Source: a virus
Strand: one strand, 5' to 3'
Virus record (IMG/VR): IMGVR_UViG_3300028024_000171
Location: 1-45,775 of that record
DNA: 45,775 nucleotides
Position numbers and translations under genes: made by a program. The notes under the pieces were generated by a model. The model was not told the DNA's origin. It searched no databases and saw only the letters and a list, made by a program, of their open reading frames with translations. Of the stretch, positions 1-45,775 are shown in pieces. Within the stretch, counting starts at the first letter, position 1. Every line of letters starts with the position of its first letter.

Positions 1-423
1 ATGAAAAAAGTCATATCCACGCTTCTGGTGCTCGCCATCGTCGTATGCCTCCCACTCGCAGCCACCGCTGCCCCATCACAGTACAAGATCACCGTATCCT
101 ACACCGCCAAGATGCTCAGTAACGACCATGTGGGTAACAGTTGGGCCACCTGGGGCGCGATAGGCGATACCGCATTGAAGAAGGGCAAAGCCGTCACGGT
201 CACAGTTGCTGCGGATGGCACGCTCACGGTAATATGTACCGCGCAAGAGAAGGACAAAACCCCGGATACCGGCTCCTGTGAGTTTAAGCTCGCGGTGGGT
301 GACTTGAAGGCCGGGAAGAATACCATCAAACAAACCGCTACTGTTACCGAGGACAAGGGCCGGTATGCCGGGAATAAAGCACAATGGGAATTTACTCTGA
401 CGGTGACGAAGAAGGCGGCGTAG
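1..423 (+). CDS. small secreted protein of unknown function
   Basis: 140 residues. Residues 1 to about 24 form a clear Sec signal peptide: MKK, then a hydrophobic core (VISTLLVLAIVVCLPLAA), then an ATA-A type cleavage site. There is no lipobox cysteine, so the mature protein (about 116 residues, rich in Thr, Lys and Ala) should be released or cell-wall associated. The mature part alternates short beta-like stretches (KITVSYTAKM, AVTVTVAADGTLTV, WEFTLTVTKK), which suggests a small all-beta fold, but I recognise no family. The ATG is the first base of the window, so its ribosome binding site and promoter cannot be seen. It lies about 2.9 kb left of the phage late terminator and is most likely a host gene or an adjacent accessory gene. 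Confidence 0.8.
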   Translation: MKKVISTLLVLAIVVCLPLAATAAPSQYKITVSYTAKMLSNDHVGNSWATWGAIGDTALKKGKAVTVTVAADGTLTVICTAQEKDKTPDTGSCEFKLAVGDLKAGKNTIKQTATVTEDKGRYAGNKAQWEFTLTVTKKAA

Positions 424-1210
424 CGTACACCGCAGCGGCTTCGCAAACGCTTCACGGGCATGTCAGTAGCTAAGTGCCAACTCGCCGCATGCCGGTGATC
501 CTCCCGCGGGCGGCCAGGCGGGCGTGGCTGAAGGGCGATCTCGATGTGCTGCGTTATGCGATGGAGGATATACAGTACCAGCCGACGAGTGTGTGAACCC
601 TATTGCAGCCGCCCGTCCTGCAGCTGACGGCGCAGCATGAGAGTTTTCTGCGCATTTTCCCCGCCTGCACCACGGGGCGCGCGGAGGGCAGGATCGTATA
701 TAGAACAACGCTTGTCCCAAAATCATGCCGATAAACTGTATACGAGGTGGTGCAAAAATACGTATATCGCATGATTGCGTCGAATTTTTGCGATTTAGGT
801 CGCAGTATGCAGGCTTTACGCCGTGGCGGACGCAGCGGCCGTTGCTATTGCACGCCGATTTCTACGATTACCACTGACTGCGAAAGTGTTATTGATGCCT
901 TTGCCGCCTTGGTCTCGATGTATCCCGAGCATCCTGTATTCGCGCAGCGTGTGATCTACTATTATTTTTGTGATACAGAGGGAAACCCTACGCCGATGCG
1001 GCCGATAAACATTATGGTTGACGAGCGGCAGGGCCCGGCATTCGAGCCGTACAAGTGATTTGTACGCCCGCACGCGCCACGGGGAGCATGGCGGGCAGGG
1101 CAGGCCAAAATATTCAGTTTATTGAAAAGGGGCGGCATGTGATCCCCTGGGCCGACGGGTTCCCGCGACGCCCGGAGAGGGCGTTTCGGCCTGTGCCCGG
1201 CAGGCCATCG
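424..1210. other. long stretch with little coding signal
   Basis: About 790 bases between the secreted-protein gene and the next credible gene. Only one reading frame here (750-1058, plus strand) has a composition that could be protein. No tRNA, convincing terminator or repeat was seen. GC-rich blocks near 490-540 and 1060-1200 contain short imperfect hairpins without T-runs. It may contain decayed genes or the left attachment region of the prophage, but neither can be shown from this window. Confidence 0.5.
750..1058 (+). CDS. possible small hypothetical protein
   Basis: An open frame of about 102 residues starting at GTG 750, preceded by an AGG-like element that lies too close for an ideal ribosome binding site. 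The C-terminal two thirds (AFAALVSMYPEHPVFAQRV then YYYFCDTEGNPTPMRP) read like real protein, but the N-terminus is Arg/Gly-rich and unconvincing. I recognise no family. It could be a gene remnant or a chance frame in GC-rich DNA. Confidence 0.25.
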   Translation: MQKYVYRMIASNFCDLGRSMQALRRGGRSGRCYCTPISTITTDCESVIDAFAALVSMYPEHPVFAQRVIYYYFCDTEGNPTPMRPINIMVDERQGPAFEPYK

Positions 1211-1408
1211 TCAGGCGGGGTTGCTTAGTAGTGAAAATGCGCGAAGCCACGAATCGAGGGTTGTATCTACTCTGGGGGTTAACATCGTCCCGTCCTCAAA
1301 GCAAATGAATACGCGGCCTTGCGCTATTGCCACAACCTTGACTACCTCGTTGGTAAAGCCGTAATGCAGTCTATCCCCGACCTTGAGCGTTGCAAAACTC
1401 TTTATCAT
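1211..1408 (-). CDS. small hypothetical protein, last gene of a three-gene unit
   Basis: 65 residues (MIKSFATLKVGDRLHYGF...). The ATG is preceded by GAAAGGG seven bases upstream. The sequence is hydrophobic/beta-like (KVGDRLHY, VVKVVAIAQGRVFICFEDG), consistent with a small beta-barrel fold, but no family is recognised. It lies downstream of two other small minus-strand genes (1481-1804 and 1854-2042) and is probably co-transcribed with them from the promoter at 2085-2113. Confidence 0.6.
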   Translation of the reverse strand: MIKSFATLKVGDRLHYGFTNEVVKVVAIAQGRVFICFEDGTMLTPRVDTTLDSWLRAFSLLSNPA

Positions 1409-1480
1409 AACCTATCCCTTTCCGCCGGGCTTGTGACCGGCCTGCCGCATTACCGGGGCAGCCGCCCCGTCACTCTGCGA

Positions 1481-1804
1481 TCAGTAACCCAGTTTCTTGA
1501 CCTGAGTTTTAATCGGCTCCATCAGCCAATCCCGACCACAAAACCGGATGTCTCGCATGTAGGCCTCGGCGCCCTTTCCGAAAGAAACAAAACCCTCGTC
1601 GTAGATATCCGTGGTGGCCATGTGGTAGATTTCCGCTACCAGCCCCGCGTGATCGTTCAATGCAGTCAAGTAATCGTTGTATGCCTGGCTTCCTTCCGGG
1701 TTGTCGTAGGTGCCGTTTTCAAGCCCCCCAATATGATTTCTGGCTGCATAATAGATGTTCTTAAAAGCTTTCTTCTGCCTGACATTCATTTCGCTGATTT
1801 TCAC
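1481..1804 (-). CDS. hypothetical protein, acidic, mostly helical
   Basis: 107 residues. I chose GTG at 1804 because AGAAAGGAT lies six bases upstream; a longer frame to 1885 runs through a basic stretch (MRRRKQERQRSNDAERGR) that overlaps the preceding gene and looks like a shadow. The product begins VKISEMNVRQKKAFKNIYYA and contains AARNHIGGLENGTYDNPEG and YNDYLTALNDHAGLVAEIYH. Small soluble proteins of this look occur in clostridial genomes and mobile elements, but I cannot assign a function. It is the middle gene of a three-gene minus-strand unit. Confidence 0.65.
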   Translation of the reverse strand: MKISEMNVRQKKAFKNIYYAARNHIGGLENGTYDNPEGSQAYNDYLTALNDHAGLVAEIYHMATTDIYDEGFVSFGKGAEAYMRDIRFCGRDWLMEPIKTQVKKLGY

Positions 1805-1853
1805 GGCTTTATCCTTTCTGCGGGGGATTGGCCGCCCCCGCTCGGCGTCGTTG

Positions 1854-2042
1854 CTACGCTGTCGCTCCTGTTTTCTCCGCCTCAAGGATCATTTCATGGA
1901 GCTCTCTTTCTTCTGCGTAGTACCTTTCGAGCCTGCCTTTTGAAATTGTGTTTTCCGGGTATTCTCTCAGATGGTTTTCTTCGTTCTCGATCATCCTTAA
2001 AAGTTCGCGGTTTGCCATGTTTAAAATATAAGCCTTTGTCAT
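1854..2042 (-). CDS. small helical hypothetical protein, first gene of a three-gene unit
   Basis: 62 residues, MTKAYILNMANRELLRMIEN... and strongly helical and acidic (EENHLREYPEN, YYAEERELHEMILEAEK). The ATG at 2042 has GGAGGG seven bases upstream; the ATG at 2057 overlaps that site and is less likely. It is the first gene after the promoter and palindromes at 2057-2113 and runs away from the DNA-binding protein at 2195-2407, so that protein probably controls it. No function is recognised. Confidence 0.65.
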   Translation of the reverse strand: MTKAYILNMANRELLRMIENEENHLREYPENTISKGRLERYYAEERELHEMILEAEKTGATA

Positions 2043-2056
2043 TGTCGCGCCCTCCA

Positions 2057-2113
2057 TGTACTAACGTAATTGTATCCTGACGTAAATATACCATAACGTT
2101 AGTACATGTTCAA
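2057..2113 (-). promoter_or_regulatory. leftward promoter with flanking operator-like inverted repeat
   Basis: On the minus strand TTGAAC (2113-2108) and TATATT (2090-2085) are separated by 17 bases, a good sigma-70 type promoter for the three small minus-strand genes. An 11-base inverted repeat surrounds the -10 region: TGTACTAACGT at 2057-2067 and ACGTTAGTACA at 2096-2106. A related ATAACGTTAT occurs again near 2159-2168, in front of the divergent gene. This layout suggests a repressor binding both sides, with the 70-residue protein at 2195 as the natural candidate. Confidence 0.65.
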
Positions 2114-2194
2114 TAGGGTTTGCCAAAATATTTTGTACTTACGGTATTGTATTATGTAATAACGTTATGGCACTATATAAGCGGAGGTGAGGAT

Positions 2195-2407
2195 ATGCCA
2201 ACAGCCAGGACAAAGGCGAATCGAAAGTATAACGAAAAGGCGTATGATCGCATAGAATTGACGGTGCCCAAGGGCGAGAAGGCCACAATAGCGGAGGCCG
2301 CAGCCCAGGCGGGAACAAGCGTAAATGCTTTTATTTGGGCCGCGGTAAAAGACAAAATGGGCAATGCCAAAAATGAAAATCCCCTCCGTCTTGAACCGAA
2401 GGGGTAA
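2195..2407 (+). CDS. ribbon-helix-helix (Arc-like) DNA-binding protein
   Basis: 70 residues. The ATG at 2195 follows GGAGGTGAGGAT, an excellent ribosome binding site. After a basic N-terminus (MPTARTKANRKYNEKAYD) comes a strand-like segment (RIELTVPKGEKA), then two helices with the AAQAGTSVNAFIWAAV pattern that is typical of Arc/MetJ-type repressors and RHH antitoxins. These act as dimers that insert a beta ribbon into the major groove. It is divergent from three small genes, with palindromic repeats in the shared intergenic region, so autoregulation plus repression of that unit is likely. No toxin could be identified among the divergent genes. Confidence 0.75.
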   Translation: MPTARTKANRKYNEKAYDRIELTVPKGEKATIAEAAAQAGTSVNAFIWAAVKDKMGNAKNENPLRLEPKG

Positions 2408-2477
2408 AGGGGGGTTCGCCCACAGATGAAGAAGGCCGCGAGCGAACGAAGTAAGTATCGGCCCTGTTCATCAGATG

Positions 2478-2520
2478 TATCCCCCAAAAATAAAAGAGTC
2501 CCTCCCGCGCGCGGGAGGGA
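2478..2520 (-). terminator. Rho-independent terminator of the NYN gene
   Basis: A perfect 22-base palindrome TCCCTCCCGCGCGCGGGAGGGA at 2499-2520 begins right after the stop of the NYN gene. In the minus-strand direction it is followed by CTCTTTTATTTTT. It could also limit read-through from the convergent gene ending at 2407. Confidence 0.8.
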
Positions 2521-2525
2521 GCCTT

Positions 2526-3104
2526 CTATCGTAAGCAATCCTTAAAATATTCTTTTTTCATAATATATTGCTTATCGGCTATTGAACATAGCTTTGAAGT
2601 TTGCCCATCCATAACGGCAACGAGCGATAGCTTACCTATTGTTCGCAGTACTTCCAGCGTAGAGGAATAATCCGTATCTGCGCTCAATAGAATAACCGCA
2701 TCCAGCGAATTATTAAAAGCTTTCGTTAGCATATGTGTCGCAATATTAATGTCGGTGCCCTTCTCTTGTTTGACATAAGAAAGTGGGTCAGCGATATCTC
2801 GCTTTGCCCCAGGCGCATCACGAGAAACATATCTGCCCTTTATGACATCTAAAAAGGGTACATTTTGCCATCCTGACATCGAACGTTCAAAGCCCGCCCA
2901 GTATGTATCCCCCTTTAAGAAATCATCCGGCTCAGGGTAGCAGAGATATGTTTTTGTCAAAATCGAATTAGGGATCTCTTTCGTTAATTTGGCTGCCAGT
3001 TTTGCATAGTCTAGTCTCGGAAAAGGTTCCTTATATTTCGTGAAAAGATCTTTAAGAGCAATGTCGAAATTTAAGTAATCAATAAAAACCATTGTACGTA
3101 ACAT
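2526..3104 (-). CDS. NYN (PIN-like) domain protein, putative RNase
   Basis: 192 residues. The NYN domain of the PIN-like nuclease superfamily spans most of the protein: MVFIDYLNF with D9 and N12 near the N-terminus, EKGTDINIATHML with D118, and DAVILLSADTDYSS with D143 and D145. These acidic residues are the expected metal-binding set. Family members (LabA/YacP-like) are thought to cut or process RNA, so this is probably a small cytoplasmic ribonuclease. The ATG follows GGGGGAG by nine bases. The gene has its own promoter (3206-3233) and terminator (2499-2520) just beyond the phage late terminator, and its GC content is visibly lower than that of the phage structural genes. This fits a lysogeny-expressed accessory (moron) gene, or a host gene beside the prophage end. 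Confidence 0.8.
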   Translation of the reverse strand: MLRTMVFIDYLNFDIALKDLFTKYKEPFPRLDYAKLAAKLTKEIPNSILTKTYLCYPEPDDFLKGDTYWAGFERSMSGWQNVPFLDVIKGRYVSRDAPGAKRDIADPLSYVKQEKGTDINIATHMLTKAFNNSLDAVILLSADTDYSSTLEVLRTIGKLSLVAVMDGQTSKLCSIADKQYIMKKEYFKDCLR

Positions 3105-3181
3105 CTTTAGCTACTCCCCCAACGGCTAAAAATAAGGAGCTATGGATCCGAAGATCAAATAGCCCCGTCGAAAATCTGGCC

Positions 3182-3233
3182 ACCAGCTGATTTGCTGGTA
3201 CTATTATTATATCCGAAGAATTCTGAAATGCAA
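3182..3233 (-). promoter_or_regulatory. promoter of the NYN gene with hairpin at the transcript start
   Basis: On the minus strand TTGCAT (3233-3228), a 16-base spacer and a perfect TATAAT (3211-3206) form a strong promoter. The transcript would start near 3199, exactly where the inverted repeat ACCAGC-6-GCTGGT (3182-3199) lies, which could be an operator or a 5' stabilising hairpin. The leader to the start codon is about 95 bases. Confidence 0.65.
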
Positions 3234-3283
3234 CAAAAAAACTCTTGCATTTTGAGAAAAATTTTCATAGAATAACACGTTAT

Positions 3284-3324
3284 ACAAAAAAAAGCCCCGC
3301 CACCCATCAGGGCAGCGGGGCTTT
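3284..3324 (-). terminator. terminator of the phage late operon
   Basis: AAAGCCCCGC (arm at 3315-3324) and GCGGGGCTTT (arm at 3291-3300) form a 10-base-pair stem, followed on the minus strand by a run of T residues. It begins four bases after the stop codon of the holin gene and closes the long leftward late transcription unit. Confidence 0.9.
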
Positions 3325-3327
3325 GCT

Positions 3328-3726
3328 TTACTGGCTCTTGTCTTTGAGTTGTGCCAAAGTGTCCTTTAGCTTGTCCGGCAGCGGCAGCCCGAGCGCGCCG
3401 GCGTTCTCCAATATGCTGATGCCCTCGTTGGCGATATAGAATAGGCAGACCGCCGCGCGGATCGCGCCGTTGGTAGGCGCCACCCGGTCAAGCAGTGCGG
3501 CCAGGCCCACCAAAACAAAAATGGCGACCTTCTTCAGCAGGCCCTTGAAGCCCACCGCGCTTGAGAGCGTTTGCTTGCAAATGGCGTTGATAACGCCCAT
3601 GAGGTAGTCCAGCACCACAAACGCCAGCAGCACGGCGATCAGCGTATCCCACGGGCCCCAAAGCCACACAAGCACCCCTCCGATCGCCGCAATGGCAGTT
3701 TTCAGCCACGCAAATGTATTTTCCAT
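3328..3726 (-). CDS. phage holin
   Basis: 132 residues, with three to four hydrophobic segments: TAIAAIGGVLVWLW, TLIAVLLAFVVLDYLMGVI, VAIFVLVGLAALLD and a weaker AAVCLFYIANEGISILENA. The order of helices, the DYLMGV motif after the second helix, and the NEGISILENAGALGLPLPDKL tail match the Holin_4 (toxin secretion/phage lysis, TcdE-like) family. Such holins oligomerise in the cytoplasmic membrane and open it at the end of infection, releasing or activating the endolysin. It is the last gene of the late operon, directly after the lysin gene and before the terminator, the expected lysis-cassette position. Confidence 0.9.
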   Translation of the reverse strand: MENTFAWLKTAIAAIGGVLVWLWGPWDTLIAVLLAFVVLDYLMGVINAICKQTLSSAVGFKGLLKKVAIFVLVGLAALLDRVAPTNGAIRAAVCLFYIANEGISILENAGALGLPLPDKLKDTLAQLKDKSQ

Positions 3727-3752
3727 CCCTGTACCATCCTTTGCATGTATTT

Positions 3753-5819
3753 TTAGGCCTGCGCCTTACGCAGCAGATTTGAGATGCACCACCCCGTGAT
3801 GCCTTCCTTCTCGATCCGCGCCCAGCCCGCCTGCACCTCGTACAGGGTGCACTGCTCGCCGGCATTAAGCTTGCTGATCTTGTCGTACTCGGTGCCGGGG
3901 CCGCTCCGGATGTTGACGTAGTTGGCGCCGGTGTAGATGTACGTCTCGCCCCGGGGCTCTTCCGGCGCCGGTACGGTGGTCTGGCTGTTGTTGGCAAAGC
4001 CCAGCGCCGCCCAGGTGGCCGTGGTACAGATGGAGCCGGTCACGCCGATCTCCTTGTTGACGGCCGCCACAGCTGCGGCGGTCTTGCTGCCGGGGATGCC
4101 GTCCGCCGTGAGCTTGGTGCCGCGCCTGAGATTGAGCGCGACCTGCAGAGCGCGCACGACCCACTCGTCAGCCCGCACGGTGCCCTCGGCCGTCTGCGCG
4201 ACGTCGGGCAGCGCCGGCAGCGCGAAGTCCTCCCGGAGCCGGATGATCGCGCACACCTTGCCGTCGCCGTAGTCCAAGGGCTTGCGGCAGCACTTGTCGG
4301 TGTTGTTGGCGATATGGATGATGTTCTTCCCGCCCACGTCGATGCTGCCGACGTGGGTAATCTTGCCCGGGCGTGTCGTGGCGCTGTTAAAGCACCAAAA
4401 TACGATGTCTCCGGCCTGCGCGCCATAGCTTTGCAGCAGCCCCCTGGGGCTGGGCAGCTTGCCGATCAGCGCCCGGCTGGCCGGCCAGACCAGGTCAAAG
4501 CCGGCGGCGTCTACCTCGCGGTAGGACGTGCGCAGCTCGTCGCCGGCGGCCGTCAGCAGCGGGTACCCGGCGGCGCCCCAGATCGCAGCGGTATAGCTGC
4601 TGCAATCCATCTTGCCGCCCGGCCAGATGTTGTTGCGGTAGTCCTGGCTGTAGCTGGTCCCCAACAGTGCCGCGGCGTTGGCCAGCACGGCGGCGACCAG
4701 CTTGTCCCTGCCGGTGCTCCCGGGCGCGGAGGGCGGCGCAGGCGCGACCGTGGATGCATCCAGCGCGGCCCAGGTCTTGGGGCCGACGATGCCGTCGACG
4801 GTGAGGCCGAGGGCCTCCTGGAACGCTTTGACGGCTGCCTCCGTCTTGGTGCCGAAATCCCCGTCGGTGCCCTGCGGGTCAAAGCCGTGTTTGAGCAGCA
4901 GAGTTTGCAGCTCCCGGACATCGTCGCCTGTCATACCCTTGCGCAGCGTGCGCCTTGTCACGATCGGTTCCTCCTTTCCCGGCAGCTCCACCGCCGCCGG
5001 CGTCTTGATATCCACCCATCCCCAGCCGTACAGCGGATCACGGCCGCCGTCGCCAAGGTCCAGCGTCATGAGCTTGAGTTGTGTATACACCCACGGCTCG
5101 GTGGGCCACTTACCGATGTGCTTTTTGTAGGCGGCCATGAGCAGCGCGATCTTGCATACCACGATCGGGCACGCAAAGCTCGTCCCACTCACCGAGGTGT
5201 GATAACCCAGCGTGGTGGGGTTGAGTACCATAACGCCGGCGCCCAGTTCCGCGAAGTCCACCTCGTTGTGGAGCGTGGAGAAATCAGCATGCCGGGCATC
5301 TTCGGTCAGCGCCGCGGCTGTGATCGGGCTCTCGAAGCCGCCCGGGTACAGGTTGGGCGTCTCGTGACCATCATTGCCCGCTGCCACCACCACGGGGACG
5401 TTGTAGGCAACCAGCGCATCAATCGCCGCCTGCATTCGCTTTATCTCCGGGTCAGCCAGGTTGCCAAGGCCCGAAAGCGACATGTTGACGATATGCTGAT
5501 GTGTGGTATCGGCCTTGACGATGGGCAGCAGCTTCTCCAGCCAGTCGATGATCGGACCGGTGGGGTCATTGACGCCATTCGGCAATACCCTGTAGGAGCA
5601 GACCTCAAGGCCCGGCACCTGCGCCAGGATCGACGCCACGCTGCGCCCATGGTCAGCGGTGGCCGTCAGGCCGTCCGGCGTGCCCGCCTTGACCCGGCCT
5701 TTAAGCGGGCCGAGCGGTGGGCAGCCGGTGTCGAAGAGATCAACAATAATGCCGTCGGCGGTGATGCCGGCGGCATTATAATCTTTGAGCATGCGCTCGT
5801 TCAGTTCTCGGATGTTCAA
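3753..5819 (-). CDS. multidomain lysin: subtilisin protease + PG-binding + NlpC/P60-like + SH3
   Basis: 688 residues, starting at TTG 5819 with GGAGG seven bases upstream and overlapping the previous stop. Domains in order: (a) residues about 20-275, a subtilisin-like S8 serine protease with Asp30 (LFDTG), His57 (ADHGRSVASIL), oxyanion Asn149 (VVAAGND) and nucleophile Ser214 (SGTSFACP), so the triad looks complete; (b) about 293-354, a PG_binding_1 domain (GDDVRELQTLLLKHGF, DGDFGTKTEAAVKAFQ); (c) about 372-530, an NlpC/P60-type domain with Cys406 (MDCSSYTAAIW) and His489 (ITHVGSI); (d) about 552-607, a second PG-binding-like repeat (DGIPGSKTAAAV); (e) about 627-686, a bacterial SH3 domain (NYVNIRSGPGTEYDKI). 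No signal peptide is seen, so release would depend on the adjacent holin. Clostridial phage endolysins are usually 250-400 residues and lack a protease. It should cleave peptidoglycan stem peptides; the protease substrate is unknown. Confidence 0.85.
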   Translation of the reverse strand: MNIRELNERMLKDYNAAGITADGIIVDLFDTGCPPLGPLKGRVKAGTPDGLTATADHGRSVASILAQVPGLEVCSYRVLPNGVNDPTGPIIDWLEKLLPIVKADTTHQHIVNMSLSGLGNLADPEIKRMQAAIDALVAYNVPVVVAAGNDGHETPNLYPGGFESPITAAALTEDARHADFSTLHNEVDFAELGAGVMVLNPTTLGYHTSVSGTSFACPIVVCKIALLMAAYKKHIGKWPTEPWVYTQLKLMTLDLGDGGRDPLYGWGWVDIKTPAAVELPGKEEPIVTRRTLRKGMTGDDVRELQTLLLKHGFDPQGTDGDFGTKTEAAVKAFQEALGLTVDGIVGPKTWAALDASTVAPAPPSAPGSTGRDKLVAAVLANAAALLGTSYSQDYRNNIWPGGKMDCSSYTAAIWGAAGYPLLTAAGDELRTSYREVDAAGFDLVWPASRALIGKLPSPRGLLQSYGAQAGDIVFWCFNSATTRPGKITHVGSIDVGGKNIIHIANNTDKCCRKPLDYGDGKVCAIIRLREDFALPALPDVAQTAEGTVRADEWVVRALQVALNLRRGTKLTADGIPGSKTAAAVAAVNKEIGVTGSICTTATWAALGFANNSQTTVPAPEEPRGETYIYTGANYVNIRSGPGTEYDKISKLNAGEQCTLYEVQAGWARIEKEGITGWCISNLLRKAQA

Positions 5820-6067
5820 GTGATCACCTCCAGTAGATAAAACGTACCGGTTTCCCGGTCATACCCCCATCCTTCAGGCGGCGTTGGCTCGATAAAGCGC
5901 GCGTCACCCTCGGCGGTCGGCTCGAATCCCCAGCCCTCGCGCACATAGTCCGGGGCCTCCACGAACTGGATATCCGGCGCGTAAAGGCCCTCTGTAGATT
6001 CGAGCGTAGGATGCTTTGCGGTCGCGTCCCAGTGGCAGAGGCCGTTAAAGATTTGCATGATTTTCAT
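5816..6067 (-). CDS. small protein between tail fibre and lysin
   Basis: 83 residues (MKIMQIFNGLCHWDATAKHP...), acidic and aromatic-rich (REGWGFEPTAEGDARFIEP, PEGWGYDRETGTFYLL). AGGAGGATGACGT precedes the ATG, and the end overlaps the TTG start of the lysin, so the two are translationally coupled. Short proteins at this place in siphophage operons are often minor tail or fibre-associated proteins, but I recognise no named family. Confidence 0.7.
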   Translation of the reverse strand: MKIMQIFNGLCHWDATAKHPTLESTEGLYAPDIQFVEAPDYVREGWGFEPTAEGDARFIEPTPPEGWGYDRETGTFYLLEVIT

Positions 6068-6078
6068 ACGTCATCCTC

Positions 6079-8079
6079 CTATGCTGCCTTGATGTACTGG
6101 ATCACGCAAACGCCGCTTGTGCCCGCTGTCGCGGCCTGGGAGCCGCCAGAACTACCACCGTTCCCGCCGGCCCCACAGTTCGACGGGCCATAACCGCCGC
6201 CGCCTCCGCCGCCGCCATAGACACTGCCGCTGGTGTTCATTCCGTTTTTTCCAGCACCACCATACCCGCCACCGCCACCGCCGCCAGCAGCGGAGGAGGC
6301 TCCATTTCCTACGCCCCCTACACCACCAGTACCGCCGAAACCGCCGCCGCCCGCGCCCCCGGAGGAATAGGCATTCGTGCTGTTACCGCCAACTCCACCG
6401 TAGCCGCCGCCGCCCGCACCGCTTACATAAGGACCAACTCCAGCAGCACCAGAACCAGAGAACTCAAAGCCTAAACTTGTTGTATTTGTTCCTGCTAATG
6501 CAGTAGTGGTATTCCATGTGGATCCGCCTCTACCGCCATAAGTTCCTCCGGTTCCGCCACCCGCGCCACTGCCGCCACTACTACTAGGTGCGCCACCGCC
6601 GCCGCCGCCGCCATAGGTCCCACCATTCCCACCGCTGCCGCCACTGGCGGATGACATAATTCCACCGCCACCGCCGCCACCGCCGTATGACCCGTTTCCT
6701 CCTGGATAGCTGGCTTGCCCACCACCACCGCCACCCCCAGACCCTCCATTGCCCCCGTTGCCAAGAGAGATACCGGCAGAACCACCAGACGCGGAAATGT
6801 AGGAGCCGAAAGACGTAACGCCTCCAGCCGATCCAACTGAACCGCCCGCACCGATTGTAACGGCTACAGATGAAATAGCGCTTACATCAATCAGGCTCGG
6901 CATATAGGCCATGTAACCGCTACCGCCGCCACCCCCACCATAATTAGATCCTCCGACACTACCACCAGCGCCACCGCCGATCACGCGCACAAATATAGAT
7001 GTGACGCCATCCGGCCGGTTCCATGTTCCGCTGGCTGTAATCAGTTCGGTTATAAATTCTGCCGAACCGCCAGCGCTAACAGTAAAAAAATTTGCACCGT
7101 CGTAGTACACCGTAGCAATCTGCCCGGCCTTGACGTTGGCCGCCTTTCCGGTGGAACTATATAGGCTTTTCGCACCCAACGAATTGAAGTTGAGCGTCAC
7201 GGCCGCGCCGTCCGCGTGAAATTTCACGGTGCGCCGTAAGCCTGCGGTATAGCCGGTGATAGAGGCATCTGCCACCGTGTAGGATGGAGCCGTGCCGGCT
7301 GTGGTAAGCACCGTATTGATGTTCTGCAGCGCCGTCACATCACTGGCCTGCGCCTTGGCGTCTACCAGCGCCTTGAGCCCCGCAAGGTACAGCTGCGCCG
7401 TGGTCCACGCCGCCTGCCCGGAGGGGGCCGTGGTGTTGACTTGGCTTGCCGCCAGGCCGCCGCTGGCGATGATGGCGTCGATGTACTCCTGCAGATCGGC
7501 GATGATCTCGTCGATGCGCGGCTGCAGGTCGGGCTGGGGGGCAAATTCCGCTACGCCGCAGACGCCGCCGTCGAACCGCTCGTCGGTGATGTCGCCGACG
7601 AGGATCGCCGGCTGCCCCGGTTTGATGAGCACCCGCGCGAGAGATATCTCGTAGACCTCCTCCGTGCGAGTGAGCGCAGGCGCGGAAGGTGATGCGGCCT
7701 CCGTGCCCTTGACGACGGCCGCTGCGATTTTGCGCCCGGAGAGCGTATAGTTGGCGTCGTACCGCAGCACCACCCGATCGATGCGGTTGTACTGGATCGG
7801 CGCGTCATGCAGCAGCGTCCGGACCGCGGCGCCGCCGGTACCGTCGTCCGCGAGCAGGTACCACCGCCCCTTGATCCAGGCCAGCCCTGGGGCGATCTGG
7901 GTGGAGTAGTCATAGCTGCCCGGACTGACCTTGAGCTTTGTGCCTCCCTCCTGCACACCGTTGGTTACCAGGTGTTCAAACGGGATCGTTATGTCGCTGG
8001 CGACATAGACGCGCTCGTCGCCGGCGCTGCCCGGCGTCGGATCGATACTGTCCCAAAATCCGCTTTTCTCCTGTATCAC
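6079..8079 (-). CDS. glycine-rich tail fibre or receptor-binding protein
   Basis: 666 residues, GTG start at 8079. The N-terminal ~210 residues look like a structural attachment domain (GFWDSIDPTPGSAGDERVY, QIAPGLAWIKGRWYLLADD, ARVLIKPGQPAILVGDITD). They are followed by a short helical linker (PRIDEIIADLQEYIDAIIAS), an Ala/Thr-rich region and, from about residue 340, a domain opening with ELITASGTWNRPDGVTSIFV. From about 360 to the end it is extremely rich in Gly, Ser, Tyr and Asn, with runs such as GGGGGGSGY. Such Gly-rich domains end phage adhesins and form polyglycine sandwiches at fibre tips. Its place after the tail-associated protein and before lysis genes fits host recognition. Confidence 0.75.
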   Translation of the reverse strand: MIQEKSGFWDSIDPTPGSAGDERVYVASDITIPFEHLVTNGVQEGGTKLKVSPGSYDYSTQIAPGLAWIKGRWYLLADDGTGGAAVRTLLHDAPIQYNRIDRVVLRYDANYTLSGRKIAAAVVKGTEAASPSAPALTRTEEVYEISLARVLIKPGQPAILVGDITDERFDGGVCGVAEFAPQPDLQPRIDEIIADLQEYIDAIIASGGLAASQVNTTAPSGQAAWTTAQLYLAGLKALVDAKAQASDVTALQNINTVLTTAGTAPSYTVADASITGYTAGLRRTVKFHADGAAVTLNFNSLGAKSLYSSTGKAANVKAGQIATVYYDGANFFTVSAGGSAEFITELITASGTWNRPDGVTSIFVRVIGGGAGGSVGGSNYGGGGGGSGYMAYMPSLIDVSAISSVAVTIGAGGSVGSAGGVTSFGSYISASGGSAGISLGNGGNGGSGGGGGGGQASYPGGNGSYGGGGGGGGIMSSASGGSGGNGGTYGGGGGGGAPSSSGGSGAGGGTGGTYGGRGGSTWNTTTALAGTNTTSLGFEFSGSGAAGVGPYVSGAGGGGYGGVGGNSTNAYSSGGAGGGGFGGTGGVGGVGNGASSAAGGGGGGGYGGAGKNGMNTSGSVYGGGGGGGGYGPSNCGAGGNGGSSGGSQAATAGTSGVCVIQYIKAA

Positions 8080-8085
8080 ATGCCC

Positions 8086-9267
8086 TCACATCCTTTTCTG
8101 CAGTTCAATGATCCGGTCTTTAAGCTCCAGGGCGCTGCTGCCCAGCGTGACCTCCACGGTGGAGCCGCTGCGCTCGTAGACCTCCCGGGCCGCCATGACG
8201 CGCGCATCAAGACGCAGGCGGCCGCCCAGGACGTCCACGATGGCCGTGACCTTGTCCCCGACGTCCCAGTCCACGCAGTAGACAAACGAGCCTCCGGGCG
8301 TCACCGTGGCCTCCAGGCCGCGGATGTACTTCCATCCGTCCCGCAGCTTTTGCAGCCCGGACGAGATCAGCGCGGCGGGGTCGTCCTCGTTGCCGACGCT
8401 GATCCAGCCCTCCCGCCGGTCCCAGCCGGCGATAGGGTCCGTCAGCTGCTGCCCGGCGTCGTTCACGTAGGCGGTAAGCACCAATTGGTTCTCGTCCTCC
8501 CCCGCGCCGCCCAGGTACGGGGCGTTGACAAACTCGCTCTTATCCCAAAGGTACCGGCTCACGATGATGTTGCCGAAGCCCTCTGAAAACGCCACCGGGC
8601 TGTTGCCCTCGGCGTTGCCCTGCGTGAGATCCCGGCCGGGGACCGCCACGAAAACGATCCGTTTGTTGCGGACGTCCAGGCGCATGTCCCAGCCCATATC
8701 CGTCCACTTACCGATCGCCGGCAGGACGTCCTCCAGGCGCTCGTCGTGTTGGCACTGCCAGGGCGTCGTGATCCCGCGGGGAGGGACCGCGAGATCATCG
8801 AGTACGACGCCCTGCAGCGCCCGATTGGCGTCAGTGGGACTGACGATGTGCCTGTCAACGTAATGCCGGTATACTTCTTCGGCGGTGCCGGCGACGCGGT
8901 CCCAGCCGAGCGCCGCGGGGTCCTCAGTCGCCGTGGGCGGCACGATGACGCGCCGGTGCACAAGGCCCTTGAGCATGCGCCCCTCGACCGTAACGTATTT
9001 GGGACCGCGGTCGCGAGAGGTGTCCACGCTTTGTACGAGCCCCGCCCTGGCGTCGGACTGCCCCAGACAGATGATCCGCCCCTCCTGCAGCTTGCCCGCG
9101 TCTACGGCCCGTACAGGCAGCGCCAGGCTAAAACGGCCGATGCCGGTATGCTGCCGCTCCATGGCGAGGCTGGTGTACTCGCTGATCAAGCCCACCTGCT
9201 CAAAAGACGGCAGGTCGTACACCCATATATCGCGGTTGGTGGGACGCGGCCGGTAAAGCTCATACAT
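8086..9267 (-). CDS. siphovirus ReqiPepy6 Gp37-like tail protein
   Basis: 393 residues. The opening (RDIWVYDLPSFEQVGLISEY), the GRFSLALPVRAVDAGKLQEGRII region, the YVTVEGRMLKGLVHRRVI segment and the ending (RVMAAREVYERSGSTVEVTLG) match the Gp37-like family (Siphovirus ReqiPepy6 Gp37-like), found downstream of the distal tail protein in many siphophages of Gram-positive hosts. It is thought to be a tail-associated baseplate component whose N-terminal half resembles phage tail hub proteins. The ATG follows a GGGGGTGTG element and lies four bases after the distal tail gene. Confidence 0.8.
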   Translation of the reverse strand: MYELYRPRPTNRDIWVYDLPSFEQVGLISEYTSLAMERQHTGIGRFSLALPVRAVDAGKLQEGRIICLGQSDARAGLVQSVDTSRDRGPKYVTVEGRMLKGLVHRRVIVPPTATEDPAALGWDRVAGTAEEVYRHYVDRHIVSPTDANRALQGVVLDDLAVPPRGITTPWQCQHDERLEDVLPAIGKWTDMGWDMRLDVRNKRIVFVAVPGRDLTQGNAEGNSPVAFSEGFGNIIVSRYLWDKSEFVNAPYLGGAGEDENQLVLTAYVNDAGQQLTDPIAGWDRREGWISVGNEDDPAALISSGLQKLRDGWKYIRGLEATVTPGGSFVYCVDWDVGDKVTAIVDVLGGRLRLDARVMAAREVYERSGSTVEVTLGSSALELKDRIIELQKRM

Positions 9268-9270
9268 GGC

Positions 9271-10161
9271 TCACACCCCCGCAAAGGCACTCGCCCACCG
9301 CAGCGTGACGGTGGCCGTCGCGATATCATCCGCGCCGCTGTCATACGCGACATCGTTGGCGCCGGGCTGCAGCTGCCAGAACTCCCAGCCAGTCAGGTCC
9401 ACGTCCTTGAGGATATCCAGCGCCTTGGCTCGCTCCCCGGTAAGCCCGTTGATGAGCTCCACCGTCTTGGCCAGGGTGTTGGTATTGACATAGATCGTCT
9501 CGTAGACCTGCAGGGCGCGGTTAAAGGCCATATACCGGCCGGTGGTCAGGTTGGTGATCTTTGGCAGCACCGCGGGGCCGGTGATCCATACCTCGAAGCC
9601 CGTCGTCACGTCGCCCAGGTTGACGACCGTCGCCCGGTACCCCCCGCGCCCGAACGTAACGCCCGGGCGGCGGATTGTGAAGGGGAACTGAAAGCGCCCG
9701 GTGCGGTAGGCGATCGCCGCCTCGTTGGTGGCCACGATCGCGCGCCAGACGGGATCGGGGCAGTGGATCGTCAGGCTGACCGGCTTGTAGTGGCCGTTGA
9801 TCTGCATGCGGGCGTCCTCGTCCAGCGGGTCGGTAACGACGCCGGCGATCCAGTAGCTGCCGTAGTCGTTGGTGTATTCGATGCGCAAAGGCTCCTTGCT
9901 GCCGATCACGGCGTTGAGCTGCTGCAGCCGCTGGTACATCGTGTACTGGTCCTCGCCGTAGACGTACCCGGAGAAATCCATCTCCCGGGGCTCGTAAAAA
10001 GCTCCGTCCAGCGTCTCGCCGTCCTGGGCGGAGGATTGCGACGATAAAATGAGGATCTCCGGCTTGCCACTGCCCCGGAGATCCTCGAACACAAAAGGCG
10101 TCGGTCTGTCGAGCGTAAAATCCGCCTCGCCGCGCGAGGAGATAAATTTGAGCCTGCGCAC
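9271..10161 (-). CDS. distal tail protein (Dit family)
   Basis: 296 residues from GTG 10161, which sits seven bases after AAGGGAGG; the ATG at 10167 lies inside that ribosome binding site and is less likely. The protein begins VRRLKFISSRGEADFTLDRP, a typical start for siphophage distal tail (Sipho_tail/Dit) proteins, and carries the insertion-ring style middle (GYVYGEDQYTMYQRLQQLNA) followed by a second beta domain (TTGFEVWITGPAVLPKITN). Dit hexamers form the hub at the tail tip, joining the tail tube to the adsorption apparatus. Its position directly after the tape measure gene supports this. Confidence 0.85.
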   Translation of the reverse strand: MRRLKFISSRGEADFTLDRPTPFVFEDLRGSGKPEILILSSQSSAQDGETLDGAFYEPREMDFSGYVYGEDQYTMYQRLQQLNAVIGSKEPLRIEYTNDYGSYWIAGVVTDPLDEDARMQINGHYKPVSLTIHCPDPVWRAIVATNEAAIAYRTGRFQFPFTIRRPGVTFGRGGYRATVVNLGDVTTGFEVWITGPAVLPKITNLTTGRYMAFNRALQVYETIYVNTNTLAKTVELINGLTGERAKALDILKDVDLTGWEFWQLQPGANDVAYDSGADDIATATVTLRWASAFAGV

Positions 10162-10174
10162 CTGCATCCCTCCC

Positions 10175-13100
10175 TTAGATCAGCTTGGCGAGCTTCTCCG
10201 ATTCACGCCGCAGCGCCTTGGCGGTTTGGTATGGCGACGGCACGGGCTGCTGCAGCACCACAGTCTGCTCGACTTTCACGAGCTTGGCGCCGGTATCCCG
10301 CCGGGTTCCGCTGCCGGCAGCGACTGCGGCCTGGGCGGCCATGGCGGCCGGACGGACGTTGTTGTACGCCCAGTTGTCCATGGCCCGCTGCGCCCGGGTG
10401 TACATGCCGGTGATCGCAGCGTCAGGCGCCGCGGCGAAAGCGGCGATCCTGCTGGCGATATCGCTCACCCCGGCGGTGGCGCTTGTTTTGCCTGATGTGC
10501 CGCCGGCGCTTTCGTATACGTCGCGGTGCACCGTGGTCACGGTGATGGGCTTTTGTGCTTCGGTGCGCATCCGGGCGATCTCGTCCAGGATGGCGTCGAT
10601 CTTGGGCTTCAACCCGCCGTACAGCTGAGAGCCCAGCAGCTTGCCCTTCTCCAGATACTCCGGCGCGTACTTCTCCAGCAGCGCGATGATATCGGCTTGC
10701 GTCTTTTCGTTGAGAAATGCAAGCGCCTGCTGCTGGATGCTCTCGGCGGTGAGCCGCGCCGCCCAGTAATCCTGCGCGGCTTTGAGCCGGGCGTTGAGGG
10801 CGTCGGTCTCGGCCTTGGCCTGCGCCTCGATAGTCTTGATCTGCGCGTCGGCGCCGTCCCGGATGGCGTCCTGCTGATCCTTGAGGGCCTGTTTCTGATC
10901 CTCCAGCTGCTCCTGGGCGTGCCGCTTGGATATACTCTCCTCCAGCGCGGCGATCTGCTCAGTCAGCTTCTGGCGGTTCTGCTCATCCTTCTCGTAGGCG
11001 AGCTGCTGCTGCAGGCGCTGCATCTTGTCGGCGTCCGTGGCGTCCTGATCGGCGCGGGTCTGCGCCTTGTACAGGGCGTCCAGCGCGGCGATCTGGTCGT
11101 TGATGGCGTCGATCCGCTCGTCGGCCGCGGCGCGGACGGCGTCGGTCTGCGCCTGCTCCCAGGCGTTCACCGTGCTGATGCTGTCCTGGATGGCCGACAG
11201 CTCCGCGTCCCGCTGTTCTTCCACGCTGGCCGTGATAGCGCTGGTGATCGCGTCGGCGAAGTCGTCATACTGCTCCATCATGCTCTTGCGGGCTTCGTAC
11301 AGGCGTTTTTCAATATCCAGACGCTGATCGGCCGTCAGTTTTTCCCGCTGCAGGAGGCGCTGCAGGTACGCGATATTCGCGTCCTCCAGCTCGTTGTTGA
11401 CCTGCAGCTGGGCATACTCGCGTTCCTTTTCCAGACGCTGGCGTTCTTTGGAGGACAGCTTCTCGTTTTGGAGCAGCTCGTCGATGTGATCGAGATAGAC
11501 CTGGGCGTACTCCCCTTCCGCGTCCTTCACGCGGTCGATCATGTCCAGCTCTTCCTCCCAGGGCTTTTTACGGGCGGAGCCGCCGCCGCTCTTAAACTCA
11601 ACCCCAGGTTGACCCAGCAGCTTAAGCAACGGAGCCAGCTGAGCGGCGGCCGCCTCTCCTGCCAGACCCGTCTGCTTTAGGCTTTCGATCGTTTTAATCA
11701 GAGAAACGCGCAGCAGCTCCTGAGCGTTGAGCGCTTCCGTCAGACCCTGATCCGCCAGCTGGGAATATGCAGTGATATTGCCCTCGATGGCTCCCTTTGT
11801 GGTGTGGAATTCCTTGGCCAGACCCGCCAACGCCTCGTTATATTCTTTGGTACCCTTTTTTCCTTCCTTGACGGTATCGGCATATTGCTTGATTTTCTTT
11901 GCTTCCGTCACGGCCGTGTTGGACTTCTGGATTTTATCCAGCGCTTTCTCTTGATCGGCCCATTGCTTGACAGCCTCGGAGCCGTCCGCCGTCGCTTGGT
12001 TCAGTAGTTCTTGGGCGGCTTTCAAGCGATCGGTGTTCGTAATCGCTTCCTCGACATAGGCGCGGAACTGTTCAGCTGTATAACCATATTGCTGTGCCCT
12101 TTGCATTTCGAGGTTGACCAAGTACTGTTGAGCGGCGGTCAGCGTGCCGAGAGACTGGACTTCCGCTTCATATTGAATGGTACGGGTTTGCGCGTCGCTA
12201 GATTGAAGCCCTGCGAGTGTTTTTCTGGCCGTAATTTCATCTTCTAAGGCCTCTGCAATCTCCTGCTGAATTTGCAGATTTCGCAGCTCGATTCCCTCCG
12301 CGCTGCGGCCATTGAGGTCTCCGCTTATATCCCCGGATGCGAGGCGTTTTTCGTTTTCGGCCTGTTCTTTCTGCAGATCCTGCCGCCGCTTAATTGCCGC
12401 GCTGATCCCCTGGACGGCTTGCTCTTCTTTTTCAGCGTTTTCCCTGAGCGTCTGATCCGCTGAAAGTAGCAGAAGCTCTTTCTTTGCCTTAATTTGCTCG
12501 TCAACAAGATCAATCTGCTCCTGAATCTTTGCATTACCGGCGACAATAGCGTTGCCCTCGTTATCATATCCGGTTACCAATTCGGGAGATTGATCCGCGA
12601 TTTTCTGCCGGGCGGCGGCAAGTTCGTCTGTGGTCGCAGTGCCTTTTTGCAAAAGAGCTTGATAATCTCGAATCGCGGCCTGTTCTTGCTGCGCGGCGCT
12701 GATGCTATCCCGAAGAGTCTGGGTGTAATTAGTAGCACTTTGCGCCGCGTTCTCCGAGGCCGCAGCTAAACCTGCGAGCGCCGCAGCCACCCCAGCAATA
12801 ATACCGATAACGCCCAGGGATGCCGTAAACTCGATATTAGCTTTTGCCGCCATGGCCATCGCCGTGCGATACCCATTGACCACAATCGTAATTCCTGCAA
12901 AAGCGACCGTTCCGGCCGTCAGCGCCGCAGCAAGCGCAGGATTTTGTTGTACAAATTTGGTGATTTCCTCGACTACCGGCGTCAGTAAGCCTAAAAACGG
13001 ACGGAGCCCATTTTGCATAGCAGAGCCAAAAGCTTGTTCTGCTTTGAGCGTCGCGGCACTTAATTCCGCCTGCGTACCAGCAAACGTAGCTGCATACTTT

Positions 13101-13807
13101 GCGGCGTCGCCCACCTGGAAGCGGGTTTCCTTCATGATGCCGTTATATTCGGCTTGCCGTTTCTCGGCAATGGTGAGCGAATCAACGCCCTTGCCAATTT
13201 GCTGGGCGTACTCTTTCCACATGACTGACACGTTTTTCGTCACGCCCGCGTTGTCAACAAGGATGCTGTTCTCGTTTTTTAGACCTTCCGTTGCGCTGCG
13301 GACCGCCTCGCCCATCGAAAGGGACGCCTGCCGACCGAAAGCGGCTGAATCCTTCAAGCGGTTCAGCATATCGACCGCCTGCCGGGTATCAAAACCGCGG
13401 GAGAGAAGATTCTTGAATGCAGTCGCGGCGTCGGATACAGGGATGAGCCCGTCAGCGGTCAGACTACTGAGCGCCTGCTGCATCGTCCCGAAGTCCTGCC
13501 CAGTGCCCTCGGTAACGCTGCGAAGGCCGGTAAGCGCGGATGTATACTGGTTCGCCGCGTCGATGCCGGACTTTATGGCGCGTACGATCGCTGCGAAAGC
13601 GGCTGTCGCTGCTGCTGATGCCATAGCATAGGACGCTGCCTGATCCTGCGAGGAGTTTTTTACTGCATCGGATTGCTGTTTAGCATCGTTTTTTGTTTTG
13701 GTCGTAAATTCGTCAAGGCGCTGCCCCGCCGCAGCAAGGCCTTGCTCCAAGGCGGTCATGCGGATACGTAGCTCCAGCACGAGATTGTCAACTACCTGAT
13801 CAGCCAT
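10175..13807 (-). CDS. tail tape measure protein
   Basis: 1210 residues. ATG 13807 is chosen because AGGAGGTGCGTTT is directly upstream; the longer frame to 13843 runs through a terminator hairpin. The N-terminus (VDNLVLELRIRMTALEQGLA) leads into long coiled-coil helices. A hydrophobic region around residues 290-350 (AALTAGTVAFAGITIVV, GVIGIIAGVAAALAGLAAA) is typical of tape measure proteins and is thought to help DNA cross the membrane. The C-terminal half is dominated by Gln/Glu/Lys/Arg coiled coils (QRLEKEREYAQLQVN, EQIAALEESISKRHAQEQLE). The protein sets tail length; by the usual rule of about 0.15 nm per residue, a tail near 180 nm is expected. Confidence 0.9.
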   Translation of the reverse strand: MADQVVDNLVLELRIRMTALEQGLAAAGQRLDEFTTKTKNDAKQQSDAVKNSSQDQAASYAMASAAATAAFAAIVRAIKSGIDAANQYTSALTGLRSVTEGTGQDFGTMQQALSSLTADGLIPVSDAATAFKNLLSRGFDTRQAVDMLNRLKDSAAFGRQASLSMGEAVRSATEGLKNENSILVDNAGVTKNVSVMWKEYAQQIGKGVDSLTIAEKRQAEYNGIMKETRFQVGDAAKYAATFAGTQAELSAATLKAEQAFGSAMQNGLRPFLGLLTPVVEEITKFVQQNPALAAALTAGTVAFAGITIVVNGYRTAMAMAAKANIEFTASLGVIGIIAGVAAALAGLAAASENAAQSATNYTQTLRDSISAAQQEQAAIRDYQALLQKGTATTDELAAARQKIADQSPELVTGYDNEGNAIVAGNAKIQEQIDLVDEQIKAKKELLLLSADQTLRENAEKEEQAVQGISAAIKRRQDLQKEQAENEKRLASGDISGDLNGRSAEGIELRNLQIQQEIAEALEDEITARKTLAGLQSSDAQTRTIQYEAEVQSLGTLTAAQQYLVNLEMQRAQQYGYTAEQFRAYVEEAITNTDRLKAAQELLNQATADGSEAVKQWADQEKALDKIQKSNTAVTEAKKIKQYADTVKEGKKGTKEYNEALAGLAKEFHTTKGAIEGNITAYSQLADQGLTEALNAQELLRVSLIKTIESLKQTGLAGEAAAAQLAPLLKLLGQPGVEFKSGGGSARKKPWEEELDMIDRVKDAEGEYAQVYLDHIDELLQNEKLSSKERQRLEKEREYAQLQVNNELEDANIAYLQRLLQREKLTADQRLDIEKRLYEARKSMMEQYDDFADAITSAITASVEEQRDAELSAIQDSISTVNAWEQAQTDAVRAAADERIDAINDQIAALDALYKAQTRADQDATDADKMQRLQQQLAYEKDEQNRQKLTEQIAALEESISKRHAQEQLEDQKQALKDQQDAIRDGADAQIKTIEAQAKAETDALNARLKAAQDYWAARLTAESIQQQALAFLNEKTQADIIALLEKYAPEYLEKGKLLGSQLYGGLKPKIDAILDEIARMRTEAQKPITVTTVHRDVYESAGGTSGKTSATAGVSDIASRIAAFAAAPDAAITGMYTRAQRAMDNWAYNNVRPAAMAAQAAVAAGSGTRRDTGAKLVKVEQTVVLQQPVPSPYQTAKALRRESEKLAKLI

Positions 13808-13831
13808 AAACGCACCTCCTAAGGGCATAAG

Positions 13832-13852
13832 AAAAACGCCCATAGCCGGGCG
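13832..13852 (-). terminator. terminator between the lipoprotein gene and the tape measure gene
   Basis: On the minus strand CGCCC-6-GGGCG (13852-13837) is followed by TTTTT (13836-13832). It lies 23 bases after the lipoprotein stop and just before the ribosome binding site of the tape measure gene. A terminator at this point supports an inserted independent cassette, and means that late transcription must read through or restart. Confidence 0.65.
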
Positions 13853-13874
13853 CTTTTAATGTGAATGATTTTTT

Positions 13875-14519
13875 CTAAAGCCCCGACGCGTCGGGAGTAA
13901 CATCTGGGGCTTTATTGTCTTTGTAGCGTATAAAAAGACTTATGTTAAAATTATCCCCACTTAACAAGGCAATTATTTCTGTAGTTGCTGTATTCCATTT
14001 AGTATAATAAGCAAGGTGCCCGGCAGATACCGCCATACCATAATCACCTGGGGAATCCTTATACAAATCATCTTTCCAGATTTCATTATCCTCTGCCGGT
14101 TGCCCATACTTGGAGACCAAAGCCTCTTTAATGTTTTTATAATCGTCTACATAGTCAGTTTTGTTGGTGTGCTGTTGATCAAAAAAATAAACGCCAGAAC
14201 TAACTTTATCGCCATTATAAGTATACCCAAGGGTTACAGGAAATCCCATGATCTCAAGCCCATCATAATAATCTCCGTCAGATCCCACACGAGAAGGCTC
14301 TTTTCCCTCACTTGTTATTACTTCGTTGCGAGACATTCCCCACGTTATATTCCGAAAATCGGCATCGGGAATGGGTGTAGGTGCTGGAGTAGGTGTCGGC
14401 GCAGGAATAGGGGTGGGCGTCGGCGTAGCAGCGCCCATCGTCGCAACGGGCTTCGCCGCCGGCGCCGCGCAGCCAGCAAGCATTAAAACCACCAGAAGGG
14501 CCACAAGCAGCTTTTTCAT
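13875..14519 (-). CDS. lipoprotein, probable moron gene
   Basis: 214 residues. The N-terminus MKKLLVALLVVLMLAGCAAP is a lipoprotein signal with lipobox LAGC, so Cys17 should be lipidated and the protein anchored on the outer face of the cell membrane. A Pro/Thr linker follows (TPTPTPIPAPTPTPAPTP), then a globular domain starting NITWGMSRNEVITSEGKEPS, a pattern seen in several clostridial extracellular proteins of unknown function. Base composition is clearly AT-richer than in the tail genes around it, and it has its own downstream terminator. It overlaps the previous gene by four bases. Tail modules do not normally contain a lipoprotein; surface lipoproteins encoded by prophages often block superinfection, but that role is an inference here. 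Confidence 0.8.
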   Translation of the reverse strand: MKKLLVALLVVLMLAGCAAPAAKPVATMGAATPTPTPIPAPTPTPAPTPIPDADFRNITWGMSRNEVITSEGKEPSRVGSDGDYYDGLEIMGFPVTLGYTYNGDKVSSGVYFFDQQHTNKTDYVDDYKNIKEALVSKYGQPAEDNEIWKDDLYKDSPGDYGMAVSAGHLAYYTKWNTATTEIIALLSGDNFNISLFIRYKDNKAPDVTPDASGL

Positions 14520-15856
14520 CGGTCCATTCTCTCCTTATCTGTTCTCTCCCACTCAGCTTCCTGCTTCTTAGAAAAATATGCAACTGTAGTACAGCGGCAA
14601 TGGTCGCAAAAAGGCGGTAAATTGACCCCAACCTTCGCTTCCGAAACTTTGTATTTTTTACCCACGTGCTTTTTGCACGCCGGACAAGTTGATTCATCCC
14701 TCGTTGTCAAAATCTCGTATTTGGAAATCCCTCCCTCCTTATAGTCCTCAATATCTTCGTAGCTGTGCATTTCGGTCATGCAAGCACCTATATATTCATC
14801 TGTGCAACAGCTCAAGTCGTAGCCCGTTCCATTGAGGCGGCGCTCAAGCTTATTTCGGGCTTTTGTATACGGCATATCCAGCATATGGCAGCTAATTAAG
14901 CATCCCTTAACTAAAGCAGGTTCCGCATGGGCATTAAAAAACGATTCATAACTCTTTAATGCTGGTGTGCTCACTCCTTGTTGCACTTCGGAGTTCCAAT
15001 TTACCCCCAACCCTCTGGCCAATGGCTTTCGTGCTTCATAAGCAGCCATCAGCTTATGAGCATCTTGAAACCGCTGTAAAGAATTTAATCCTGTCATCTC
15101 ATCGAGTAAAGCATTGAACTCGACTTCTATGCGGATAGCATATTCGTCTAAAACTTTTCGCCCCTCCACCGTTACAGCATACAATTGAACGTCGCCTATT
15201 GTTTGATCTAAAATCCCGGGTTCACATGTCTCCCTAATTCGCTCGATTAATTCTTGCTTTTTCCCCGAAACCTTTTGCCCTGCTTTTTTCAGCACCGTTT
15301 TTAGATCGGAAACTGAATAGTAATCAAGAGCATTGTAGCCTTTTTGGATAGAAAGCAACTCATGCTTTAACAGTTTTTCTGCGCAGGCCTTGACGTTTCC
15401 GCCGGCGTATTGCGCGACAATATCTCCGTCGTGTTGTATGCTTACCTCTGTTTTATTAAGGCGTCTTAGCACCTCCAGATCAGCGTCAACAATTTTGTCA
15501 GAAATGAGGGGGGCGTCGGTGCCGATACCAACGGATTTATTATTTGGGGGCGCCTTAGGCTTAATTTGTGCTTGTAAATCCTCGATAGATTTACGCAGTC
15601 CTGGAATATCCGACGTATCCCATTTCAAAGCTTGCAGTTTGGCGTTTGCGGCATCTAAAGATCTTATTGCGGTTTCACATTTGCGACGTAGTAATTCTTC
15701 GTCATCTGTCCGCTTAAAAGCATCTATGACGGTCCTGCAAGCATTGGCACCATCGCGAATGGCATCGGAAATCTCCTGCTCGCACTTCGAGCAATATCCA
15801 TTGCTATTAAGTCTTAAAAATAATCCTTTTTGCTGGCAACCCCTGCATGTCGCCAT
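14516..15856 (-). CDS. zinc-ribbon / SAP / MuF-tail-like protein, probable moron gene
   Basis: 446 residues. Three parts can be seen: (a) an N-terminal zinc ribbon with CxxC pairs C4/C7 and C22/C25; (b) around residues 179-213, a SAP-like DNA-binding motif (SVSDLKTVLKKAGQKVSGKK); (c) a C-terminal segment around 379-428, YEILTTRDESTCPAC through CDHCRCTTVAYF with Cys391, 394, 417, 420 and 422. Part (c) closely resembles the zinc loop of the MuF head protein in this same prophage (YEILAALDERTCKIC through CRCTTIAHF). The gene is AT-richer than its neighbours and overlaps the lipoprotein gene. It is not a known tail component. The combination suggests a cargo protein that borrows a head-protein zinc module; its function is unknown. 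Confidence 0.7.
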   Translation of the reverse strand: MATCRGCQQKGLFLRLNSNGYCSKCEQEISDAIRDGANACRTVIDAFKRTDDEELLRRKCETAIRSLDAANAKLQALKWDTSDIPGLRKSIEDLQAQIKPKAPPNNKSVGIGTDAPLISDKIVDADLEVLRRLNKTEVSIQHDGDIVAQYAGGNVKACAEKLLKHELLSIQKGYNALDYYSVSDLKTVLKKAGQKVSGKKQELIERIRETCEPGILDQTIGDVQLYAVTVEGRKVLDEYAIRIEVEFNALLDEMTGLNSLQRFQDAHKLMAAYEARKPLARGLGVNWNSEVQQGVSTPALKSYESFFNAHAEPALVKGCLISCHMLDMPYTKARNKLERRLNGTGYDLSCCTDEYIGACMTEMHSYEDIEDYKEGGISKYEILTTRDESTCPACKKHVGKKYKVSEAKVGVNLPPFCDHCRCTTVAYFSKKQEAEWERTDKERMDR

Positions 15857-15890
15857 GCTACATTTCCCCCTGACGATTTATGGCATCATT

Positions 15891-16468
15891 CTACCACAAA
15901 TCGTCAGCGTACGCATCTTTTTCCTGCGACTTTTCACCAAAAAGTGCACTGTACCGTTCAAAGATCAGCGGGATCTCATCGAAGTAGTACTCCTGCATCA
16001 GCTCGCCTTTGCTAATGCCAAGCTTAACCCCCATCGCGATCAAGTCCTGGAGCCAATACTCTTGATCTCCGGCCCCAGCCTCTTGACCGCTGCCATAAAA
16101 TTTCCCAGGCCGTTGAGCTCCCAGAAGGCCTCCACGATCTCGGCCAGACCGTCCAGCCCGATCTGCTGATCGTGCAGCAGCTGCTCCTCCGGGATGCCCG
16201 TCAGCTCCGCCACGAGCTTGATCACGTACTGCGGCGCCACTGTCATGGCGCTGCCGGCGAGTTTGACTAGCGTCTGCTCGTCGACCTGCTTAAGCTCGTC
16301 CAGGATGCCCGAGAGCGTCGCGCCGGGGAAGCAAGCCTGCAGCAGCCCGCCGGGCAGATCCTTGAGCTTGTCCGTGGCGTTGAGATAACCCTCCAGCGGC
16401 AGGCGCTGGAGCTTGTAACCGCGCACCTCAGCGGTGGTGCGCAGGGATTTGCGAAATAACGATGCCAT
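15891..16468 (-). CDS. tail assembly chaperone, frameshift product (gpGT-like)
   Basis: 192 residues, made when ribosomes translating the gene at 16040-16468 slip by -1 at A AAT TTT (16103-16097). The first 124 residues are shared. The new frame then reads YGSGQEAGAGDQEYWLQDLI and continues with MGVKLGISKGELMQEYYF and IPLIFERYSALFG to a TAG at 15891-15893. The new tail is stop-free for 68 codons and has the helical character of the T part of lambda gpGT equivalents. Such proteins bind the tape measure protein and recruit tail tube subunits. The location directly before the tape measure gene (now separated by the inserted cassette) is the conserved one. Confidence 0.8.
16040..16468 (-). CDS. 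tail assembly chaperone, short form (gpG-like)
   Basis: 142 residues, ATG with TAGGAGGGG seven bases upstream. Mostly helical (GYLNATDKLKDLPGGLLQ, LVKLAGSAMTVAPQYVIKL, GLAEIVEAFWELNGLGNF), as expected for the G-type chaperone made from the unshifted frame. After the slippery site it adds 18 further residues and stops at 16040. The G and GT forms act together in tail assembly and are not part of the finished virion. It follows the major tail protein gene, with a hairpin between them that may reduce its expression. Confidence 0.85.
   Translation of the reverse strand: MASLFRKSLRTTAEVRGYKLQRLPLEGYLNATDKLKDLPGGLLQACFPGATLSGILDELKQVDEQTLVKLAGSAMTVAPQYVIKLVAELTGIPEEQLLHDQQIGLDGLAEIVEAFWELNGLGNFMAAVKRLGPEIKSIGSRT
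16097..16103 (-). other. programmed -1 ribosomal frameshift site
   Basis: The minus-strand heptamer A AAT TTT is read in the zero frame as ...GGA AAT TTT ATG... and matches the canonical X XXY YYZ slippery pattern. It lies at codons 123-124 of the chaperone gene, and slipping opens 68 further stop-free codons. No computed downstream pseudoknot is claimed. Confidence 0.8.
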
Positions 16469-16487
16469 ATGCCCCTCCTAAAAGATA

Positions 16488-16510
16488 GGCGGGAGGGTTT
16501 GCCTCCCGCC
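16488..16510 (-). terminator. hairpin between major tail protein and chaperone genes
   Basis: On the minus strand GGCGGGAGG-5-CCTCCCGCC forms a nine-base-pair stem followed by TATCTTTTA. It lies 10 bases after the major tail protein stop. A weak terminator here would keep the abundant tail protein high and the chaperone low; it may also simply protect the upstream mRNA end. Confidence 0.6.
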
Positions 16511-16519
16511 GTGTTGTTT

Positions 16520-17089
16520 TTAGCCCTCGCCGCCAGGCAGCGCGACGGTGGCGTTCAGCCACGCAAGGTCCTCAAGGACCTCTGTGTCCTTGACGTCGTA
16601 CAGCTTGTTGTCGATCATGCGGGTAGCGGCCGCCAGCGAAATGGTGTAGGTGCTGCCCTCATTGTTGGAGCCCTTGGTCTGGTAGTCGATCTTGATGCTG
16701 GTTACGCGGCAAGACCAGTACCTGACCATGCGGTACGTACCATCCCGACGCAGCGCGCGGAAGCCGATCGCGATCTCAGGCGCGATCGCATCCGGGCCCC
16801 AGCTGTACACCATGTTGTCGTCGTCATAGTCTGCACCGTCCAGTGCCGACATCAAATCGAGCGCCAGCTCACGTACGACGATCTCGATGTTCTCCCCAGT
16901 GAATTCCGCGCCGCTGTCGTAGATGCCGTCATCGGCGGGGATACTGTAATTCTCCGTCTGCCGGTCCATGCTCGCGGATACCGCCGAGGGAATGTCCGTC
17001 CTGGTTCCGACCGCGTACGCAGCGGTCGTGTTGGTGGTCACCGGCCACATCCGCAGCGCGGAGAACCCCTTGATGCCCTGCTTAGCCAT
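16520..17089 (-). CDS. major tail protein (phi13-type)
   Basis: 189 residues, ATG after GAAAGGGTGATATAACG. The sequence (GYRALRRDGTYRMVRY-like segment IAIGFRALRRDGTYRMVRYW, IKIDYQTKGSNNEGSTYTIS, ISLAAATRMIDNKLYDV) fits the phi13 family of phage major tail tube proteins. Subunits stack as hexameric rings around the tape measure protein. It lies in the conserved spot between the tail terminator and the tail chaperone genes. Confidence 0.85.
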   Translation of the reverse strand: MAKQGIKGFSALRMWPVTTNTTAAYAVGTRTDIPSAVSASMDRQTENYSIPADDGIYDSGAEFTGENIEIVVRELALDLMSALDGADYDDDNMVYSWGPDAIAPEIAIGFRALRRDGTYRMVRYWSCRVTSIKIDYQTKGSNNEGSTYTISLAAATRMIDNKLYDVKDTEVLEDLAWLNATVALPGGEG

Positions 17090-17091
17090 CG

Positions 17092-17436
17092 TTATATCAC
17101 CCTTTCGTAGATCATGTTTTTGTGGTAGACGTCGTCCAGGTCTGCCCTGGGAACGTCGGTACAGTGAGTGCGGCGGAACCCGAGCGCCACCATCTCATCA
17201 TCGACCGCGCCGGCGATCGGCGTAACGTCTTCGGAGGTCTCGCCCCAAACGTCGACGGCGTACTCCTCAAGCGTGGTGTACTCCTCGTCGTCGGCGTCAC
17301 TGTTGGGGACGTCGTTGAGCTCCATGTAGGAGATGCACGGCAGCACCGCGTCAGCGTCCGGAGCAACAAAAGAGACCCGCTCCGGATCAAATGCGCGTCC
17401 GAGCGCGGCCACCACCTCAGGCTTGCTGTTTTGCAT
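17092..17436 (-). CDS. tail terminator / tail completion protein
   Basis: 114 residues (MQNSKPEVVAALGRAFDPERVSFV... DDVYHKNMIYERVI), acidic in the middle (NSDADDEEYTTLEEYAVDVW). The length, the YAVDVWGETSEDVTPIAGAV motif region and the place immediately before the major tail protein fit the tail-completion proteins of HK97/SPP1-like siphophages, which cap the tail tube and join it to the head. The identification rests mainly on gene order. Confidence 0.65.
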   Translation of the reverse strand: MQNSKPEVVAALGRAFDPERVSFVAPDADAVLPCISYMELNDVPNSDADDEEYTTLEEYAVDVWGETSEDVTPIAGAVDDEMVALGFRRTHCTDVPRADLDDVYHKNMIYERVI

Positions 17437-17439
17437 GCG

Positions 17440-17865
17440 CTACTCCCCCTTTTGGAGCGCCGCGACGATCGCCCCCGTAGCCGCCTGCCGCTTTGCCGTA
17501 AAAGCGTTGTGGAGGAAGAACACCCCCGGCACGTACCGTACAACGGGCTTGCCCTTTTTATTGATGAGCTGGGATGCCTTTTTGCCGGTGCCCGCACGCG
17601 TACGATGCCCGTACTCAACGTGGATGGCGTAGTGGACATTGGTGCCCACCTGCACGACTACCTCGTCGCCCTGTTCTATCACGCGGGACTTGATGCTGCG
17701 GCGGAGGGTGCCGGTTTTATAAGGCGCCCGGCGTTTGGCGTCCGCCTGAATGATTCGCCCGGCGGTACGCGCCCCGGGCTTGACGCGATCTTTGTAGCCC
17801 TCGATCGTGCCGGCTAAGCTCGCCTTGACGCTGTCCGTATTGAGGATGATCTCAAACTCAGCCAC
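17440..17865 (-). CDS. HK97 gp10-like head-tail / tail component
   Basis: 141 residues from GTG 17865, which has GGAGGTGGATCGCA upstream; the longer frame is an Arg/Trp-rich shadow of the neighbour. The protein has the HK97-gp10 signature: RTAGRIIQADAKRRAPYKTG, then TLRRSIKSRVI, VVVQVGTNVHYAIHVEYG, and a C-terminal PFLxPAxx-like ending in altered form (VFFLHNAFTAKRQAA). It is a conserved connector or tail component that precedes the tail terminator. It overlaps the previous gene by eight bases. Confidence 0.8.
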   Translation of the reverse strand: MAEFEIILNTDSVKASLAGTIEGYKDRVKPGARTAGRIIQADAKRRAPYKTGTLRRSIKSRVIEQGDEVVVQVGTNVHYAIHVEYGHRTRAGTGKKASQLINKKGKPVVRYVPGVFFLHNAFTAKRQAATGAIVAALQKGE

Positions 17866-18205
17866 TGCGATCCACCTCCAGGAGCGCCACCGCCATGCTT
17901 CGCGGCGCGGGCAGCGCGGTGATCTTGTACCATACCCCCTGCCACTCCAGCAGCGCGTTGATCTGCAGGCGATCGTCCGGCAGCGCGAAAAGGCGCTGTG
18001 AGGCCATGATCTCAAGCCCGTAATCCCGCTGCGCCAGCTCCGCGCTGTACGGCTGCACATTGCAGGAGAGGGGGGCCCCCTGGGGCGTGGGCGGGTCGTA
18101 GTAGACGCCGCCCTCCGCGCCCTTGTGCTTCTCCCCGCGCTGGAGGGGCTGCACGGTGTCGTTGTGCATCTCCGCGGCGATCACCGCGGCCATATCCTCA
18201 AACAT
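17858..18205 (-). CDS. head closure protein (head-tail adaptor)
   Basis: 115 residues from ATG 18205 (MFEDMAAVIAAEMHND...), with GAGGTGG eight bases upstream; a GTG at 18217 lies in that ribosome binding site. The segment KGAEGGVYYDPPTPQGAPL and the C-terminal beta part (LEWQGVWYKITALPAPRSMA) fit the small beta-barrel stopper proteins that close the head after packaging. Its position between the gp6-like connector and the gp10-like gene supports the call more than the sequence itself. Confidence 0.65.
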   Translation of the reverse strand: MFEDMAAVIAAEMHNDTVQPLQRGEKHKGAEGGVYYDPPTPQGAPLSCNVQPYSAELAQRDYGLEIMASQRLFALPDDRLQINALLEWQGVWYKITALPAPRSMAVALLEVDRSG

Positions 18206-18210
18206 CGTTT

Positions 18211-18555
18211 TTACCACCTCAGCTTGCGGTATTCGTTCAGCCGGCCGGCGTAGTTAGTGAGCAGCACCGCGCCGCTGCCGGCGATCGCGCCGGCGCGGTC
18301 CGCGGCATAGGAAACGGCCTGGTCGCCCTCCTTGAGGCTGGTCACCGGTCCCTTGGGTACCGCGGCCTGCCCGTAGCCCTGCAACCGGTAGAGATCCGCG
18401 GCCATGCGTACAACGGTGCTCTCCAGGCCTACCGGCAGCTCCTCCAGGTTGCAGTAGTCAAGCGCGAGCCGCTGGCAGTCGTCGAGGCAAAACTGCGCCG
18501 CCGTTTCATTGACGCCGGCGCCCAGAAGGCCCTGCAGCGTGTCAAGCATGGTCAT
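18211..18555 (-). CDS. gp6-like head-tail connector protein
   Basis: 114 residues, ATG after GGGAGGCGCTCACC. The helical N-terminus (MTMLDTLQGLLGAGVNETAA, FCLDDCQRLALDYCNLEELP, LESTVVRMAADLYRLQGYG) is typical of the phage gp6-like connector family that forms a ring beneath the portal. It lies directly after the major capsid gene. Confidence 0.75.
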   Translation of the reverse strand: MTMLDTLQGLLGAGVNETAAQFCLDDCQRLALDYCNLEELPVGLESTVVRMAADLYRLQGYGQAAVPKGPVTSLKEGDQAVSYAADRAGAIAGSGAVLLTNYAGRLNEYRKLRW

Positions 18556-18569
18556 GGTGAGCGCCTCCC

Positions 18570-19607
18570 TTAGCCGTTGGTGATGAGAGCCGCCATCGGA
18601 ATGGCCTTGGGGTCGAACTTGATCGTCCAGTCCGCCGTAGCCGCCAGCTGCGCGTCCGTCGGGCTCTCGGTCCAGTCCGAGCCGGGCACGATGAAGCTGA
18701 ACCCATTGGGGTGGATGGTCTCGCGCATGCGGGTGTAGAGCGTGTCCTGGCCGCCGTTGGTCTTGGGGTCGCGGGCGTTCTCCACAGGCACGGTCACGCG
18801 CCCCTTGGCTGTACGGATGACGCCTTCGCCCAGCAGGTACGTGGTGTACTTGATCAGGTCTTTGTTGTCCCCGGCGCCTCCCACGGGCGCAGCCGGTACG
18901 CCGTCGTCGATGATCACGGTATACCCGTTGGCGCTGGCGATAGCGGTGGGACGCTGCACGCCGTTGGCGTCGGTCTGCTTCCAGTACTCGAGCACCTGCA
19001 GGTTCTCAAGCGTCTTGGCGACGCTGGAGTGCATGATGACCAGCTTAAACAGGGACTTGTTGTCGCCCATCGCCGTCGTGGCCAGGTTGTTGAGGTCGGT
19101 GGCGCCGATCGTGGCGGCCGTTGCGGTGCTGGAGCCGAGATCCACGACGTGACCGTCGTGCCACTTCTTCGGGAGGCCGGACGCGCCGGTGATCCCGAAG
19201 ATGGCCGTCAGGATCTTGACCAGCACGGTCTGGCGGTACTTGGACCAGTACCGCGCCACCGAGGCGACGATGTGGCCCATGGGATCCGCGCCGGACAGTT
19301 CCGCCACGAAGTTACGAGCGGTAAAGCCCCTCGCGCGGCCGTAGACTATGCCCGTCTGGCTGTCCGCCGTGGTCTCCGCGGCTGTGATATCCGTGGCGCC
19401 GTCGTAGTTCACCGGATCGCCGGAGAGGATGTTGTAGAAGGGGATCGTGTACAGGTTGCCGTCGTTCTGGATCCGGCCCGCGATGGCGCTGTCGTTGACC
19501 ATTACGCCGCTGTCGAGCAGCGCGGTGCGGACGGGATCGGGAGCTTCGTTCCACATCTGAAGAAAGATCTCTTCGTCGAACGGGTAATTCAAGTAGGTTC
19601 CAGGCAT
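18570..19607 (-). CDS. major capsid protein
   Basis: 345 residues; ATG after AGGAGGTAAATAAAC. The N-terminus (MPGTYLNYPFDEEIFLQMWN) and GRIQNDGNLYTIPFYNIL are characteristic of a clostridial phage coat protein family. An internal spine-helix-like segment (VASVARYWSKYRQTVLVKIL) and a P-domain style region (LVIMHSSVAKTLENLQVLEYWK) suggest the HK97 fold. The C-terminal part includes RETIHPNGFSFIVPG. It follows the scaffold gene by two bases, as expected for capsid assembly. Confidence 0.85.
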   Translation of the reverse strand: MPGTYLNYPFDEEIFLQMWNEAPDPVRTALLDSGVMVNDSAIAGRIQNDGNLYTIPFYNILSGDPVNYDGATDITAAETTADSQTGIVYGRARGFTARNFVAELSGADPMGHIVASVARYWSKYRQTVLVKILTAIFGITGASGLPKKWHDGHVVDLGSSTATAATIGATDLNNLATTAMGDNKSLFKLVIMHSSVAKTLENLQVLEYWKQTDANGVQRPTAIASANGYTVIIDDGVPAAPVGGAGDNKDLIKYTTYLLGEGVIRTAKGRVTVPVENARDPKTNGGQDTLYTRMRETIHPNGFSFIVPGSDWTESPTDAQLAATADWTIKFDPKAIPMAALITNG

Positions 19608-19609
19608 GT

Positions 19610-20263
19610 TTATTTACCTCCTGCCAATTGATTGTAGAGTTCGGGATTCTTCGTCTTCAGCTCGAGACGTTCGGTATAGTTCATCTCACTGAACTTTTTC
19701 GTCGTGCCCCCGCCGCCGCCCGAGCCGCCCGCCGGCGCGGGCTTGCCGCCGTTCAGGGGCGGATCCTGATTGCCTGCGGGTTTGAACAAAAAGGGTTTTT
19801 CTGCCCGGATGGCCTTGAGCGCTTCATCCAGTCCGGCGACCTTGCCGTCGTCGAGCAGCTTGAGCTTGCCCTGATCAACCAAGCTAGCCACCAGGGCGGG
19901 ATCGTGCGCGTCGGTGATCGCGTTGCGGATGGCATAGTCGAGATCCTTCGCGGCCATATCCGTCTTGTGTTTCTCGGCGGCCTCCCTGGCAGCCGTTTGC
20001 GCTGCCTCCAGATCAGCCTTGAGCTTCGCCGGGTCACCGGCGGCTTTCAGGCCGTCCAGGGCCTTCTGCGTGTCCTTGGCGAGCTGATCGGCGGCCTTGT
20101 ATTTTTCGTTCAGCTCGTCGAATTTGACCTTGGGGAGATAGCCCCCATCGTTCCCGACGACCAGGTCCACGTCCTTGCCGCCCTCACTTTTTCCTTTGAG
20201 CGCCGCCTCGACCTGCTTGGTCAGCTCGTCGCCCAGCAACGTCTTGATGCTATCGAGTATCAT
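19610..20263 (-). CDS. capsid scaffolding protein (GP20-like)
   Basis: 217 residues; ATG after AGGAGGATTTT. A coiled coil (LNEKYKAADQLAKDTQKALD, LKADLEAAQTAAREAAEKHK) is followed by AIRNAITDAHDPALVASLVD, the hallmark of the phage scaffolding/minor structural GP20 family. A Pro/Gly-rich linker (PAGGSGGGGG) precedes a short helical end (FSEMNYTERLELKTKNPELY), which in this family contacts the capsid protein. Scaffold proteins fill the procapsid and leave before DNA packaging. Confidence 0.85.
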   Translation of the reverse strand: MILDSIKTLLGDELTKQVEAALKGKSEGGKDVDLVVGNDGGYLPKVKFDELNEKYKAADQLAKDTQKALDGLKAAGDPAKLKADLEAAQTAAREAAEKHKTDMAAKDLDYAIRNAITDAHDPALVASLVDQGKLKLLDDGKVAGLDEALKAIRAEKPFLFKPAGNQDPPLNGGKPAPAGGSGGGGGTTKKFSEMNYTERLELKTKNPELYNQLAGGK

Positions 20264-20348
20264 AAAATCCTCCTGATTAGGTTTTTAACGGGTAACCCGC
20301 CCGCATTTCAGCCCGCGCTCTCAGCCCGGCGCGGCAGGGCAAAACAAA

Positions 20349-20408
20349 AAGCACCCCATTGGGATGCTTGATAGCATGAAAAAACCGTCCTGCGCTTGCA
20401 GGGCGGTT
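20349..20408 (-). terminator. two tandem terminators after the small gene at 20407
   Basis: Minus strand, first hairpin: AACCGCCCTGC-4-GCAGGACGGTT (20408-20383), then TTTTT. Second hairpin: AAGCATCCC-3-GGGGTGCTT (20369-20349), then TTGTTTTG. The first begins inside the stop codon of the 71-residue gene. Together they separate the terminase/portal/MuF genes from the scaffold and capsid genes and must be bypassed or followed by a new promoter; none is obvious in 20264-20348. Confidence 0.75.
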
Positions 20409-20622
20409 AGCCGATCATGTCGCCGCGTGCTTTAGCATCAGCTAAGGCCTTGCGCCCTTCATCGACCCAAGCTTTCAACTCCGGCGAAGCGTGCTCATAA
20501 ACAAAATCGTCAAGCGGCACATAGTTGTTATCGTCGATTTCCTTGTCCCATTTTTCAAACAGTACGGCGATTTCCCGTTCTATCGCCGGAGGGGCCTCGT
20601 TTGACATTCTAAAACAATTCAT
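20407..20622 (-). CDS. small acidic protein following the MuF gene, candidate immunity protein
   Basis: 71 residues (MNCFRMSNEAPPAIEREIAV...), rich in Glu and Asp (LFEKWDKEIDDNNYVPLDDF). Its ATG overlaps the MuF stop codon (ATGA), so translation is coupled, and AAGGAT lies upstream. It is immediately followed by two terminators, so it closes the MuF unit. It matches no head protein I know. Small acidic genes directly after MuF genes with toxic C-termini are often immunity genes; here that is an inference from position, size and charge. Confidence 0.6.
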   Translation of the reverse strand: MNCFRMSNEAPPAIEREIAVLFEKWDKEIDDNNYVPLDDFVYEHASPELKAWVDEGRKALADAKARGDMIG

Positions 20623-22535
20623 CGTGCTATCCTTTCCAGAAGGCCTTTGACCATCTCGTCAGCGAGGCGGTTTCCCTTATTGACCGCCTGCTTTTCGGCG
20701 GCATACGCCAGAATTTCGGCCGGGTCCTTTCCGACCCCATGCATAAAGTTTTGCGTTCCAACGATCTCGGACACCAGCCGATCCGTTTCTTTTGAGGTCG
20801 TCCGCAGCCCCAGATTCTTCAGCGCATCTTTGTAGATGCCCGCCGAAATATCGCGATTCTTGCTGTCAATGTAGTGCGTCATTTCGTGGACCGACGTTTG
20901 GAACGCCTCGGAGAGTTTATCATCGAGGTTGCCGTTGAACGCGATCGACCGCACGCCGTTCCGAATCCGAAATTCACCACAAGTCCCCGCCGGCAGTTTT
21001 TCAACTCCAACGGTAAACGGGATGTTCTTTATGCCGTACTGCTCCTGAGCATATGCCAACCCCTCGGCCAGCTCTTTCTGCGTCTCCAGTTTGAGCTTTG
21101 AGAAACTGGCATCGATCGGCGATTCCTCGTCACCCCACTGATCGACATACCTGAAATGGTTTGCGACCTCCTCGCTGCTTTGGAGCTTCTGGATTGCGTC
21201 GGTTTGCAGGTAACGGTACTTTTCCGCTCCGGATTCTGTCAGCATACGGGTCCGCGTGACGTCACCGGGTACACCCTTATTATACCCCGAAACGCCCGTT
21301 TTGTCTAGCTTCTCGCGGTATTTTGCTTTCAATTCCTGCCAGTCGTCCCCGCCGCCGTACTTCATAGCCTGGAATTTATCAAGCGACTGCGTGACAGTTT
21401 TCTTACCAAGCGCGTCGGTGTATCTCTTCATCTGCCGGGCGTCCGCAAAGTGGTTTTGGTACGCTTTGACCTTGGTCGCGTAGGCCTTATCCGCTTTGAC
21501 GTACTGATCGAACCAGTCGTTGTATTTGGTATCGGCGGGCAGCATAACGCCCTTGCCCTCGGCGTCCCGGGCAAAACGCACGCTGGGGCCTGTGTCGCCC
21601 CACTCATCCAATTGCTCCTGCGAGAAGTGGGCTATAGTGGTACAACGGCATCTTGCGTGGTAGGGCGGGTAGTTTTTCGCGACCACCGCCTTATCGGTAT
21701 CGTGCACCTCGCCGTCATGCCCGCCGCAGATCTTACAGGTGCGCTCGTCCAGCGCCGCGAGGATCTCGTATTGGGTAATGCCGTCATCTGCATAGCTTTT
21801 GAGCTCTGCCGATTCTACCGCGTAAGCCGTCTCCGTACGCACCAGCCGCTCGGCGTTGTACACGCTGGCCCCGGTGGCGTCCGTGATGGCTTTGGTCATC
21901 TGCCGGATGTCCTTGCCCTGGATCAGCCCCTGCGTGATGGTAGCCTGCAGCGTGGAGGTCATGCGATCGGCGTTGTCCCATATCCGCTTGGAGTAATCCG
22001 CGCCACTCCACGGGTAGGATACCGCCTTGGCCACTGCCCCCGGGGAGAGCATCTCCAGGGTGCTGCCCATCCCGACGCCCATCTGCATATCGTAGGCGGC
22101 GCGGTAGTAGGTGTCGGTGTAAGTGTCGCTGAGCAGCTGCGTGACGGCATCCTGCCCCTTCTGGGCGAGCTCCGCAGCATTGACCTTGACAGCCGTCTGG
22201 ACAGTCTCCAGGCGGGTGACGCGGCTGCGCGTAGAAAGGGTGTCCAGCTCCCGCAGCAGCTCCTCGTCGCCGGTCTTGTTGATACGGTCGACATAGTCAG
22301 CCAGAGACATGCGCCATTCCCGGTAATCGGACTGGTCAATGTACTTGATCGCATCGGCGTAGGACAGGCCGTGCTCGTCGCCGTACCGCTCGTACAGGCG
22401 GCGGATCTCGCCCTGTATCTCCTTGCTGGCTTTCGCGTAGGCCGTCTGCAGCTGGGCGAGGGTTTCGTCGGCCGACGCATGCGCGCGTGTCATGCGGGCC
22501 TCAGCACGCTGCTTCCAGTACGCTTCGGACTTCAT
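20619..22535 (-). CDS. MuF-type minor head protein with C-terminal zincin-like domain
   Basis: 638 residues; ordinary SPP1 gp7/MuF proteins are about 300-500. Residues 1 to about 305 are the MuF head domain: helices, TQGLIQGKDIRQMTKAI, the ASVYNAERLVRTETAYAVES motif, and a zinc loop with Cys267, Cys270, His273, His293, Cys296 and Cys298 (TCKIC ... CRCTTIAHF). Residues about 330-500 form a linker or second domain. Residues about 500-638 carry a metalloprotease-like signature: FQTSVHEMTHYIDSKN with His550, Glu551 and His554, and a plausible third ligand Glu607 in DPAEILAYAAE. MuF proteins fused to toxin domains are known as phage-borne polymorphic toxins; MuF is packaged in the head and may be delivered with DNA. 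It overlaps the portal gene and the small downstream gene by four bases each. Confidence 0.85.
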   Translation of the reverse strand: MKSEAYWKQRAEARMTRAHASADETLAQLQTAYAKASKEIQGEIRRLYERYGDEHGLSYADAIKYIDQSDYREWRMSLADYVDRINKTGDEELLRELDTLSTRSRVTRLETVQTAVKVNAAELAQKGQDAVTQLLSDTYTDTYYRAAYDMQMGVGMGSTLEMLSPGAVAKAVSYPWSGADYSKRIWDNADRMTSTLQATITQGLIQGKDIRQMTKAITDATGASVYNAERLVRTETAYAVESAELKSYADDGITQYEILAALDERTCKICGGHDGEVHDTDKAVVAKNYPPYHARCRCTTIAHFSQEQLDEWGDTGPSVRFARDAEGKGVMLPADTKYNDWFDQYVKADKAYATKVKAYQNHFADARQMKRYTDALGKKTVTQSLDKFQAMKYGGGDDWQELKAKYREKLDKTGVSGYNKGVPGDVTRTRMLTESGAEKYRYLQTDAIQKLQSSEEVANHFRYVDQWGDEESPIDASFSKLKLETQKELAEGLAYAQEQYGIKNIPFTVGVEKLPAGTCGEFRIRNGVRSIAFNGNLDDKLSEAFQTSVHEMTHYIDSKNRDISAGIYKDALKNLGLRTTSKETDRLVSEIVGTQNFMHGVGKDPAEILAYAAEKQAVNKGNRLADEMVKGLLERIAR

Positions 22536-23953
22536 TCGCCCTCACCGCCCTGGGCACTGTCATCATCCCCGGGATACATCGCGGCGGCGCGCTCCATCGC
22601 CTCGGCCTGCTCTTTCTGCAGCTGCTCGATCTCCTCATCGGGATCCTCGACCCAGGGGTGATTGGCTACGATCGTGCGCTGCGATATGATGCCGACCGAC
22701 GCCTTGCAGTTGTTGATCGTATCCGTCTCGTTTACCGGCATATCCGTCGCAAAGGTAATATCAAAGGCGGAGCCCGAGAAATCACCTTTGCCGGTGGCCT
22801 GCAGGTAAAAGTCGATAAACAGCTTGGCGCGCTGCAGGGCATCTTTTAGGTTGACGCCGAGGTCCCGGCAATCGGCATCCAGATCCATGTAGCGAAAATT
22901 CAGCGCCGCGCCGCTCGCGGTGCCCAGGTTGGGGTCCTTGGTGTCCACGGCGTTGGCATAGTCATACAGGTCCCGCCGCTCTTCCTCCAAGAACTTCATC
23001 ACGGCGTCGATGTTGAGGTCTGCGGTGAGCTTATCCACGCCATTCCCCTCGCCGGGCTCTATCTTGATCGCAAAATGGTCGCGAAGCTCGTTCAAAAACT
23101 CCGCAAGATCCTGCCCGCCGTAGCCCTTCAGGACGTACACGAAATTCACGACGTCGCGCAAAACGTCCGAAGTGACTGATTTCTGCCAGTTAATATCGTC
23201 GATCAGCTCACGCACGAAGCTCAGCAGCGGCAGCTCGTCGTCGTTGTATTTGAGCCATACGAGCGGCAGCGCGTCCCAGTTGTAGCCCTGATCGCCCCGG
23301 AGGAAATGCGCTGCCGGCGCGCGGTCGGGATCAGGAACGAAAGCGCCGTCCGGCGGGTCCGCCACGAAGTACTCCACACCCGAGGCGGTCCAGAACTCGG
23401 CGCGCATGATGGTGCGCTTGTACAGCCCTTCGTAGATCTCTTGCGGGAAGAACCGGATAAAACCGTTAAGCTGCTCATGCTCGGCATCTTCCCACAGCGG
23501 CACGACCTCCGTGGCCGGGATCCGCGCCCAGCGCAGCACCCCGTCCTCGAAGTAGGGTTGCAGATATCCGACGCCCCACTTGATGGCGTCCGCAGCCCAG
23601 CCCACGATCTTGGCGCGAAGCTTGTCGCCGAACACCTCATTGAGCACATCAGCATATGCCTTATCCTCGCTGGAGATGGAAAATGGGCTGGCGAGCAAAT
23701 AATTGACCTTCTGCCGGATCAGCTTGCGCAGCGCCGGGTGCTCGATCTTTACGTTGCTGCGGCCCTCGGTGCGAACCGTTTTATTCTGCACGGCGCTGCG
23801 GTTGCGCCAGTACTGCTCGGCATCGCACAGCAGCTTGTACTCGGGCGACGTCCGATAGCAGTTAACCTCCTCGGTGACGATCTGGGCCGGCGTCATGGGG
23901 GCGTTGCCCTTGATGATGAGCGCGATCAGGTCAGACTGGGTCATGTACGGCAT
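22532..23953 (-). CDS. portal protein (SPP1 gp6-like)
   Basis: 473 residues; ATG after GAGGTGGGTAA. Recognisable parts are KIEHPALRKLIRQKVNYLLA, the WAADAIKWGVGYLQPYFED segment, PLLSFVRELIDDINWQKSVT, and SAFDITFATDMPVNETDTI near the end, as in the SPP1 gp6/Phage_prot_Gp6 portal family. Twelve copies form the channel at one head vertex through which DNA is packaged and ejected. Its C-terminus is acidic and overlaps the MuF gene by four bases. The order terminase, portal, MuF, scaffold, capsid is the SPP1-like order. Confidence 0.9.
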   Translation of the reverse strand: MPYMTQSDLIALIIKGNAPMTPAQIVTEEVNCYRTSPEYKLLCDAEQYWRNRSAVQNKTVRTEGRSNVKIEHPALRKLIRQKVNYLLASPFSISSEDKAYADVLNEVFGDKLRAKIVGWAADAIKWGVGYLQPYFEDGVLRWARIPATEVVPLWEDAEHEQLNGFIRFFPQEIYEGLYKRTIMRAEFWTASGVEYFVADPPDGAFVPDPDRAPAAHFLRGDQGYNWDALPLVWLKYNDDELPLLSFVRELIDDINWQKSVTSDVLRDVVNFVYVLKGYGGQDLAEFLNELRDHFAIKIEPGEGNGVDKLTADLNIDAVMKFLEEERRDLYDYANAVDTKDPNLGTASGAALNFRYMDLDADCRDLGVNLKDALQRAKLFIDFYLQATGKGDFSGSAFDITFATDMPVNETDTINNCKASVGIISQRTIVANHPWVEDPDEEIEQLQKEQAEAMERAAAMYPGDDDSAQGGEGE

Positions 23954-23962
23954 TTACCCACC

Positions 23963-25213
23963 TCATTTCAAAACAGATACGCCCGGACGCTTCATGTCAT
24001 CTTCGCAGGCGTACCGGGCGCAGTCGACGGAATGGTTGTTTTTGTCAGGAAATCCGGCCTTGAAGTTGCCCTCTTTGTCGCGGTCGAGTTCGTACTCCTC
24101 GAACTCCCGCGCGGCGTTCGGGCAGCGGGTCCGGTCAATGACGATCTCCTCCAGGTCCTGCAGCCATTTGACGCCGTACTCCACGCTGTCGGGACCCTTC
24201 CGGGCGCCGCGCACGCGCAGGCCGTAATCACGCATTTCGTCGATGCTCTTCGGCTCGGCGCTGTCGCAGGTGATGATCTCGCCGCCGACGATCGGTTTAA
24301 GCAGAGCCGCGGCCGCGCGGTTGGACAGCCGCACCTGATGGATCTCGTCGAAGATGTACAGCCGCCGGCGCGTTTTATCGTAGTGGTGCCGGCCGAAGTG
24401 GAACGGATCCGCGGCATAACCCCAATCGATGCCGTTGCGGATATGGTCAAAGTGCCTGATCTCCTCGTCGGTGATCGGCCGGATATGCAGGTTTTGGAAC
24501 ACCTCGCCGCCGGTGCCGGTGACCTCGCCCAGGTACTCATGTTCATAGGCCTTTTCGTTGACGGCGCGCAGGTGCTCGGCGTCGGCTAAAAACTGTTCCC
24601 CGAGCCACGCCCGGGGGACGCCGCGGTAATCGCTGTTCTGCACCAGCTTATCCGGCTGCTGGAGCTTGACTTCCCGGTTGACCCAGCTGCCGGCGCTCCG
24701 GGGCGGGTTGTACGTGTACAGAACCACGAAGCGGTCGCCGCCGCGCAGGATGGACTGGTTGATGGAACGGATCGCCTCCGGGCCCTCAAACTCGTTAAGC
24801 TCCTCGTACCAGACGTATTTGATCCAGCCCGCGGCTACCTTGATGGACTTGATCTTGGTGGTATCGTCGGCGCCCCGGAAGAAGATCTTCTGCCCGGTGG
24901 GGCGGTAGGTGATCTGCATGGGGCTGACGCCGACGTCCCACTGATCGGCGACGCCCAGAGCGTTGATCCCCCACTTGATCTGCTCGTACACCGACGACCT
25001 GCAGTTGACCTCATATCGGCGCATAACCAGGGCGTGCGTCATAAGGCCTTGCGCCGCGTCGCGCATCATCCCCAGCGGGATCTCGACGCTGGCGAAGGAG
25101 GACTTAGCGGACCCACGGCCGCCGGGCAGCCAGTAGTGGGTATGCCCGCCGTCAGCGATATCGTGGTGGACGCCGTAAAACGCGGGAGCGATGAGTTGCG
25201 AAAGCCGCGTCAC
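23963..25213 (-). CDS. terminase large subunit
   Basis: 416 residues from a GTG overlapping the stop of the small subunit (GTGA). Walker A is LPGGRGSAKSS (residues 31-39) and Walker B is YVWYEEL (133-139, acidic Glu137/138). The coupling segment LYTYNPPRSAGSWVNRE follows. The C-terminal nuclease domain has IDWGYAADPF, LYIFDEIHQV, IITCDSAEPKSIDEMRDYG and NNHSVDCARYA, supplying the conserved Asp residues. It is the PBSX/SPP1 (Terminase_3) type, which usually packages headfuls from a pac site. It is the ATP-driven packaging motor. Confidence 0.92.
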   Translation of the reverse strand: MTRLSQLIAPAFYGVHHDIADGGHTHYWLPGGRGSAKSSFASVEIPLGMMRDAAQGLMTHALVMRRYEVNCRSSVYEQIKWGINALGVADQWDVGVSPMQITYRPTGQKIFFRGADDTTKIKSIKVAAGWIKYVWYEELNEFEGPEAIRSINQSILRGGDRFVVLYTYNPPRSAGSWVNREVKLQQPDKLVQNSDYRGVPRAWLGEQFLADAEHLRAVNEKAYEHEYLGEVTGTGGEVFQNLHIRPITDEEIRHFDHIRNGIDWGYAADPFHFGRHHYDKTRRRLYIFDEIHQVRLSNRAAAALLKPIVGGEIITCDSAEPKSIDEMRDYGLRVRGARKGPDSVEYGVKWLQDLEEIVIDRTRCPNAAREFEEYELDRDKEGNFKAGFPDKNNHSVDCARYACEDDMKRPGVSVLK

Positions 25214-25755
25214 TCCTCATCATCCCCATCATCGTTGGGCGCCTGGAATCCTATCACGCCAGTATGCGGTACGTCGTCTACAATCCGCACCGGCAACTCC
25301 CCGGTGATCTGCAGCTTGTCGGTAAACATGCCTAGGTGCTTGCCCAGGAGCTCTAGCGCCTTGACCTTGTCCGCCATACGGATCTCGCGCTCGATACCTT
25401 CACCATCCTCTGTGGGGATGACCTTTACGCGCACCGCCGAGATTGCGGCCAGCTCGTCCTCGGTGGCATCCTTCAAAACCGTGGCGTCGTCGAACCTGAT
25501 GACCTTGCCCGGCTGCGAGAAGGCAACCCGGGCTAACTCACGCACTACCCGATCAGCATTGACACCCGTGCGCTTGGAGCGCTCAGCCTTAGCCCTTGCC
25601 ACGGCATCGCGTACCCCGGAGTGGTCCATGAGCTGGTCACCAATCCGGGAGGCGCTCCGGGGGCTATAGCCGGCGCGGATGGCAGCCTGCGTCTGGTTGA
25701 GATCGATCAGGTACTCCTCCACAAACGCCGCCTGCTTGTCGGTCAGGTTTGCCAT
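25210..25755 (-). CDS. terminase small subunit
   Basis: 181 residues; ATG after AGGAAGGAGGCGAAGACC. The first ~60 residues are the classical Terminase_2 helix-turn-helix: LTDKQAAFVEEYLIDLNQTQ, then AAIRAGYSPRSASRIGDQL. A C-terminal oligomerisation part contains KALELLGKHLGMFTDKLQI. It recognises the packaging site in phage DNA and hands it to the large subunit. The C-terminus is strongly acidic (NDDGDDEE). Confidence 0.92.
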   Translation of the reverse strand: MANLTDKQAAFVEEYLIDLNQTQAAIRAGYSPRSASRIGDQLMDHSGVRDAVARAKAERSKRTGVNADRVVRELARVAFSQPGKVIRFDDATVLKDATEDELAAISAVRVKVIPTEDGEGIEREIRMADKVKALELLGKHLGMFTDKLQITGELPVRIVDDVPHTGVIGFQAPNDDGDDEE

Positions 25756-25849
25756 GGTCTTCGCCTCCTTCCTGATACGGGCAAATCAGTCTGATGCACA
25801 TACCGTCCTTGCGCCATTCACAGTGCTCACGGGAGCAATACGCTTTCAT
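25664..25849 (-). CDS. possible small cysteine-rich protein overlapping the terminase start
   Basis: 61 residues in another frame, with GAGGTGACGCC directly before its ATG. The part ahead of the terminase gene (MKAYCSREHCEWRKDGMCIR and LICPY) has four cysteines spaced like a small zinc site and reads as real protein. The last ~30 residues run inside the terminase gene and look like a shadow. It could be a genuine tiny protein or a leader peptide. Confidence 0.4.
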   Translation of the reverse strand: MKAYCSREHCEWRKDGMCIRLICPYQEGGEDHGKPDRQAGGVCGGVPDRSQPDAGCHPRRL

Positions 25850-25873
25850 GGCGTCACCTCATTCCACGCATAA

Positions 25874-25904
25874 GAAAAGCCCGCTCGGTATTTCCGGCGG
25901 GCTT
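25874..25904 (-). terminator. terminator after the cargo gene at 25972
   Basis: On the minus strand AAGCCCGC-12-GCGGGCTT (arms 25904-25897 and 25884-25877) is followed by TTCTTA. It separates the AT-rich cargo gene from the terminase operon. A weak promoter-like pair (GTGACG 25958-25953, 17 bases, TATGCT 25935-25930) lies just upstream, so the hairpin could also be an attenuator in the late leader. Confidence 0.6.
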
Positions 25905-25929
25905 CATCCAATTCTTCTAGCTTAAAAAT

Positions 25930-25958
25930 AGCATACCACTCATTTGTGTACACGTCAC
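25930..25958 (-). promoter_or_regulatory. weak candidate promoter upstream of the late operon
   Basis: GTGACG, 17 bases, TATGCT on the minus strand: four of six matches in each box. It lies between the cargo gene and the terminase genes, where a late promoter under RinA/ArpU-like control is expected. It is suggestive only. Confidence 0.3.
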
Positions 25959-25971
25959 GGGCACCTATTTC

Positions 25972-27357
25972 TTACCTACGACGTGCAAGGTACCGGTATT
26001 CACCAGTAGTAGCATAAGCCTTCGCGAAGGCGTTTTTGCGTTCCTTCAATTTAGATAACGGGTCGCGATCACCCTTGATTGCCCTGCTCACCCATTCCGA
26101 TATTGCTTCGCTATTATTTGCAAGCGCTTGGGAAAATAGACTTCCAATAACCATTTCATCCTGATAGGTTTTGAATCCTTCGTTTTCAAAAATTAAATAA
26201 ACCTCATCACCAAATACGCCTTCGGTATCAAAATGCATATTAGCGGGTAGGAATGAGTTTATTAGGGCCAATGCGGCACCATGTGACAACGGCAACGCTT
26301 GAACTGGATGTTTTGCGAAAAAATCTTCAGCCGGGATTGCTTCGGCTGTAGACTCGAATAGCAATTTTCCATATTCATCGATAAAACCGGTGTATTTTAT
26401 CGACATCGAATATTTAACAGGTGGGTCTGAATATGTGACATCCAACCTATCACTTGATGGATACGCAGAGTTTATTGTAAACCCAATACTTTTTGCGTAA
26501 GGGTCTAACAACTTTATAACGTTTCTACAAAACACGTCATCGGTGACAAGGCTGAGAGTTCTTGCGGTAATATACCCATCTTCCCTTAAGCGCAATTCTT
26601 GCTCTTTATGCCCAGGTCTCAGATGATTGTTTAACGCTCTAGTAAAAACCCATTCATTTCCCCTGTTGTGAATTTCGTATTCGATTATCTCTTGTTTTGT
26701 CTTTGTGAATTGCTCGAATTTGAGCAGAAACTCATCAATGCTTATCTCCATTTCCTCCACAATGAACTGGTTCGCCAAGCGAAGAAGCTCCTGAATTTGG
26801 CGATCGTGCTTTTCTGATAATCTAATTGGAATAATTATACTCGTCTCGGCCAAAAGACTCTTTTGTCTTTCAATTTCTTGAAGCGCATCTCCTGTTTGTG
26901 CTATGAAATCAAGCCGCCTGTAAATTCTCTTGGTCTGAGCGGCCTGGGCTTTAAAATCTTTAACATATCGCTGATCCATCCCATATTGCGTAATACACTC
27001 TGATCCGGCGCATAATTCAACTGATGTCGTAGGATTCTCTACATAAAAAAGATTTTGGATCTTGGTCCCGCATATTTGGCACTGCCTATCACGAATTCTT
27101 CGTTGCTCGAATTTTAGGGTCCCGTGTTCCGAAACCGGACGCCATTCTTTTTTCGATTCCGCAAGGATATCTTTGATTATCTTTCTATCGAGATACGGGC
27201 TCAACTCTTTGTTTTCCAAAACTTCGGCCTCATTTTGTTTAAGAGCCTTGCATGTTAGCATAAATGCATGCAGAATGGGGAAATTATCCACGGCATATTT
27301 ACTGTTAACAATAATATTCCGCTCTTTCGCCAAGTACCCTAACTTCTTTTGCGCCAA
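25972..27357 (-). CDS. AT-rich cargo protein of unknown function with a four-cysteine motif
   Basis: 461 residues from TTG 27357, which has AGGAGG eight bases upstream; an in-frame GTG lies inside that ribosome binding site. A zinc-finger-like motif is formed by Cys93, Cys96, Cys116 and Cys121 (QCQICGTKIQNLFYVE and ELCAGSECI). Before it comes a helical N-terminus, after it a long helical region (RIYRRLDFIAQTGDALQEIE) and an alpha/beta C-terminal half (LDVTYSDPPVKYSMSIKYTG). No catalytic motif or known family is recognised. The gene is clearly AT-richer than the phage structural genes and sits between the late regulator and the terminase operon with its own terminator, so it looks like acquired cargo. 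Confidence 0.75.
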   Translation of the reverse strand: MAQKKLGYLAKERNIIVNSKYAVDNFPILHAFMLTCKALKQNEAEVLENKELSPYLDRKIIKDILAESKKEWRPVSEHGTLKFEQRRIRDRQCQICGTKIQNLFYVENPTTSVELCAGSECITQYGMDQRYVKDFKAQAAQTKRIYRRLDFIAQTGDALQEIERQKSLLAETSIIIPIRLSEKHDRQIQELLRLANQFIVEEMEISIDEFLLKFEQFTKTKQEIIEYEIHNRGNEWVFTRALNNHLRPGHKEQELRLREDGYITARTLSLVTDDVFCRNVIKLLDPYAKSIGFTINSAYPSSDRLDVTYSDPPVKYSMSIKYTGFIDEYGKLLFESTAEAIPAEDFFAKHPVQALPLSHGAALALINSFLPANMHFDTEGVFGDEVYLIFENEGFKTYQDEMVIGSLFSQALANNSEAISEWVSRAIKGDRDPLSKLKERKNAFAKAYATTGEYRYLARRR

Positions 27358-27413
27358 AAGAATCACCTCCTATATGTAGTTTATCAGGAATATTCTGCTA
27401 CTACAAGAAGCCG

Positions 27414-27944
27414 TTATATTGCCCCGGGACCATACAGCCATATAGCTATGTGCCTGACAAGACGCGCACGATTTCTTCTCACTGTACTCGGATCGCAATG
27501 ATGCCGATCTGCTACTACCTCATCCGCAACCCCCTCGAAATACTTCTGGGAAACCGTACGATAGTAGTAATCCATTTTAATCTGGTCAAGCGCATGCTCG
27601 ATCTCCTTGATTTCATACTCCTTGGCAGCAATCCTGGCCCTCAGATCAGTAAGTTGGGCCATGAGTAAATCGTCGTCCGATAACCTTACGCCCGACCTGC
27701 GGAAACGAACAATGTCGGTACTATGTGTTACAATATCCGGCGCTTGCTCTTCGACGAGTCGCGCCAAATCATCTCGCTCCTCAGCGAGCTTCGCCCGGAG
27801 AGTAGGAATGGCATACAGCCTCCTTTCGGTCGTTTTGTATGCATCTTTTTGAGTTTGCCCAGCTGAGAGCCGTCCGGCCTCAAATGCGCGCTGAACGGCC
27901 AACTCAATGATCTTCTCAAAACTCTTGTCCGGATTCTTTCCCAT
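27414..27944 (-). CDS. phage late transcription regulator, RinA/ArpU-like
   Basis: 176 residues from ATG 27944, preceded by AGGGGTGG; the longer frame to 28220 is antisense to another possible gene. A coiled-coil middle (KEYEIKEIEHALDQIKMDYY) is followed by a sigma-like helix-turn-helix at the C-terminus (VADEVVADRHHCDPSTVRRN then RARLVRHIAIWLYG). This architecture and the place just upstream of the terminase genes are typical of RinA/ArpU-type activators of phage late promoters in Firmicutes. It would link the early and late programmes. Confidence 0.7.
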   Translation of the reverse strand: MGKNPDKSFEKIIELAVQRAFEAGRLSAGQTQKDAYKTTERRLYAIPTLRAKLAEERDDLARLVEEQAPDIVTHSTDIVRFRRSGVRLSDDDLLMAQLTDLRARIAAKEYEIKEIEHALDQIKMDYYYRTVSQKYFEGVADEVVADRHHCDPSTVRRNRARLVRHIAIWLYGPGAI

Positions 27945-27990
27945 GTAACCACCCCTTGCTTCTGCCCATTGGGCGTTGTAAAATATATCC

Positions 27991-28242
27991 ATGAACATTG
28001 ATTGGTTGAAATTGTGTTCTAACGCTCTCCTGCAGGGCTTTGCAGTATGGTGGCCAATTGTATTTCGGCCGCTACTGATTAGTGCACTAGTTGTGGGCTT
28101 AATCAAAGCCCTTTCCAGGTCGTTAATACGTTTCTGGGGTGCATTGGTCGGATTGAGCAAGCGAGAAATCAATCGTCGAGTGCGCATAAATGACGCCGTG
28201 GTTGATCTGGCCTCGTCCACTAACGACCTACTCCACCATTAA
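27991..28242 (+). CDS. possible small membrane protein on the opposite strand
   Basis: 83 residues (MNIDWLKLCSNALLQGFAVW...), with one hydrophobic segment (PIVFRPLLISALVVGLIKAL) followed by a basic region (SKREINRRVRINDAVVD). The composition is protein-like. There is no good ribosome binding site, and a TTGCTT-17-TAAAAT pair ends directly before the ATG, implying an almost leaderless transcript. A large hairpin followed by TTGTTTTA (28318-28386) could end it. It runs against the surrounding phage genes. Confidence 0.4.
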   Translation: MNIDWLKLCSNALLQGFAVWWPIVFRPLLISALVVGLIKALSRSLIRFWGALVGLSKREINRRVRINDAVVDLASSTNDLLHH

Positions 28243-28317
28243 TACTCTTAGTTTGGATCCGTAGGAGTATCAGCGCTTGCGCTTAAACCTCCGGGCCTAC
28301 GGCCAGCGGATCCTTCG

Positions 28318-28386
28318 CGCCACCCCTGACCGCCGTGGAAGCTGCCCTTTGCTGGGCGGCCCCGGTCTTTAACGGCAGGGGTGGCG
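28318..28386. repeat. 11-bp inverted repeat enclosing a structured loop
   Basis: CGCCACCCCTG (28318-28328) and CAGGGGTGGCG (28376-28386) are perfect inverted copies with a 47-base GC-rich loop that can itself fold (GGGC/GCCC segments). On the plus strand TTGTTTTA follows, so it may terminate the small plus-strand gene. It begins five bases beyond the stop of the minus-strand gene at 28392. Confidence 0.5.
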
Positions 28387-28391
28387 TTGTT

Positions 28392-28598
28392 TTACTCCTG
28401 CACAGGTGCGGCGGGCTTTGGCGTGGTGTAAGCCCGCGTAAGCCTCTCATATTCGTTTCGCTCAACCTCACGAACAGCACCTTTTTGCTCAAAATGATCG
28501 CGTATCCGTTCTGGCGAAGCGAGCGCAGCGGGAGACCCTGCTTTAACCTCCACGCACAATGTAATTCTCGAATCCATAAAATCAAAATATCTCTTCAT
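28392..28598 (-). CDS. small hypothetical protein
   Basis: 68 residues (MKRYFDFMDSRITLCVEVKA...), mixed beta then helix (ERIRDHFEQKGAVREVERNE). GGAGCGG lies six bases before the ATG, and the start overlaps the stop of the HD phosphohydrolase gene (ATGA), so it belongs to that unit. No family recognised. Confidence 0.65.
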   Translation of the reverse strand: MKRYFDFMDSRITLCVEVKAGSPAALASPERIRDHFEQKGAVREVERNEYERLTRAYTTPKPAAPVQE

Positions 28599-29176
28599 TT
28601 CACCGCTCCTTCTCCGTCCTCCTTCGGCCCCAGCTCCCGCCACAACCACATAAACTCTACCTGTGCATCCAGGGGATACATCGGACGGATCCGCACCACG
28701 TTCTTGCCAGCCGGCACCCATTCATGCTTGGACATCAGCGTGCGGGCCTCAGAACATAGCACCGCATCGTCCAGCTGCTTGATGATCTTATGCATGTCCT
28801 CGCGTGGCACGGTGAGGCCGTACCGGGCGTAGATTACCGCCATGATGCCATCCTCGATAGCGGCGTAGTCCGTCAGGCTGGGCTTGAGGGGCCGTGGAAT
28901 ATCGCAGCAATAGGCCTCGGCGGCATCGTGCAGAAGTGCATACAGTGCGACCAGCGAGGTATAGCCACGGGATAGGGCCAGTTGCGCGCAATATACACTG
29001 TGCTGGGCAACGCTGTAATGGTATTTGGTGTGCCCGTTGAATCGGCAGATCAACGACAGCGCGTGTGCGATATCCTCGATATCCACGTCCTCCGGGCGCG
29101 GGTCCAGCGGGTAGAATTGACGGCCAGTAAAAGTTTCGATCCAGTTCCCTTTGCGGGCAGATACAGCGTGAATCAT
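28595..29176 (-). CDS. HD-domain phosphohydrolase (YfbR-like)
   Basis: 193 residues; ATG after GAAGGAGGGAATTCG. The HD-domain metal ligands are visible: His59 (YSVAQHSVYCA), His83-Asp84 (YALLHDAAEAY) and a later Asp in KQLDDAVL. The motif DAAEAYCCDIPRPLK is typical of YfbR-like 5'-deoxynucleotidases and related phage HD proteins, which remove phosphate from deoxynucleoside monophosphates. In a phage replication block it probably adjusts nucleotide pools. Confidence 0.85.
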   Translation of the reverse strand: MIHAVSARKGNWIETFTGRQFYPLDPRPEDVDIEDIAHALSLICRFNGHTKYHYSVAQHSVYCAQLALSRGYTSLVALYALLHDAAEAYCCDIPRPLKPSLTDYAAIEDGIMAVIYARYGLTVPREDMHKIIKQLDDAVLCSEARTLMSKHEWVPAGKNVVRIRPMYPLDAQVEFMWLWRELGPKEDGEGAVK

Positions 29177-29207
29177 CGAATTCCCTCCTTCAAAGTTTTC
29201 TATCTGT

Positions 29208-29235
29208 ATAATAGCTGCGGCACAGATTTTGGTAA
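29208..29235 (-). promoter_or_regulatory. candidate promoter of the HD phosphohydrolase gene
   Basis: On the minus strand TTACCA (29235-29230), 16 bases, TATTAT (29213-29208), about 30 bases before the ribosome binding site. It lies in a 97-base gap after the helicase gene. Confidence 0.35.
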
Positions 29236-29273
29236 GGGCCCGCCCCCGCGCGCCATGCGCGCGAAATCAAGTT

Positions 29274-30661
29274 TTATGCAGATTGTTGCTTCACACGCTC
29301 GATACGCGCTTTGAGGCTCTCGATCAGCCTGTCCTGCGTAGCCCCCTTGTCGGCCAGCGCCGCCACCACGTCCTCATCCCGGCCACCCTCGACAACCAGG
29401 TGATGCACGATAACCTTTTGCGTTTGCCCTTGACGGTGCAGCCGCTTGTTGGCCTGCTGGTAGAGCTCCAGGGACCAGTTCAACCCGAACCACACCACAT
29501 GATTGCCGCCGTCCTGCAGGTTTAGGCCGTAGGCAGCGCTGGCCGGATGGGCAAGCAGGACGTCGATCTGCCGGTTGTTCCAATCAGTTTCATCCTGGGG
29601 CCCGTCCAGCCGGCGGACCCGCAGGCCTGATTTCTCCAACGCCTTCTCCAGCCGCAGCAGGTCGTGGCGGAAGTTGTAAAACACCAACGCCGGCTGCCCG
29701 TTCAGGGCCTCGATCAGCTCCAAGAACGCCTCGATCTTGCAGCGGTGGATCTCCACGACCGCGCCGGCATCGTCATACGCCGCGCCATTGCACAGCTGCA
29801 GCAGCTTGTTGGACAGCGCCACCGCGGTCCCGACATCGATCACGCTATCGCCTACCTGCAGCAGCATCTCACGCTCTAACTGCTCGTACTTGCGTTTCGC
29901 CGCGGGATCCAGGACAACGGGGATATCGTCAACGGTAATATCCGGCAGCTGCAGGTAGTCCTCGGCCTTCATGCTGATGCAGATATCACCGATCAGTTTT
30001 TGTATCGCCTCATCCGCCCCGGGCTTCGGCGCATATGAGAACACCTGCTGGGCGTTGCGTTTGTCCGGCAAGAAATACCGCTCGCGGTATTGGCCGATGT
30101 GCTTCCCCAGCCGTTCGCCCTGGTCCAGCAGATACAGCTGCGCCCACAGGTCGATCAACCCGTTCGGCGCCGGCGTGCCGGTCAGCTCCACCAGGCGTTT
30201 GACATGCGGCCGCACCCAGGTGAGGGCCTTGAACCGTTTCGCCTGATGGCTCTTAAAGCTGCTGCTCTCGTCGATCACCACCATGTCATACGGCCAGGCG
30301 TTGCGGTAATACTCCACCAGCCAGCACACGTTCTCCCGGTTGATGATGTAAATATCCGCCGGCGTGTTCAGCGCGCGGATCCGTTGCTTCTCACTGCCCA
30401 ACACCAGCGAGATCCGCAGATGCCGCAAATGATCCCACTTCGCCGCCTCTTTGCTCCAGGTCGCCTCGGCCACTTTCTTCGGCGCGATCACCAGCACCCG
30501 GTTGATCTCAAAGCGGTTGTACTTGAGGTCGTTGACGGCCGTCAGCGTGATTACCGTCTTGCTCGTCAACCTAAGCCCATGTCTAAAAATGCTCCCAAGT
30601 ACGGGTCTTGGATCATACGCTGGATGCAATAGGTCTGATAGGCATGAGGCTTAAAATTCAT
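29274..30661 (-). pseudogene. SNF2-type DEAD-box helicase, reading frame broken at Walker A
   Basis: The true start is ATG 30661 with AAGGAGGTG eight bases upstream. It reads MNFKPHAYQTYCIQRMIQDP and YLGAFLDMGLG, then meets TGA at 30568-30566. The rest of a normal helicase follows in the -1 frame from KTVITLTAVNDL onward: VLVIAPKKVAEATW, motif II VVIDESSSFKS, motif III ELTGTPAPNG, then ALVFYNFRHDL, the motif V region DVLLAHPASAAYGLNLQ and motif VI ANKRLHRQGQTQ. Removing the eight bases 30561-30568 would restore GLGKT exactly; a one-base or five-base change would give other near-Walker sequences. So motif I is interrupted in this copy. Intact relatives are SNF2 family ATPases in phage replication modules. 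A sequencing or assembly error, a real mutation, or recoding are all possible. Confidence 0.75.
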
Positions 30662-31064
30662 CGGGCATCACCTCCTTTTGCGCAGCATGCCAAGCTGCAT
30701 GCTGTGCCTGATTCTTAAAAACCCACAGATTCTCTGGCCGATTATTTCGCTTGTTTCCATCGAGGTGGTGGACCACTTCGCCCGCTCTAAGCCTTCGGCC
30801 CAACATCTGCTCCGCGACTATCCGATGTTCATGTCGGCCATACCGCTTTGCGTAGGTCTTACCCTCACCTGTTCCAAGACGCGCTTTTCGCAGCTTCGTT
30901 CGTGTCCGCGGCGTCATGCGCGTAGGATTCAGCTCCTCATTCAACGTAGCCATATGGCACTGACGGCTACAGAATGGCCTGCCCTGTCGTTTGCACGGTG
31001 ATCTATACATCGCAGCGCCACAGCGGGTACAGGTTTCTGGTTCTCCAGCCCTTGGTCTGCCCAT
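30651..31064 (-). CDS. HNH endonuclease
   Basis: 137 residues from ATG 31064 (MGRPRAGEPETCTRCGAAMY), with GGGAGGGTG upstream. An N-terminal zinc ribbon (TCTRCGAAM, FCSRQC) is followed by a complete HNH motif: YGRHEHRIVAEQMLGRRLRA, then GEVVHHLDGNKRNNRPENLW. The His-His-Asn set for metal binding and catalysis is intact. The gene end overlaps the start of the helicase gene by 11 bases. Free-standing HNH genes of this sort are often homing endonucleases in phages. Confidence 0.85.
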   Translation of the reverse strand: MGRPRAGEPETCTRCGAAMYRSPCKRQGRPFCSRQCHMATLNEELNPTRMTPRTRTKLRKARLGTGEGKTYAKRYGRHEHRIVAEQMLGRRLRAGEVVHHLDGNKRNNRPENLWVFKNQAQHAAWHAAQKEVMPDEF

Positions 31065-31065
31065 T

Positions 31066-31359
31066 TCAACACCCTCCCGTGCACTGTATGATCGCCAGAG
31101 TGTGGTCGACCATGTCCTTGCTATTGACGTCTGCAAACACCAGGCATCCCATGGCCCGCAGATCTGCCTGCTGTTTTTGCTGCAGCGGCGTGGACTGCTT
31201 CCCCGGCGCTTTCAGCTCCGCGAACGCGATCTTCCCGCCCGGCAGGCATATCAGGCGATCGGGCACCCCGTCGTTGCCCGGCGAGACAAACTTATAGGCC
31301 CGGCCTCCCATCGCCTTCACCCGCTTGCGCAGATAGGCTTCAACCTCCCGTTCAACCAT
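31066..31359 (-). CDS. VRR-NUC domain nuclease
   Basis: 97 residues; ATG after GGAGGGAAAATCGG. The VRR-NUC fold of the PD-(D/E)XK superfamily is clear: VEREVEAYLRKRVKAMGGRA, then SPGNDGVPDRLICLPGGKIAF with the catalytic Asp, and AELKAPGKQSTPLQQKQQADL with the E-x-K pair. It is a small endonuclease, probably cutting structured DNA. It sits between VapE and helicase as in many clostridial prophages. Confidence 0.9.
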   Translation of the reverse strand: MVEREVEAYLRKRVKAMGGRAYKFVSPGNDGVPDRLICLPGGKIAFAELKAPGKQSTPLQQKQQADLRAMGCLVFADVNSKDMVDHTLAIIQCTGGC

Positions 31360-31379
31360 CCGATTTTCCCTCCAAAAGC

Positions 31380-31650
31380 CGTTTACTACGGCGACTACAT
31401 TCCCTCGCGCGCGAGACGTATACGCGTTAGGCGTATTAGGCGTATACGTATATGCCTATTTTCTCTATTTCTCTCTCCTAGGGAAAAGAATGTAGTAAAT
31501 GTAGTAAAACGTTCTTTTCCTTAGAGATTTAGGGCTTTTCAGCCGCCTACAAACTTTACTACATTCGCCAAATCGCTTGTAGTAGATGTAGTACTTGTAG
31601 TACTACAAACTTTTTGATTGTAGTAAGCGTTTGTAGTAAATGTAGTTGAC
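31380..31650. repeat. iteron cluster, candidate replication origin
   Basis: The gap between VRR-NUC and vapE (31360-31538) plus the first ~110 bases of the vapE 3' end contain TGTAGTA at 31491, 31500, 31578, 31587, 31596, 31619 and 31632 (TGTAGTT at 31641), and inverted TACTACA at 31557 and 31601. Several are exactly nine bases apart. Two CGTATACG palindromes (31417-31424, 31441-31448) flank GCGTTAG and GCGTATTAG units. The cluster lies inside the replication module, is AT-rich, and resembles initiator-binding iterons. Not proven. Confidence 0.55.
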
Positions 31651-34040
31651 CTTTTAAACCCTCGTTGACTGTCGTATGGGCCAAATTTCAACGGCATATC
31701 TATCCGCTCCCATCCCGGCATTGCGGCCAAAATGCTGTTGATCTCCGCGCTGTCCTGGCGCTTCATGGTTTTGATATCGCCGGCGAAGCATTCGCACCAA
31801 ACCTCTATGGCGCATATCTTGTCGCGCTCCACGGTGGCGGTCGCATCCCGCTGGAAGCTGTCGGACCAATACAGGCGGCGGTCGCCTAGCGAACGTTTTG
31901 CCCAGTCATGGGGCACAGGACGTTCTGCAAATGCTCGTATGATGCCTTCCTTGGCGTTGCTTTCCCTGTGCGTCTCCTGCTCCTCCATGGATATCCGCTC
32001 AGCCTCGCCGGAGAGGTATAGGGGCTCTCCAAGCTGCCAAGCGGCGAACGCCTCCGCCCATATTTGCTCCACTTCGCCATCCAGCTGCCGGAAGATGCTT
32101 TTCGTCGGCGGCCGCCGGCCGACGTCCACCGGCCAGAAGCGGCGATTGCCCGTGCGGTCCCGCAGGAACTCGCTGTCGTTGGTGGTGCCGTAGAACACGC
32201 AGCGCCGCGGGTAGGCGTTTGTACGGCGGCCGTAAGGTTCCCTGTAGATATCCTCCTGCTGGCTCAGAAATTGCTTGACGGCGGTGATCTCCGAGCGCGT
32301 CATGCCGTTGAGCTCTCCCAGCTCGTTGATCCATGTGCCCTGCACCATCTCACGGGCCTCTTTGCCCTCGAAGGTGGAGAGGCTGTCCGAGTACCAGCGG
32401 CGGCCCAGCAGGCGCAGGAACGTGCTCTTGCCTATGCCCTGGGGGCCTGACAGAATCGGCATGTAGTCGTATTTGACGCCGGGCTCCATGGCGCGCGCGA
32501 CGGCGGCGGCCAGGCTCTTGCGCATGACGGCGCGGGTATACAAGTTATCCTCCGCGCCCAGGTAATCGATCAGCAGCATGTCCAGGCGCTTAACGCCGTC
32601 CCATCTGAGGGCGACCAAGAAGTCCTGCACATCGTTGATCCGCTGTTTGAACGCGCATAGCGTGATGGCGTCCATTATCCGTTTTTCGCCTGTGATGCCG
32701 TATACCTTCTCAACGTAATGGCGCAGGCCCGCGTCGTCGGTGTCGGTCCACTGCCGGCGGCCTGCGCGGCTGTCCCAGGGCAGTGCGCCCAGGGCAAGGC
32801 CGCGGTTTGCGAACTCATCGAACGCCAGCCTGCCGCGCAGCAGCGGGTCGTGCTCCAGGATGATGAGGACGTTGTCCGTCGTCTTTGCCGGCGCGCCGGT
32901 GGTTGCGCTGACGGCCAGCAGGCTGATCCAGTTGGCGGTCTCCTCCTCGGCGGGCACGCCCGCGCCGGCGAAGGCCTCCACTGCAGTCTCGTACCGCTCG
33001 GTATTGAGCAGCGCGGTCACGCCGACGTCGGCCACGGCCAGCTGGCTCATGAGCGTGTAGGAGGGCAGGCGGTTGGTCGGGGTGCCCGGCTGCGCGTCGT
33101 CGTCCTGATCGCCGAAGCGGTGGAGGCGGACCAGGTCGAAAGCGTTGACCAGCTTGTTGCTGCAGGGGTCGGTGGCGTGATGGGAGTACAAAAACTGCCC
33201 GTGGTCGTAGATGACGGCGCCGCCGGTGGTGCTCCCGCCCGTGAAGGTGTAGCGGTCGGGGATATCGGTGGGTGCGTAAATGCCCGGCAGGAACGTGTCC
33301 ATTGCACGGTAGATGTCGTAGGTCTTACAGAACGCGCCCACGACGCCGGACTTTTCCGTGGGATCGCCCTGTTTGGCGGCGAGGCGCTGCTGCGCCTGGT
33401 CCACCCCGGGGACCTGCGGCCACTCCGCGACGTTATGCCAGTCCCGGTACATATGCAGCGTACCGTCCACATCCACAAAGGGCTTGTCGCCGTAAACGTG
33501 GACGTATTGGCTGTCCGCGCAGCAGCTGGGCCAGTACATGAGGCGGGAGGCCTCGAACGTGGTCGGGTCGCACAGCTCCATGCCGATCAGTGAGGCGAGC
33601 TTGCGCGCGATCGGCTCATACTCGTCCGCGCTGCAGGCCCGGGAGAGCGGCAGGAGGATGCGCAGGCGAGGCTTAGCCTCCTCGTGCTTACGGGTGCTGT
33701 AGACGCAGTAGCCGCAGCCCAGCGCATCCACGCGGCGGAGTACGTCGCTGGTCGCGCCGGCGGAGATGCTGTCGGCGTCGATCGTGACCACGTCCCTGCC
33801 GGTGACCGCCTTGGCCTTGCGCCGGTTGCCCTGCAGCGTGCCGGCGACAAAGCCGCCCACGTCCTTGAGCTCGTCCTGCTTGGCTTTCGGCAGCGCCAGA
33901 TATGCCCCCAGCGTCTCGATGCCTCGGATGGGCGTGCGTAGGCGTTCATATAATTCGGACACCCAAATTGTTGACGGCGGCCATTTGGTCGCCCGCCGGC
34001 TGCTGCCGGTGGAGATAACAATTTTACGGTCATATATCAT
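31539..34040 (-). CDS. VapE-family primase-polymerase / helicase replication protein
   Basis: 833 residues from ATG 34040, with GAGGTGTCCGC upstream and overlapping the previous stop. The N-terminal part is primase-polymerase-like: VVTIDADSISAG with Asp88 and Asp90, and KPRLRILLPLSR. The C-terminal half is a virulence-associated E ATPase: PILSGPQGIGKSTFLRLLG (Walker A near residue 530), WINELGELNGM, and VFYGTTNDSEFLRDRTGNRR then FWPVDV, all strongly conserved in the family. It probably primes and unwinds DNA at the phage origin. The last ~25 residues (STTSTTSTTSD) are encoded by the TGTAGTA iterons. Confidence 0.9.
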   Translation of the reverse strand: MIYDRKIVISTGSSRRATKWPPSTIWVSELYERLRTPIRGIETLGAYLALPKAKQDELKDVGGFVAGTLQGNRRKAKAVTGRDVVTIDADSISAGATSDVLRRVDALGCGYCVYSTRKHEEAKPRLRILLPLSRACSADEYEPIARKLASLIGMELCDPTTFEASRLMYWPSCCADSQYVHVYGDKPFVDVDGTLHMYRDWHNVAEWPQVPGVDQAQQRLAAKQGDPTEKSGVVGAFCKTYDIYRAMDTFLPGIYAPTDIPDRYTFTGGSTTGGAVIYDHGQFLYSHHATDPCSNKLVNAFDLVRLHRFGDQDDDAQPGTPTNRLPSYTLMSQLAVADVGVTALLNTERYETAVEAFAGAGVPAEEETANWISLLAVSATTGAPAKTTDNVLIILEHDPLLRGRLAFDEFANRGLALGALPWDSRAGRRQWTDTDDAGLRHYVEKVYGITGEKRIMDAITLCAFKQRINDVQDFLVALRWDGVKRLDMLLIDYLGAEDNLYTRAVMRKSLAAAVARAMEPGVKYDYMPILSGPQGIGKSTFLRLLGRRWYSDSLSTFEGKEAREMVQGTWINELGELNGMTRSEITAVKQFLSQQEDIYREPYGRRTNAYPRRCVFYGTTNDSEFLRDRTGNRRFWPVDVGRRPPTKSIFRQLDGEVEQIWAEAFAAWQLGEPLYLSGEAERISMEEQETHRESNAKEGIIRAFAERPVPHDWAKRSLGDRRLYWSDSFQRDATATVERDKICAIEVWCECFAGDIKTMKRQDSAEINSILAAMPGWERIDMPLKFGPYDSQRGFKRSTTFTTNAYYNQKVCSTTSTTSTTSDLANVVKFVGG

Positions 34041-34897
34041 GCGGACACCTCGATTTCGACATGGTAGTCTTTCCAAATCATGCCGAATTCAGGGTTCCCG
34101 CAGACATACGGTCCCGTCCAAAAAGTACCTACACCCCATGGTTTTCCAAACGCCGGATGTTCTGCTGTAAATGTTTTAAAATGCCCCCTCACGCTGTGTA
34201 CCGCACGATCCTGTGTGGAGGCGGTCTCGGTTTGCGCATGCGATTGCTTTTGTCTAAATGGATTTATGTGGAGGATTTTGTATTGAAGTAACTGAATATT
34301 CTTCCGCTCCCGCGCGCGTCTTTGCGGCCTAGCTATATGCTCCATCGGATTATATTCTTCTAAGGACGTATTTTTACAGTTGAGAAGATCGAGCGCAAAA
34401 AGGCTCTTCTGAAATATGGCTATTGAGCTCGCGGGTTGTTGCAATTCGAACGTAGAAATTGTCCCGTCTGGGTTTACAAGACAGGAGCTAAACTTATACC
34501 ATTCGCGCTTTTCTGGATGGAAAAAGTATATTTCTCCGCATACGCACGTCCTTTTTGCTTCGGCAATAGTGATTGCCTCCAATTTAACGGCGTAAGTAAG
34601 TTCTATTACGGCTTTTATAGAGGCGGCGTCGATAAACCCTTTGTCGATATCCTCGCTTGTGTTCAGTGTTCTCGCGTTAAAAATCAAACACATAGGGCTG
34701 TAAGGCAAGTAAAGGGCTTCAATACTGGTTTCTACAGTAGGGAGCATTTCGGCCTTATACTTGGAGGACAAATGCGGAGGAAAAAATGAGCTAATCACAT
34801 TTCGTGATACGATAGGTTGAGAATCCAATCTGCGGTATAGCTGAATGGCTTCTTGCACGTTAAACACAGGGCACTGTTTAAGAAAATTTCCATTCAC
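34037..34897 (-). CDS. AT-rich hypothetical protein in the replication block
   Basis: 286 residues from GTG 34897, which follows AAGGAGTGATACGGC. The N-terminal part has ECT-like helical text (VFNVQEAIQLYRRLDSQPIV) and a C-x-C pair in RTCVCGEIYFF. The C-terminus VRGHFKTFTAEHPAFG and TGPYVCGNPEFG resembles a tail found in phage and plasmid proteins of unknown function. GC content is lower than in the flanking pol and vapE genes, and it sits between them, which suggests insertion. It overlaps vapE by four bases. No activity can be assigned. Confidence 0.7.
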   Translation of the reverse strand: MNGNFLKQCPVFNVQEAIQLYRRLDSQPIVSRNVISSFFPPHLSSKYKAEMLPTVETSIEALYLPYSPMCLIFNARTLNTSEDIDKGFIDAASIKAVIELTYAVKLEAITIAEAKRTCVCGEIYFFHPEKREWYKFSSCLVNPDGTISTFELQQPASSIAIFQKSLFALDLLNCKNTSLEEYNPMEHIARPQRRARERKNIQLLQYKILHINPFRQKQSHAQTETASTQDRAVHSVRGHFKTFTAEHPAFGKPWGVGTFWTGPYVCGNPEFGMIWKDYHVEIEVSA

Positions 34898-34903
34898 GCC
34901 GTA

Positions 34904-36904
34904 TCACTCCTTTTTGTAAAACGTGCTCACAAACCCGCCCGCCCGAAGCAGCAGACCAGGCACCCAAGGGATCGGCTCACCCATGATACGGCATATGACG
35001 GCGAGTTCCGCGGCAGGATCGGCGGAAAGCGGGCGATCGATCACCACCTCGTCGTGGATGTGCATGACAATCTGGTAACCGGCGGCGCTCAGTCGGCGCA
35101 TTGCCTCGGCCAAGCAGTCCCGGGCGGTCGCCTGCACGATGTTCTCGACGAGCTTGCCGCCGTAGGTATCGACCGTGCCCCACTTTTTCGTCGTCTGGTC
35201 CATGCCGTAGTAATGCAGGCTGTCATTACCCCACTGGTTAGGCGCGAGGTATGGGCGGGCATAAAATAGCTTCCGGCCGCTGGGCAGCCGTACCGTCAAA
35301 AAATCTTGGCCGGTTGCCTCGTCGCCCTCGCGGGCGAATATGATGCCCTTATCGACGCCCGCCGGCTGCCCGGTGCGCATGGCGGTGAGCGCGGCGTTCT
35401 CGACGGTATACCAAAGGTCCACGATGCGCCTATTGGCCTGCCGCCATTTCTGCACAATTTCCGGCATTTCCTCGGGGACCAGCTTTTTCCCGGTATCCAT
35501 CTTTGTGAGCGCGCCAACGCCGCCCTGGTATCCGAGCGCGAGCTCCGCGACCTTGCCGCGCTGCCGCAGCGGGTTGTCCTTGGTGATCTCCTCGATCGGC
35601 ACGCCGAACATCTGGGATGCGGAGGCCTCGTAGATCTTGCCGTGCGTGGCGAACACGTCCATGCGCCATTGCTCGCCAGCCAGCCAGGAGATCACGCGCG
35701 CCTCGATGGCCGAGAAGTCGGCTACGATGAAAACATGCCCGTCGGAGGGGACGAAGGCCGTGCGGATCAGCTGTGAGAGCGTGTCCGGCAAGCTGCCGTA
35801 GAGCAGCCGCAGCGCCTCGCTTTTGCCGGCCACGGCGCAGCTGCGGGCCAGCTCCAGCGCGGGCAGATGGTTCTGCGGGAGGTTTTGCACCTGGACCAAG
35901 CGGCCCGCCCATCGGCCGGTCCTGTTCGCACCGTAAAACTGCAGCAGCCCACGCACGCGGTCATCGAAGCACATGGCCTCCCGCATGGCTGCATATTTCT
36001 TGGTGCTGGTCTTTGACAGCTCCTGTCGAATCTCCAGGACCCGGCGCGCGGTGTCGCTCTCCAGGTCGGTCTTGAGCAGGTCCTTGACGGTCTCTTTGCG
36101 CAGGTCCGGTACTTCTTCGTCCAGCTCCTCCTCCAGCCAGGCGGTGAGCTGCTGCACGCTCTTGGGGTTGCTGAGCCCGGACAGCTGGATGGCCTCAGCG
36201 GTAAGCTGCCGGGTAATCATGTCGTCCATGGCCAGCGCACTGTCGATCAGCTGCGCGTCCACGCGGACGCCGCAGGCGTTGATCTGCTGGTCCAGCTGCC
36301 AGAGCTCCTGCTCGCCGGCGGGTACGGGGAACGCGGAGAGCCGGCGCTCGATTTCCATCTCGGTAACGACGTCCTGAGCGCAGTAGTCCTTGAATAGCCG
36401 CCACCTATCCGGCTCGTGCTTGGGGCGCGTCCGGGTGCGGTTGCCGTTGCTGGCTGAGGGCTTGCAGGGGACGCAGAAGGTCTTTATGAGGGATTGGCCG
36501 GTGCCCAACTTGCGTTTGTCCTGGGGCAGGCCCAGGGCCTCCCCGGTCGCGCTCAGCCCCGCGGTGTATCCACAGTACAGGCCATGCAGCATCGTGCAGC
36601 GCCATTGCCCCAGCCATGCCATCATCTGCCGGACGTCATAATGGAGATAGCGCGACAGGCAGTACCACTCAAAGGCGGCATTGTAGGCGTGCTTGATGAC
36701 CGCCGGGTATTGCAACAGCGAGCGGATATGCTCCGGGATCTCCTCCCCCTGCGCGAGATCCACAACGCGCGCCGGCTCACCATCCAGCGAGTAGGCAAAA
36801 AGAAGCACCTCGAAGGCGGGGGACTGCACATATCTGTACAGCCCCGCCTTTTTGATGTCGACGTCGGAAAACGTCTCAATGTCGATGGACAGATGGCGCT
36901 CCAT
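34904..36904 (-). CDS. family A DNA polymerase
   Basis: 666 residues. The N-terminal 3'-5' exonuclease motif is LSIDIETFSD (Asp8, Glu10), with later exo motifs IKHAYNAAFEWYCL and FKDYCAQDVVTEMEI. Polymerase motif A is VADFSAIEARVISW, motif B includes RQRGKVAELALGYQGGVGAL, and motif C is MHIHDEVVID near the C-terminus. All catalytic acids are present. It lacks the 5'-3' exonuclease domain, as is usual for phage PolA-type replicases. It copies the phage genome. There is only a weak ribosome binding site, three bases after the previous stop, so coupling is likely. Confidence 0.92.
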   Translation of the reverse strand: MERHLSIDIETFSDVDIKKAGLYRYVQSPAFEVLLFAYSLDGEPARVVDLAQGEEIPEHIRSLLQYPAVIKHAYNAAFEWYCLSRYLHYDVRQMMAWLGQWRCTMLHGLYCGYTAGLSATGEALGLPQDKRKLGTGQSLIKTFCVPCKPSASNGNRTRTRPKHEPDRWRLFKDYCAQDVVTEMEIERRLSAFPVPAGEQELWQLDQQINACGVRVDAQLIDSALAMDDMITRQLTAEAIQLSGLSNPKSVQQLTAWLEEELDEEVPDLRKETVKDLLKTDLESDTARRVLEIRQELSKTSTKKYAAMREAMCFDDRVRGLLQFYGANRTGRWAGRLVQVQNLPQNHLPALELARSCAVAGKSEALRLLYGSLPDTLSQLIRTAFVPSDGHVFIVADFSAIEARVISWLAGEQWRMDVFATHGKIYEASASQMFGVPIEEITKDNPLRQRGKVAELALGYQGGVGALTKMDTGKKLVPEEMPEIVQKWRQANRRIVDLWYTVENAALTAMRTGQPAGVDKGIIFAREGDEATGQDFLTVRLPSGRKLFYARPYLAPNQWGNDSLHYYGMDQTTKKWGTVDTYGGKLVENIVQATARDCLAEAMRRLSAAGYQIVMHIHDEVVIDRPLSADPAAELAVICRIMGEPIPWVPGLLLRAGGFVSTFYKKE

Positions 36905-36907
36905 GGC

Positions 36908-37681
36908 TTACAGCCCCATGATTGGCGGCTGCACCGGCCGTCCGGTGATCGGGTCGATCTGCGGCTGGTACTGCGGTACCGGCGGCTGCTGATACTGCTG
37001 AGGCTGAGTGGGGGCCATCCAGGGGGCCGCGCCAGCGGGCGCTTGCTGTGCGTATTGCTGGGGCGCGTATTGCGGCTGCGGGGCTTGGTAGGGCTGCTGG
37101 TAGGTCGGCGCGGGTGTCTGATACGGCTGCGGCTGATAGGCAGGGGCAGCCCCGCCAAAAGCCTCGGCGGCGCTCACACGACCCCCCAGCGGTTCGCCGT
37201 CACGGGTCTTTTGGACAGGGCCGAGACCGCAGCCCACGCCCTTCTTGCCCGAATTGAAATAAGCGAAGAAGTTGATGCTGATGTTTGCGTACATGCCGCT
37301 GTAAATCTGCGTGGCGTCGATGATCGGGGCCAGGGACAGATCAACGACTTCGGGGCGCTGCCTGCTGCTGGCCGTCATGACCCAATGCCCCTTGCACTCA
37401 GGGCCGAAGGCCTCGCCGTTGGGGCGCACGCCGTCGCCGTCATAGATCGGCACGGTCAGCTGCGCAGGGCGCACGCCGCCCCATTTGGTTGCGAGGCCCT
37501 CCTGCGCGGCTGCCTGGATCGCCGCATCGATGCGCTGCCGGGTGGCGATGTCAGTCTTGGGGATGAGCAGGGTGACGCTGTACTTCTCCTCCGCGCCGGG
37601 TTGATTGGCATACGGCTTGAGCAGATGCTCGTAGCTGATGCGTGTCTCGTTCGTGGTGACCTGGGTAGGCTTGTTTGCCAT
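36908..37681 (-). CDS. DUF2815 protein, ssDNA-binding-like
   Basis: 257 residues; ATG after TAGGAGGTAAAAACATC. It opens TNETRISYEHLLKPYANQPG and continues EEKYSVTLLIPKTD, PIYDGDGVRPNGEAFGPECK and YSGMYANISINFFAYFNSGK, the DUF2815 pattern seen between DUF2800 and pol genes in prophages. This family has an OB-like fold and is thought to bind single-stranded DNA. The last ~85 residues are a disordered Gln/Pro/Ala/Tyr tail, longer than in many relatives and ending PPIMGL, which could bind partner proteins. Confidence 0.85.
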   Translation of the reverse strand: MANKPTQVTTNETRISYEHLLKPYANQPGAEEKYSVTLLIPKTDIATRQRIDAAIQAAAQEGLATKWGGVRPAQLTVPIYDGDGVRPNGEAFGPECKGHWVMTASSRQRPEVVDLSLAPIIDATQIYSGMYANISINFFAYFNSGKKGVGCGLGPVQKTRDGEPLGGRVSAAEAFGGAAPAYQPQPYQTPAPTYQQPYQAPQPQYAPQQYAQQAPAGAAPWMAPTQPQQYQQPPVPQYQPQIDPITGRPVQPPIMGL

Positions 37682-37702
37682 GATGTTTTTACCTCCTATA
37701 AA

Positions 37703-38875
37703 TTATGCGGGTTGGCCGAATACTTCGGCGGCTGTCGGGTTGAGGGTGATCGCTTCGCGTTTGTCGGTTTCGGGTACGAATGTCGGTTTCCCGGGTTTTG
37801 TTTCAACTAAATTTTCGGCTGCTTCTTTGAATAACTTTTTGCCCAGTGCTTTTTCCAATCCTGGCGGCGTAACGGCTTTCCGTTCCCAGAGTAGTGCTTC
37901 TTCGATGCCGCGATTTATTAATTCTTCAAAGGCCTTGTCCACCCCATCCCTCCAGATACGCGATGTTCGCCCTTCTACCAGTTTGAAACCTGGAATTACT
38001 TCTCCTTGCAGAAGGGCTTTTTCGGCATATTCTTCAAGGCACGCTATCCATACCGCAATTGGCTGGGCCCGGCGTAAGATGTCAGCCACCTCCTCGTTGG
38101 AGATAAGCGGCGGTTTAGCGCCGCCGAACGCCTCCAAGGCGGTCACAATTTGGGTGTTCTCGGCATTATAGGTACGACATTGGGCTCTTGCTTTACAAAA
38201 TGCCTTGTCGCACCAGTCTCCTTTGCAGAAATCGCCGGCTCCCATATGAGCAAGTTGCGCGGTGGGCCGGATGCTGTCGCCCCATGCGCGCAGTTCCTTC
38301 ACGCTGAGCTCGGCTTCGGGGACAGCGGCAAGGCGGGGCTGCATAATGGTCATGCGAACCCGTTCTACATCGTAGAGCATGCTGTAGGCGCTGAGTGCGC
38401 CTAGGCCATAAAGCATCATTTGGGTATTGCCCTCTGCCTCCACCGGGACGCCCTGGCCGTACTTGAAGTCGATGACATGAAGCAGGCCTCCACCGATGAC
38501 GATACAGTCCGCCGTGCCGAACCCCTCGGGCGCGTATTCGGAATAGTCCAGTTGTCGCTCAATTGCGACGTGCGGCGGTGCTGCGTAAGCATGACACATC
38601 TGCTGCACGTACTCCAAGTAAGCGTCAGTATGCCCCAACATCTCGGACTGATAAAGTGGGTCAGCCTGCAGCTCCTTGAGCACCTTGTTGTAGGTGCGCG
38701 GCCCCATGGGGGTGAAGTGCTTGCGCAGTTTGAGTTCCGCGATCTTGTGGGCCAAGGTGCCCTCGGCGGTGTGGATATTCCCCTTGTCAGGGAGTTGTTC
38801 TTCAAGCCGCGCTGAGGGCGGACAATGTAGCCATTTATGCGAACTGCTAGCGGACAGTAGAGCGTGTTGGCTCAT
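37703..38875 (-). CDS. DUF2800 protein, PD-(D/E)XK exonuclease-like
   Basis: 390 residues. The start (HALLSASSSHKWLHCPPSAR), TAEGTLAHKIAELKL, GFGTADCIVIGGGLLHVIDF with KYGQG (Asp and Lys catalytic candidates), and CDKAFCKARAQCRTY with four cysteines near residue 220 match DUF2800. The family is related to RecB/Cas4-type nucleases with an iron-sulphur or zinc cluster. It probably processes DNA ends in phage recombination. It is adjacent to DUF2815 and pol as usual. Confidence 0.85.
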   Translation of the reverse strand: MSQHALLSASSSHKWLHCPPSARLEEQLPDKGNIHTAEGTLAHKIAELKLRKHFTPMGPRTYNKVLKELQADPLYQSEMLGHTDAYLEYVQQMCHAYAAPPHVAIERQLDYSEYAPEGFGTADCIVIGGGLLHVIDFKYGQGVPVEAEGNTQMMLYGLGALSAYSMLYDVERVRMTIMQPRLAAVPEAELSVKELRAWGDSIRPTAQLAHMGAGDFCKGDWCDKAFCKARAQCRTYNAENTQIVTALEAFGGAKPPLISNEEVADILRRAQPIAVWIACLEEYAEKALLQGEVIPGFKLVEGRTSRIWRDGVDKAFEELINRGIEEALLWERKAVTPPGLEKALGKKLFKEAAENLVETKPGKPTFVPETDKREAITLNPTAAEVFGQPA

Positions 38876-39324
38876 ATCCGCGCCCCCATACTGCGTAGTG
38901 CGATGGCAAAAGCCCCATATTGCTCTTTGGGCAATTGCGTAATCGCTTGAACTCCGAAGGAACGAAGCAGCGCCTGAAGATCGGCAATCTTGCCTGCGTC
39001 CGTAAGCGGCGCCGCCGCGCGCGCGAGGTCCTCATACGTATAGGAGGGAATGCTCGTCGGCACTGCCGGCGTCTGGACGACGGCGGGCGCAATGCTGACC
39101 GGCGGCGAGCTCTGTGTCGGGACCGCCGTATTGGCCGGGGCCGAGGGCATAGCTGCAGTCGTGTACTCCGGCGGCGCGTAAGGTGTTGCCGACGCAGGCG
39201 GCGAGATGATCATCGGGTTGACGGCCGCCGGGGGCATGTCCTGCTGGATGCCGAGGCCATGGAGCAGCGCTGCAGCGGCCTCGGGCGTGGAGACGGTGAT
39301 GTTGATGGTCAGATTCGGTGTCAT
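38872..39324 (-). CDS. hypothetical protein with Pro/Ala/Thr-rich linker
   Basis: 150 residues; ATG after GGAGGCAACACCATC. A short N-terminal strand-helix (NLTINITVSTPEAAAALLHG) is joined by a long Pro/Ala/Thr/Ser-rich stretch to a C-terminal helical module (YEDLARAAAPLTDAGKIADL, LLRSFGVQAITQLPKEQY). Proteins of this form occur ahead of DUF2800 in clostridial prophages. The C-terminal module looks like a small protein-binding domain. Overlaps DUF2800 by four bases. Confidence 0.7.
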   Translation of the reverse strand: MTPNLTINITVSTPEAAAALLHGLGIQQDMPPAAVNPMIISPPASATPYAPPEYTTAAMPSAPANTAVPTQSSPPVSIAPAVVQTPAVPTSIPSYTYEDLARAAAPLTDAGKIADLQALLRSFGVQAITQLPKEQYGAFAIALRSMGARI

Positions 39325-39722
39325 GATGGTGTTGCCTCCTTTGCTGGTCTATTGATTTCCTCTACGAGATATCCGCGTTTGCGGAGCCGGTTCAGGGATG
39401 CCGTGAGTTTGTCGTGCTTGCGCTTGCTCCACGGCTGCGCATCAATCCGCGGATCGGCGATATCGATCCGTCCGAGATATTTTGCGGGGCCTTCCACGGT
39501 GGGCGGATCACTGTAAAGCTGAGAGTCGGTGCGAAACACCGCTTTGCCGCAGGTACGATTGGCTTGACTGATCCAGGCATAGCCTCTCACCGGGTATTTG
39601 CCACCTTCGCTGACCTCATCCGCGAGCCGATTAAGCTTATAGAGGAGGCCCTCCATATCGGGCATTGGCCGCGAGGGCGGCAACACAACCCGGTCTCGAT
39701 TTCGTGGGTATGGGCTTTTCAT
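39321..39722 (-). CDS. hypothetical early phage protein
   Basis: 133 residues from ATG 39722, with AGGGGGGAAACAGC upstream; the ATG overlaps the stop of the previous gene. Basic protein (PKRNRDRVVLPPSRPMP-like N-terminus, SKRKHDKLTASLNRLRKRGY near the C-terminus). The end LNRLRKRGYLVEEINRP resembles a winged-helix recognition segment, so DNA binding is possible. No family recognised. Confidence 0.65.
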   Translation of the reverse strand: MKSPYPRNRDRVVLPPSRPMPDMEGLLYKLNRLADEVSEGGKYPVRGYAWISQANRTCGKAVFRTDSQLYSDPPTVEGPAKYLGRIDIADPRIDAQPWSKRKHDKLTASLNRLRKRGYLVEEINRPAKEATPS

Positions 39723-39898
39723 GCTGTTTCCCCCCTGAGCACTCGCTTGATGGCGATAGTCATGTCGCTGATGGTGCGCAGGTCGTATCCCCAGCCTTGC
39801 AAAAGGCGACCGATCGCGATATACTGATCTTGGGTTAAGTCCTTGCGCTGCTGCTCTGTGCCACCAGACAGCGGCGCTCTTTGTTCCATGCTGCTCAT
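39719..39898 (-). CDS. small hypothetical early protein
   Basis: 59 residues from ATG 39898, which overlaps the AbrB stop codon. Helical (DLTQDQYIAIGRLLQGWGYD, LRTISDMTIAIKRVLRGE). Coupled on both sides by overlapping start/stop codons in the early operon. No family recognised. Confidence 0.6.
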   Translation of the reverse strand: MSSMEQRAPLSGGTEQQRKDLTQDQYIAIGRLLQGWGYDLRTISDMTIAIKRVLRGETA

Positions 39899-40143
39899 TT
39901 GAGGGACCCCGCGATCTTGTGGGCACAAGCGATGCAGATCGGCTGGCCGCTCATATCGAGCGTGTCCTCCATGCTCCCGCAGAAGATGCAGCCGGGGACA
40001 TACTTGCGCAGGATGATTTGTTCTCCATCAATGAAGATCTCCATCGGGTCATCTTCATTGATGCCCATCGTCCGGCGCAGTTCCTTGGGGATCACGATAC
40101 GTCCCAATTCGTCGATTCTGCGGACTATACCTGTTGCTTTCAT
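39895..40143 (-). CDS. AbrB/SpoVT-type transcription regulator with zinc ribbon
   Basis: 82 residues. The swapped-hairpin AbrB DNA-binding domain is MKATGIVRRIDELGRIVIPK, then ELRRTMGINEDDPMEIFIDG. A C-terminal zinc ribbon carries Cys52, Cys55, Cys70 and Cys73 (CIFC and CIAC). Such short AbrB-like proteins are frequent in Clostridia and their phages and act as transition-type regulators. Translation is coupled to its neighbours by four-base overlaps. Confidence 0.88.
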   Translation of the reverse strand: MKATGIVRRIDELGRIVIPKELRRTMGINEDDPMEIFIDGEQIILRKYVPGCIFCGSMEDTLDMSGQPICIACAHKIAGSLK

Positions 40144-40754
40144 GGGTTACCCCTTCCTTTATTCTTCTGTTTTCTTTTCACGGCCCCTATTCTTAAGATC
40201 AGGTCCGCCGTAAGTAATGCGGTATCGTTGAGCGATTGGTCCTTATGCAAGAGTCGGTGCTTGTTGAGCACGGCCAGCTGGCTGCGGGTAACAAGGAGAA
40301 GGTTTTCGAGGCTGGGGTTAAGCCGGTTCCCGTCTGCAAAAAGCACAACGTTGCCTTTAGGTACCGGACCCCTCGCGGCCTCCCACACGACAACATGCTT
40401 CATGCGCCATTTGTGCGGCTCCTCGATTTTGACCTCGATGTATCCGTCCACGGTCACGCGCTCACTCCCGATGGGGCGGTGATTGACGGGAATGTTTCCG
40501 GGCTTAAATTCGGTAGCGGGGCTTTGGCGGATTCCTTTGGGCGGGTGATATGATGCGATGCCCTTTTTAAAGCGGGTATCATATCCGCTCGACAGGCTGC
40601 GATTTTTGAGAGCAGCCCGCACGGACTCATAGCTATAACTCACGCCAAAGTGTGCATTAAAAAACCCGCGCAGTTCCTCAACGCTGCGTCCCTTTACATG
40701 CTCCTCCAAAAAAGCCACCTGTTCGGGCGAGTATACGCGACGCGGTTTAGCCAT
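40140..40754 (-). CDS. HNH-family protein with N-terminal helix-turn-helix
   Basis: 204 residues from ATG 40754 with GGAGGACGGAG upstream. The N-terminus (YSPEQVAFLEEHVKGRSVEE) is a small DNA-binding helical domain. The C-terminal HNH_3-like module reads MKHVVVWEAARGPVPKGNVV, then LFADGNRLNPSLENLLLVTR. The usual catalytic HH pair is replaced (VVLFADGN), as is common in this subfamily, so nuclease activity is uncertain. It is standard in Firmicutes phage early regions. Confidence 0.8.
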   Translation of the reverse strand: MAKPRRVYSPEQVAFLEEHVKGRSVEELRGFFNAHFGVSYSYESVRAALKNRSLSSGYDTRFKKGIASYHPPKGIRQSPATEFKPGNIPVNHRPIGSERVTVDGYIEVKIEEPHKWRMKHVVVWEAARGPVPKGNVVLFADGNRLNPSLENLLLVTRSQLAVLNKHRLLHKDQSLNDTALLTADLILRIGAVKRKQKNKGRGNP

Positions 40755-40986
40755 CTCCGTCCTCCAGAAGCCCCGGGATTTTAAAATTGACGCCCATGTA
40801 TTCAGCCCGCAGAGCTTCCGCTTTGAGTACAACCGACGCATTGGCGATTGCTTGTTCCGAGATTTCGGTGATTGCGCGAGCCCGAGCAATCTCAGCCTGC
40901 AGGGCATCGCCGGAAAGGCTCTCATCGCCGAGGCGCTCCAACTCGGCAAATAAATGGTTGTTTAGGTCGCTCAACTTGTTTTTCAA
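40747..40986 (-). CDS. small helical early protein
   Basis: 79 residues from TTG 40986, overlapping the sigma-factor stop (TTTGA), with AAGGAG upstream. Helical and acidic (LKNKLSDLNNHLFAELERLG, AEIARARAITEISEQAIANA), ending GVNFKIPGLLEDGDG. Similar short proteins precede HNH genes in many phages, but the role is unknown. Confidence 0.65.
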   Translation of the reverse strand: MKNKLSDLNNHLFAELERLGDESLSGDALQAEIARARAITEISEQAIANASVVLKAEALRAEYMGVNFKIPGLLEDGDG

Positions 40987-41507
40987 AGTGCTGCCCTTCT
41001 CCTTTCTATGAGCAATGCCGTACGCGTCCGGGCGAGGATTCTGCTGATATGCGCTTGTGAGATCCCCATTGTTATGCCGATTTCGCTTTGTGTCATGCCG
41101 TCGGCATAAGCTTGCAGGATCTTCCGGTAGAAAGGCGGGATGGCGTGCCATGTCTCCTCCCGGGTGAGCCGGTCGATTGCAAGCTCCTCGTAATTGGTTT
41201 TGTCGAAGACGGTTTCGCCCAGCGTCAAATCCTCGGCAATCGGGGTTTCAAGGGACAGTGTTTTTACTCGGGGTTTGCGAACCGCCTGCCGCAGGTTGTT
41301 GAAAATTACATGGCCGAGGAACGTGGAGAACGCGGCACCGACCTCTGGATCAAATTGATTAACCGCCACGGCAAGCCCGAGTAGGGCATAGCCTTTGATT
41401 TCTTCGAGCTCCAAGCCGGGGAACTTGGCCTGATATCGATTGGCGAACCAATACGCCAGTTTCAGGTTTTTCTCCGCGTAGGCTTCTCGTTCTTCGGCGC
41501 TTAGCAC
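40983..41507 (-). CDS. phage RNA polymerase sigma-70 family factor
   Basis: 174 residues from GTG 41507, ten bases after AGGAGG; an ATG at 41552 overlaps the previous gene and is less likely. Region 2 is YAEKNLKLAYWFANRYQAKF then LEEIKGYALLGLAVAVNQFD and FSTFLGHVIFNNLRQAV. Region 4 is PPFYRKILQAYADGMTQSEI then GITMGISQAHISRILARTR. The N-terminal region 1 is absent. It should direct host polymerase to phage promoters. Placed in the early operon, it gives the phage a second layer of control besides the RinA/ArpU-like protein. Confidence 0.85.
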   Translation of the reverse strand: MLSAEEREAYAEKNLKLAYWFANRYQAKFPGLELEEIKGYALLGLAVAVNQFDPEVGAAFSTFLGHVIFNNLRQAVRKPRVKTLSLETPIAEDLTLGETVFDKTNYEELAIDRLTREETWHAIPPFYRKILQAYADGMTQSEIGITMGISQAHISRILARTRTALLIERRRAAL

Positions 41508-41514
41508 CTCGTTG

Positions 41515-41646
41515 TCACCTCCTCTCCATCCGCCTGACCGCCCACGCCGCAAGCCGCTGCCACGCGGGCAGCTTGTCCACTAGGCACGCACCCAGCATCA
41601 GCAGTGCGAACCAGCCGGGGACCGTGGTCAAGAGCAACGTGAGCAT
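41515..41646 (-). CDS. tiny membrane protein
   Basis: 43 residues from ATG 41646, after GGAGGAGGTCGCACCAAA. One transmembrane segment (LTLLLTTVPGWFALLMLGAC) followed by a basic tail (WQRLAAWAVRRMERR), giving a cytoplasmic C-terminus. Its end supplies the ribosome binding site of the sigma gene. No function recognised. Confidence 0.55.
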   Translation of the reverse strand: MLTLLLTTVPGWFALLMLGACLVDKLPAWQRLAAWAVRRMERR

Positions 41647-41840
41647 TTTGGTGCGACCTCCTCCCAGCAATCCGAGAGCTTGCCCAGGGCGACGCGCGCC
41701 CCGCGGAAGGTGTTGTAAACCTTGTTCGCGCAGAGGATGCTGTGGGGCGGCCTCATTTTGAGTCGATACCGGCCGTCGCGCGTAGGCGTGCTCGACGCCG
41801 TGCAGCCGTAGAAGTCGCGGTATCTCACGGTCTTTTGCAT
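41628..41840 (-). CDS. small hypothetical early protein
   Basis: 70 residues from ATG 41840, with AGGAGGTACGACAG upstream. It is basic with several cysteines (RDFYGCTASSTPTRDGRYRL, DCWEEVAPKCSRCS), so a small zinc-binding fold is possible. Overlaps its neighbours on both sides in the early operon. Confidence 0.55.
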   Translation of the reverse strand: MQKTVRYRDFYGCTASSTPTRDGRYRLKMRPPHSILCANKVYNTFRGARVALGKLSDCWEEVAPKCSRCS

Positions 41841-41992
41841 CTGTCGTACCTCCTGTACTGCTTGGCGAAGATCTGGCACGTGTAGTCGTACACGAGCCTG
41901 TCCCCTGCCTTGCGCTTAACACAGCGCTCCTTGTGACGCTTGTCCTGCTCACGAGTGAGTCCGGCCAGGAACTCCGCGCGCGGCGGGGTCAT
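41825..41992 (-). CDS. tiny basic early protein
   Basis: 55 residues: MTPPRAEFLAGLTREQDKRH, then KERCVKRKAGDRLVYDYTCQ, ending YRRYDRCKRP. The ATG overlaps the stop of the preceding HTH gene (AATGA), and the end overlaps the next start by 16 bases. Lys/Arg and Cys rich; nucleic-acid binding is possible. No family recognised. Confidence 0.55.
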   Translation of the reverse strand: MTPPRAEFLAGLTREQDKRHKERCVKRKAGDRLVYDYTCQIFAKQYRRYDRCKRP

Positions 41993-42246
41993 TGGGCGAT
42001 CACCAGGTTTCTGCGTGTCGGGCGGTTGCTGTTGGCCCAGGCGGCAGCGGAACGAACGAGTATGCGCTTGGTGGGGGTTACTTGGATGTGGCCAGCCTTA
42101 ACCATTGCCACGACGGTTTTCTTGGAGATGCCGAGCTGCTGGCCCGCCTCGGTGTAGTTTTTGAAGGTCTCGCCGTGTTCCCTGACCCACTTCTCCTCGA
42201 TACTCGACATGGGCTCCAATGGGGCGGGATTGATTCTACGGGGCAT
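41989..42246 (-). CDS. excisionase-like helix-turn-helix protein
   Basis: 85 residues; ATG after AAAGGAGGACAACCAT. The motif TFKNYTEAGQQLGISKKTVV with AMVKAGHIQVTPTKRILV is the MerR/excisionase style winged helix. It may act as Xis or an early regulator. First gene after the gap with a divergent plus-strand gene. Confidence 0.7.
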   Translation of the reverse strand: MPRRINPAPLEPMSSIEEKWVREHGETFKNYTEAGQQLGISKKTVVAMVKAGHIQVTPTKRILVRSAAAWANSNRPTRRNLVIAQ

Positions 42247-42265
42247 ATGGTTGTCCTCCTTTGTG

Positions 42266-42274
42266 TGGTATAAT
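42266..42274 (+). promoter_or_regulatory. extended -10 promoter of the DUF2188 gene
   Basis: TGGTATAAT (extended -10) on the plus strand, about 25 bases before the TTG start at 42299 and without a good -35 box. Confidence 0.55.
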
Positions 42275-42298
42275 CTCCCATAAAGGGAGGTGAAAACT

Positions 42299-42529
42299 TT
42301 GGGTAAAAATCAGTGGGTATCCCCTCGCGGCGGTAAATGGGGCGTGCATGGCGAGGGAAACGAAAAAGACACCAAACAGTTCAAAACCCAGTCAGATGCT
42401 ATCGATTGCGCAAAGCAAATAGCAAAAAACCAAGGTAGCGAAGTCATTGTTCAAGGTGAGAATGGCCGGATTAGAAGCAAGGATAGCTACGGCCCTGATT
42501 CGTGCCCGCCCGTGGACAAAGAGCATTAA
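42299..42529 (+). CDS. DUF2188 protein
   Basis: 76 residues from TTG 42299, which lies eight bases after AGGGAGG; the GTG at 42290 is inside that site. The text GKNQWVSPRGGKWGVHGEGN, KDTKQFKTQSDAIDCAKQIA and KNQGSEVIVQGENGRIRSKD is the DUF2188 pattern, a small two-repeat fold with unknown function. It stands on the opposite strand within the leftward early block and has its own promoter, so it is probably expressed during lysogeny. Its end overlaps the convergent gene at 42526 by four bases. Confidence 0.85.
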   Translation: MGKNQWVSPRGGKWGVHGEGNEKDTKQFKTQSDAIDCAKQIAKNQGSEVIVQGENGRIRSKDSYGPDSCPPVDKEH

Positions 42530-42666
42530 TCGTATCTGGGTGTAAGCTTCACGACGATCTCGTCCATAGCCGTGGTAATCAGCTCATTGGTTATCACGGC
42601 TACCTCCTCGCCTGTTTTGGTGTTGAGCACCACGATCTTTGTGTAGTCAGTTGATAGGATGGGCAT
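42526..42666 (-). CDS. tiny early protein
   Basis: 46 residues (MPILSTDYTKIVVLNTKTGE, then EVAVITNELITTAMDEIVVK). The ATG at 42666 follows AGGAGG by eight bases; another ATG at 42672 is too close. Beta-rich, acidic. Its stop lies inside the convergent DUF2188 gene. Function unknown. Confidence 0.6.
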   Translation of the reverse strand: MPILSTDYTKIVVLNTKTGEEVAVITNELITTAMDEIVVKLTPRYD

Positions 42667-42683
42667 ATCCATCACCTCCTTTC

Positions 42684-42845
42684 TCAAAAAATCCGCCACG
42701 GTTCAAACAGCAACGCCGCCACCGCAAGGAAAAAGAGCACCCAGCCCAGATAGACGCCAAATGATTCTCGCATCCTGATCCGCCACCAGATCAAGCAGCC
42801 AATAGAGATAGCCAGCAGGGCGAAAAAGAGCAAGGCGTGATACAT
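42684..42845 (-). CDS. small membrane protein with two transmembrane helices
   Basis: 53 residues from ATG 42845 (GAAGGAG nine bases upstream). Two hydrophobic helices: ALLFFALLAISIGCLIWWRI and VYLGWVLFFLAVAALLF, joined by a basic/polar turn. A small early phage membrane protein might affect superinfection or host membrane state, but no family is recognised. Confidence 0.65.
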   Translation of the reverse strand: MYHALLFFALLAISIGCLIWWRIRMRESFGVYLGWVLFFLAVAALLFEPWRIF

Positions 42846-42858
42846 GATGCTTTCTCCT

Positions 42859-43059
42859 TCATGCGGGCTGGTCTCTGTCCTCGTAGAAACGCTGCCAATC
42901 AAAATTGAGCGCCTCAGCAATTTTCTTTGCGGTAGGGACCGATGGGATCCTTTTCCCGTTTTCTATGTTTGCGTATGCGGGCTGGGAAATAAAAACACTT
43001 CTTGCAACTTGTGATTGAAGCATCCCACGGTCATGCCTTATAGCTTTCAACCACTCCAT
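42859..43059 (-). CDS. Cro-like helix-turn-helix repressor
   Basis: 66 residues from ATG 43059, eight bases after AGAGG. An XRE helix-turn-helix is clear: GMLQSQVARSVFISQPAYAN then IENGKRIPSVPTAKKIAEAL. It is divergent from the CI-like gene with the shared operators between them, and is first in the leftward early operon, so it should be the lytic-side repressor. Confidence 0.85.
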   Translation of the reverse strand: MEWLKAIRHDRGMLQSQVARSVFISQPAYANIENGKRIPSVPTAKKIAEALNFDWQRFYEDRDQPA

Positions 43060-43081
43060 TTTCATCACCTCTGTATGCTTT

Positions 43082-43170
43082 ATAGCTATATGCTATCACA
43101 AACTACCGTTTTGTCAATAGCTATTAGGCATAAATTCACGCTTGTTTCGTATTTCAAATAGCTATATGAT
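43082..43170. promoter_or_regulatory. CI/Cro operator region with divergent promoters
   Basis: The 8-base palindrome ATAGCTAT occurs three times, at 43082-43089, 43117-43124 and 43158-43165. Leftward: TTGACA (43117-43112), 16 bases, TAGCAT, overlapped by two operators. Rightward: TTGTTT (43142-43147), 17 bases, TATGAT (43165-43170), overlapped by the third. Repressor binding would therefore compete with polymerase on both sides. The rightward start would fall near 43177, inside or next to the CI ribosome binding site, so a short or leaderless transcript is possible. Confidence 0.75.
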
Positions 43171-43188
43171 ATATGGGAGGTGATGGAA

Positions 43189-43611
43189 GTGAACAGGATT
43201 AAAGAGCTGCGAGAAAAGAAGGGTATAGGTCAAAAGGCTCTCGCGGCAGATTTGAGGGTTACTCAACCCACCATTTCAGACTGGGAGGCTGGTAGAAAAG
43301 TGCCCTCCAGTAAAAGTGCTTCCCGCCTTGCAGATTATTTTGGAGTGAGCATGGATTATCTGCTTTGCCGGGAGAATCCTGTTAAGGAAACGGCTACACT
43401 TAACGCCCGCGACCAAAGAGATATTGCGAAGTCTATGGAGGAGTTGACGGAACGCCTCATGTCCGAAGAAGGACTTATGTTTAACGGCAATCCGATTACG
43501 CCTGAGCAGAAGCAATCGCTGCTAAATGCTATGCAACTTGGAGTTGAGGCTGCGAAGCTCCGCAACAAGGAAAAGTACACGCCGAAAAAATACCGTAAGC
43601 CAAAAGAATAA
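43189..43611 (+). CDS. CI-like phage repressor
   Basis: 140 residues from GTG 43189, eight bases after GGGAGG. The N-terminal XRE helix-turn-helix is IKELREKKGIGQKALAADLR then VTQPTISDWEAGRKVPSSKS. The C-terminal half is helical and lacks an S24 peptidase domain, so inactivation is unlikely to be by self-cleavage; instead the ImmA/IrrE protease encoded next to it probably cleaves it when DNA is damaged. Maintains lysogeny by binding the ATAGCTAT operators. Confidence 0.85.
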   Translation: MNRIKELREKKGIGQKALAADLRVTQPTISDWEAGRKVPSSKSASRLADYFGVSMDYLLCRENPVKETATLNARDQRDIAKSMEELTERLMSEEGLMFNGNPITPEQKQSLLNAMQLGVEAAKLRNKEKYTPKKYRKPKE

Positions 43612-43683
43612 TACTGTCCGCTATATAGGACATGCCATTCGATAAAATGAAAGCAAAACCCTAGAACGGGAGATTAGCTTGAA

Positions 43684-44109
43684 ATGAGAACCATCGCGGA
43701 TAAATTGGCGGATAGGTTCTTTACGCGCGATCCGTTTGCGCTCGCGGTCGCACTGGATCGCGTCGTGTTCAGCGTGCCACTCGACGGTATGCGGGGCTTT
43801 TACCAGCGCTATAAGCGTAATCACTTTATATATGTTGATAGCCGGCTTGAGGGGTTTCAAAGACAATTTGTTTGTGCCCATGAGTTGGGCCACTCACTGC
43901 TGCACGGGGGAATGAACACTGTGTTTCTGGATAGTCGAACGCATTTCGTGCATAAAAAATATGAGACGGAAGCGGACCGTTTCGCCATTGATTTGCTGCT
44001 GCCCGCCGATTCATTTGTAGACTACAGAAATATGGGTGTTATGGATATTGCTAATTCCTTAGAGTTACCTGAAGACTTGATTATTTACAGGTTGAATCAA
44101 TTAGATTAG
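43684..44109 (+). CDS. ImmA/IrrE-type metallopeptidase
   Basis: 141 residues. The gluzincin motif is CAHELGHSLLH with His66, Glu67 and His70, preceded by HFIYVDSRLEGFQRQFVCA and followed by YETEADRFAIDLLLPADSF, where Glu in ETEAD is the third ligand. These are typical of ImmA/IrrE proteins, which cleave their partner repressor on induction, as in ICEBs1. It sits right after the CI-like gene. The 43615-43632 inverted repeat TGTCC-8-GGACA lies in the gap and may be an additional control site. Confidence 0.9.
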   Translation: MRTIADKLADRFFTRDPFALAVALDRVVFSVPLDGMRGFYQRYKRNHFIYVDSRLEGFQRQFVCAHELGHSLLHGGMNTVFLDSRTHFVHKKYETEADRFAIDLLLPADSFVDYRNMGVMDIANSLELPEDLIIYRLNQLD

Positions 44110-44122
44110 GAGAATTGCGATT

Positions 44123-44437
44123 ATGGCAAGCCAAAAGCTAAGTAACGAGCTTAAGAAGTACCTTGTAGAAAGGGGTTATAAGCACGAGGTTGAATGCAAC
44201 GAACTCACCGATCAAGAAATTGATCGCATTATCCAGTTAGAGTTGCTTAATAGGCTGTCAAAACAGCAAGCCGAAATTTTGCCCGCAATAAAAAGCATGC
44301 AGACGGATTCTTCTTTTAGAATTTCGCCCGATGTTCATAGTCTGAAAAACATGGTCATCTTCTTTATGATTTTGACCATTGCAAACATCATTGCCACCAT
44401 TATTATGCTGGCGCCGTTAGCAAAGTTGCTTCGGTAG
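44123..44437 (+). CDS. membrane protein of the lysogeny operon
   Basis: 104 residues; ATG after TAGGAGAATTGCGATT. A helical, charged cytoplasmic part (LTDQEIDRIIQLELLNRLSK) ends in one C-terminal transmembrane helix (MVIFFMILTIANIIATIIML). It is co-oriented with CI and ImmA/IrrE and probably expressed in lysogens, so superinfection exclusion is a plausible but untested role. Confidence 0.75.
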   Translation: MASQKLSNELKKYLVERGYKHEVECNELTDQEIDRIIQLELLNRLSKQQAEILPAIKSMQTDSSFRISPDVHSLKNMVIFFMILTIANIIATIIMLAPLAKLLR

Positions 44438-44446
44438 TAATGAAAA

Positions 44447-44481
44447 AACCGCTCCTCCTATGTGGGGTAGGAGAAGCGGTT
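44447..44481 (-). terminator. strong hairpin between lysogeny operon and integrase
   Basis: A stem of about 13 base pairs, AACCGCT... / ...AGCGGTT (arms 44447-44460 and 44468-44481, one mismatch). In the minus direction TTTTTT follows, so it works as a leftward terminator; in the plus direction no T-run follows. Confidence 0.65.
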
Positions 44482-44482
44482 C

Positions 44483-44520
44483 GGTACAGAAAAAGCCTTG
44501 CCGGGCGTCTTTTCTGTACC
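44483..44520. repeat. 11-bp inverted repeat upstream of integrase
   Basis: GGTACAGAAAA (44483-44493) and TTTTCTGTACC (44510-44520) are exact inverted copies around a 16-base GC-rich core. Situated 31 bases before the integrase start. It could be an Int/Xis arm site, an operator or a terminator stem. Confidence 0.55.
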
Positions 44521-44551
44521 TCCAATATACACAAGATGGAGGTATTTTTCA

Positions 44552-45775
44552 ATGCCAGCAAAAAAGAAGATGTCCGACAAGGTGGACAAGCGCCGCCGTA
44601 AGCGGATCACCGTCGGCTACGACGCAGACGGCGAGCCTATCCCCAAATGGGCCTCCGGCCGAACCAACAAGGAGCTAGAGGAAAATGCGGCTGAGATACG
44701 CAAAAAATATGTCGGCGGCCAGGAAGTGCAGCGCGATGTTATTTTTGAGGTGTTTCTGTGGCAGTGGTATAGGACCTGCAAGGAGCCGTTTATTGGGGAA
44801 AGCTCGAAACGAAATTATCGCTGCAATATAAACAAACATGTCATCCCAGCATTCGAACACCGGCAGCTTCGGTCGATCACGCCGATGGAGCTGCGGGCCT
44901 TTATTAACCAGTTCGCTGGCCGTGGGCAGACAACCATTACCTATATTCATGCTGTCCTCACGGGTATGTTCGGGCAGGCCACCGAGGACGGTATCCTCGA
45001 CAAGGACCCGGCTTTGCGGCTAAAAAAGCCGGAGCACTCCTTTACGCCCCGACGCGATTTGACCGAGGATGAGTCTGCTGCGGCTCTGTACGTGGGAGCT
45101 CATCACAAATACGGGCTGCTATTGCTATTACTGTACTATCTTGGACTACGCAAAGGCGAAGCACTTGGTTTGATGGTTAGCGATATCGATTATGACCATC
45201 ACATCGCATACATCACACGTGATATAGACTATGTCACGAATGCTGTCGGTGAGTTAAAGACGACAGAATCGGAGCGCGAACTTCCAATTCCGGACAGGCT
45301 GTACATGGCGTTGCTGCCCTTTCGGGGACTAGGCAACAAATACCTCCTATCGGCGGATAACGGCACGTCGTTTTGGTGCGCCTCTACATATAACCGCTAC
45401 TGGGACAGCCTGATGGCTGCGATGCTGGAGGTCGCCCCCGGTATCGAGCACGAAATGATTGATGAAAGCGCGGGCATAGAAGGCTCGATCCTGACAGCGC
45501 ACTATTTCCGCCATAACTTTGCGACGATCCTCTACGACGCAGGCGTGGACGTCCTGACCGCACAGAAATATCTCGGCCATAAGGATGTCAAAACCACGCT
45601 TGGGATTTATACAAAGCTCAAGGCCAAACGGGAGAAACAAAGCGCGGCCAAATTGCGCACAGCATTTGATTTTGTTGCCGAGTTGAAGGACATTGAAAAA
45701 AAAGTTGCCGAAAAGTTGCCAGTCAGCCAAAAGATCATAGATTTTCAAGCGGCAAGAATGAGGAAAACCCCCTAA
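44552..45775 (+). CDS. int: tyrosine-type phage integrase
   Basis: 407 residues from ATG 44552, with GGAGG nine bases upstream. A basic arm-binding N-terminus (MSDKVDKRRRKRITVGYDAD) and a core-binding SAM-like domain (FEVFLWQWYRTCKEPFIGES) precede the catalytic domain: Arg200 (LGLRKGE), Lys236 (ELKTTES), His317 and Arg320 (HYFRHNFA), His343 (LGHKD) and Tyr353 (LGIYTK). All are intact, so it should integrate and, with an Xis, excise the phage. The gene ends at the last base of the window; attachment sites are not visible. Confidence 0.93.
   Translation: MPAKKKMSDKVDKRRRKRITVGYDADGEPIPKWASGRTNKELEENAAEIRKKYVGGQEVQRDVIFEVFLWQWYRTCKEPFIGESSKRNYRCNINKHVIPAFEHRQLRSITPMELRAFINQFAGRGQTTITYIHAVLTGMFGQATEDGILDKDPALRLKKPEHSFTPRRDLTEDESAAALYVGAHHKYGLLLLLLYYLGLRKGEALGLMVSDIDYDHHIAYITRDIDYVTNAVGELKTTESERELPIPDRLYMALLPFRGLGNKYLLSADNGTSFWCASTYNRYWDSLMAAMLEVAPGIEHEMIDESAGIEGSILTAHYFRHNFATILYDAGVDVLTAQKYLGHKDVKTTLGIYTKLKAKREKQSAAKLRTAFDFVAELKDIEKKVAEKLPVSQKIIDFQAARMRKTP

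Follow-up and report, generated by a model that had tools for sequence, protein, structure and literature searches.

Gene organization

We analyzed a stretch of 45,775 nucleotides (hereafter the window; positions 1 to 45,775 of the IMG/VR record IMGVR_UViG_3300028024_000171), which appears to be a whole temperate tailed phage with integrase, terminase, portal, capsid and tail genes present. A gene on its minus strand encodes a 688-residue protein, here termed the S8-lysin, in which a subtilisin-like (S8) protease domain precedes the wall-binding and wall-cutting domains of a lysin (Table 1). Upstream are the tail genes (tape measure, Dit and Gp37-like), and a holin gene follows directly. No other lysis gene was recognized among the 28 window proteins scanned, and the 83-residue product of the overlapping gene immediately upstream matched no family in Pfam or phrog searches. 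TTG was assigned as the correct start codon because it is served by a GGAGG site and because the resulting N-terminus, MNIRELN, matches the ATG-started MNIKELN of a relative on an independent contig (locus L041). Elsewhere in the window, an NYN-domain protein (2526-3104, minus strand; E 2e-12) is encoded after the holin and is a possible RNase or toxin-like cargo, and two proteins carry Phage_Mu_F domains (14516-15856 and 20619-22535, both minus strand), the copy near the tail genes having a SAP domain too.

Table 1. Coordinates of features at the S8-lysin locus, in window positions
Feature	Position	Strand	Basis or detail
S8-lysin gene, 688 aa: S8, PG_binding_1, NlpC/P60-like, weak PG-binding repeat, SH3	3753..5819	-	ORF list, Pfam
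Shine-Dalgarno GGAGG of full-length product	5827..5831	-	TTG start at 5817-5819
83-aa gene directly upstream, overlapping the lysin start	5816..6067	-	ORF list
Holin (Phage_holin_4_1), 132 aa	3328..3726	-	Pfam PF05105 E 6e-42; phrog_199 holin
N-terminal subtilisin (S8) domain, residues 1-275	4995..5819	-	Pfam S8, fold match
Catalytic Asp30, codon GAC	5730..5732	-	
Catalytic His57, codon CAT	5649..5651	-	
Oxyanion-hole Asn149, codon AAT	5373..5375	-	
Catalytic Ser214, codon AGC	5178..5180	-	
PG_binding_1, residues 297-353	4761..4931	-	Pfam E 4e-25
NlpC/P60-like domain, about residues 366-536	4212..4724	-	Cys406 (4602-4604), His489 (4353-4355)
Second PG-binding-like repeat, about residues 548-608	3996..4178	-	Weak, E 0.04
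C-terminal SH3_3, residues 634-682	3774..3920	-	Pfam E 2e-11
Internal Shine-Dalgarno GAAAGGAGG	4970..4978	-	8 nt before internal start
Proposed internal in-frame start GTG, codon 287	4959..4961	-	Predicted
Proposed short product, protease-free endolysin, 402 aa (PGB-NlpC-PGB-SH3)	3753..4961	-	Predicted

Subtilisin domain

The sequence-only reading had proposed a 688-residue protein beginning with a complete subtilisin domain, and this was confirmed by Pfam, by a check of the codons (all on the minus strand) and by fold. Pfam placed residues 45-267 in Peptidase_S8 (E 9e-16), so the assignment holds under profile search, and Asp30, His57, Asn149 and Ser214 fall within DTG, DHG, AGND and GTSF motifs at the positions expected for S8. 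A point of caution is that HGR follows the catalytic His in the window protein, whereas nearly all relatives have HGT. The structure model of the domain (pLDDT 78, pTM 0.86) returned subtilisins as its best PDB matches (TM 0.77, E 2e-16). With the profile, the fold, the Asp-His-Ser triad and the oxyanion Asn all present, the domain is a member of the S8 family that is predicted to be proteolytic.

The top PDB match was 1suc, entitled "calcium-independent subtilisin by design", and the alignment accounts for this match by the absence of the calcium-site-A loop from S8-lysin domains. The family profile aligns without gaps to BPN' variants from which that loop was deleted (1suc, 1gnv and 1dui), an intracellular subtilisin has 9 residues more than the profile there, and the catalytic His is separated from the next conserved Pro by 13-14 residues in all eleven S8 domains of the family described below. 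The domain, about 270 residues long, begins within about 22 residues of Met1; the window protein has no signal peptide or N-terminal hydrophobic segment, no pro-domain and no match to an inhibitor or pro-domain family. Engineered subtilisin variants lacking the calcium site provide a basis for folding without pro-domain and without calcium, and by analogy the S8-lysin protease may fold in this manner. Glu186 and Asp188 are conserved in the ten members with intact catalytic residues and line up with Glu195 and Asp197 of the weak calcium site B of BPN', so extracellular calcium could still matter for the domain.

Wall-binding and hydrolase domains

The domain order of the sequence-only reading stood for S8, PG-binding and SH3, each of which was recognized by Pfam, and less firmly for the remainder, since the second PG-binding-like repeat is faint and the NlpC/P60 match of the window protein is weak by itself (PF00877, residues 360-540, E 0.012, under the Pfam cut-off). 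The corresponding region of L041 exceeds that cut-off (24.2 bits vs 23), and Cys406 and His489 are identical in the two proteins. NlpC/P60 enzymes were also the best PDB profile matches of the region, but with E-values of only 0.12-0.49. Because the full-length structure model (mean pLDDT 62) is poor outside the S8, PG-binding and SH3 domains, the assignment of an NlpC fold rests on sequence. Together, a wall-hydrolase domain (recognized via L041), wall-binding domains, an adjacent holin and the lack of a signal peptide identify the window protein as a predicted endolysin, and the earlier claims of an adjacent holin and of an N-terminus without a secretion signal were both upheld.

A family of protease-carrying lysins

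Scans of IMG/VR and of genomes recovered ten further distinct phage or prophage loci with an S8 domain in or beside a lysin, which makes eleven with the window; the scans were pattern-based and miss divergent members, so this count is a lower bound. One additional locus (L143) was left out of the count, its protein being identical to that of L140. The eleven S8 domains are monophyletic (support 99/95) and cluster apart from host (Clostridia) and phage subtilases in the tree. L041 (S8-PGB-NlpC-PGB), which lies on an independent contig, is co-linear with the window protein and 49% identical to it over 617 residues; together with the other loci it rules out mis-assembly or a chance fusion. L002, L136 and L138 have the order S8-PGB-NlpC-like (the last part of L138 had no Pfam match), L003, L139 and L140 have S8-NlpC-PGB, and L040 has S8-Amidase_2-PGB-SH3, so that the wall enzyme joined to S8 differs between loci, being NlpC/P60 or, in L040, Amidase_2. 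The two remaining loci, L004 and L137, are split. Among bacterial genomes, strong matches were found in 2/103 genomes of the family of Eubacteriales bacterium OttesenSCG-928-K08, and larger samples gave no further genome with a strong match.

Several genes near family members or in phages with more distant S8 proteins were recorded. The gene before the S8-lysin of L002 (4344-4748) encodes a carbohydrate-binding module (CBM_5_12, E 1e-22), and similar sequences lie ahead of the S8 lysins of L136 (1166-1567) and L137 (466-867). Just upstream of the L139 gene is a reverse-transcriptase-like ORF (461-1654) with a YVDDM motif, possibly part of a diversity-generating retroelement. At L144 (5962-8931), a lysis-like cassette contains a stand-alone, degenerate and distant S8 protein with a copper amine oxidase N-domain, followed by a 116-aa gene, a small protein with 2 TM segments and then two proteins assigned from sequence only, one an M23-like peptidase and the other NlpC/P60-like.

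Asp, His, Asn and Ser are all kept in 10/11 members. The exception is L041 (4888-6711), the nearest full-length relative of the window protein, in which the catalytic Asp is replaced by Gly (VVGTG) and the Pfam S8 match is lost while His, Asn and Ser remain; its S8 domain is evidently a pseudoprotease or decaying, and proteolysis therefore cannot be essential everywhere. A role of the S8 fold chiefly in binding or as a scaffold, with catalysis dispensable, would agree with the retention of the whole domain in L041 and with L144, whose S8 protein lacks the Asp and the HGT context. We regard this as very unlikely, given the conservation of all four residues in the other members and the comparison of the L136 and L137 copies (93% identical), whose dN/dS of 0.16 indicates that the domain is maintained by selection, L041 being the exception. 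The dN/dS between the window and L041 was near saturation and was left out.

Protease-free relatives and split genes

Lysins related to two of the members were found without S8. Five amidase-SH3 lysins (L128-L132) are relatives of L040, with amidase identities to it of 62-64% (L128, L129, L130 and L132) or 44% (L131), and L042 is an NlpC-PGB lysin 40% identical to the C-terminal part of L003. No S8 gene was present in the surrounding DNA fetched for these six loci, and with such relatives the protease is an optional module. Directly upstream of the lysins of L042 (3270-4010) and L004 (7099-7932) are genes whose products look secreted. Each product has a signal peptide and, at its C-terminus, an IPKTG/LPQTG-like sequence with a hydrophobic stretch after it, and is possibly a phage-encoded wall-anchored surface protein.

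The split loci separate protease from hydrolase. L004 has an S8-SH3 gene and then a separate NlpC-like-SH3 gene; in L137, a 104-aa gene and a small TM gene lie between the S8-PGB-SH3 gene and the NlpC-SH3 gene that comes after it. The contigs L136 and L137 both belong to genome G447, which thus holds a fused version alongside a split one. The sequence-only reading had taken two separate genes in other isolates as evidence against a true fusion. Such splits do occur, but as genuinely separate genes in which the protease keeps wall-binding domains of its own (SH3 in L004, PGB and SH3 in L137), which supports the partnership rather than refuting it and points to action at the wall.

The same loci bear on the possibility that the protease acts in the cytoplasm or at the membrane before lysis, setting its timing by cleavage of a host or phage protein (the holin or an antiholin, an autolysin regulator or a defence protein). 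The lack of a signal peptide fits such a role, as do the stand-alone S8 proteases of other phages and the similarity of the domain to intracellular and calcium-site-deleted subtilisins, which suggests that its folding and activity in the cytoplasm could proceed in the absence of a pro-domain. Since this would leave unexplained the link of S8 to wall-binding domains, which persists even where the hydrolase is encoded separately, we consider it quite unlikely.

The protein could instead be part of the tail and bore through surface proteins and peptidoglycan as the phage enters. A gene located just after the tail genes would suit this role, in which proteolysis would ease the way through an S-layer from the outer side. 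However, the holin gene directly follows that of the S8-lysin, no second lysis gene was recognized among the window proteins scanned, several relatives have a small TM protein next to the S8-lysin gene or next but one from it, and the S8-free relatives are ordinary-looking endolysins. A virion-associated lysin is thus highly improbable.

Proposed internal translation start

At the boundary between protease and lysin, the window gene contains an in-frame GTG preceded by GAAAGGAGG, a Shine-Dalgarno match longer than the GGAGG that serves the TTG start. L041 has AAAGGAGG before a GTG at the matching place, and L003, L040, L136, L137, L138 and L139 have in-frame starts with Shine-Dalgarno runs of 5-8 nucleotides at the S8/lysin boundary. 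The internal site is weak in L002 and L140 and absent from L004, but the latter already consists of two genes. Runs of ≥7 nucleotides with an internal start at this boundary were counted in 6/11 genes. Synonymous-codon shuffles (n=1000) gave a mean of 1.5 genes with such a run (maximum 5), and other segments of the same genes (2000 draws) gave at most 1. Runs of 5 nucleotides are common in the synonymous shuffles (mean 5.7/11), so only the longer runs are informative; L136 and L137 are moreover close relatives and not independent, which leaves five lineages, not six, with a run of ≥7. In L040 the internal Met coincides exactly with the residue at which the free amidase lysin L128 begins; in L003 it is offset by two residues from the start Met of L042.

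Since most members have an in-frame start with a strong Shine-Dalgarno where protease and lysin meet, the gene probably makes two proteins, which in the window would be an ordinary endolysin of 402 residues and a longer form armed with the protease. The simplest history would be that a protease was joined to the front of a lysin and the ribosome-binding site of that lysin continued to be used. Endolysins that exist in two forms through in-frame internal starts are both known and common (PMC9430671), which makes the two-start reading credible. As in those cases, an internal start with a Shine-Dalgarno at a domain boundary predicts a shorter second product. There, the short product is often the C-terminal binding part, whereas the predicted short form of the S8-lysin is a complete endolysin to which the long form adds a protease. 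The sequence-only reading was right about the gene but missed the probable second product from codon 287, the family with its exchanged wall enzymes, split forms and protease-free relatives, and the inactivated protease of L041.

Self-processing is an alternative in which S8 would cut the linker of its own chain, or act in trans on a partner lysin, and so free or activate the peptidoglycan hydrolase. CspB, which activates SleC in Clostridium spores, is a precedent for a subtilisin activating a peptidoglycan hydrolase, C. difficile uses Csp pseudoproteases as well (PMC6636752), and the poorly conserved linker after S8 is a possible cleavage site. Against this, the pro-domain and jelly-roll insert of Csp are absent from S8-lysins, and the split S8 proteins have wall-binding domains of their own. 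Related lysins exist without S8 and the same gene apparently encodes a protease-free lysin, so no activation is needed. Obligatory self-processing is thereby disfavored, and self-processing in general appears unlikely to us.

Comparison with known systems

Modular endolysins of Gram-positive phages (NlpC/P60 or Amidase_2 with PG_binding or SH3) likewise combine a wall enzyme with binding domains, lack a signal peptide and have a holin beside them, and L042 and L128-L132 look like ordinary members of this class; the S8-lysin differs from it by its N-terminal subtilisin. The Csp subtilisins and SleC resemble it in that a subtilisin-like domain, in some cases a pseudoprotease, is partnered with a peptidoglycan hydrolase, but they are separate, spore-specific proteins with a pro-domain and a jelly-roll insert, and no architecture in common was found (PMC6636752). 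Intracellular subtilisins and calcium-independent BPN' variants, also without a secretion signal, are the best sequence and fold matches to the S8 domain, at about 25% identity, and are not joined to wall enzymes as the S8-lysin domain is. The prophage endolysin LysBT1 also has an unusual part, one related to the protein surface layer, but that part is an S-layer homology domain, which binds and is no protease; a comparable obstacle was inferred in that study, in which the S-layer would keep LysBT1 from the peptidoglycan of B. cereus, where EDTA was needed (PMC12285257).

Nothing among 50,697 phage records covers the S8-lysin protein, and the best S8 matches in them (about 26-36% identical) are stand-alone proteases. 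We found no literature on S8 or subtilisin endolysins, and neither subtilisin nor PF00082 is mentioned in the main text of the endolysin surveys and studies consulted (prior mention elsewhere is possible). Within that scope the earlier statement that no well-described phage lysin of this arrangement is known was supported: the modular endolysin is a known kind of protein, and the S8 catalytic module, here combined with a two-start layout, appears to be new.

Other candidates were rejected. The subtilases of SP-15, Goe3, vB_BcoS-136, a Moorella phage and Jimmer1 are only distant, stand-alone and not fused, and those placed in the tree (Goe3, vB_BcoS-136 and Jimmer1) fall outside the S8-lysin clade, as do the other Clostridia subtilases (L011-L039), none of which is fused to a lysin. 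Phage S8 genes at L149/L150 and L145/L151 have no lysis linkage, and the MT836450 match is a large, secreted-looking bacterial protein. The matches in G1134 and G1213 are not of phage origin but S8 genes of the chromosome, flanked by asparaginase-like and glutaminyl-tRNA synthetase-like genes. In two Bacillota genomes (L163, 5310-6389; L164, 1948-3030), chromosomal S8 genes with no obvious signal peptide have asparaginase-like and glutaminyl-tRNA synthetase-like neighbors; of the non-lysin relatives in the phylum sample, these scored best.

Proposed role

We propose that the locus is a phage endolysin gene with an add-on protease and two starts, whose holin-released products include a wall-held subtilisin that digests wall or surface proteins, and we give this reading as a whole a probability of about 0.5. 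The sequence itself shows the domains and catalytic residues, the family and its modularity, the split forms, the linkage to a holin and the conserved internal start with its Shine-Dalgarno. Translation from codon 287 would yield the protease-free 402-residue endolysin, which would cut peptidoglycan, and translation from the upstream TTG would yield the same endolysin with an N-terminal subtilisin. Both forms would accumulate in the cytoplasm and exit when the membrane is opened by the holin. Kept at the wall by the PG-binding and SH3 domains, the subtilisin would next digest wall-associated or surface proteins (putatively S-layer or wall-anchored proteins) that would otherwise keep the envelope together or virions from leaving. 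In this sequence of events we infer the use of both starts, the release, the proteolytic activity and the class of substrate.

The most likely role of the domain is thus that of a wall-anchored protease opening protein layers during lysis, with a putative substrate class. Of the functions offered in the sequence-only reading, the opening of surface proteins fits best, and processing of the lysin as an obligatory step fared poorly in view of the S8-free relatives and the apparent S8-free product. More tentatively, and possibly rather than probably, these loci may represent a class of phages with a dedicated wall-anchored lysis protease, made as the alternative long form of an endolysin through a plug-in N-terminal module that moves between lysins. 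Such a protease would open a protein layer and in this serve an end similar to that of spanins in Gram-negative phages.

The S8-lysins would offer a clear evolutionary case in which a protease was fused ahead of a lysin and the lysin's ribosome-binding site was apparently retained within the fused gene. Endolysins are under development as antibacterials, and S8 would be an additional catalytic module for them. To our knowledge, lysis of Gram-positive hosts is usually described as the work of a holin and a peptidoglycan hydrolase only. If a conserved, modular, wall-targeted protease is indeed part of the process, these phages must cut protein layers too in order to exit.
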